Assembly (NCBI GenBank): GCA_016207405.1
Contig: JACQPQ010000046.1
Coordinates: 1-33,312, forward strand
Source of the DNA: Gammaproteobacteria bacterium
Lineage (GTDB): Bacteria > Pseudomonadota > Gammaproteobacteria > JACQPQ01
DNA: 33,312 nt
Reading direction: 5' to 3'
Part shown: one piece after another, positions 1-33,312 of the stretch
How positions within the stretch are numbered: position 1 is the first letter of the stretch
Layout: each line of letters starts with the position of its first letter
Position numbers and translations under genes: made by a program
The notes under the pieces: generated by a model
What the model was told of the DNA's origin: nothing
Database searches by the model: none
Seen by the model: only the letters and a program-made list of their open reading frames with translations

Positions 1-691
1 CCCTAACCCCTAACCCCTTTCTTACTATTTGATACCCTGTTCTAAAAAAATATCCCAAAGGCAAACTCCAAACATGGACGAGTCGCGTAAATGGGAAGAT
101 GAGAAAAATCGTTAAACCCAAGAAAAGGTGCAATTTGAATATAAAATGTTGGTGAGTGATGAGATCGGCCGCATTCGGTTGAAAGGTAAGAATGTGCTGA
201 ACCCATGTAGCTAAAACGACCATATTCGCTCCATTCAGATGGTTTGCAGAAATAGGGATAGTCCATAGACCTAAGATAAGTTGGGTATATAAAATAAGTA
301 AGATCAGAATATCCGAAAAGTTGCTGTTAGCTCGGATCCGTTTGTCAAATAGACGCCTATAAACGAGAAGCGTCATCCCGATAAAACATAAGATCCCAAA
401 AATTCCGCCGGCTATCATAGACAGCAATTGCTTGGTGCTAGATAAAATAAAATGATGGTACATTTTTTCGGGCGTTAGAAGACCAAACAAGTGCCCAAAG
501 AAAAGTAAAATAATGCCAATGTGAAAGAGGTTGCTTCCGAGTTGCATGTGCTTGTTTCTCAAAAGCTGACTGGAACTGGATGTCCATCCATATTGGGCGT
601 ATTCAAATCGTGCAATGCTGCCGATAAAAAAAACAGCGAGCGCGAGGTGAGGGTAATAACCAAAGAGGAGTTGGTGGATAGTGTTTGCCAT
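1..691 (-). CDS. narI: NarI, respiratory nitrate reductase gamma subunit (cytochrome b), 3' end off the window
   Basis: Membrane subunit of NarGHI: it oxidises quinol with two b-type hemes and passes electrons to NarH. The frame is open from the ATG at 691 to the left edge (230 codons, no stop). The E. coli protein is about 225 residues, so the stop should lie just outside. Five hydrophobic segments are visible. All four heme-ligand histidines are present: His57 (LFHIG), His67 (FFGHLFG), and the later histidines in KLHLFLG and RLVHVWS. The start has a GGAG 11 bases upstream and follows narJ by 31 bp. The last visible codons are G-rich (GGGGTTAGGGGTTAGGG on the coding strand), so the C-terminus runs into the heptad repeat seen elsewhere in the window. 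Identification is secure; the true end is unknown. Confidence 0.95.
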   Translation of the reverse strand, partial: MANTIHQLLFGYYPHLALAVFFIGSIARFEYAQYGWTSSSSQLLRNKHMQLGSNLFHIGIILLFFGHLFGLLTPEKMYHHFILSSTKQLLSMIAGGIFGILCFIGMTLLVYRRLFDKRIRANSNFSDILILLILYTQLILGLWTIPISANHLNGANMVVLATWVQHILTFQPNAADLITHQHFIFKLHLFLGLTIFLIFPFTRLVHVWSLPLGYFFRTGYQIVRKGLGVR

Positions 692-711
692 AAATAAAAA
701 TACTCCGTTTT

Positions 712-732
712 GCCGGACACGCTTACGCCGGC
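712..732. repeat. REP-like hairpin across the narJ stop codon
   Basis: GCCGG (712-716) pairs with CCGGC (728-732) around an 11-base loop. Read on the minus strand the sequence TAGGCCGGCGTAAGCGTG resembles the enterobacterial REP consensus. The narJ TAA (723-725) lies in the loop, so the last codons of narJ are supplied by the repeat. It could act as an mRNA-stabilising or attenuating hairpin between narJ and narI. Confidence 0.6.
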
Positions 733-1259
733 CTACAGGATGGTTTTACCATGATTTTTGGAGAAGATATTAATAAAGCATCAAAAACGACATGGTAGCC
801 AATTTTCTTTTGTTTAAGCCGTTCGCCAATGGCGGAAATAATCGGCTGGGCTTCTTTCAGTAAATCACGGGCCTCGTGGGGAGATTGGTGCGATAAAAAT
901 TCAAGAAAAGCAGGAAGATAGTCCGGTAACTCTCCATTTTTTAAGGAAATTCCTTTTTTTTGGTACACGGTTAAAAGATCGACCATAGCCTGGCCCCGAG
1001 AGCGAGATTCACCATGCACATGTTCGAAAAGATGCAAGGATAAGGAGGGGGTTCTATCAAACCATTCCACATAGTGTTCTTGTAAACGGAATAAGTTTTC
1101 GGTTTTTAAATGCTCACAAAAAGAGCGTAAGGATTGTTGATGCAAAGGGCAGAGAAGCCCTTCGTTTTCCATGATAGTTTGAAACTCTTCAAGGTTTTCT
1201 ATCCAAGCACTTTCAGGGTATGTCAGTAAAATCCCAAGTACTTTATACGTCTTGTACAT
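723..1259 (-). CDS. narJ: NarJ, nitrate reductase maturation chaperone
   Basis: Cytoplasmic TorD/NarJ-family chaperone that binds apo-NarG and allows insertion of the molybdenum cofactor and FS0 cluster before membrane attachment. At 178 aa it is shorter than E. coli NarJ (about 236), chiefly at the C-terminus. The family core is visible: YKVLGILLTYP at the N-terminus, FDRTPSLSLHLFEHVHGESRSRGQAMVDLL near residues 68-97 (the most conserved NarJ segment) and LPDYLPAFLEFLS. The ATG at 1259 is 3 bp after the narH stop, indicating translational coupling. The final residues (about KPSCRPA) are encoded by a REP-like palindrome, so the C-terminus may have been replaced by repeat insertion. Confidence 0.93.
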   Translation of the reverse strand: MYKTYKVLGILLTYPESAWIENLEEFQTIMENEGLLCPLHQQSLRSFCEHLKTENLFRLQEHYVEWFDRTPSLSLHLFEHVHGESRSRGQAMVDLLTVYQKKGISLKNGELPDYLPAFLEFLSHQSPHEARDLLKEAQPIISAIGERLKQKKIGYHVVFDALLISSPKIMVKPSCRPA

Positions 1260-1262
1260 GGA

Positions 1263-2762
1263 TTAAGTCCCACCGAATAAGTTTTTTCCATGGGGTGAAG
1301 AACCATCCCTTACAGAGGATCCTGAAAAATTAAATCCACACCCTGAGCGCATTCCAAAAGCATTTTCGGCATATTCTTTATGGGAGGTTGGGATTACAAA
1401 ACGGTCTTCGTGGTTGGCAATGGCTAAATAACGATACATAGCATTGACCTCTGTACGGTCAAGCCCAACGGATTTCAAAATGTTGTTGTCCTCCTCGTGA
1501 GTGATTTCCTTCATCCTCATATAAGCTCTCATAGCCAGCATTTTTTCAAGCGCTTCCACAACGGGTTTTTCTTCACCCGCAGTAAGGAGATTGGCGAGAT
1601 ATTGGACGGGAATACGTAAGGAACGGATGTCTGGAATAATGCCGTTTTTCGTCAGGAGACCGCTATTTTCTGCATTTTGAATGGGGCTCAAGGGAGGAAT
1701 ATACCAGACCATCGGAAGCGTTCTGTATTCAGGGTGTAGAGGAAAAGCGATTTTCCATTCCATGGCCATTTTATAAACAGGGGAGCGTTTTGCGGCTTCC
1801 AACCAATTGTGGGGGATCTGTTCTTTTTGAGCCTCTGCAATAACTTTTGGATCATTTGGATCAAGAAACAGGGAAAGCTGGGCTTCATATAAATCCTGTT
1901 CCTTTTCAACACATGCAACTTCTTTGATGCGGTCAGCGTCGTACAAGAGCACTCCAAGATATCGAATGCGTCCCACACAAGTTTCAGAACAAACGGTGGG
2001 TTCGCCAGCTTCGATGCGAGGATAACAAAAAGTACATTTTTCAGATTTTCCGGACTTCCAGTTGTAATATATTTTTTTATAAGGACAACCACTCACACAC
2101 ATCCGCCAACCGCGACATTTGTCTTGGTCAATCAAGACAATGCCATCTTCTTCTCGCTTATAGATGGCACCGGTTGGACAAGAGGCCACACACGTGGGGT
2201 TGAGGCAGTGTTCGCAGAGGCGAGGGAGGTACATCATGAAAGTGTTTTGGAACTCCCCATAAATTTTTTTCTGGATCCCTTCAAAGTTGAGATCTTTACT
2301 ACGGCGCTCAAATTCTGTACCCAGAATTTCTTCCCAATTAGGCCCTTTTTTTATTTTGTCCATTTTTAAGCCCGTTATAATGGAAACGGGCACGGCTGTC
2401 GGTGGGGTTTTGGATTCTGGGGCGTTATGTAAGTGCTGATAATCGTAAGTGAAGGGTTCGTAGTAATCGTCTATTTGAGGAAGGTGAGGGTTTGCAAATA
2501 TCCTAGAAAATAATTTTAATTTCCCACCCGCTTTGGGCTTGCAATTTCCGTCATGTGTTCGGCTCCATCCGCCTTTCCAACGTTCTTGATTTTCCCATTC
2601 ATCGGGATATCCAATGCCCGGTTTAGTTTCGACATTGTTAAACCAAGCGTATTCAACGCCTTCGCGAGAAGTCCAGGTATTTTTGCAAGTAATCGAACAG
2701 GTATGGCAACCAATGCATTTATCCAGGTTCAATACTTTGCCAATTTGCGCTCGAATTTTCAT
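1263..2762 (-). CDS. narH: NarH, respiratory nitrate reductase beta subunit
   Basis: Iron-sulfur subunit that carries electrons from NarI heme to NarG, on the cytoplasmic face of the membrane. 499 aa, close to the E. coli length (512), and alignable throughout. The first ferredoxin motif is CIGCHTCSITC (Cys16, 19, 22, 26). Further motifs are LCEHCLNPTCVASCP, CRGWRMCVSGCP and KCTFC. The Trp in CRGWRMC replaces a cysteine, as in E. coli NarH, and specifies the [3Fe-4S] centre. VETKPGIGYP, MYLPRLCEHC and LLTAGEEKPV are NarH-specific blocks. The ATG at 2762 has AAGGG 9 bases upstream. A 67 bp gap containing a palindromic repeat separates it from narG. Confidence 0.97.
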   Translation of the reverse strand: MKIRAQIGKVLNLDKCIGCHTCSITCKNTWTSREGVEYAWFNNVETKPGIGYPDEWENQERWKGGWSRTHDGNCKPKAGGKLKLFSRIFANPHLPQIDDYYEPFTYDYQHLHNAPESKTPPTAVPVSIITGLKMDKIKKGPNWEEILGTEFERRSKDLNFEGIQKKIYGEFQNTFMMYLPRLCEHCLNPTCVASCPTGAIYKREEDGIVLIDQDKCRGWRMCVSGCPYKKIYYNWKSGKSEKCTFCYPRIEAGEPTVCSETCVGRIRYLGVLLYDADRIKEVACVEKEQDLYEAQLSLFLDPNDPKVIAEAQKEQIPHNWLEAAKRSPVYKMAMEWKIAFPLHPEYRTLPMVWYIPPLSPIQNAENSGLLTKNGIIPDIRSLRIPVQYLANLLTAGEEKPVVEALEKMLAMRAYMRMKEITHEEDNNILKSVGLDRTEVNAMYRYLAIANHEDRFVIPTSHKEYAENAFGMRSGCGFNFSGSSVRDGSSPHGKNLFGGT

Positions 2763-2783
2763 AATATGATGCCCTTACTTGCT

Positions 2784-2822
2784 GGGTGGACCGCTCGCAA
2801 AAAACGCTCGCTTTGTCCACCC
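2784..2822. repeat. GGGTGGAC-type palindromic repeat between narG and narH
   Basis: GGGTGGAC (2784-2791) and GTCCACCC (2815-2822) form the ends of a hairpin; the interior holds two direct CGCTCGC units. On the minus strand it reads TGTAGGGTGGACAAAGCGAG, the same family as the repeat inside the chorismate-mutase-like gene at 20818-20903. It lies within the nar operon, so it may affect the narG/narH expression ratio. Confidence 0.7.
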
Positions 2823-2824
2823 TA

Positions 2825-2846
2825 CAATCCTAAATCCTAAATCTTA
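2825..2846. repeat. Heptad repeat at the narG stop
   Basis: Plus strand reads AATCCTAAATCCTAAATCTTA, i.e. (GGATTTA)n on the coding strand. The narG TAG (2830-2832) and its last five or six codons are inside it. Because the unit is seven bases, a TAG appears in every frame within three units. Confidence 0.75.
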
Positions 2847-5800
2847 ACTTCCTAACAATCACAAATTCATCACGATTAGAGCCCACCGTTCCATAGTAGT
2901 TAAACCCATACGATAGCTGGGCATAGCCACCTATCATATGTGTGGGTTTTGGGCAGGTGCGTGTCACGGAATTGTGAATGCCTCCTCGAAATCCTGTCTT
3001 TTCACTGATGGGGGTGTTGATAATTTTTTCCTGCGCATGGTACATCATCACCATGCCTTCTTTAACGCGCTGGCTGACGACGGCTCTTGCCGTAAGTGCA
3101 CCGTTGGCATTGTAGGCTTCTATCCAGTCATTATCTTTGATTCCGATTTTGGCCGCATCCGTTTCGCTGATCCAAACAATAGGCCCCCCACGAGACAAAG
3201 TCAGCATCAATAAATTGTCTGAATAGGTACTGTGGATACCCCATTTTTGATGTGGCGTAATAAAATTCAAAGCAATTTGAGGTCTCGCATCCTCTTTTTC
3301 CTGCAGAATGGGGTGTAGAGTTTTTGTATTGATAGGAGGCTTATAAACCACGAGCGACTCACCAAACGCTCTCATCCAAGGGTGATCTTGGTAGAGACTC
3401 TGGCGTCCTGTTAACGTTCTCCATGGAATGAGTTCGTGAACGTTGGTGTAACCTGCATTGTAGGTAATTTTTTCGGATTCTATTCCGCTCCAAATGGGTG
3501 AGCTAATAATTTTACGAGGTTGAGAGAGGAGATCTCGAAACCGAATTTTGTCTTCCTCCCTTCCTTTAGCTAAGTGAATATGCGAACGGCCGGTGGCTTG
3601 ACCTAAAGCTTCCCAGGCTTTGACGGCAACCTGTCCATTTGTTTCTGGTGCCAAAGTTAAAACCACTTCTGCGGCATCGATATCGGTTTCTATCTTAGGA
3701 AGGCCGCAGGTTGTGCCTGCCTCTTCGTGCGTGTGATTCAGGGCTTTAAGGAACGCGATTTCTTCTTCTCCTTTCCAGGCAAGCCCCTTTCCTCCATTTC
3801 CTAATGTGCTCATTAAAGGACCGAGAGCTGTAAATTTTTTATAGGTTTCTGGGTAGTTCCGTTCGACGACTTTAATGTCAGGCATGGTTTTCCCGGGAAC
3901 GGGGTCACATTCGCCTCGTGTCCAATCTTTTATATCGTGTGTTTGGCCGAGTTCTCTGGGTGAATCATGTAACAAGGGAAGCAAAACGATATCGGTTTCT
4001 TTACCGAGATGGCCATTCACACACTCAGAAAATTTCTTAGCCAACCCTTTGTAAATATCCCAGTCCGTTCGGCACTCCCAAACGGGATCAATGGCGGCCG
4101 ATAACGGGTGAATAAAGGGATGCATGTCGGAAGTGCTAAGGTCGTTTTTTTCATACCACGATGCGGTGGGTAAAACGATGTCGGAATACAGGCACGTCGT
4201 AGACATTCGAAAATCCAGTGTAACCAGCAAATCTAATTTGCCTTCGGGTTCTTCATTATGCCAGACGACTTCACTGGGCTTTTTGCCATTCGTTTGTCCT
4301 AAATCTTTGCCTTGCACCCCATGTTGAGTTCCGAGAAGATGCTTTAAAAAATATTCATGCCCCTTTCCACTAGAGCCGAGTAAATTGGAACGCCAGACAA
4401 ATAAGTTGCGAGGAAAATTTTTGGGATTGTCTGGATCTTCACAAGAAAACCGTAGTTTTTTAGATTTTAACTGTTGGATAACATAGGCTTCCGGCGTGAG
4501 GCCTTCTTTTTTAGCATCCAGGCTTAAGGTTAACGGGTTTCGTTCTAATTGAGGCGCAGAAGGAAGCCAGCCCATCCGTTCCGCTCGCACGTTGCAATCG
4601 ATGAGGGATAAATCTGTCCATAATTTTTTATCTGCTAAGGGAGATAAAATTTCATCGAGCTCCAGTTTTTCGTAGCGCCACTGATCGGTGTGAGCATAGA
4701 AGAAAGAAGTACTGTTCATTTGCCTGGGGGGTCTATTCCAGTCCAAGGCAAAAGCAAGGGGTAACCAACCACTTTGAGGGCGGAGCTTCTCTTGGCCGAC
4801 ATAATGAGCCCACCCGCCACCCGGCTGGCCCACACACCCACACATGACGAGCAAATTGATAATGCTCCGGTAGATCATATCCATGTGATACCAGTGGTTA
4901 AGTCCCGCACCCAAGATCACCATGCTGCGTCCTTCGGTTGCGTTGGCATTTTCGGCAAATTGTCTTGCGACGGTGATGACCGCATCACGAGGGACACCGG
5001 TAATCGCTTCTTGCCAGGCGGGCGTATAAGGAATGTTTTCATCATAAGTGCTTGCGACGTTTTCTTTCCCTAACCCTCTTTCAATGCCATAGTTTCCAAC
5101 CAAACAATCAAATACGGTAGCAACCGCAGTTTCTCCCTCTTTTAGCTTCAGTGTTTTAATCGGGATGGTTCGTACCAAGATGTCTTTATGATCTGTGCTA
5201 TTAAAATAATCATGTTTTTGGTTGCCGAAGTAAGGAAAGGCAACCGAAGCCACTTCACCTTCGTCTATGAGCGTGAGTTTGGGGGCTATTGTTTCTCCGG
5301 TTAGAATGTCCTTTTTCTCAAGGTTCCATTTGCCCTTTTCTCCCCAGCGCGAGCCAATGGAACCATTGGGGACTTTCACTTCTTTTGTGGTGAGATCTAT
5401 AACGACAGTTTTCCATGCAGGATTATTTTGAATGCCGAGGTTATTAGGGAAATCTGAAGCGCGAACAAGCCGCTCCGGTACATAAAACCCTTCTTCTTTT
5501 TTACTTAAGCGAACCAAAAAGGGCATGTCGGTATAGGTTTCAGCATACGTTTTAAAATAATGACTTTGTGTTTTTGGAGTTAAGTAAAATTCCTTCAAAA
5601 TAACGTGCCCCATGGCCAAGGCAAGGGCTGCATCAGTGCCTTGTTTGGGAGAGAGCCAGAGATCTGCAAATTTAGAGGCTTCGCTATAGTCTGGAGTAAT
5701 GACCACACTTTTAGCGCCTTTGTACCTGACTTCAGAATAAAAATGTGCGTCGGGTGTTCGGGTTTGAGGGACGTTAGAACCCCACAGAATTAAAAACATG

Positions 5801-6540
5801 CTGTTATACCAGTCTGCGCTCTCCGGTACATCGGTTTGTTCCCCCCAGGTTTGAGGAGAGCTAGGGGGGAGATCGCAGTACCAGTCATAAAAACTCATAC
5901 ACGTTCCGCCGATTAAAGAGAGGTATCGTGTGCCTGCGGCATAAGAAACCATAGACATCGCTGGAATAGGAGAGAAGCCCACTACTCGGTCAGGGCCAAA
6001 TGTTTTAATAGTGTAAATATTGGCAGAAGCAATTATTTCGTTGATTTCATCCCAGGTGGAACGCACAAAGCCGCCTTGTCCTCGAACGGATTGGTAACTT
6101 TTTGATTTTTGAGGATCGGTCACAATAGAAGCCCAGGCTTCCACAGGATCAGAAAAGTGTTGTTTAGCTTCTCGCCATAATTGAACCAGACGGCTACGGA
6201 TAAGAGGGTATTTCAGTCGATTGGCACTATAAATATACCAGGAATAACTTGCGCCCCTTCCACATCCGCGTGGCTCGTGATTAGGCATGTCGGGGCGCGT
6301 ACGGGGGTAATCGGTTGCTTGGGTCTCCCAGGTGATGAGTCCATTTTTGACGTAGATTTTCCAGCTGCAAGAGCCGGTGCAATTGACGCCATGCGTTGAG
6401 CGGACGATTTTGTCATGTTGCCAGCGTTGCCGATAGGAATTTTCCCATTGTCTCGATTCATCAGAGACAATGCCATGTCCTTCTGAGAAGGTTTCTGGGG
6501 TTTTGATAAAGAAGCTGAATCGTTCCAATACTTTGCTCAT
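2830..6540 (-). CDS. narG: NarG, respiratory nitrate reductase catalytic alpha subunit
   Basis: Molybdopterin guanine dinucleotide enzyme reducing nitrate to nitrite at the cytoplasmic face. 1236 aa against about 1247 in E. coli. FS0 ligands are in the classical positions: His50, Cys54, Cys58 and Cys93 (HGVNCTGSC and RGCGRG). The Mo-ligand aspartate is Asp223 in SFYDWYCDLPP. WGEQTDVPESADWYNS and ILWGSNVPQTRTPDAH follow in the cofactor-binding region. The C-terminal molybdopterin-binding block is recognisable (GFRGGIHNSVTRTCPKPTHMIGGYAQ in outline). The protein ends VRKLRFRI, encoded in a heptad repeat, and lacks the short acidic tail of the E. coli protein. The ATG at 6540 has no good Shine-Dalgarno sequence; the 93 bp upstream to narK is almost all repeat. 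Confidence 0.98.
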   Translation of the reverse strand: MSKVLERFSFFIKTPETFSEGHGIVSDESRQWENSYRQRWQHDKIVRSTHGVNCTGSCSWKIYVKNGLITWETQATDYPRTRPDMPNHEPRGCGRGASYSWYIYSANRLKYPLIRSRLVQLWREAKQHFSDPVEAWASIVTDPQKSKSYQSVRGQGGFVRSTWDEINEIIASANIYTIKTFGPDRVVGFSPIPAMSMVSYAAGTRYLSLIGGTCMSFYDWYCDLPPSSPQTWGEQTDVPESADWYNSMFLILWGSNVPQTRTPDAHFYSEVRYKGAKSVVITPDYSEASKFADLWLSPKQGTDAALALAMGHVILKEFYLTPKTQSHYFKTYAETYTDMPFLVRLSKKEEGFYVPERLVRASDFPNNLGIQNNPAWKTVVIDLTTKEVKVPNGSIGSRWGEKGKWNLEKKDILTGETIAPKLTLIDEGEVASVAFPYFGNQKHDYFNSTDHKDILVRTIPIKTLKLKEGETAVATVFDCLVGNYGIERGLGKENVASTYDENIPYTPAWQEAITGVPRDAVITVARQFAENANATEGRSMVILGAGLNHWYHMDMIYRSIINLLVMCGCVGQPGGGWAHYVGQEKLRPQSGWLPLAFALDWNRPPRQMNSTSFFYAHTDQWRYEKLELDEILSPLADKKLWTDLSLIDCNVRAERMGWLPSAPQLERNPLTLSLDAKKEGLTPEAYVIQQLKSKKLRFSCEDPDNPKNFPRNLFVWRSNLLGSSGKGHEYFLKHLLGTQHGVQGKDLGQTNGKKPSEVVWHNEEPEGKLDLLVTLDFRMSTTCLYSDIVLPTASWYEKNDLSTSDMHPFIHPLSAAIDPVWECRTDWDIYKGLAKKFSECVNGHLGKETDIVLLPLLHDSPRELGQTHDIKDWTRGECDPVPGKTMPDIKVVERNYPETYKKFTALGPLMSTLGNGGKGLAWKGEEEIAFLKALNHTHEEAGTTCGLPKIETDIDAAEVVLTLAPETNGQVAVKAWEALGQATGRSHIHLAKGREEDKIRFRDLLSQPRKIISSPIWSGIESEKITYNAGYTNVHELIPWRTLTGRQSLYQDHPWMRAFGESLVVYKPPINTKTLHPILQEKEDARPQIALNFITPHQKWGIHSTYSDNLLMLTLSRGGPIVWISETDAAKIGIKDNDWIEAYNANGALTARAVVSQRVKEGMVMMYHAQEKIINTPISEKTGFRGGIHNSVTRTCPKPTHMIGGYAQLSYGFNYYGTVGSNRDEFVIVRKLRFRI

Positions 6541-6548
6541 ATATTGTT

Positions 6549-6626
6549 ACCGTCAAAATTCTACGTTGCTCTGGGACGCTCGCAAAGGCAGCAGAAAATA
6601 CACAGTAAACCACCCATCAGTGATGG
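6549..6626. repeat. Half copy of the dispersed structured element, between narK and narG
   Basis: From CCGTCAAAATTCTACG through GGCAGCAGAAAATACACAG to AACCACCCATCAGTGATGG this matches the right arm of the elements at 14772-14989 and 17880-18101, with a few substitutions. The left arm is absent. It fills nearly the whole narK-narG gap (6541-6633) and ends about 9 bases before the narG ATG, so the narG leader is made from repeat sequence. Confidence 0.85.
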
Positions 6627-6633
6627 ATTACAT

Positions 6634-8316
6634 TTATGGATTTTTGACATAGGCGTTAGGTCTTAAATAAAACCATCCGTTAATCATGACGCAAACAGCG
6701 TAAAATATGGCAAATCCATACAGCGCATACTCAGGGGTCCCTCCTTTTATTTGTTCGCCAAATATTTGAGGGATAAGAAATGCACCATACGCAGCAACAG
6801 CCGATGTCCATCCCAGCACAGGGCCTGCCAGCTCTTTATTAAAAACGACTGCGATGGTTCTGAAGGTTGAACCGTTTCCAATGCCAGCAGCCGTAAATAA
6901 TATAAGGAATAATAAAAAGAAAGGAAGAAAATATTCTTCTGGGCTTGCTGAATGATAAGCGGCATCCATGGTGTAAGCAGCGCCCAGTGCGCCCAACACC
7001 ATGATGATCGAAATGATTTGAGTCACCCAGGCACCGCCAACTTTATCCGCTATCCATCCCCCCACCGGTCGAACGAGTGCTCCTAAGAAAGGGCCTATCC
7101 AGGCATACATTAAAGCAGAAGGGCCTAGAGGATTGGCCGTATGTTGCCAGACTCCGTTACTATCCAAGGTATGTGAAAATCCAAAAATGATTTGAATGGA
7201 AAGTGGAAGTGCGGCGGAATAACCAATAAATGAACCGAAGGTCATGGTGTAAATAATCGTCATGGCCCAGGTGTGTTTATTGCCAAAAATTTTATACTGG
7301 CGAGATAAATTCGTTTTGATTTCCCCAGGCAATAATTTGAGTAAAAAGAGTGTCGCAAAAATAACGAGGGGGAGCACTATCCACTTACTCAGCATCCATC
7401 CCGCGCCTCCCGTTTGTTCAGGCATGATAAGCCATAGTCCAACACTCGCTGTGAAGAATCCAATCAACAGCATACCGGATATTTTCGTGAAACTCGCGAG
7501 AGGGGAACCTATGCGGGGTGAGACGTGCTCGGTTCGTATCGTATGCATTCCAAACCAGCCTGCGAAGGCAAGTGGTATGAGGAATAACACCCATACAAAT
7601 CCTGCATTTTGGATATAAGAAGCCATGCCTGCAGGAACTTTTCCTAAAAGGCTTCCGCTTGCGCTTTGGAGAAGTGTAGGCTCTCCTCCTAATGTTCCCA
7701 GTAGTCCAAAGGTCATGACGAGTGGGATGAGGATTTGCATGGTGGTCACCCCAAAATTTCCCAATCCGGCATTTAACCCTAAAAATAAACCTTGGGTTCG
7801 TTTGGGGAAGAAGAAGCTAATGTTCGACATGGAAGAGGCGAAGTTTCCTCCTCCTATACCCGATAATAGGGCCAATAACTGAAAGATCCACAGCGATGTA
7901 TTTTTATCGAGAAGAGCGACTCCAGTTCCAAAGGCTGGGATGAGGAGGAGTGCCGTTGTGAAAAAGATGGTATTACGTCCCCCTGCAATACGGATAAAGA
8001 ATGTACTGGGTATTCGTAAGGTGGCGCCAGAGAAACCTGCAATAGCGGTTAAAGTGAAGAGCTCAGATTCCGTAAATGGAAATCCCGCATTCAGCATTTG
8101 GACGGTGATAATGCTCCAAGACAGCCATACTGCGAATCCACAGAGGAGACTGGGAATGGAGATCCACAAATTACGATAGGCTATTTTTTTCCCTGTGCTT
8201 AAGATCGTTTTCTTTCTACTGCTTTCCAAGGATCGGGTACTTTCAATGTCCCAGTGGGACACACCGCTTTCCCAGAATTGAGCATTTTCAATGTCCCAGT
8301 GATGTAGGTCGGTCAT
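6634..8316 (-). CDS. narK: NarK-type nitrate/nitrite transporter (MFS, NNP family)
   Basis: Inner-membrane carrier for nitrate uptake and nitrite export, serving NarGHI. The NNP signature GLNAGLGNFG is at 180-189 and NISFFFPKRTQG precedes it. Substrate-binding arginines are Arg101 (GATLRIPSTF) and Arg416 (GALVRPVGGW). A second glycine-rich signature, TAAGIGNGSTFR, lies late in the protein. At 560 aa it is about 100 longer than E. coli NarK. There are two extra hydrophobic segments between TM6 and TM7 (about 280-330), so perhaps 14 membrane passes, and an N-terminal 15-residue duplication (HWDIE at 6 and 21). The ATG at 8316 has a very strong AGGAGGAAAT upstream. First gene of the nar operon, behind an Fnr-type promoter. 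Confidence 0.95.
   Translation of the reverse strand: MTDLHHWDIENAQFWESGVSHWDIESTRSLESSRKKTILSTGKKIAYRNLWISIPSLLCGFAVWLSWSIITVQMLNAGFPFTESELFTLTAIAGFSGATLRIPSTFFIRIAGGRNTIFFTTALLLIPAFGTGVALLDKNTSLWIFQLLALLSGIGGGNFASSMSNISFFFPKRTQGLFLGLNAGLGNFGVTTMQILIPLVMTFGLLGTLGGEPTLLQSASGSLLGKVPAGMASYIQNAGFVWVLFLIPLAFAGWFGMHTIRTEHVSPRIGSPLASFTKISGMLLIGFFTASVGLWLIMPEQTGGAGWMLSKWIVLPLVIFATLFLLKLLPGEIKTNLSRQYKIFGNKHTWAMTIIYTMTFGSFIGYSAALPLSIQIIFGFSHTLDSNGVWQHTANPLGPSALMYAWIGPFLGALVRPVGGWIADKVGGAWVTQIISIIMVLGALGAAYTMDAAYHSASPEEYFLPFFLLFLILFTAAGIGNGSTFRTIAVVFNKELAGPVLGWTSAVAAYGAFLIPQIFGEQIKGGTPEYALYGFAIFYAVCVMINGWFYLRPNAYVKNP
8241..8301 (-). repeat. 45 bp-period in-frame direct repeat in the 5' end of narK
   Basis: TTTCAATGTCCCAGTG occurs exactly at 8241-8256 and 8286-8301, offset 45 bp (15 codons), giving HWDIE twice in the cytosolic N-terminus of NarK. 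It looks like a short tandem duplication that has since diverged between the exact ends. Confidence 0.85.
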
Positions 8317-8320
8317 TGGT

Positions 8321-8330
8321 ATTTCCTCCT
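8321..8330 (-). promoter_or_regulatory. Strong Shine-Dalgarno of narK
   Basis: Minus-strand AGGAGGAAAT ends 4 bases before the narK ATG. It is one of the best ribosome-binding sites in the window and fixes the start at 8316. Confidence 0.8.
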
Positions 8331-8354
8331 TGTTTTTCAGTGCTAGGAAAAAAT

Positions 8355-8403
8355 TGGAATAATCTTAAGCCAGTCGTAAACATAATGTTTTGATCTAGAT
8401 CAA
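8355..8403 (-). promoter_or_regulatory. Predicted class II Fnr/Anr-dependent narK promoter
   Basis: TTGATCTAGATCAA at 8390-8403 is a perfect palindromic match to the Fnr/Anr consensus TTGAT-N4-ATCAA. On the minus strand a -10-like TAAGAT lies at 8367-8362, which would place transcription start near 8355. The Fnr box is then centred at -41.5, the standard class II activation position. The site lies between the regulator gene stop (8421) and narK (8316). The -10 match and start site are inferred; the box is seen directly. Confidence 0.8.
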
Positions 8404-8420
8404 TTTTCGAACTTTATACA

Positions 8421-9140
8421 TTACCTTCCCGTTAAGCATCGTGCGAGTTCTCTCAAGCGTTCGGGCGCTATGATTGCAAGCTGACGGTTTTTTATTTTTA
8501 GGATGCCTTTTTTTTGAAGGTTTGTGAGAAGTCGGCTGACGGTTTCGATGGCCATTCCCAAATGATTGGCGATGTCACGCCGGTCCATAGAGAGCACAAA
8601 GTGAGAACCCGAATCACCGCGGCCTTTAGAGTGATGAGATAAGTAAAGTAAAAATCCAGCGAGCCGTTCTTCTGCTCCGTAGTTGCCCAGATAGAATGGG
8701 TGATCTGAAATTTTACGACTCAAGATCTGAATGAGTCGTCTTTGCAAGGTTGGGATTTCCGTGGAGAGCGAAAAAACCTGTTCGAATGAAACCGCGCAGA
8801 TATGGGTTGTCTCTAGGGCCATGGCATTATGAGGATAAATGCCTGAATGGATAGCATTTATCCCTAAAATTTCACCCGGAAAATGAAACCCAATCACTTT
8901 TTCACGTCCTTCGATATCGGTGAGATAAGATTTTAGGCTTCCTGAGCAAATCGTAAAAAGGATGTGAAATTTATCTTCTTTTCGGAATAAATGCTCTTTG
9001 GGCTGAAGGATGTGCAGTTTACCTACTGCAGTCGTTTCAGGCGCTGTACGGTTGTCGTGGGGAAGTGTCTTAGATAAGTAGACAGGGTGCAATAAACACT
9101 GTTTACAAAAAGTGTGAGGGAGTTTTGGCTTTTCGGACAT
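8421..9140 (-). CDS. Fnr/Anr-family (Crp superfamily) regulator with an altered cluster motif
   Basis: Likely oxygen- or redox-responsive activator of the adjacent nar operon. 239 aa: N-terminal cysteine region, cyclic-nucleotide-type beta barrel (about 40-120), dimerisation helix and C-terminal winged helix. The recognition helix IANHLGMAIETVSRLLTNLQ keeps the Glu-x-x-Ser-Arg residues that read TTGAT half sites in Fnr. Aligned with Anr (C-K-D-C-x5-C), this protein has Cys12 and Cys15 but Tyr21 (codon TAC) where the third cluster cysteine belongs. The internal cysteine is kept (Cys115 in HICAVSF), and there is an extra Cys65. Whether it still binds [4Fe-4S] is open. A Dnr-like role is possible but Cys12/Cys15 argue for Fnr/Anr ancestry. 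Confidence 0.9.
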   Translation of the reverse strand: MSEKPKLPHTFCKQCLLHPVYLSKTLPHDNRTAPETTAVGKLHILQPKEHLFRKEDKFHILFTICSGSLKSYLTDIEGREKVIGFHFPGEILGINAIHSGIYPHNAMALETTHICAVSFEQVFSLSTEIPTLQRRLIQILSRKISDHPFYLGNYGAEERLAGFLLYLSHHSKGRGDSGSHFVLSMDRRDIANHLGMAIETVSRLLTNLQKKGILKIKNRQLAIIAPERLRELARCLTGR

Positions 9141-9266
9141 TTTAACTTTTGGGTGACAGTTCCTTAATACTCTAATTGCAAGGATATCTGTTTTCTGATA
9201 GATTTTCGTCCCAAAGGATTTTTAAATAATGCATGGACTTGCTGATTATATATGGAGACAAGTCTC

Positions 9267-9638
9267 ATGAAAAAAATATCTTTAATGCTCAGTTGTTGTT
9301 TGGTAACCGGGTGTGCGTCTGTGCTTACGGGGACAGAAGACACCATCACGATAAATTCCCAAGAAAAAGATGCGACCATTTTGGTTGACCACCAGCCTAT
9401 TGGTAAAGAAGCGGTTTCTTGGCAAGTCAAGCGCGGAGAGCCTCACACCATTATGGCGCGAAAGGAAGGCTGTAAGGATGTGATCATTCAAACCGATCGT
9501 AAATTTAACCTGGTCAGTTTATTAGGTATTCCTATTGATTTAGGTCTTATTACGATTTCAGTCGATTTACTGACGGGAGCTGCGTGGAAGACTTCTCCTC
9601 GCGCGTACAGCGTGACCCCCGATTGTTCGCGGGTTTAA
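9267..9638 (+). CDS. Small PEGA-like lipoprotein
   Basis: Predicted 123-residue lipoprotein. The signal peptide is MKKISLMLSCCLVTG with lipobox Cys16 in LVTGCAS. The mature part has a PEGA-like beta segment (ATILVDHQPIGKEAVSWQVKRGEPHTI), then a hydrophobic segment VSLLGIPIDLGLITISVDLLTGA resembling the glycine-rich C-terminal hairpin of small proteobacterial lipoproteins with the same layout. The ATG at 9267 is preferred over 9252 because GGAGAC lies 9 bases upstream and it begins a proper signal peptide. It is divergent from the Fnr-like gene and 16 bp upstream of liuC, so may share that transcript. Function unknown. Confidence 0.8.
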   Translation: MKKISLMLSCCLVTGCASVLTGTEDTITINSQEKDATILVDHQPIGKEAVSWQVKRGEPHTIMARKEGCKDVIIQTDRKFNLVSLLGIPIDLGLITISVDLLTGAAWKTSPRAYSVTPDCSRV

Positions 9639-9654
9639 GGGTCTGGAACGGGTA

Positions 9655-10458
9655 ATGCTCTCGAAAACACACACGGGAACACAACTCAAAAAAATACCAC
9701 CACTTGCAGTCCTTACACTCAATCGTCCTGACTGCCACAATGCACTGGATGATAAAATGCTCCATACACTTATCCGAGAGTTTAAGAACGTTGAAAAAGA
9801 CAAGGCCGTTAAAATTTTAATCCTCCAAGCCGAAGGGAAACATTTTTCAGCCGGCGCGGATTTAACCTGGATGAAAAAAGCGAGGGGCTATTCTGACAAA
9901 CAAAATATTAAGGATGCGGCGCTTTTAGCAACCCTTCTTTACAATTTATATACATTTCCAAAGCCCTGTATTGCCAAAGTTCAAGGCGCGGCTTTTGGGG
10001 GAGCCATCGGTTTACTGGCTTGTTGTGATACTGTGATTGCAACACGTTCGGCTCAATTTTGTTTTTCGGAAAGCCGCTTGGGGCTTGTTCCTGCTGTTAT
10101 TCTTCCCTTTGTGATCTCGGCTATGGGAAGCCGCGCCTTAAGTCGCTATGTTCTGACGGCAGAGCCTTTTTCTGCAGACGAAGCCTATCGCTTACAACTC
10201 GTTCATGAAGTTGTTTCGGATGATAAAACGCTTCAAGAGACAGCCGAAGAGATCTGCCAACGCATTTTAAAAAATGGTCCTCATGCCCTCATACAAGCGA
10301 AGGCTTGGATGCGGCATGTTAAAAACCACCCGCTTAATCGAGCACTTCTCACACAAGCAACCCACCTTATCGCACACTTGCGTGCTTCAAAAGAAGGACA
10401 AGAAGGGCTGGCAGCCTTTTTAGAAAAAAGATCCCCAGAATGGTGTGATGTTCCATAA
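9655..10458 (+). CDS. liuC: Enoyl-CoA hydratase family, probable methylglutaconyl-CoA hydratase
   Basis: Crotonase-fold enzyme, probably hydrating 3-methylglutaconyl-CoA to HMG-CoA in leucine breakdown. 267 aa. The oxyanion-hole segment is HFSAGADLTWM (residues about 62-72); the second block is KVQGAAFGGAIGLLACCD (about 105-122). FCFSESRLGLVPAVILPFV with the catalytic Glu follows. The combination SAGADL-x-WM and LGL-x-PAV is characteristic of LiuC/AtuE-type hydratases rather than FadB or PaaF. It overlaps liuD by 11 bases (ATG at 10448), indicating coupling. The other liu genes (acyl-CoA dehydrogenase, carboxylase beta subunit, HMG-CoA lyase) are not in the window. Confidence 0.85.
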   Translation: MLSKTHTGTQLKKIPPLAVLTLNRPDCHNALDDKMLHTLIREFKNVEKDKAVKILILQAEGKHFSAGADLTWMKKARGYSDKQNIKDAALLATLLYNLYTFPKPCIAKVQGAAFGGAIGLLACCDTVIATRSAQFCFSESRLGLVPAVILPFVISAMGSRALSRYVLTAEPFSADEAYRLQLVHEVVSDDKTLQETAEEICQRILKNGPHALIQAKAWMRHVKNHPLNRALLTQATHLIAHLRASKEGQEGLAAFLEKRSPEWCDVP

Positions 10459-12400
10459 GCTTCTGATTGCTAATCGCGGAGAAATTGCCTGCCGAATTAT
10501 ACGGACGGCAAAGCGTTTAGGGGTGACCACCGTCGCGGTTTATTCAGAAGCGGATAGGGCAGCAGAACATGTTTCTTTTGCGGATGAAGCTTATTCCTTA
10601 GGGGCCCCAATGCCTTCTGAGAGCTATCTCAATATTGAAAAAATTATACAGATTGCTAAAGAAACCCAAGTAGAAGCTATTCACCCTGGATATGGATTCT
10701 TATCAGAGAATCCAGATTTTGCAGAAGCCTGTGAAGCAGAAAAGATTATTTTTGTAGGCCCTCCAAGCGCTGTGATCCGCAAAATGGGGTTAAAAAATGA
10801 GGCGAGGCGCGAAATGCAGGCTAGCAAAGTACCCGTTGTTCCAGGGTTCATGGGAAGCCAATCGCCATCCGTTCTTGCGGACATGGCATTCAAAATAGGG
10901 TTTCCTATTGTGATAAAGCCAGTCGCCGGTGGAGGAGGCAAAGGAATGCAGTTCGTTTCCGAGCCTGGCTTATTTGAAGACGCTTTGAGGAGAGCAGAGC
11001 GTGAAGCCCAATCCGCTTTTGGAAACGCTGATGTTTTAATTGAAAAATATCTGCCGCTTGTACGGCATGTGGAAGTCCAAATTTTTGCTGATCAGCATGG
11101 CTCTGTCGTCCACTTGTTTGAGCGAGACTGTTCTATTCAAAGACGGCACCAAAAAATAATAGAAGAAACGCCCGCGCCTCATTTGCCAGATGAGTTGAAA
11201 CGGCGAATGTGGGCAACTGCCATCACCTCTGCAAAAACTATCGGTTATGTGGGTGCAGGAACCGTAGAATTTCTTGTGGATGTAAGCATTCCCAATCCAA
11301 CCCAATTTTATTTTATGGAAATGAACACGCGGTTGCAGGTTGAGCATGTGGTGACAGAAATGGTGACGGGATTAGATTTGGTCGAGTGGCAACTGCTGGT
11401 TGCCGCTGGTTTGCCTTTGCCTTTATCTCAAGACGAGATTACCTTTTTCGGGCATGCAATAGAAACTCGTATTTATGCGGAAGAGGAGGAAACCTTTCTT
11501 CCTGCAGCTGGGAAAATACACCACATACGCTGGAGCGAACCCTCGCCTAACCTCAGAATCGAAACGGCTTTAAAAAAAGACGATGAAGTGTCGGTGTATT
11601 ACGATCCCTTAATTGCAAAGCTCATTGCTTTTGGTCGCGACCGTTCAGAGGCTTTGCAGCATATTTCCAAAGCTTTAATCGATACGGAAGTCATAGGCGT
11701 TGCTGTCAATACCGGTTTGCTGTATCAGGTGGTGCAACATCCGGAGTATCAACAAGGCCATTTTGCGACAAATTTCATAGAGCTCCAAAAGAAAGTCTTA
11801 CTTTTTTCGCATAGGGATGATATCGCACTTCAGGCTTTGGTATGTGGGTGGATAGCAGGCGCATGGCAAAAGGCAATGGGGTGGACAGTGAACCATGCCA
11901 ATACAGAGCAAAATATAGGTCTTCAGATCTTAAATAAATTCTATTCTATCCCGGTTTCATTTAAGAGATCAGAATTTCTTTTTCGAGATGAGAAGAGTGT
12001 ACAGCATACCGTTGCAGTCGAGGTGCGTACACCCACGGATATTTCTATTGTTCTGGATGGCCAGGGAGCGTTTCACGGAAAAATTCTTCAGTTAAAGGGG
12101 GCGTCTATTCTGTTTTGGCAAGCACGCGCTTATCCTTTTAGGGCTCAGGATGTGAATGACTTTGAAGTGGCCGAAGAAGTGGGAATGGCGCGGGAGTTAA
12201 CGGCACCCATGGTGGGCGTTGTGGCTGCCGTATTTGTGAAACCGAATCAACTCGTCAAAAAAGGCGAAAAACTTATCATACTAGAGGCCATGAAAATGGA
12301 ACATATTTTGGTAGCGCCTTATGAAGGCTCTATTAAAAAAGTCACTGTACAGGTTGGAGAACTGGTGCCTCTCCATGGGTTGCTGATTGAGTTTTTATAA
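10448..12400 (+). CDS. liuD: Biotin-dependent acyl-CoA carboxylase alpha subunit, probable 3-methylcrotonyl-CoA carboxylase
   Basis: 650 aa, the standard biotin carboxylase plus BCCP layout. The N-terminus is KLLIANRGEIACRIIRTAKRLG. The ATP-grasp loop KPVAGGGGKGMQ is near residue 160, then FMEMNTRLQVEHVVTE near 290. A linker (BT-like) domain follows, and the BCCP motif EAMKMEH has biotinyl Lys616. It would carboxylate biotin and hand it to a beta subunit that is not present here. Co-occurrence with a LiuC-type hydratase points to methylcrotonyl-CoA; geranyl- or propionyl-CoA carboxylase cannot be excluded. ATG at 10448 is chosen; a GTG at 10445 is in frame. The stop is 5 bp from the convergent comEC stop. 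Confidence 0.88.
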   Translation: MFHKLLIANRGEIACRIIRTAKRLGVTTVAVYSEADRAAEHVSFADEAYSLGAPMPSESYLNIEKIIQIAKETQVEAIHPGYGFLSENPDFAEACEAEKIIFVGPPSAVIRKMGLKNEARREMQASKVPVVPGFMGSQSPSVLADMAFKIGFPIVIKPVAGGGGKGMQFVSEPGLFEDALRRAEREAQSAFGNADVLIEKYLPLVRHVEVQIFADQHGSVVHLFERDCSIQRRHQKIIEETPAPHLPDELKRRMWATAITSAKTIGYVGAGTVEFLVDVSIPNPTQFYFMEMNTRLQVEHVVTEMVTGLDLVEWQLLVAAGLPLPLSQDEITFFGHAIETRIYAEEEETFLPAAGKIHHIRWSEPSPNLRIETALKKDDEVSVYYDPLIAKLIAFGRDRSEALQHISKALIDTEVIGVAVNTGLLYQVVQHPEYQQGHFATNFIELQKKVLLFSHRDDIALQALVCGWIAGAWQKAMGWTVNHANTEQNIGLQILNKFYSIPVSFKRSEFLFRDEKSVQHTVAVEVRTPTDISIVLDGQGAFHGKILQLKGASILFWQARAYPFRAQDVNDFEVAEEVGMARELTAPMVGVVAAVFVKPNQLVKKGEKLIILEAMKMEHILVAPYEGSIKKVTVQVGELVPLHGLLIEFL

Positions 12401-12405
12401 ATAAT

Positions 12406-14739
12406 TTACTCCCACCAAAATCTATGCGCTAACTTTCTGTAGAGAAGGGGAGGGGGCAAAGAGGTCTCTCCCCTTTTTAATTTAAATTGGATGGCGCCTT
12501 CATAAGCGGTGTTGTAAATATGAGCCTGGATGGCTTGGTATCGGTCTACAATTTTTGGCTTTGGAAAGTGAAACTGGTTTTGATACCCTGCGGAAATTAA
12601 AGCTATTTTAGGATGAACATGCTGAATAAATACCTCTGTAGAAGAAGAAAGACTACCATGGTGAGGGACCCCTAAAAGGGTGGAACGTAAACCTTCGGTG
12701 TAGAAAACAACCAGTTCCTCTTCTACTTTCTTTTCAATATCCCCGGTTAAGAGAATGCGATTGCCCCCCCATTCAACTGAAAGCACACAGGAAACGTTAT
12801 TGTCTGAATAAACCGTGTCCGCTTTGGGGTGTAAAAAAGTAAATGTCGCATGGTCCCATTTCCACGATTGTCCTCTTATGCATGGCTTGGCGCCTTTCCA
12901 AGGCACAGCTTTCGGTGCTCCGCTCAAGACGGTTTTTGGAGGAAATGCTGTTGTCAGTGCTTGGGTTCCTCCCATATGGTCCAAGTCACTGTGGCTCACG
13001 ACGAGCGTATCAATATGGTGAATGCCTCGGCGTCTTAAAAATGGAACTAATACTGCGTCTCCCGCATTAAAACCACTGCCGTATCTAGGGCCTGTATCAT
13101 ATATAACCGTGCGGTTATGGGTTTCTATGACGACCGCAAGCCCTTGTCCCACATCCAACATCGTAAGCCATAATTCTTCGGGAGAAGGTTTGGCGGGGGA
13201 AGTAAACCAAAGGGGTAAGCAATAAATAATCCCCAGGGCTTTTCCTTGGAAGCTAAAGGGCGATAGTAAAATGCCGATTCCAAAAAGTGCACATGCTAAC
13301 GACATAGGCGAAGGCAGTGCATGGCTCCATGCCGCACCATAGGCACCACTCGCAGTTTCCAGAATGGGCCAGAGTAGTTTAAAACTGAAGTGAGCTATTT
13401 CTAGGAGCCACTCGCCAATGGGGCCACACCATAAAAGCAGAGATCCCAAGAGGGCGGGAGGGATAACCCCAAAGCTCACCCAGGGAATAGCGATGAAGTT
13501 GGCAAGTGGACTGACAAGAGACCATTGTTGAAAAAATAAAATGGAGAGTGGGGCAAGACCTATCGCAAGCAAAACCGGAAGCCTCATCCCTTTCCACCAT
13601 AACCCTTTTGGATTTAAACGAAAGGTCGTGGTGTAGAGAATCAAAGCTATCGTTCCAAAAGAAAGCCAAAAGCCGACATTAAGGGTGGAAAGTGGATCGG
13701 CAATCAAAACACAAAAAAGAGCAAGGTAAAAAGCTTGCCAGATCGATGTGTGTCGTTTAATTAGCAAAGCCAGCATAAATGAAGCCAGCATAATGAGTGA
13801 GCGTACCGTCGGGATTGCAAATCCAGCGAGCGCGCTGTACACAAAAGCAGAAAGACTTGCGAGGAGAGCGGCAAATGTAATCGGTGCAATGATTTGGCTC
13901 CCGCGAGACCAAAAACTCCACAGGAGGCTAGCCAAAAAGAATACGATGAGGTGAACGAGGGTAATGTGTAAGCCTGAAATAGAGATTAAATGAATGGTTC
14001 CTGTTTTCCTCATTACCGTCCATGTTTCCTGGGATATGCGAGAGGCATCCCCCATCGTAAGGGCTGTCAAAATGGGGGCATAGGGCAGTGTTGTAAGTGT
14101 TTCTTTTAATTGAGCGCGCAGTTTGAAGCGAGCATATTCAACCGGTGCATTCCATGGATTTCTAGACAACAGTCGATGTTCTTTATTCTCCCGAACATAC
14201 CCAGTGGCTCGGATGTGGTTTTGAAAGAGATCTTTTTCGTAATCCATGGTTCCAGGGTTAGCCATGCCATGGGGTCGACTAAGCCGGACGGTCAATTGCC
14301 ATTCATCTCCAGGAAGGAGGAGGGGCGCTTTGTTATACCAATGAAGACGAAGGATAGGGGTTCCTGGGATAGAACGTGCACGGTCTTTTATTATCTTGAC
14401 TTTAAAGTCGAAACGGAGAGCTTTGTGTTTTTCAATGGGTAAAGTGACAACCGTACCCGTTATGGTTAGATCTTGTTTTTCAACTGCTGTGGGTAAATGC
14501 CAGTCCAGAAGAAGATGAGAGCGCCATAATATCCATAAAAAACCTAGAGCAAAAAACAAAAGAAATCGCAGGATGGTTTTAGTGTGTGGGAGGGGTTTGT
14601 GAGAAAAAACAAGGAGGCCGTAACTGACCGAGGTGATAAGGACAATGCCCAAAAGGGGGAAGGCTTCTTTTAAACTGGGTAGATATGGGAAAAAGTGTAA
14701 AGCAAGCGTACCTCCCAGAAATCCTAGAATGGAAAACAT
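12406..14739 (-). CDS. comEC: ComEC/Rec2 DNA internalisation channel
   Basis: Multi-spanning inner-membrane protein that carries one DNA strand into the cytoplasm during natural transformation. 777 aa, normal length. Order: N-terminal hydrophobic helices, a DUF4131-like domain (about 40-190), the Competence domain with many membrane segments (about 215-490; ISISGLHITLVH is typical), then a C-terminal metallo-beta-lactamase-like domain. The last contains LDVGQGLAVVIETHNRTVIYDTG, SHSDLDHMGG (metal-binding block), LLTGDIEKKVEEEL and VPHHGSLSSS. No other competence genes are in the window. The 5' side abuts heptad repeats (14743-14770), which supply the purine-rich leader AGGGTTTAGAATTA before the ATG. 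Confidence 0.95.
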   Translation of the reverse strand: MFSILGFLGGTLALHFFPYLPSLKEAFPLLGIVLITSVSYGLLVFSHKPLPHTKTILRFLLFFALGFLWILWRSHLLLDWHLPTAVEKQDLTITGTVVTLPIEKHKALRFDFKVKIIKDRARSIPGTPILRLHWYNKAPLLLPGDEWQLTVRLSRPHGMANPGTMDYEKDLFQNHIRATGYVRENKEHRLLSRNPWNAPVEYARFKLRAQLKETLTTLPYAPILTALTMGDASRISQETWTVMRKTGTIHLISISGLHITLVHLIVFFLASLLWSFWSRGSQIIAPITFAALLASLSAFVYSALAGFAIPTVRSLIMLASFMLALLIKRHTSIWQAFYLALFCVLIADPLSTLNVGFWLSFGTIALILYTTTFRLNPKGLWWKGMRLPVLLAIGLAPLSILFFQQWSLVSPLANFIAIPWVSFGVIPPALLGSLLLWCGPIGEWLLEIAHFSFKLLWPILETASGAYGAAWSHALPSPMSLACALFGIGILLSPFSFQGKALGIIYCLPLWFTSPAKPSPEELWLTMLDVGQGLAVVIETHNRTVIYDTGPRYGSGFNAGDAVLVPFLRRRGIHHIDTLVVSHSDLDHMGGTQALTTAFPPKTVLSGAPKAVPWKGAKPCIRGQSWKWDHATFTFLHPKADTVYSDNNVSCVLSVEWGGNRILLTGDIEKKVEEELVVFYTEGLRSTLLGVPHHGSLSSSTEVFIQHVHPKIALISAGYQNQFHFPKPKIVDRYQAIQAHIYNTAYEGAIQFKLKRGETSLPPPLLYRKLAHRFWWE

Positions 14740-14742
14740 TAA

Positions 14743-14771
14743 TTCTAAACCCTAAACCCTAAATCCTATCC
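14743..14771. repeat. Heptad (CCCTAAA/CCTAAAT) array upstream of comEC
   Basis: Plus strand TTCTAAACCCTAAACCCTAAATCCTATCC: about four seven-base units, telomere-like in appearance. G-rich on the comEC coding strand. It directly abuts the structured element beginning at 14772. Confidence 0.75.
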
Positions 14772-14989
14772 CTTACTGATGGGTGGTTCACTGTGTATTT
14801 TCTGCTGCCTGCTGCTCGCATTTGTCCCCTGCGCTCCTAGAATTTTGACGGCCGCGCACAGTCGGTATCCTTTCCTCCAGTGCGCTAAAAATACATCCTG
14901 TATTTTTACCGTCAAAATTCTACGTCGCTCGGGGACGCTCGCAAAGGCAGCAGAAAATACACAGTGAACCACCCTCCCCACCATTTGTG
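14772..14989. mobile_element. Dispersed structured inverted-repeat element, copy A (MITE-like)
   Basis: Outer arms: 14781-14809 is an exact 29-base inverted match to 14946-14974 (GGGTGGTTCACTGTGTATTT... against ...AATACACAGTGAACCACCC). An inner 14-base stem TAGAATTTTGACGG / CCGTCAAAATTCTA encloses two further hairpins: GCGCAC (14854-14859) / GTGCGC (14880-14885) and AAAAATACA / TGTATTTTT with a TCC loop. No protein is encoded; the short ORFs across it are incidental. No target-site duplication is obvious. It separates comEC from mpg. Confidence 0.85.
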
Positions 14990-14997
14990 TCGAGGCA

Positions 14998-15022
14998 CTA
15001 CCCTAAATCCTAAATCCTATTA
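14998..15022. repeat. Heptad array immediately 3' of mpg
   Basis: Plus strand CTACCCTAAATCCTAAATCCTATTAG: three CCTAAAT-type units between copy A of the structured element and the mpg stop (15027-15029). G-rich on the mpg coding strand, the same polarity as at narG, ubiV and ubiT. Confidence 0.75.
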
Positions 15023-15026
15023 GGGG

Positions 15027-15638
15027 TCAGGGCTTTTTCGTACAAACCCGCGCGAATGCATAATCTACAAAACGATAAGGCAAGTGTTCATCCCGACCTT
15101 TTGGAATTCCCAGACGCTGCGTTTGTATAATTTTCTCTGGTTGAATGCCGAGATCTTCTATAAAAAATTGGGTGGAATCAAAGGTTTTTGTATTCCAGTC
15201 AGACACTTTCAAGCGAAGGGCTTGGCAGAGCAAGGTTTGCCCACTGCACAATTTAGAAATAGGTCGGGGTGTTTTGTCGCTCTCTAGTGGAAAGGCTGCT
15301 TGCATAATCGGAATGGTTTTTTCTAAAGTAGCTTTATCGCCATAAGGAAATGCCGATTTTATTAAAACGGCATCGCCTTCTCCACTCGTACTGATGTTTA
15401 AGGAATCTTTCCCTCGTGCATAATACAGGTAGAGGGTTCCGGCAGGCATAAACAAGGCACGTCGGCTATGGGAATAGCCTAGAGAAGAATGACTGCCTTT
15501 TTCGTTTTTGTTGTAAGCTTCTGTTTCAATAATTTGAACACAAAGCCATACGCCTTTATAAAGACGTTGGATGACTTTCCCCAGTAGGCTTTTTGCGACT
15601 AAACAAGGATGGCGATTAAAAAAGTCTTGGGTTAACAC
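15027..15638 (-). CDS. mpg: 3-methyladenine DNA glycosylase (AAG/MPG family)
   Basis: Excises alkylated purines such as 3-methyladenine and hypoxanthine in base excision repair. 203 aa, usual size for bacterial AAG-type enzymes. Recognisable blocks: FFNRHPCLVAKSLLGKVI at the N-terminus, IIETEAYNKNEKGSHSSLG (catalytic Glu and substrate-pocket region), ALFMPAGTLYLYYARGKDSLNIST and GDAVLIKSAFP, then KLCSGQTLLCQALRL. The start is a GTG at 15638, 7 bp after the htpX stop, so it is probably the second gene of an htpX-mpg operon. No strong Shine-Dalgarno is visible, consistent with coupling. Confidence 0.88.
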   Translation of the reverse strand: MLTQDFFNRHPCLVAKSLLGKVIQRLYKGVWLCVQIIETEAYNKNEKGSHSSLGYSHSRRALFMPAGTLYLYYARGKDSLNISTSGEGDAVLIKSAFPYGDKATLEKTIPIMQAAFPLESDKTPRPISKLCSGQTLLCQALRLKVSDWNTKTFDSTQFFIEDLGIQPEKIIQTQRLGIPKGRDEHLPYRFVDYAFARVCTKKP

Positions 15639-15645
15639 ACCTTTC

Positions 15646-16527
15646 TTAAGGAAGCCCCGTCATTTTTTGGAGCCGCAGGATCCGTTCTTCAATGGGAGGA
15701 TGCGAGAGCAGAAAACGATGAAGTCCTCTGCGTCCAGAAATACCAAAGGCTTTGAGTTCCGAAGGAAGGCGTGCTTCTTTTCCTGCATATCTTTGAAGAG
15801 ATTCTAGAGCTGAGATCATCTGGTTACGTCCTGCAAGTTTTGCGCCCCCCGCATCGGCTCTAAATTCACGTTGACGAGAAAATGCGAGAACAATAAGACT
15901 TGCGAGGAAGCCCAAAACAATTTCGGCAAAAATAGTGGTGAGCATATAGCCAATACCGATGCCTCCTTCATTGTCTCGACGGAGCGATTGGTCTACCATT
16001 CTGCCGATGATGCGCGCAAAGAAAATGACAAAGGTATTGAGGACACCTTGGATTAAGGTGAGCGTGACCATGTCTCCATTTGCCACATGGCTGATTTCAT
16101 GGCCTAAGACCGCTTCCGTTTCTTGGCGGCCCATACGATCTAGGAGCCCGGTTGAAACGGCGACCAATGCTTTATTGCGGTTCATTCCCGTTGCAAAAGC
16201 ATTCATGTCCGAAGAGGGGTAAATCGCAATTTGTGGCATTTGGATGTGTGCGATGTTCGCCTGGCGACGAACGGTGTCAAAGAGCCAGGATTCTAATTCA
16301 GAGCGGGGGTGTTCAATAATTTTAGCGCCGGTTGCTCGGATGGCCATCCATTTTGAGATGGCGAGCGAAATAAAAGCACCGCCCATTCCAAAGACTGCGG
16401 AAAAAACAAGAAGCCCTGACATGCTTTCCATGCGAATACCAAAGAACTGCATGAGGATGTTTAAAAACAGGGTAAGAACAACCATAATGGCTATGTTGGT
16501 TACTAAAAATAATACGACTCGTTTCAT
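15646..16527 (-). CDS. htpX: HtpX membrane metalloprotease
   Basis: Inner-membrane zinc endopeptidase of the M48 family that degrades misfolded membrane proteins together with FtsH. 293 aa, exactly the E. coli length, when started at the ATG at 16527. That start is fixed by AGGAGGAAAGT just upstream; the frame stays open further upstream to 16593 but without a signal. Two N-terminal membrane helices (about 4-28 and 38-58), the zinc motif HEISH at 143-147, two further hydrophobic segments (about 155-210), then RQREFRADAGGAKLAG supplying the third zinc ligand Glu. Downstream mpg follows after 7 bp. Divergent from dps across a G-rich repeat. Confidence 0.96.
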   Translation of the reverse strand: MKRVVLFLVTNIAIMVVLTLFLNILMQFFGIRMESMSGLLVFSAVFGMGGAFISLAISKWMAIRATGAKIIEHPRSELESWLFDTVRRQANIAHIQMPQIAIYPSSDMNAFATGMNRNKALVAVSTGLLDRMGRQETEAVLGHEISHVANGDMVTLTLIQGVLNTFVIFFARIIGRMVDQSLRRDNEGGIGIGYMLTTIFAEIVLGFLASLIVLAFSRQREFRADAGGAKLAGRNQMISALESLQRYAGKEARLPSELKAFGISGRRGLHRFLLSHPPIEERILRLQKMTGLP

Positions 16528-16533
16528 GTTTAC

Positions 16534-16542
16534 TTTCCTCCT
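16534..16542 (-). promoter_or_regulatory. Shine-Dalgarno that decides the htpX start
   Basis: Minus-strand AGGAGGAAA, 6 bases before the ATG at 16527. Selects a 293-residue product over the longer open frame. Confidence 0.75.
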
Positions 16543-16597
16543 ATACACTATCGATTGGGTTTTTATTTTACGGGGGTTATGGATTTCTGGCAATATG

Positions 16598-16630
16598 ATT
16601 AAGGGATAAGGGGTAAGGGATAAGGGGTAA
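16598..16630 (+). repeat. G-rich heptad array with a G-quadruplex motif, between htpX and dps
   Basis: GGG-ATAA-GGGG-TAA-GGG-ATAA-GGGG at 16603-16627 is a full four-run G-quadruplex motif with 3-4 base loops. A TATAAT at 16637-16642 follows at once, so the array occupies the -35 region of any dps promoter using it. Same sequence family as the array at the ubiV stop. Confidence 0.7.
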
Positions 16631-16664
16631 GAGTGTTATAATGATTAAGTTTAAGGAGAAACTT

Positions 16665-17138
16665 ATGCAAACCATAAATATTGGAATTTCTAAATCCGAC
16701 TGTAAAAAAATCGCAGAGGGGCTTTCTCATCTTCTTGCGGATTCTTACACTTTGTATCTTAAAACGCATAACTTCCATTGGAACGTGACAGGGCCCATGT
16801 TTCAAACCTTGCACCTTATGTTTGAAACACAGTATACAGAACTCGCTATGGCTGTAGACTTGATTGCGGAACGCATTCGTGCGCTTGGCCACTATGCTCC
16901 CGGCTCTTATCGGGAGTATGCGAAGCTTACCTCTATAAAGGAAGCAGAAGGCATGCCTCATGCGAAGGAAATGATCTGTGATCTTGTGGACGATCACGAA
17001 GCTGTGATACATACAGCACGTTCGGTGTTTCCTGTGGTGGAAAAAGCTGGGGATGAAGCCAGCCTCAATTTACTTGTAGAGCGCATCACGCTTCATGAGA
17101 AAACCGTGTGGATGTTGCGTAGTTTGCTGGAGGAATAA
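16665..17138 (+). CDS. dps: Dps-family ferritin-like DNA/iron protection protein
   Basis: Dodecameric mini-ferritin that oxidises and stores iron using peroxide and protects DNA under stress. 157 aa from the ATG at 16665, which has AAGGAG 6 bases upstream (an earlier ATG at 16641 overlaps a TATAAT and lacks a ribosome site). The Dps signature [26 protein letters not shown] is recognisable. Intersubunit ferroxidase ligands are His38, His50, Glu54, Asp65 and Glu69, in the family spacing. The N-terminal tail is short and not lysine-rich, so direct DNA binding is less certain. It sits 4 bp before yfgM, an unusual partner. Confidence 0.93.
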
Positions 17139-17142
17139 GCTA

Positions 17143-17772
17143 ATGCCATATGAGTCACATGAAGACGAACAGTTCGAAGCCTTACAAATATGGTGGGCGA
17201 AATATCGCAAAATAGTCATTATCAGCGTTTGCACAGGCGCTCTTGCATTTGGGATGTGGAAATATGGGAGTATTCAAAAAGAGGCTTATCGGGAACAAGC
17301 TGCGCTTTCTTACGAAGAATTCCAAAAAAGCTTGCAACGTAAAGATGAAGAAGCGGCCACACTTCAAGCCAAAGCCCTGACTGAGAAATATAGCAAAACG
17401 GTGTATGCAGAAGAAACGGCGCTTACCATGGCAAAGCAAGCTACTTTGAAAAACGAGTGGGGAGAAGCTAAGCGCCATATACAGTGGGTTATCGACAAAG
17501 CAGGGAAACCTGCGGTTAAAGAACTCGCCAAAATCGAGCTGGCTAAAATTTACTTGTTCGAGAAAAAACCTGAAGAAGTTTTCTCTCTTTTCCTGCATAG
17601 CCGCAATGGTCCTTATGAGGGCATTCAGGAAGAATTAAAAGGGGATGCTTATAAAATGCAGGGCAAAATGAAAGAAGCGCAAGAAGCTTATAAAAAAGCC
17701 CAGGGACACTATCAAACAGCAGAGATCTCTCACCCTTTGATTGAAATGAAACTTCATGAGTTATCGGATTAG
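17143..17772 (+). CDS. yfgM: YfgM-like tetratricopeptide inner-membrane protein
   Basis: Single-pass membrane protein whose periplasmic TPR-like domain works with PpiD at the Sec translocon in E. coli. 209 aa from the ATG at 17143 (GGAGGA 8 bases upstream), the usual length. Cytosolic N-terminus with the typical SHEDEQFEALQIWWAKYRK, one membrane helix (about 24-42), then a mostly helical domain with alternating Ala/Lys/Glu repeats (about 50-205). In E. coli the order is hisS-yfgM-bamB-der; here dps replaces hisS upstream, and bamB follows only after a 352 bp gap of repeats. Confidence 0.88.
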   Translation: MPYESHEDEQFEALQIWWAKYRKIVIISVCTGALAFGMWKYGSIQKEAYREQAALSYEEFQKSLQRKDEEAATLQAKALTEKYSKTVYAEETALTMAKQATLKNEWGEAKRHIQWVIDKAGKPAVKELAKIELAKIYLFEKKPEEVFSLFLHSRNGPYEGIQEELKGDAYKMQGKMKEAQEAYKKAQGHYQTAEISHPLIEMKLHELSD

Positions 17773-17797
17773 AATGAAGTATCTTTTTCAAAGTTCA

Positions 17798-17864
17798 TGT
17801 AGGGTGCGCTTCTGCACCGGTCTTAAAATTAGTTTTTTTGAATGGTGCAGAAGCGCACCCTACA
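17798..17864. repeat. 21 bp perfect inverted repeat downstream of yfgM
   Basis: The arm 17798-17818 (beginning TGTAGGGTGCGCTTCTGC) pairs perfectly with 17844-17864 across a 25-base AT-rich loop containing TTTTTTT. The same GTAGGGTGCGC core occurs at 24864-24884. It could terminate or attenuate transcription between yfgM and bamB; together with the next element it fills the 352 bp gap 17773-18124, in which I see no gene. Confidence 0.8.
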
Positions 17865-17879
17865 CTTTGGAAAGTAATT

Positions 17880-18101
17880 CCTCACTGATGTGTGGTTCAC
17901 TGTGTATTTTCCGCTGCCTGCTGCTCGCATTTGTCCCCTGCGCTCCTAGAATTTTTCAGGCCGCGCGCAGTCGACATCCTGTTTCCAGCGCGCTAAAAAT
18001 GCATCCTGCATTTTTACCTGAAAAATTCTACGTCGCTCGGGGACGCTCGCAAAGGCAGCAGAAAATACACAGCAAACCACCCTCCCAACCATTCAGTGAG
18101 G
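17880..18101. mobile_element. Dispersed structured inverted-repeat element, copy B (MITE-like)
   Basis: Same layout as copy A. The outermost CCTCACTGA (17880-17888) pairs with TCAGTGAGG (18093-18101). The long arms pair with about four mismatches. The inner stem is TAGAATTTTTCAGG / CCTGAAAAATTCTA, and hairpins are GCGCGC (17963-17968) / GCGCGC (17988-17993) and AAAAATGCA / TGCATTTTT with a TCC loop. In all three inner stems the bases that differ from copy A change on both sides so that pairing is kept. It ends 24 bp before the bamB ATG. Confidence 0.85.
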
Positions 18102-18124
18102 TGTTACTTTGGAAAAAATATCGT

Positions 18125-19261
18125 ATGCGTGTATTTAGAAAGTGTTTTGGGATCCTCTTAGGTTGTTTTTTACTGGTTCACTGTAGTTCCAATCCAGCTC
18201 ATTTTCCTAAGAAAGTTCCGCTGCCGGCTGTTTCGGCGGCGCCCGCGCTCACACAGGAATGGTCGCAGAAAGTCGCTTCCGTTTCGGGTAAAGAGATCCC
18301 GCTTGCTCCCACTTTTTATGATGCGTTTATTTTTCAGCCTTCTCGTTCTGGTGAGATCCAAATACTAGATGCGAAGACAGGGCAAATGATTCAGTCCTTT
18401 CATTTAAAAGAGCGCATTGCGACGAGATTGGGGGTTGACCATCAGCATATTGTCTTTGTAACTCCGAAAGGCAAAGTTATTCTGTTGAACCGTCAAGGGC
18501 AAGTGGTATGGGCAACCGACTGTGAAAACAAAGTACTCGCGACCCCCGCTTTGGGTTCGGGTTGGGTGGTGATTCAGGGAACAGATGGTGATCTCATTGG
18601 GATCTCTCTCCTGGATGGCAGAAAAACTTGGGTTTCTCATCAGGAAGTTCCTACTTTAAGCCTTGAGGGGACGAGTTCTCCTCTCCTCGTAGAAGAGCTT
18701 ATCATTGCGGGATTTTCGAATGGTAAATTAGTGATCTCGGAATTGGAAGGGGGGCGCCCCCTGTGGGAACGAAAGCTTGCCATTCCAAAAGGGCAAGGGG
18801 AACTGGGGCAGTTGGGCGACATCGATGCCAATCCTGTTTTCTTTGAGAAGAACATCTATGCGGCTGCGTACCAAGGAAACATGGTGGCGATTTCCCTTGC
18901 GACGGGGCAGGTTGTATGGACTGAGCCTCTTTCGGTCCATCAAGACTTTACGGTAACCGGGAACCGCATTTTTGCGATAGACTCTGAAGAGAGCCTGATT
19001 GCGCTGGACCGGCTGACAGGTCATAAGCTATGGCAATACGATGACTTAAAAGCACGAGCCCTTACCTCTCCTCGGGAGTGGAAAGAAAAACTTGTAGTGG
19101 GGGATCTGGAAGGGACTCTGCATTTTTTAGATCTTGAAACAGGGAAGTATTGGAGTCGCGCTCGAGTGTCGCATCACAAGATCATTTCTCTTGCTTTATC
19201 TCCCGAGTCCAATCTTTTGATTGTTTTAGATCAAAAAGGGTATTTAAGAGCGTTTCGGTAA
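18125..19261 (+). CDS. bamB: BamB outer-membrane assembly lipoprotein
   Basis: Beta-propeller lipoprotein of the BAM complex that helps BamA insert outer-membrane proteins. 378 aa from the ATG at 18125, near the E. coli length (392). The signal peptide is MRVFRKCFGILLGCFLLVH with lipobox Cys20; Ser at +2 fits outer-membrane sorting. The mature part shows repeated PQQ/WD-like blades, e.g. LLDGRKTWVSHQE, LEGGRPLWERKL, LATGQVVWTEPL, DRLTGHKLWQYDDL. The open frame reaches back to 17756, but that part is repeat DNA. The ribosome site is poor. der follows after 1 bp. Confidence 0.93.
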   Translation: MRVFRKCFGILLGCFLLVHCSSNPAHFPKKVPLPAVSAAPALTQEWSQKVASVSGKEIPLAPTFYDAFIFQPSRSGEIQILDAKTGQMIQSFHLKERIATRLGVDHQHIVFVTPKGKVILLNRQGQVVWATDCENKVLATPALGSGWVVIQGTDGDLIGISLLDGRKTWVSHQEVPTLSLEGTSSPLLVEELIIAGFSNGKLVISELEGGRPLWERKLAIPKGQGELGQLGDIDANPVFFEKNIYAAAYQGNMVAISLATGQVVWTEPLSVHQDFTVTGNRIFAIDSEESLIALDRLTGHKLWQYDDLKARALTSPREWKEKLVVGDLEGTLHFLDLETGKYWSRARVSHHKIISLALSPESNLLIVLDQKGYLRAFR

Positions 19262-19262
19262 A

Positions 19263-20579
19263 ATGCTGCCTGTTGTTGCCATTCTCGGTCGCCCTAATGT
19301 GGGGAAATCCACTTTATTTAATTGCTTGACGCACTCACAAGCGGCTCTTGTCGCAGATCTGCCTGGCGTGACACGAGACCGTCATTATGGTTTTGCTTCG
19401 TTCGGAAAACAATCGTTTATCGTGGTGGATACGGGTGGCATAGGGGCAGCGACCTCGGATATTGCCGTCCTTGCCGAGCAACAAGCGGAGCAAGCTATCA
19501 GCGAAGCGGATATTTTATTGTTTATGGTCGATGGCATGGACGGACTCACGCCTCTTGATCATAAGCTTGCAACTTCCTTGCGGCATTTTCATAAACCGCT
19601 TATTTTGGTGGTGAATAAAAATGATGCGGGAGTTTTCGAGAGCAATTGGTCGGATTTTTACGCTTTGGGATTGGAAGAGCCGCTTTCAATTTCTGCGAGC
19701 CATGCCATTGGGATTAAGCCGCTGGTCGATACGGTATTTACAAAACTTTCGACTATTTCTATTGCAGGGGTTTCTCATTTACCTCCTTCTTTAGAGAGAA
19801 GTTTGTCTATTGCGGTCGTTGGGCGGCCCAATGTCGGTAAATCCACCCTTATTAATCACATCGTGGGACAAGAGCGTTTTATTGTAAGCGATGAGGCGGG
19901 GACCACACGGGATACCTTGAGTATTGCTTTCGACTGGAAAGGGCATTCGGGTGTACTTTTAGATACGGCGGGGATCCGGCGTCGAAGTCGCATTCAAAAC
20001 AAGGTCGAAAAATTTTCCGTTGTGAAAACTTTACAGGCTATCCATAAGGCTTCGGTTGTTTTTGTGATGTGTGATGCCGCTGACGGGATTGTTGAACAAG
20101 ATCTTGCGCTGATGGGACAGGTATTAGAATCAGGAAAGGGGCTCATCATTGTTATCAATAAATGGGATGCGCTTTCCGAGCGGGCGAAGGCATGGGTTAA
20201 ACGGGAAGTAGTGAGGAAGCTTCGCTTTGTTTCGTTTATAAAGCCTCATTGCATTTCAGCTTTAAAAGGGGAGGGGGTATCGAATCTTCTAGATAGAGCG
20301 GTGGAAGTTTACCAGGCTTTTAGTCAACACTATTCTACAGCTGAAATTACCCAATGGCTGAATAAGATTTTAGAAAGGCATTCCCCTCCCATGGTAAAAG
20401 GCAAAAGAACCCAATTACGTTATGCGCACATGGGAGGGCATACGCCTCCTACCATCGTCGTCCATGGCAAGCGTGCAGAAGATTTGCCAAAAAGTTATCG
20501 GCATTATCTTGAAAATGCGTTTCGAAAGGTGCTTCACTTAGAGGGGATTCTCATTCATATTGAATTCAAGAATGGATAA
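19263..20579 (+). CDS. der: Der (EngA) double-GTPase ribosome biogenesis factor
   Basis: Essential GTPase for 50S subunit maturation. 438 aa. Two consecutive G domains: first GRPNVGKSTLFN (residues 8-19), DTGG and NKND; second GRPNVGKSTLIN (about 187), DTAGI and NKWD. A C-terminal KH-like domain includes KGKRTQLRYAHMGGHTPPTIVVHGK in outline, ending HIEFKNG. The ATG comes 1 bp after the bamB TAA, so it is translated from the same message. The downstream ORF overlaps its stop by 8 bases. Confidence 0.97.
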   Translation: MLPVVAILGRPNVGKSTLFNCLTHSQAALVADLPGVTRDRHYGFASFGKQSFIVVDTGGIGAATSDIAVLAEQQAEQAISEADILLFMVDGMDGLTPLDHKLATSLRHFHKPLILVVNKNDAGVFESNWSDFYALGLEEPLSISASHAIGIKPLVDTVFTKLSTISIAGVSHLPPSLERSLSIAVVGRPNVGKSTLINHIVGQERFIVSDEAGTTRDTLSIAFDWKGHSGVLLDTAGIRRRSRIQNKVEKFSVVKTLQAIHKASVVFVMCDAADGIVEQDLALMGQVLESGKGLIIVINKWDALSERAKAWVKREVVRKLRFVSFIKPHCISALKGEGVSNLLDRAVEVYQAFSQHYSTAEITQWLNKILERHSPPMVKGKRTQLRYAHMGGHTPPTIVVHGKRAEDLPKSYRHYLENAFRKVLHLEGILIHIEFKNG

Positions 20580-21072
20580 GCAGAAATCTCCAAAATTTGT
20601 TGTCGGATCCAACCTACATTTACTTTTGAAGAAACGGTTTCTGTGTGCGGAGTTGATTGGGATTTCAAAATCCGCTCTCCGGTTACCTATTCATGAGCCA
20701 CGGTTGGAGAAAAGCATACTGGAGACAGTGAAAAAACATGCTGTGCGTCATCATTTGGATGAGGCACTCATTCTTTCTATTTTTTCTAAAATATTTGAAA
20801 AGTCTCGGTATATCCAAAGTAGGGTGGGCAAAGGGGACTGTAGGGTGTGTAGGGTGGACTTTGCTCCCGTAGCGAGCGGTCCACCGATTATAGGTCCACC
20901 AATTTCCATTAAGCTTCGAAATCTTTTAAAAAAACTAGCATTTCCATTTGATAAGACAGATACGATTTATCCTATTTCTCAAAAAGTTGCGCGACACTAT
21001 TTAAGTTTTGCACGAACAACTATCCGCGTGATTGACCGAGAGATTATCAAAACGATTGCGGAGAATGTGTAG
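20572..21072 (+). CDS. Chorismate-mutase-like (AroQ/CM_2 fold) protein carrying an in-frame repeat
   Basis: 166 aa. Residues 14-83 resemble a type II chorismate mutase: LLLKKR (Arg22), ELIGISKSA (Lys33), LPIHEPRLEKSIL, then IFEKSRYIQ (Ser78, Gln82), in family spacing. The usual Arg of the D-x-x-R-E motif aligns with Leu, so activity is uncertain. Residues about 84-110 are encoded by a GTAGGGTGGAC/GGTCCACC palindromic repeat, inserted without breaking the frame. About 56 further residues (from IKLRNLLKK) match nothing I recognise. The start overlaps der (ATGGATAA), indicating coupling. Alternatives: a decayed chorismate mutase, or a fold relative with another role. Confidence 0.65.
   Translation: MDKQKSPKFVVGSNLHLLLKKRFLCAELIGISKSALRLPIHEPRLEKSILETVKKHAVRHHLDEALILSIFSKIFEKSRYIQSRVGKGDCRVCRVDFAPVASGPPIIGPPISIKLRNLLKKLAFPFDKTDTIYPISQKVARHYLSFARTTIRVIDREIIKTIAENV
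20818..20903. repeat. Palindromic repeat inside the chorismate-mutase-like gene
   Basis: TAGGGTG occurs three times in quick succession (TAGGGTGGGC, TAGGGTGTG, TAGGGTGGAC), then GCGAGCGGTCCACC and a second GGTCCACC. The TGTAGGGTGGAC...GAGCGGTCCACC part is the same family as the narG-narH gap repeat (2784-2822). Inside the ORF it adds roughly 27 codons in frame. Confidence 0.8.
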
Positions 21073-21077
21073 ACCGC

Positions 21078-21112
21078 TTCCTTGTTCCCACGCAGAGCGT
21101 GGGAACAAGGAA
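21078..21112. terminator. Perfect 16 bp-stem hairpin between convergent genes
   Basis: TTCCTTGTTCCCACGC (21078-21093) pairs with 21097-21112 around an AGA loop. It lies 5 bp after the chorismate-mutase-like stop and 26 bp from the convergent ubiV stop, where a bidirectional terminator would be expected. There is no proper U-tract. Same family as the hairpins at 23125-23149 and 23163-23199, so it is a repeat first and a possible terminator second. Confidence 0.6.
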
Positions 21113-21114
21113 AA

Positions 21115-21154
21115 CCCCTAACCGTACCCCTTGCCCCTTATCCCTTACCCCTAT
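21115..21154 (-). repeat. G-rich heptad array containing the ubiV stop, G-quadruplex motif
   Basis: On the minus strand: GGGG-TAA-GGG-ATAA-GGGG-CAA-GGGG (21151 down to 21127), then TACGGTTAGGGG. The ubiV TAA is 21138-21140 and its last residues NRGKG are encoded here. A four-run quadruplex motif. Confidence 0.75.
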
Positions 21155-22040
21155 TCACATACCCCGCTTCCGACTTATAAAATCCATTTGAAAAAGATGC
21201 TTCAGGAAGCAAAGCTTGTAAACGTCGATACCCTTCTTCGCCTTCATATTTTTGGTCGAGCACATTACGGAAGACATGAGCGACTTCAACCATATGGGTG
21301 TGATGGGGGGATAAACGAAAATAGGAAACTCCAAGATTTTGCAGCTCGGTAAGTTCTCGTATCAAATTGCAATAAGTGTAAGAGAGCGTCTGCAGGCCAT
21401 TTACGACTAAGAAAGGTTGTTGGTTTAAGGTGAGTACCGCCATGCCATCGAGATCTTGGCCACAGATGAGTTGGCAATTGTGTTTGTGCAAACCATAGGC
21501 TCGAGCGTGTGCACACCGCGCTGAAATAGCGAGCGGCTGGCGCCCAAACACCTGAAGTTCCAAGTTGGCTCGATTCTGTGCTTGTGATAAAGCTGCGATG
21601 GAAGTTTGTGGTAACTCAAAAGGGAGTGTGACTCGAATAGCGCCTTGTTCTGTCAAGTAAAGGAGCGCTTCTTCATTGTAAACATTAATGTACGGTCCTA
21701 TGCAGTGTGGTTTCCCGAGTAGAAAGTGAATAGCTGCCATATCATTCGCTTCCACAAGACCGTTTGCCCAGGCTTGTACGCGGGTGCGTGAATTTTCTAG
21801 TTCTTTATCGCTTTCAATGAGGACAGAAGTGGAGTAGATGACTTCTTTTCCGGCTTGCTTTAAGCGTTCTGTCAGTTCCTGCAGAACGGGCTCTAAAAAT
21901 GGAGCACGTTTGGAACAGACGATTTCCCCAAGATAAACACACTCAATCGGAGCTTCATCTGCAATTTTAAAATAAAATTCTCTGATTTTTTTAATGTCCC
22001 AGTTAAAAAGGAGGGGACCTAAGGTAAGAAAAGACTTCAT
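21138..22040 (-). CDS. ubiV: UbiV, anaerobic ubiquinone biosynthesis, U32 peptidase family
   Basis: With UbiU it forms a heterodimer with [4Fe-4S] clusters needed for oxygen-independent ring hydroxylation in ubiquinone synthesis. 300 aa from the ATG at 22040. Cluster cysteines Cys42 (YLGEIVCSKR), Cys176, Cys189 and Cys193 (ARC...HNC-x3-C) keep the spacing of E. coli UbiV Cys39/180/193/197. Other blocks: GPYINVYNEEALLYL, NGLQTLSYTYCNL, FRLSPHHT. The start overlaps the ubiU stop (ATGA), so the two are coupled, as expected for equimolar partners. The C-terminus lies inside a G-rich heptad repeat. Confidence 0.93.
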   Translation of the reverse strand: MKSFLTLGPLLFNWDIKKIREFYFKIADEAPIECVYLGEIVCSKRAPFLEPVLQELTERLKQAGKEVIYSTSVLIESDKELENSRTRVQAWANGLVEANDMAAIHFLLGKPHCIGPYINVYNEEALLYLTEQGAIRVTLPFELPQTSIAALSQAQNRANLELQVFGRQPLAISARCAHARAYGLHKHNCQLICGQDLDGMAVLTLNQQPFLVVNGLQTLSYTYCNLIRELTELQNLGVSYFRLSPHHTHMVEVAHVFRNVLDQKYEGEEGYRRLQALLPEASFSNGFYKSEAGYVNRGKG

Positions 22041-23029
22041 CGCCAACCTCGTTCGTAAGAACCTACGGTTTCTGTTTGTCCTTCTGAAATCGTAGAAAGT
22101 TGTGTTGCTGGAATAAGAAGAGATCCTTCTGGGTTATCTAATGCCGCACGAAATGACCGGACGACTTCAGCGACATAGGCGCGTCCGCGTTGCCGACCCT
22201 CAATTTTAATCGCGCACACACCGGCTGCTTTTAATTTATCCAGAATAGAAATCGTGTTTAAACTTACGGGTTCTTCAAAAAGATAAAGGGGTTTTCCATT
22301 AGCAATAAAACGACCTTTACATAAGGTGGGGTATCCTGCTGACTCATGGCTTTCAAAAACGTTAATAGTGAACTCCCCTAACTTTGAAATAAGTTTCTCC
22401 CCCTGTTTTTCATAGTGTACATGAGAGGCCGGTGAACACACCCCAGAAGTATTGGGGGATTTGCCCGTTGCATACGAAGATAACGCGCATCGCCCTTCGG
22501 CCATCACACACAAGCCCCCAAAGGCAAAAACTTCCAATTCCGCATGCGTTTTGTGATAGATGTTTGCGATTTCAGAAACGGTGAGTACACGGGGAAGTAC
22601 CATGCGTTTAACATTGAAAGCCTTTTGATAAAAACGAATAGATTCCACATTAGAAGCGGAGGCTTGTACCGAAAGATGTTTACGCAAGTTGGGGTACGTG
22701 CGGTGACAGTAATGGAGAAGCCCGAGATCGGCCAGAATAACGGCGTCGACTTTAAGGCGTTCAGCATCGAAAAGTGCTTGATGCCATAGGTGGGACGCTC
22801 CTGCACGCGCAAAGGTATTAATGGCCACAAACACTTTGCACGACTTCGCATGCGCATAAGTGATGCCTTCGGCCAGTTCATCAGCACTGAAGTTGAGCCC
22901 GGGGAAATTGCGAGCGTTTGTTTCATTCCTAAAACCGACGTAAACGGCATCGGCACCGTGATCAACCGCATCTTTGAGGGCGGCGGGTGTTCCTGCGGGG
23001 CAAACGAGTTCTAAAGAGGGGGTATTCAT
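22037..23029 (-). CDS. ubiU: UbiU, anaerobic ubiquinone biosynthesis, U32 peptidase family
   Basis: Partner of UbiV in O2-independent ubiquinone hydroxylation. 330 aa from the ATG at 23029, one residue short of E. coli UbiU. Cluster cysteines are Cys174, Cys181, Cys198 and Cys237 (GGLCVMAEGRC, SGVCSPA, YPTLCKGRF), each exactly five positions after the E. coli ligands. Also LVCPAGTPAALKDAVDHGADAVY, NARNFPGLNF and KIEGRQRGRAYVAEVV. The frame is open to 23194, but that upstream part translates repeat DNA (a SAWEQE/PRSHALRGN-type product) and is not believed. No good ribosome site; 230 bp of repeats separates it from ubiT. Confidence 0.94.
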   Translation of the reverse strand: MNTPSLELVCPAGTPAALKDAVDHGADAVYVGFRNETNARNFPGLNFSADELAEGITYAHAKSCKVFVAINTFARAGASHLWHQALFDAERLKVDAVILADLGLLHYCHRTYPNLRKHLSVQASASNVESIRFYQKAFNVKRMVLPRVLTVSEIANIYHKTHAELEVFAFGGLCVMAEGRCALSSYATGKSPNTSGVCSPASHVHYEKQGEKLISKLGEFTINVFESHESAGYPTLCKGRFIANGKPLYLFEEPVSLNTISILDKLKAAGVCAIKIEGRQRGRAYVAEVVRSFRAALDNPEGSLLIPATQLSTISEGQTETVGSYERGWR

Positions 23030-23066
23030 TACAATTGCGGATTGAATAAAAAGTTTTATGTATTTT

Positions 23067-23149
23067 CTTGTTTCCGCGCTCTGCGTGGGGACACACATCC
23101 CCGGCGCTCCCGTGCTAAAACTGACGTTCCCACGCAGAGCGTGGGAACG
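23067..23149. repeat. REP-like hairpins upstream of ubiU
   Basis: CGTTCCCACGC (23125-23135) pairs with GCGTGGGAACG (23139-23149) around AGA. Just before it is a diverged copy (GTTTCCGCGC-TCT-GCGTGGGGAC, about 23070-23092), and GGGGA/TCCCC at about 23087-23102 can form a small hairpin. Same family as 21078-21112. Confidence 0.75.
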
Positions 23150-23162
23150 AGGAACGCAGAGC

Positions 23163-23199
23163 TTTTCTTGTTCCCACGCTCTGCGTGGGAACAAGAAAA
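23163..23199. repeat. Perfect 17 bp-stem REP-like hairpin between ubiT and ubiU
   Basis: TTTTCTTGTTCCCACGC (23163-23179) pairs with 23183-23199 around TCT. A/T tracts on both ends resemble a bidirectional terminator, yet it lies inside the presumed ubiT-ubiU-ubiV transcript. Confidence 0.75.
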
Positions 23200-23276
23200 T
23201 TTAGGATTAAGGATGAAGACACAGGCATCAACTTCATTTCAAATTCTAAATCCTAAATCCTAGCTCCTAACTCCTC
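23200..23276. repeat. Heptad repeats containing the ubiT stop
   Basis: TTTAGGATTAAGGAT at the left and ATTCTAAATCCTAAATCCTAGCTCCTAAC at 23244-23272. On the minus strand the ubiT TAG (23260-23262) is followed by GATTTAGGATTTAG, and the preceding codons (RGVRS) also read through repeat units. Confidence 0.7.
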
Positions 23277-23925
23277 GCTTAGTTTGCTTTTCGAGAGCGG
23301 TCATTCTTTCTGCAAGTTGGTCCGTTGAGTGTGAAAGTTTATCCAGCTCCTTATGTACCGGAGAAAGAACCGTGTTTTGTATACGCTTTAAATCCCCACT
23401 GAGTTGTAAGGAAACAAATTTGCCAAAATTGAATGTTTTTTTAAAGAGGGGTATGAGTATTTGTGGGGGATTGAAAACATCTTTAACCCAGTCTATTTTC
23501 ACGCCGTCTAGTGCATTTCGGAGGGCAACAATAAGCTCGGTATTTCCGTCAATAGATAAGTCTCTTGAAAAAAAGAGCGCATCTCCATCAAGTTTTCCTT
23601 GGAAGAGTTGCCAGAGGGAGTAGAGTTCGCTTCGAACCGTAGCGAATGGCTCCGAGGCAAGTGCTTCTGAACGATTGGGAATGATTCGAACTTTTAGCGA
23701 TTGCTCAATAGGTAAGAGGAGATAAAAGGGAAGATCTGAAAATTCAATTAAAAGAGTTTTTCCATGAAATTCGGAAAGCCTTTCTGCGATGCCGGGATGA
23801 TGGCGCTGTATTTTAAGTAAAGTGCGGTTAATAAGCGTTTGTAACAGAGCGTGGGCAAGGGGAAGTTTGGTCAGAACCGAAAAAAAAGGCGTGTACAAAA
23901 GAGAAGCGGTTGACTTGGAGTGCAT
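23260..23925 (-). CDS. ubiT: UbiT, SCP2-domain accessory factor of anaerobic ubiquinone biosynthesis
   Basis: Lipid-binding SCP2-family protein needed with UbiU-UbiV for ubiquinone synthesis without oxygen; thought to hold hydrophobic ubiquinone precursors. About 221 aa from the ATG at 23925; a TTG at 23961 would add 12 residues and neither start has a clear ribosome site. The SCP2 core is at about 70-150, with the typical LFQGKLDGDALFFSRDLSIDGNTELIVALRNALDGVKID segment (outline). A C-terminal extension (about 165-215) looks helical and possibly coiled-coil (SHSTDQLAERMTALEKQ). The C-terminal residues and stop are in a heptad repeat. Upstream hydrolase gene is on the same strand. Confidence 0.88.
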   Translation of the reverse strand: MHSKSTASLLYTPFFSVLTKLPLAHALLQTLINRTLLKIQRHHPGIAERLSEFHGKTLLIEFSDLPFYLLLPIEQSLKVRIIPNRSEALASEPFATVRSELYSLWQLFQGKLDGDALFFSRDLSIDGNTELIVALRNALDGVKIDWVKDVFNPPQILIPLFKKTFNFGKFVSLQLSGDLKRIQNTVLSPVHKELDKLSHSTDQLAERMTALEKQTKRGVRS

Positions 23926-23973
23926 GCGTGTAATGTACGATATATGCTGAATAGGTTTCAAGATTTTCTCTGG

Positions 23974-23996
23974 GTCCCGCGGTCAAGCCGCGGGAC
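23974..23996. repeat. GTCCCGCGG/CCGCGGGAC palindrome between the hydrolase and ubiT
   Basis: Nine-base perfect stem with a TCAAG loop, followed by GACGG. It resembles the CCCGCGGTCAAGCCGCGGG repeats scattered in several intracellular and environmental proteobacteria. It occupies the 45-80 bp gap before ubiT. Confidence 0.75.
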
Positions 23997-24006
23997 GACG
24001 GTTCAT

Positions 24007-24846
24007 CTAAAACCCCCGGTCCCGCGCTGCTTCTTCAAGAAGCGCTAGAATGAGATGCCGGTTTTCTACCGTACTCATACATCCGAGGTGTCGGTCTCCC
24101 GCGAGGGGGACCATTATTTTCTCGGGGTTTTTAACTGATAGAAAAAGTTTCACCCCCTCTTCCCATGGAACAATGGGGTCCCCACGCGCATGAAAGCTTA
24201 AAAATGCTACGTCGTTTTTGAGCTTTTGGGCAGCAGGACCCGCATTGTGTTTGTTGGAAAGTAGCCACCAAGCCAGCACCTTTGAGAAAAATCTCCCAAA
24301 AGTCTTCTCAACATGTGCTGCCCCAACCCCCCGATAGTTGGCAAAGGCGCCTTCTACGACTATCGCACAGACTTCGGGGATATCCACGTCCCCCAAAGCA
24401 TCTAGCGCCACAACCCCCCCCAGGCTCTGTCCGATAATAAAAAAGGGTGGCGTTGCGCTTTGTACTGCCCACTCCAAAAAGGCGCCCCCGGCCTTATGGA
24501 GCGACTCACGCGATGGCCGCCCGGGGGCAGCCCCATATCCGGGATACTCTAACATGGCCACGGTGTAGCCATGTCGGGTGAGCCACCGGACATAGCCAAT
24601 ATGCCTTTCCGCACACAGGCTATTTCCGTGGAAATGCAACACCGTTCCCTTATGCTCCCCCTTGTTTTTTGGGAACAAAAGGAGGGCGTAATATTTCTTC
24701 CTCTTTCCAAAGAGGACAGTTTTGTCCCCTTTATGGTGTGAGGAAGCGCCCTTTTCGGGCGGTGTTGGTTTGTAGAACAGAAAGTCTCCTTGACGAAAGG
24801 AGACCAAGAGAACTATGCCGAGGAGAGCGAGTAAAAAGATTAACAT
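24007..24846 (-). CDS. Membrane-anchored alpha/beta hydrolase (BEM46/ABHD13-like)
   Basis: Serine hydrolase of unknown substrate. 279 aa from the ATG at 24846, which has GGGGGT upstream; the frame stays open to 24948 through a repeat. N-terminal signal anchor LIFLLALLGIVLLVSF (about 2-18). Alpha/beta core with HFHGNS oxyanion strand, LEYPGYG, nucleophile elbow GQSLGG, acid HARGDPIVPWEEG and catalytic histidine GDRHLG. The family includes small esterases and thioesterases. Its third codon positions look richer in C and G than in neighbouring genes, with many CCC and CGC codons, which may mean recent acquisition. It precedes ubiT on the same strand, but a functional link is not shown. Confidence 0.85.
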   Translation of the reverse strand: MLIFLLALLGIVLLVSFRQGDFLFYKPTPPEKGASSHHKGDKTVLFGKRKKYYALLLFPKNKGEHKGTVLHFHGNSLCAERHIGYVRWLTRHGYTVAMLEYPGYGAAPGRPSRESLHKAGGAFLEWAVQSATPPFFIIGQSLGGVVALDALGDVDIPEVCAIVVEGAFANYRGVGAAHVEKTFGRFFSKVLAWWLLSNKHNAGPAAQKLKNDVAFLSFHARGDPIVPWEEGVKLFLSVKNPEKIMVPLAGDRHLGCMSTVENRHLILALLEEAARDRGF

Positions 24847-24863
24847 CCTTTTTACCCCCTTTA

Positions 24864-24884
24864 TGTAGGGTGCGCTTGCGCACC
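24864..24884. repeat. GTAGGGTGCGCTTGCGCACC hairpin upstream of the hydrolase
   Basis: GGTGCGC (24869-24875) pairs with GCGCACC (24878-24884) around TT. Shares the TGTAGGGTGCGC core with the long inverted repeat at 17798-17864. It lies between the divergent hydrolase and putA genes. Confidence 0.75.
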
Positions 24885-24965
24885 GTTCTATTCTATAAGA
24901 TCCAAAGAACCCGTAAACAACGGGTTCGAAAAAGAAACCGCGTGGCATTCTAGCGAATTTTGTAA

Positions 24966-24994
24966 TTGCTGGCGACTGGGGGGCTCTATATAAT
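24966..24994 (+). promoter_or_regulatory. Possible sigma70 promoter of putA
   Basis: TTGCTG (24966-24971), 17 bp spacer, TATAAT (24989-24994). The -10 is perfect and the -35 only matches TTG. Predicted start near 25001, about 20 bases before the putA ATG. Confidence 0.45.
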
Positions 24995-25019
24995 CTATCC
25001 GCACACTATATTGAGTTGT

Positions 25020-28000
25020 ATGTCATCCCCATCACATCAAATACTGACTCCTGCTATCGATGAAACTTTTTTACTCGATGAAAAATTGGCTTGCGAGCGT
25101 CTGCTGGCTCAAGTTCAACTTGACGAAAGCCAACACAAGCAAATTACATCGCTTGCAACTCAATTGATTGAAACGTGTAGAAGAGGATCGAAATCCCAGT
25201 CTTTTTTTTCTGCGTTTATTCAAGAATACGGGTTGGAGTGTCCAGAAGGCGTTTTGCTCATGTCCTTGGCGGAAAGTTTACTTCGCATTCCCGACCGCAA
25301 AACAGCGGAACTTTTAATTGAGGACAAGTTAAAGCAAGGGAATTGGAAAAAGCATCTTTCGCGGAGTTCTTTTTGGGGCGTTAACTTTAGTACTTTAGGG
25401 TTGTGTGTGACGGAAAAGGGATTGGGCGTGATACCGAGGTCGATGATTCATGGCGCTTTCAAGTGCATGATGCATCAATTAGCCCATCATTTTGTGGTGG
25501 GAGAAACCATAGAAAATGCGCTGACTTGTATTCGGGGGCCAGGGGAGCGGTTTTCTTTTGACATGCTAGGAGAAGCAGCTTTAACGCGCCGAGACGCCGA
25601 ACGGTTTTTTCATGCTTATCGAAAAGCCCTTGTGCAAATAGGCAAGCTTCCGAGTTCTCGTAAAATCAACATGAGTCTTTCTATTAAACTGTCTGCCCTA
25701 TATCCCCGGTATGAATATTCGAAAGCGGAGGATGTGATGAGGGAATTGGTGCCTCAGGTTCTTGAGCTTGCCCAAGAAGCTTTTCGGCAAGAGGTTCCGA
25801 TGAGCATCGATGCAGAAGAAGTTGGGCGATTGGAACTTTCTCTTGCTGTTTTAAAGGCTGTCTTTTGTGATCCAAGAATAGCGGGGTGGGAAGGATTGGG
25901 GTTTGTCGTTCAAGCCTATCATAAAAAAGCTTTCGCTCTCTTATCGTGGCTTCACACTTTGGCGGCAGAGCATCAAAAATGCATTCCGGTTCGTTTGGTA
26001 AAGGGTGCATACTGGGATTCTGAAATCAAGCGCGCACAAGTCTTAGGGTTGGAAGGCTATCCTGTTTATACCCGGAAGGCAGCGACTGATCTGTCTTACC
26101 TCCTTTGTTCACAGAAGCTATTGCAGAGCTCGGACTATTTAGTCCCTCAATTTGCAACCCACAATGCGCATACGATTGCCAGTATTTGTGTTCTCGCAAA
26201 AGGATCCCCTTTGGTTAAAGGGCGTTTTGAGTTTCAGAGGTTGCATGGAATGGGGGAGGAGCTTTATGGGGCGTTAAAGATCCTTGAAGATCTGCCTTGT
26301 CGAGTATATGCCCCGGTGGGACATTATGAAGAGCTCTTGCCCTATCTTATTCGAAGGCTTCTTGAAAACGGGGCCAATAGTTCTTTTGTGCATCATGTTA
26401 TGAATGACAAGATACCGGTTCAAAGTTTAGTTAAAAATCCGGTGGCAGAAATGCAGGTTGGGATGACTGAAAGCTCGGCTATTCCAGTTCCTCTATGGCT
26501 GTATGGTAAAACCAGGCAAAATTCAGTGGGGTTTGATATGACAAGTGCGAGTGAAGTTACCTTTATTATGGATGGGATAAAGCCTTATTTTGACAGGCGA
26601 TGGCAAGGGATGCCTATTGTAAATGGAGAACGCTTGACCACACGGCAGGCGCTCAAAGTTTTTTCGCCTGCACACCGGGAAGAGCCGTGTGGGGAAATCG
26701 CGTTTGCAGATCTTATCCATGTTGAACAAGCCTTATTCTCTGCATCAAACGGTTGGGAAGCGTGGAATCAAACGCCTATTTATCGCCGAGCCGAGTGTCT
26801 GATGCAGGCATCTGACTTATTGGAACTCCGCAAATTTGAACTCATCGCGCTTCTCATTCGAGAGGCGGGGAAAACCATTATGGACGCCATAGATGAAGTG
26901 CGGGAAGCCGTCGATTTTTGTCGCTATTATGCAGAGCTTGCAAAGGGTTTGGCAGAGCCACTTAACTTACCGGGGCCTACCGGTGAACGTAATCAACTCG
27001 TATGGAATGGTCGAGGCGTATTTGTGTGCATCAGCCCTTGGAATTTCCCGCTCGCTATTTTTACAGGGCAAATTGCAGCCGCTTTAGTGTCAGGGAATAC
27101 GGTGATTGCAAAACCAGCCGAACACACTTCTCTCATGGCGTGCCTGGTCACGGAGTTGTTTCATAAGGCCGGTATTCCACCTCAGGCATTACACTCTTTA
27201 CCGGGTTCTGGGTCGTTGATAGGACGTGCTCTGGTTTCTGACGCCCGTGTTGCAGGTGTTGCGTTTACAGGCTCTACAGAAACCGCATGGGCCATCAATC
27301 AAGCGCTTGCCGCACGAAAAGCGCCAATAGTTCCTCTTATTGCAGAAACAGGGGGAGTCAATGCGATGATAGTGGATAGTTCCGCTTTGACGGAACAAGT
27401 TGTGCAAGATGTGATGACCTCTGCCTTTCGTTCGGCAGGGCAACGGTGTTCTGCGCTTAGGGTACTTTTTTTACAAGAAGACTGTGCTTCCCGAATACTT
27501 TCAGGGTTGGAAGGTGCTATGGCCGAATTGAAGGTTGGGGCGCCAGAAGAACTAGGTAGTGATCTCGGTCCTGTCATCGATGCAGACGCGCATGGGCATT
27601 TGCTCAACTATATTGCGAAGGGGAAGGGGACCGCGCGGTTTTTTTATCAAACGCCGCTTCCTCCCAATTTAGAAGGCCATTTTGTTCCTCCGACGGTTTT
27701 TGAAATTGGGAGAATAGAAGAAATACCCGGAGAAGTATTTGGTCCTATTTTACATGTTATTCGATTTAGAGCGGGGGATTTAGATCACGTCCTCGGATCC
27801 ATCAATCGTACAGGGTTTGGATTAACCTTTGGGATCCATTCGCGTATAGAGGGTAGGGTAGAGAAAATTGCACGGCAGATCCAAGCCGGAAATGTGTATG
27901 TGAATCGCAATATGATAGGGGCCGTTCCCGGGGTTCAGCCGTTTGGGGGGCAAGGGCTATCTGGCACAGGCCCCAAGGCGGGTGGCCCGCATTATCTTTT

Positions 28001-28082
28001 CCGTTTTGCAACCGAAAAAACCATTACGGTCAACACAGCCGCAATAGGGGGCAATGTAGAGCTTTTAAGCAGGCCAGGCTAA
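25020..28082 (+). CDS. putA: PutA, bifunctional proline dehydrogenase / delta-1-pyrroline-5-carboxylate dehydrogenase
   Basis: Oxidises proline to glutamate in two steps, passing electrons from FAD to quinone and then to NAD+. 1020 aa from the ATG at 25020. Proline dehydrogenase barrel (about 60-480): IDAEEVGRLE, RLVKGAYWDSEIKRAQ, FATHNAHTIA, FEFQRLHGMGE and YLIRRLLENGAN (paired substrate arginines). Aldehyde dehydrogenase domain (about 520-1000): ISPWNFPLAIFTGQ, AETGGVNAM with catalytic Glu, and SAGQRCSALRV with nucleophile Cys810. It lacks the N-terminal ribbon-helix-helix DNA-binding domain of the 1320-residue E. coli protein, so it is a short (type A-like) PutA that cannot repress its own gene that way. 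No putP is adjacent. Confidence 0.97.
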   Translation: MSSPSHQILTPAIDETFLLDEKLACERLLAQVQLDESQHKQITSLATQLIETCRRGSKSQSFFSAFIQEYGLECPEGVLLMSLAESLLRIPDRKTAELLIEDKLKQGNWKKHLSRSSFWGVNFSTLGLCVTEKGLGVIPRSMIHGAFKCMMHQLAHHFVVGETIENALTCIRGPGERFSFDMLGEAALTRRDAERFFHAYRKALVQIGKLPSSRKINMSLSIKLSALYPRYEYSKAEDVMRELVPQVLELAQEAFRQEVPMSIDAEEVGRLELSLAVLKAVFCDPRIAGWEGLGFVVQAYHKKAFALLSWLHTLAAEHQKCIPVRLVKGAYWDSEIKRAQVLGLEGYPVYTRKAATDLSYLLCSQKLLQSSDYLVPQFATHNAHTIASICVLAKGSPLVKGRFEFQRLHGMGEELYGALKILEDLPCRVYAPVGHYEELLPYLIRRLLENGANSSFVHHVMNDKIPVQSLVKNPVAEMQVGMTESSAIPVPLWLYGKTRQNSVGFDMTSASEVTFIMDGIKPYFDRRWQGMPIVNGERLTTRQALKVFSPAHREEPCGEIAFADLIHVEQALFSASNGWEAWNQTPIYRRAECLMQASDLLELRKFELIALLIREAGKTIMDAIDEVREAVDFCRYYAELAKGLAEPLNLPGPTGERNQLVWNGRGVFVCISPWNFPLAIFTGQIAAALVSGNTVIAKPAEHTSLMACLVTELFHKAGIPPQALHSLPGSGSLIGRALVSDARVAGVAFTGSTETAWAINQALAARKAPIVPLIAETGGVNAMIVDSSALTEQVVQDVMTSAFRSAGQRCSALRVLFLQEDCASRILSGLEGAMAELKVGAPEELGSDLGPVIDADAHGHLLNYIAKGKGTARFFYQTPLPPNLEGHFVPPTVFEIGRIEEIPGEVFGPILHVIRFRAGDLDHVLGSINRTGFGLTFGIHSRIEGRVEKIARQIQAGNVYVNRNMIGAVPGVQPFGGQGLSGTGPKAGGPHYLFRFATEKTITVNTAAIGGNVELLSRPG

Positions 28083-28124
28083 AGGATAGGTAAAACACCC
28101 GTCTGTTTTCTGTGCGTGCCATAA

Positions 28125-28142
28125 AAAACAGCCGGCTGTTTT
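28125..28142. terminator. AAAACAGCC/GGCTGTTTT palindrome downstream of putA
   Basis: A perfect 18 bp palindrome 43 bp after the putA stop, ending in TTTTG. The GC core with flanking A and T tracts is compatible with a terminator, although the loop would have to open from the stem centre. The rest of 28083-28216 shows nothing else definite. Confidence 0.45.
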
Positions 28143-28216
28143 GTTGATTCTGTTTGAAATGAATGCTAGGGTTGCATTACACACATCACAATTTGATTAA
28201 ACTTGAATGACAGAGC

Positions 28217-29575
28217 ATGGAAAGAACAGCACTGAATGTTTTAACAAATTGGCTCACTTCAGTTGGTCGAAAGCCTTTAGTTATACGAGGGGCTAGGCAA
28301 GTGGGTAAAACGTGGTTGGTCAGACACTTTGCTAAAACGGTTGGAAAAACCCTCGTTGAACTCAACTTTGAAAAACAACCTTCCTATGCTAGTTTTTTTT
28401 CTTCTAACGATCCACAACAAATCCTATTAAATCTTACTGCCGTCACCAACGAAAAAATAAGTTCCGAACATAGTTTGTTATTTTTGGATGAAATACAGGC
28501 CGTACCACAACTATTAAGTAAACTCCGTTGGTTTTCAGAAGACTTACCACAACTGCCGGTGATAGTTGCTGGCTCCTTACTAGAATTTGTACTCGCCGAA
28601 CATTCGTTTAGTATGCCGGTCGGTCGTATTAGTTATATGCATTTAGAGCCATTGTCATTTGAAGAATTTTTACTGGCCAATGATAAAAAGTCGCTTTTTG
28701 ACTATTTGAAAGCCTATGACTTAACGTTAAAAATACCCTTAGCCATTCATGAACAACTGATCATGTTGTTTAAAGCGTATTTGCTTGTTGGGGGCTTACC
28801 CAGCGCAGTTGCAAATTGGATTTTTAATCATTCTCCAGACAGGGTAAGTCAGGTTCAGTATGATCTATTAGCGACGTATCGGGATGATTTTGCAAAGTAT
28901 AAAGCGCGTATGGCGGGAGAAAGATTAGAGGAGGTGATGATTGCAACACCCAAAATGCTTGGGCAAAAATTTGTGTTTAGTCGCGTAAATGCTTCTCACC
29001 CCTCCATTACCATGAAGCAAGTATTAACTTTTTTAGAAAAAGCGAGAATTTGTTACCGTGTGCAGGGTTGTGCAGCGAATGGGGTGCCATTGGCCGCTGA
29101 AATCAAAGAGAAGTATTTTAAAGAAATTTTCCTGGATACAGGGTTATGTTGCGCCATGTTGGGATTAAATTTAAGTCAAATCAACGCAGCAACTGAGATT
29201 ACGTTGATTAACCAAGGTGGTATTGCTGAGCAGGTTGTGGGGCAGTTATTCAGAACGGTTGAGCCGTCCTATATAGAACCCACTTTATATTGCTGGCATC
29301 GGGAAGAACAAGGTGCAAGCGCCGAAATCGATTATATTGTATCGCATGGCAGTCAAGTGATCCCCGTAGAGGTGAAGGCGGGTTCAACGGGCAGTTTAAA
29401 ATCATTGCATCTTTTTATGGGGTTAAAAAAATTCAACATTGCAATACGTATCAATTCAGATTTTCCAAGTAAAATGGCAATAAAAACAAAGGATAACTTG
29501 GGAAACTGCGTGGAATACACACTTGTCTCTTTGCCCTTTTATCTAGTTGGGGAGATACATCGGTTATTGGGATGA
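28217..29575 (+). CDS. AAA_14/DUF4143 ATPase
   Basis: 452 aa two-domain P-loop protein of unknown cellular role. N-terminal AAA_14 domain: Walker A GARQVGKTW (about 25-33), Walker B LLFLDEIQ (about 87-94), sensor VIVAGSLLEF and GRISYMHLEPLSFEEFL. C-terminal DUF4143: the segment AEIDYIV...IPVEVKAG looks like a PD-(D/E)xK nuclease-fold core (Asp, then Glu-x-Lys). This family occurs in variable copy number across bacteria and archaea and behaves as an accessory gene. It stands alone between putA and pyrC, is visibly more AT-rich than putA, and has no obvious partner. Roles as a toxin or defence gene are speculation. Confidence 0.85.
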   Translation: MERTALNVLTNWLTSVGRKPLVIRGARQVGKTWLVRHFAKTVGKTLVELNFEKQPSYASFFSSNDPQQILLNLTAVTNEKISSEHSLLFLDEIQAVPQLLSKLRWFSEDLPQLPVIVAGSLLEFVLAEHSFSMPVGRISYMHLEPLSFEEFLLANDKKSLFDYLKAYDLTLKIPLAIHEQLIMLFKAYLLVGGLPSAVANWIFNHSPDRVSQVQYDLLATYRDDFAKYKARMAGERLEEVMIATPKMLGQKFVFSRVNASHPSITMKQVLTFLEKARICYRVQGCAANGVPLAAEIKEKYFKEIFLDTGLCCAMLGLNLSQINAATEITLINQGGIAEQVVGQLFRTVEPSYIEPTLYCWHREEQGASAEIDYIVSHGSQVIPVEVKAGSTGSLKSLHLFMGLKKFNIAIRINSDFPSKMAIKTKDNLGNCVEYTLVSLPFYLVGEIHRLLG

Positions 29576-29585
29576 TCTCTTTCGA

Positions 29586-29632
29586 CCGTTCACCCTTCGA
29601 GACGGCGCTGCGTGCCTCCTCAGGGTGAACGG
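29586..29632. repeat. CCGTTCACCCT/AGGGTGAACGG palindrome upstream of pyrC
   Basis: Eleven-base perfect inverted ends (29586-29596 and 29622-29632) enclose CTTCGAGACGGCGCTGCGTG-type sequence. A fourth family of intergenic palindromes in this window, similar to the widespread GTTCACCCTGAGC-x-GTCGAAGGG repeats. Confidence 0.75.
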
Positions 29633-29678
29633 CCACAAGAATGAATGGTCAAAAGAGGCCTTATAATTTTAATCCGGC

Positions 29679-30728
29679 ATGACTCCTCAGACGATCACAC
29701 TCACCCAACCCGATGACTGGCATGTACATTTGCGGGATGGGGTGTGGCTTCCGCTGACCGTTCTCCACAGCGCGCGTTATTTTGGTCGGGCGCTCATTAT
29801 GCCCAACCTCGATCCTCCCTTGACTACCTTGCCGAAAGTTGCGGCTTACATGAAAAGAATTCTGGCCCATAAACCGAAAGGGGCACATTTTCAGCCGTTA
29901 ATGACGCTGTATTTGACCGAAGGAATGAAGCCAGATCTCATAAAAGAAGCTCGGATGAGAGGGGGGATTTATGGGGTCAAACTTTATCCCGCGTTCGCGA
30001 CGACACATTCAACAAAAGGAGTTGCAAATATTAAGGCTGTTTATTCTGTTTTGGAGACTATGCAAGAGGTCGGTCTTCCGCTTTTAGTGCATGGGGAACT
30101 TTCCGATTCCACTGTAGATGTGTTTGATAGAGAAGCTTGTTTTATCGAAAGAGTTTTTATTCCTCTTTTAAAGGACTTTCCAGAATTGAAGGTTGTCTTT
30201 GAACATATCAGCACAAAGGTAGCGGTAGATTTTGTAAAATCTGAAAGAGAACGTTTGAGGGCGACACTCACAGCGCATCATCTCCTGTATACACGGAGTG
30301 ACTGTTTGGCCCATGAATTCAATCCCCATCTTTATTGCGCACCCATCTTGAAAAGGGCTTCTGACCGGAGAGCGTTGATAGAAGCGGCAACGAGCGGAAA
30401 CCCAAAATTCTTTTTGGGGACAGATAGCGCGCCACATGCTAGGCGTCAAAAAGAGTCTGGATGTACAAAGCCTGGTATTTACACCGCTCACATCGCACTC
30501 GAGTTATATGCAGAAGTATTTGAGGCGGCAGGAAAACTCGAACGGCTCGAAGCATTTGCATCTTTTCACGGGGCTGATTTTTACGGCCTACCTCGAAACC
30601 GTCAGAAAATTATTTTATCTCAACAATCTTGGAAGGTGCCGCTCCAGTATAGGATCGGAAATGAAACGCTAGTCCCTTTGCGTGGGGGAACTTCTGTTAG
30701 GTGGAAATGTAGGATTTTATTTCAATAG
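29679..30728 (+). CDS. pyrC: PyrC dihydroorotase
   Basis: Third step of pyrimidine synthesis: cyclises carbamoyl aspartate to dihydroorotate with a binuclear zinc site. 349 aa, the E. coli class II length. Zinc-ligand block DWHVHLRDG (His15, His17), carbamylated lysine in GVKLYPAFATTHS, LPLLVHGE, FEHIST, and the catalytic Asp in FFLGTDSAPHARRQKE. The C-terminus is slightly different from E. coli and ends within 30 bp of brnT. A TATAAT at 29662-29667 is 11 bases before the ATG and there is no ribosome site, so transcription may start very near the start codon. No other pyr genes are close. Confidence 0.96.
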   Translation: MTPQTITLTQPDDWHVHLRDGVWLPLTVLHSARYFGRALIMPNLDPPLTTLPKVAAYMKRILAHKPKGAHFQPLMTLYLTEGMKPDLIKEARMRGGIYGVKLYPAFATTHSTKGVANIKAVYSVLETMQEVGLPLLVHGELSDSTVDVFDREACFIERVFIPLLKDFPELKVVFEHISTKVAVDFVKSERERLRATLTAHHLLYTRSDCLAHEFNPHLYCAPILKRASDRRALIEAATSGNPKFFLGTDSAPHARRQKESGCTKPGIYTAHIALELYAEVFEAAGKLERLEAFASFHGADFYGLPRNRQKIILSQQSWKVPLQYRIGNETLVPLRGGTSVRWKCRILFQ

Positions 30729-30756
30729 TTACCCCGCCTTGACGTATAATTTGTTT

Positions 30757-31026
30757 ATGTATGGATTTGAGTGGGATGAGCACAAAAGGATTGCAAATGT
30801 TGAGAAACATGGCATTGACTTTGTTGATGCAATCGAAGTATTTAATGATTTTGATAGGATTGAAGCGGAAATCGTTAGGAATGGCGAAAGACGCAATCAA
30901 GTCATTGGTCTTGTTAAAGATGTGATTATTTTTGTTGTCTACACTAAACGAAACGATAAGCAAAGAATTATTTCTGCGCGGAGAGCGAGCCGGTATGAAC
31001 GTGAAACATATTTCCAACCATCATAA
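30757..31026 (+). CDS. brnT: BrnT-family toxin (DUF497)
   Basis: Small ribonuclease toxin of a type II toxin-antitoxin pair. 89 aa from the ATG at 30757. The BrnT pattern is complete: FEWDEHKRIANVEKHGIDFVDAIEVFNDFD at the start, RNQVIGLVKDVIIFVVYTKRNDKQRIISARRASRYERETY at the end (outlined), including the catalytic-type Arg/His residues of the RelE-like fold. A TATAAT ends 6 bases before the ATG, so the message may be nearly leaderless. The 3' end overlaps the antitoxin gene by 32 bp, as expected for TA pairs. Confidence 0.88.
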   Translation: MYGFEWDEHKRIANVEKHGIDFVDAIEVFNDFDRIEAEIVRNGERRNQVIGLVKDVIIFVVYTKRNDKQRIISARRASRYERETYFQPS

Positions 31027-31366
31027 AATTACAAAGAGCCTAACGAATTGGGATAAAGTCCGAAAAATGACGGAAGCAAAAATTATTCACGCGGCTAGAT
31101 CGGACAGAGATGCACAGCCTTTATCTAAAAAACAGTTAAAGTATTTTAAACGCGTTAATCCCATACGTCAGGTAGAAATTAAATTAATCCGGCATAAATT
31201 GGGACTTTCTCAAGAAGAATTCGCACATTATTTTGGTGTAAGTCAGAGAACAATACAAGAATGGGAACAACACCGTAGGATCCCTACAGCAACAGCTCGA
31301 AACTTCTTAAAGGTTATAGAATCTGAACCCACAATAGTGCAGAAAATTCTTCGTTCAGGCACTTAA
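30995..31366 (+). CDS. BrnA-like antitoxin with XRE-type helix-turn-helix
   Basis: Presumed antitoxin and operon repressor for the overlapping BrnT. 123 aa. Residues about 20-55 (W-DKVRKMTEAKIIHAARSDRDAQPLSKKQL) resemble the toxin-binding part of BrnA-like proteins. Residues about 65-105 are a Cro/C1-type HTH: EIKLIRHKLGLSQEEFAHYFGVSQRTIQEWEQHRRIPT. Classical BrnA uses a ribbon-helix-helix instead, so this is the HTH variant. The ATG at 30995 lies in the end of brnT with GGAGAG about 8 bases upstream. Not recognised at the symbol level. Confidence 0.82.
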   Translation: MNVKHISNHHKITKSLTNWDKVRKMTEAKIIHAARSDRDAQPLSKKQLKYFKRVNPIRQVEIKLIRHKLGLSQEEFAHYFGVSQRTIQEWEQHRRIPTATARNFLKVIESEPTIVQKILRSGT

Positions 31367-31469
31367 GGGCCTGTAAAAGAAGGAATCGCACTCATGCCCT
31401 TTGATTGCTTTTATGGGACAGCCCTGCCGCATGACAGTGAGCCTATTTTAGGAGTAGAATTTCAAACAT

Positions 31470-32657
31470 ATGCCAACGAACTCGTCACTGTGGCGCCTTT
31501 CCCTTTCTTACTTTTTTAATTTTGCCGCCATTGGTGGCGTGTCTATTTTTCTTCCCCTCTATCTTGAGAAACAAGCGTTTGGAGCAGAAATGATCGGCCA
31601 GTTAATGGCTATTTTTGGCTTGACTAAAATTGGGATCCCTAACTTCATAGGGTGGGTAACGGACCGCAATTCCAATCATCTTATCGTTATTCGTTCTTTT
31701 GCGGTGCTCCTCATTATCGCATTCGCTGGTTTCTTTATCGCCCAAACGGCTTTTGAGTTTGCCATGGTTATTTTTATTTACAGTACTCTGTGGTCTTGCT
31801 TACTCCCTCAATACGAAAGTACTACCGTACGGCATTTAAAGGGTAGGCTCCATCGGTATGCCCATATTCGGATATGGGGTTCTATCGGGTTTGTTTTGAC
31901 ATCCTTAGCATTGGGAGAATGGGTTGAGCGGCAGGGAATTTCCATTTTTTTACCGGTCGCTTTTGCTTTAACAATAGCGACGGCTGGTTGTTCTTTCTTG
32001 CTTCCTAAAACGGTACAGGAAGAAAGTGGGCTTGAGGTTGCCTTCAAAACTTCTTTGTGGAAAATCTTAAAGAAGAAGGAAGTCAGCGCATTTTTCCTCA
32101 TCATGTTTTTGATTTTTATCAGCTTTGCACCTTATGGAACTTTTTTTAGCATCTACTTGGAAAAAAACCATTACGCACATAACACGATTGGGCTTTTATG
32201 GGCGGTTTCTGTGGCTGCCGAGATGGGGATTTTTTTACTGGCGCCGCGTTGGGTTAAAAAATGGGGTGTGCGTCCACTTTTACTTTCCAGTTTACTATTG
32301 ACGGCAATTCGGTGGCTTATGATTGGGTACGGAATTAGCCATTTCTCTATTGTGCTCTTTGCACAACTGTTACATGCGGCTTCGTTCGGGCTTTTGCATA
32401 TTGCTGCTATTCAATTAGTCGCTGAGTTTTTCAAAGGAAAGTATCAAGCACAGGGACAAGCTGCTTTGGCTTGTGTGGGATTTGGAATAGGTAACACCAT
32501 CGGCAGTGTGGCGAGCGGGTTTACCTGGGCCAATTGGGGAGAGGCGAATACATTTTTATGGGCATCCGTTGTGGCTTTTATTGCGTTTATCATTGCTTGG
32601 CTTTTAGTGGTTCCCAAAAAAGCCACACTTCCAAATCTTGAGCCGTCTACGGTTTAA
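31470..32657 (+). CDS. MFS transporter, HcaT/MFS_1-like (PPP family)
   Basis: 395 aa inner-membrane carrier with about 12 hydrophobic segments. It resembles the 3-phenylpropionate transporter HcaT and related MFS_1-like proteins: LSYFFNFAAIGGVSIFLPLYLEKQAFGAEMIGQLMAI at the N-terminus (outline), WSCLLPQYESTTVRHL, RIWGSIGFVLTSLALG, and FAPYGTFFSIYLEKN in TM7. Substrate cannot be told from sequence. AGGAG is 15 bases upstream of the ATG, too far to be ideal. rpe starts 6 bp after the stop, so the two share a transcript; the 103 bp before it (31367-31469) has no clear element. Confidence 0.82.
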   Translation: MPTNSSLWRLSLSYFFNFAAIGGVSIFLPLYLEKQAFGAEMIGQLMAIFGLTKIGIPNFIGWVTDRNSNHLIVIRSFAVLLIIAFAGFFIAQTAFEFAMVIFIYSTLWSCLLPQYESTTVRHLKGRLHRYAHIRIWGSIGFVLTSLALGEWVERQGISIFLPVAFALTIATAGCSFLLPKTVQEESGLEVAFKTSLWKILKKKEVSAFFLIMFLIFISFAPYGTFFSIYLEKNHYAHNTIGLLWAVSVAAEMGIFLLAPRWVKKWGVRPLLLSSLLLTAIRWLMIGYGISHFSIVLFAQLLHAASFGLLHIAAIQLVAEFFKGKYQAQGQAALACVGFGIGNTIGSVASGFTWANWGEANTFLWASVVAFIAFIIAWLLVVPKKATLPNLEPSTV

Positions 32658-32663
32658 AATCTC

Positions 32664-33312
32664 ATGACGAATACTTCCCGCTTGTTAATTGCGCCTTCCA
32701 TTCTTTCTGCAGACTTTGCTCGATTGGGCGAAGAGGTGGATGCGGTATTAAAAGCAGGAGCCGATTGGATCCACGTGGATGTCATGGACAACCACTTTGT
32801 CCCCAATTTAACGATAGGGCCATTCGTGTGCCAGGCGCTTCGAGATTACGGCATTTGCGCGCCTCTTGATGTGCACCTTATGGTCAATCCTGTGGATGTA
32901 CTTATTCCCTTGTTTGCTAAAGCGGGCGCAACAACACTCACGTTTCATCCAGAAGCTTCCCCAAATAACCGAAAAACCATACAGCTCATTCGAGACAGCG
33001 GGTGTTTTGTTGGAGTTGCTCTGAATCCAGAAACACCCGTTTCTATTTTAGAGCCTCTTTTGGATCATATGGATATGGTGCTGGTGATGTCGGTTCACCC
33101 AGGCTTTGCAGGTCAGAAATTTATTCCTTCTACGCTTGCTAAGATAAAGGCTGTCAAGCAACTCATTATGCAAGATCATCCTGCCATTCGCCTTGAAGTG
33201 GATGGGGGGATCACGCTCCAAAATATTTCAGAACTTGCGAGAGCTGGGGCCGATACTTTCGTGGCAGGAACGGCTATTTTTAAGGCTGGTTCCTATGCTT
33301 CTCAGATTTCGA
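32664..33312 (+). CDS. rpe: Ribulose-phosphate 3-epimerase, 3' end off the window
   Basis: Interconverts ribulose-5-phosphate and xylulose-5-phosphate in the pentose phosphate pathway. 216 codons are visible; the family is usually 220-230, so only a few residues are missing. (beta/alpha)8 barrel with [17 protein letters not shown] (residues 8-24), [19 protein letters not shown] (metal ligands His and Asp), [19 protein letters not shown] and EVDGGI (second Asp), ending [15 protein letters not shown]. Starts 6 bp after the MFS gene without its own clear ribosome site. In Enterobacteria rpe is often upstream of gph and trp genes; what follows here is not visible. Confidence 0.95.

Follow-up and report, generated by a model that had tools for sequence, protein, structure and literature searches.

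The window analysed here, a stretch of 33,312 nucleotides, is one whole contig of a 1.45-Mb, 94%-complete assembly in 73 contigs. It carries an fnr-like gene (8421..9140, minus strand) that encodes a protein of 239 residues from an ATG start at 9140, and a set of nitrate respiration genes located on the same strand. The first of these is a gene for a narK-type nitrate/nitrite transporter (6634..8316; TIGR00886, E=8.9e-79, below cut-off), followed by narG (2830..6540; TIGR01580, 2158 bits), narH (1263..2762; TIGR01660, 921 bits) and narJ (723..1259; TIGR00684, 121 bits), all three over the cut-offs of their respective models. The series closes at the contig end with a probable narI (2..691), an open-ended reading frame of 230 residues named by its position and membrane-protein character, not by a profile match. 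The narK-type protein is extended at its N-terminus by a segment that contains an imperfect repeat (HWDIENAQFWES / HWDIESTRSLES), and its transporter domain starts near residue 48. Divergent from fnr, a small lipoprotein-like open reading frame (9252-9638) returned no Pfam or NCBIfam match.

The initial annotation had placed a perfect Fnr box beside the fnr-like gene, and a palindromic instance, TTGATCTAGATCAA, was indeed located at 8390..8403 (centre 8396.5), with narK as the first gene downstream of it. The genome contains three perfect sites, of which this is the only one that precedes an expected FNR target; the other two, on contigs 29 and 42, have no obvious FNR target nearby and were judged to be chance occurrences. 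On the minus strand, a -10-like hexamer (TAAGAT, 8362..8367) matching four of six consensus bases has its first base 29.5 bp from the box centre, which corresponds to class II spacing, and a Shine-Dalgarno element for narK (AGGAGG) is found at 8325..8330. The geometry predicted from these elements is that of a class II promoter, with the box at -41.5 and a transcription start near 8355. The combination of a perfect FNR box and class-II-like spacing upstream of narK-narGHJI leads us to expect an active FNR activator. No FNR box was identified upstream of fnr itself when allowing up to two mismatches.

Several lines of evidence assign the protein to the FNR group. Matches to the Pfam HTH_Crp_2, cNMP_binding and Crp models all exceed their cut-offs, and the best NCBIfam model is that of Fnr (NF008365, E=5.5e-44), at a score of 150 bits that lies under the 228-bit cut-off of this model; a likewise divergent FNR from an uncultured Wenzhouxiangella metagenome-assembled genome (L042) scores 137 bits. 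The cNMP-type beta-roll, dimer helix and Crp HTH that define the CRP/FNR fold were recovered both by Pfam and in an AF2 model (pLDDT 82.9, with residues 1-10 and 25-37 at low confidence and the remaining N-terminus weak). The top PDB match of this model is Aliivibrio fischeri holo-FNR (E 1.9e-21), and the FNR structures of that species are the closest solved relatives in both sequence and fold. The recognition helix ETVSR, previously noted as intact, was found at residues 199-203, and its E199, T200, S202 and R203 are invariant in a 34-sequence alignment (A1). The locus hence combines a helix of the form E-T-[VI]-S-R with a box of the form TTGAT-N4-ATCAA before target genes. Regulators of the cluster-free FixK2/Dnr type have no N-terminal cysteine cluster, whereas the window protein retains Cys12 and Cys15, and its nearest models and structures are those of FNR, not of FixK or DNR. 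With the Gram-negative FNR proteins of E. coli and A. fischeri (5E44/9QLL) it shares the fold, the C-x2-C pair, the internal Cys122, the ETVSR-type helix, the FNR box and the class-II-like promoter. It differs from them in a Tyr for the third Cys, a Cys65 for the Arg72 equivalent and a segment between dimer helix and hinge that is shorter by three residues; this deletion is common to 20-odd other relatives and was discarded as a special feature.

FNR serves as the standard model for iron-sulphur sensors of oxygen. Its four fixed cysteines are treated as a signature, and both genome annotation and numerous models of the oxygen response depend on them. In E. coli numbering these residues are 20, 23, 29 and 122, and the window protein presents three of them. 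Cys12 and Cys15, the first two ligands in a C-x2-C arrangement (9096..9107, minus strand), are encoded by TGT codons at 9107-9105 and 9098-9096, and both columns hold Cys in all 182 FNR-like proteins surveyed. The fourth ligand is retained as Cys115 (TGC, 8796..8798, minus strand), equal to E. coli Cys122. At the third site, codon 21 (9078..9080, minus strand) is TAC, and the resulting Tyr aligns without gaps with E. coli C29 in the comparison with A. fischeri FNR and 181 relatives, as C-x2-C-x5-Y. An extra cysteine, here proposed as a substitute ligand, is encoded by codon 65 (TGC, 8946..8948, minus strand). The initial annotation was correct in every sequence detail it gave regarding these residues, and had left unlisted only the C-terminal Cys235, which completes the set of five (12, 15, 65, 115 and 235) and occurs also in six other proteins. 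A misaligned third ligand was discarded, given that no further Cys is found from residue 15 to 65, and so was an alternative start adding a cysteine: 27 codons are open upstream and include a TGT, but no ATG, GTG or TTG precedes 9140. The four-cysteine feature being incomplete, we class the protein as an FNR variant that, judging from its sequence, probably works like FNR.

To establish how unusual this arrangement is, 182 distinct FNR-like proteins were compiled from 369 genomes of the same class, from earlier sets and from the family of one relative; the nearest relatives compared come from other orders of the class and present about 40% identity. All four ligand cysteines are kept in 179 of the 182, the exceptions being the window protein, the Wenzhouxiangella protein and a paralogue (L190) from a genome (G366) with four FNR-like matches. 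Column 21 holds Cys in 180 proteins, Leu in L190 and Tyr in the window protein only, and column 115 holds Cys in 181. Column 65 is predominantly basic (Arg in 156, Lys in 13, His in five), with Gln in four, Thr and Phe in one each, and Cys in just two proteins, those of the window and of Wenzhouxiangella, each of them short of one ligand. A DNA pattern for Cys65 was matched in one of 369 genomes of the class and one of 399 of the phylum, in both cases by the window's own genome; the pattern catches most FNRs and misses those with different neighbouring residues, so that these counts are lower bounds. In the Wenzhouxiangella protein (4953-5738 of its own locus) the third Cys is kept and the change is a reciprocal exchange, Arg65 to Cys and Cys115 to Arg, whereas the other FNRs examined in its family are all canonical. 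L190 has Leu21 and lacks Cys65.

The probability that both Cys65 carriers should fall among the three ligand-deficient proteins is 1.8e-4 if carriers are scattered randomly; this figure comes from a post hoc test, chosen once the pattern was known. No other column of the 182-protein alignment shows a similar tie to ligand loss. The phylogenetic tree requires two separate gains of Cys65, on separate branches. Both branches are long, at 1.13 changes per site for the window protein and 1.07 for L042 where the median is 0.22; rapid evolution could thus account for the coincidence, as it could yield ligand loss and a new cysteine alike. Of the columns, 31 are conserved in 90% or more of the relatives; at these the window protein shows three departures (Y21, E55 and H170), which places it in the top 10% of a distribution with a median of one. 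Since three of the four ligands remain and such departures number only three, the protein is not obviously decaying. A pseudogene was ruled out on these departures and on the open frame, and the joint retention of Cys12, Cys15, Cys115, the ETVSR helix and the reading frame likewise argues against simple decay.

Residues 60-66 and 112-118 form strands in the AF2 model, and in the jelly-roll fold typical of cyclic-nucleotide domains the two run next to each other in antiparallel orientation. A mean-field coupling analysis of 180 sequences, from which the window protein and L042 had been left out, reached its maximum between these strands at i+j=180, the register that pairs column 65 with column 115. 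This signal is weak, at about two standard errors; in a neighbouring hairpin used as control, coupling peaks at the expected register of 135. Cys65 is hence a probable direct cross-strand neighbour of Cys115. The Arg/Cys swap that L042 shows at columns 65 and 115 is most easily explained if both side chains are neighbours. It is at the same time a different substitution from that of the window protein, since in L042 Cys65 replaces Cys115 and not Cys21. No paper on Arg72 of E. coli FNR or on the residues around it turned up in a literature search.

The genome was searched family by family with profiles, and no second, canonical Fnr was found: a single protein exceeds the HTH_Crp_2 cut-off, that of the window, which is the only CRP/FNR-type regulator identified. 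A weak match on contig 72 was rejected as a second FNR, as it falls below the cut-off and spans only 30 of 70 profile positions. The genome encodes an IscU-like scaffold and a single heme-copper oxidase (aa3 cytochrome c type). A second member of the heme-copper family was not found in the assembled part of the genome, which therefore holds no NorB-type NO reductase. Together with the nar genes and the ubi genes described next, these features make this a bacterium able to use oxygen as well as nitrate for respiration, and one to which an oxygen-responsive switch would be of advantage; the presence of the scaffold and the oxidase makes it plausible that a cluster can be built and that such a switch is useful. 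The window also encodes UbiV, UbiU and UbiT, which function in oxygen-independent ubiquinone synthesis, in a cluster at 21138-23961 (minus strand) with matches over NCBIfam cut-offs; a search allowing two mismatches or fewer found no FNR box directly before ubiT.

Characterized regulators provide several points of comparison. E. coli FNR uses four Cys ligands and, when Cys122 is removed, acquires little cluster in vivo (PMC4214427). The FNR of Acidithiobacillus ferrooxidans (AFE_0270) naturally has a Ser in place of the third Cys, contains about 4.5 Fe per monomer and drives the E. coli PnarG promoter to about 70% of the level attained by the E. coli protein, and its cluster is lost in air over 210 minutes, much more slowly than in E. 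coli FNR (PMC6659574). Like the window protein, it lacks the Cys29 equivalent while keeping those of 20, 23 and 122, and has a Leu at the Ser24 position (Leu16 in the window protein), where substitutions have been linked to a slower reaction with oxygen (PMC6659574); Leu occupies this position in two of the 182 proteins. The two differ in the residue at the third site (Ser versus Tyr) and in the spare cysteine, which in A. ferrooxidans is at 40, with its reach to the cluster doubted by the authors (PMC6659574), and in the window protein lies on the strand beside the Cys122 equivalent. Bacillus subtilis Fnr likewise departs from the standard ligands, with three Cys and Asp141 (PMC3520743), although its cluster is in the C-terminal domain, at a site that is not equivalent (PMC3520743, PMC12937710). 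The loss of one Cys is thus, on the evidence of these two proteins, by itself neither new nor disabling. What is new here is a Tyr at the third site together with a Cys beside Cys115, in a column that one other ligand-losing lineage, that of L042, also filled with Cys; L042 shares with the window protein this Cys and the loss of one canonical ligand, but keeps the third Cys and has lost Cys115.

On the available sequence evidence, the window protein is most likely a functional FNR whose ligand set has been rearranged, and in which Cys65 is favoured as the fourth ligand over Tyr or solvent, a cluster-free activator being less likely. We infer, tentatively but as a reading that may well prove right, that an oxygen-sensitive Fe-S cluster, most probably of the [4Fe-4S] type, is bound by Cys12, Cys15, Cys115 and Cys65, the last of these standing in for the lost third ligand from the strand next to Cys115, and that the protein switches narK-narGHJI. 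The cluster-loaded protein would dimerise and activate the operon from the class-II-like promoter upstream of narK, and oxygen would break the cluster and turn the operon down. The oxygen threshold probably differs from that of E. coli FNR and is likely to be higher. The proposal that the protein recruits Cys65, already raised in the initial annotation, gains independent support from L042, where an unrelated lineage combines Cys65 with the loss of another ligand, and from the weak 65/115 coupling. The accompanying suggestion of a less oxygen-labile protein finds a published precedent, by analogy, in A. ferrooxidans FNR, with the same ligand missing and the same neighbouring Leu, whereas constitutive action is disfavoured.

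An alternative that we consider somewhat unlikely is that a [4Fe-4S] cluster is held by Cys12, Cys15 and Cys115, with a non-cysteine ligand (the Tyr21 phenolate, His18, or water/hydroxide) on the fourth iron and Cys65 as an incidental feature. There is precedent for exactly this missing ligand in A. ferrooxidans FNR, for which Ser has been proposed as a ligand (PMC6659574), and the Bacillus protein provides another, as an FNR with three Cys and an Asp (PMC3520743). With Tyr, the third site would still offer an oxygen donor, and L190, which lacks both the third Cys and Cys65, indicates together with the Ser-bearing A. ferrooxidans protein that a replacement Cys is not required. This alternative nonetheless leaves Cys65 unexplained: the residue is absent from the canonical FNRs examined and present in two separately derived ligand-deficient proteins, in a column paired with Cys115.

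The cluster may instead have been lost altogether, leaving an activator that is constitutive or otherwise signalled, or that senses redox state through a Cys65-Cys115 dithiol/disulphide, as two cysteines placed side by side on neighbouring strands might become disulphide-linked. The absence of cluster build-up in vivo in E. coli FNR deprived of C122 (PMC4214427) is in line with this possibility, as is the existence of cluster-free relatives such as FixK2, which senses oxidation via a cysteine (PMC12937710). We nevertheless regard it as improbable, since Cys12 and Cys15 are retained despite being useless without a cluster, the remainder of the protein is well conserved and A. ferrooxidans FNR tolerates the loss of the third ligand. 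Much less probable still is that Tyr21 arose through an error of assembly, or reflects a minority strain variant, and that the population has Cys21. TAC and TGC differ by one base and the assembly comprises 73 contigs, but the surrounding frame is clean and a miscall would leave unexplained the independent Cys65, which none of the examined canonical FNRs has.

In this small genome of a nitrate-respiring bacterium, the one FNR that was found thus departs from the four-cysteine signature. A rearranged ligand set, as this suggests, could alter the oxygen level at which nitrate respiration is switched off. Should Cys65 be a cluster ligand, the placement of ligands would constitute an evolvable setting for the oxygen threshold, and 'broken' FNRs that are now dismissed would deserve re-examination. 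As a more speculative extension, which is possible if doubtful, column 65 may be a standing alternative ligand position, such that lineages losing a Cys shift the cluster to 12/15/65/115 or 12/15/21/65 and retune their respiratory oxygen threshold while keeping the switch. The Arg/Cys exchange of L042 merits study in its own right.

Elsewhere in the window, at 30682-31366, a BrnT-type ribonuclease toxin gene (PF04365) is followed by an overlapping gene for an HTH antitoxin, which is of the MqsA/NadS kind and not the usual BrnA.
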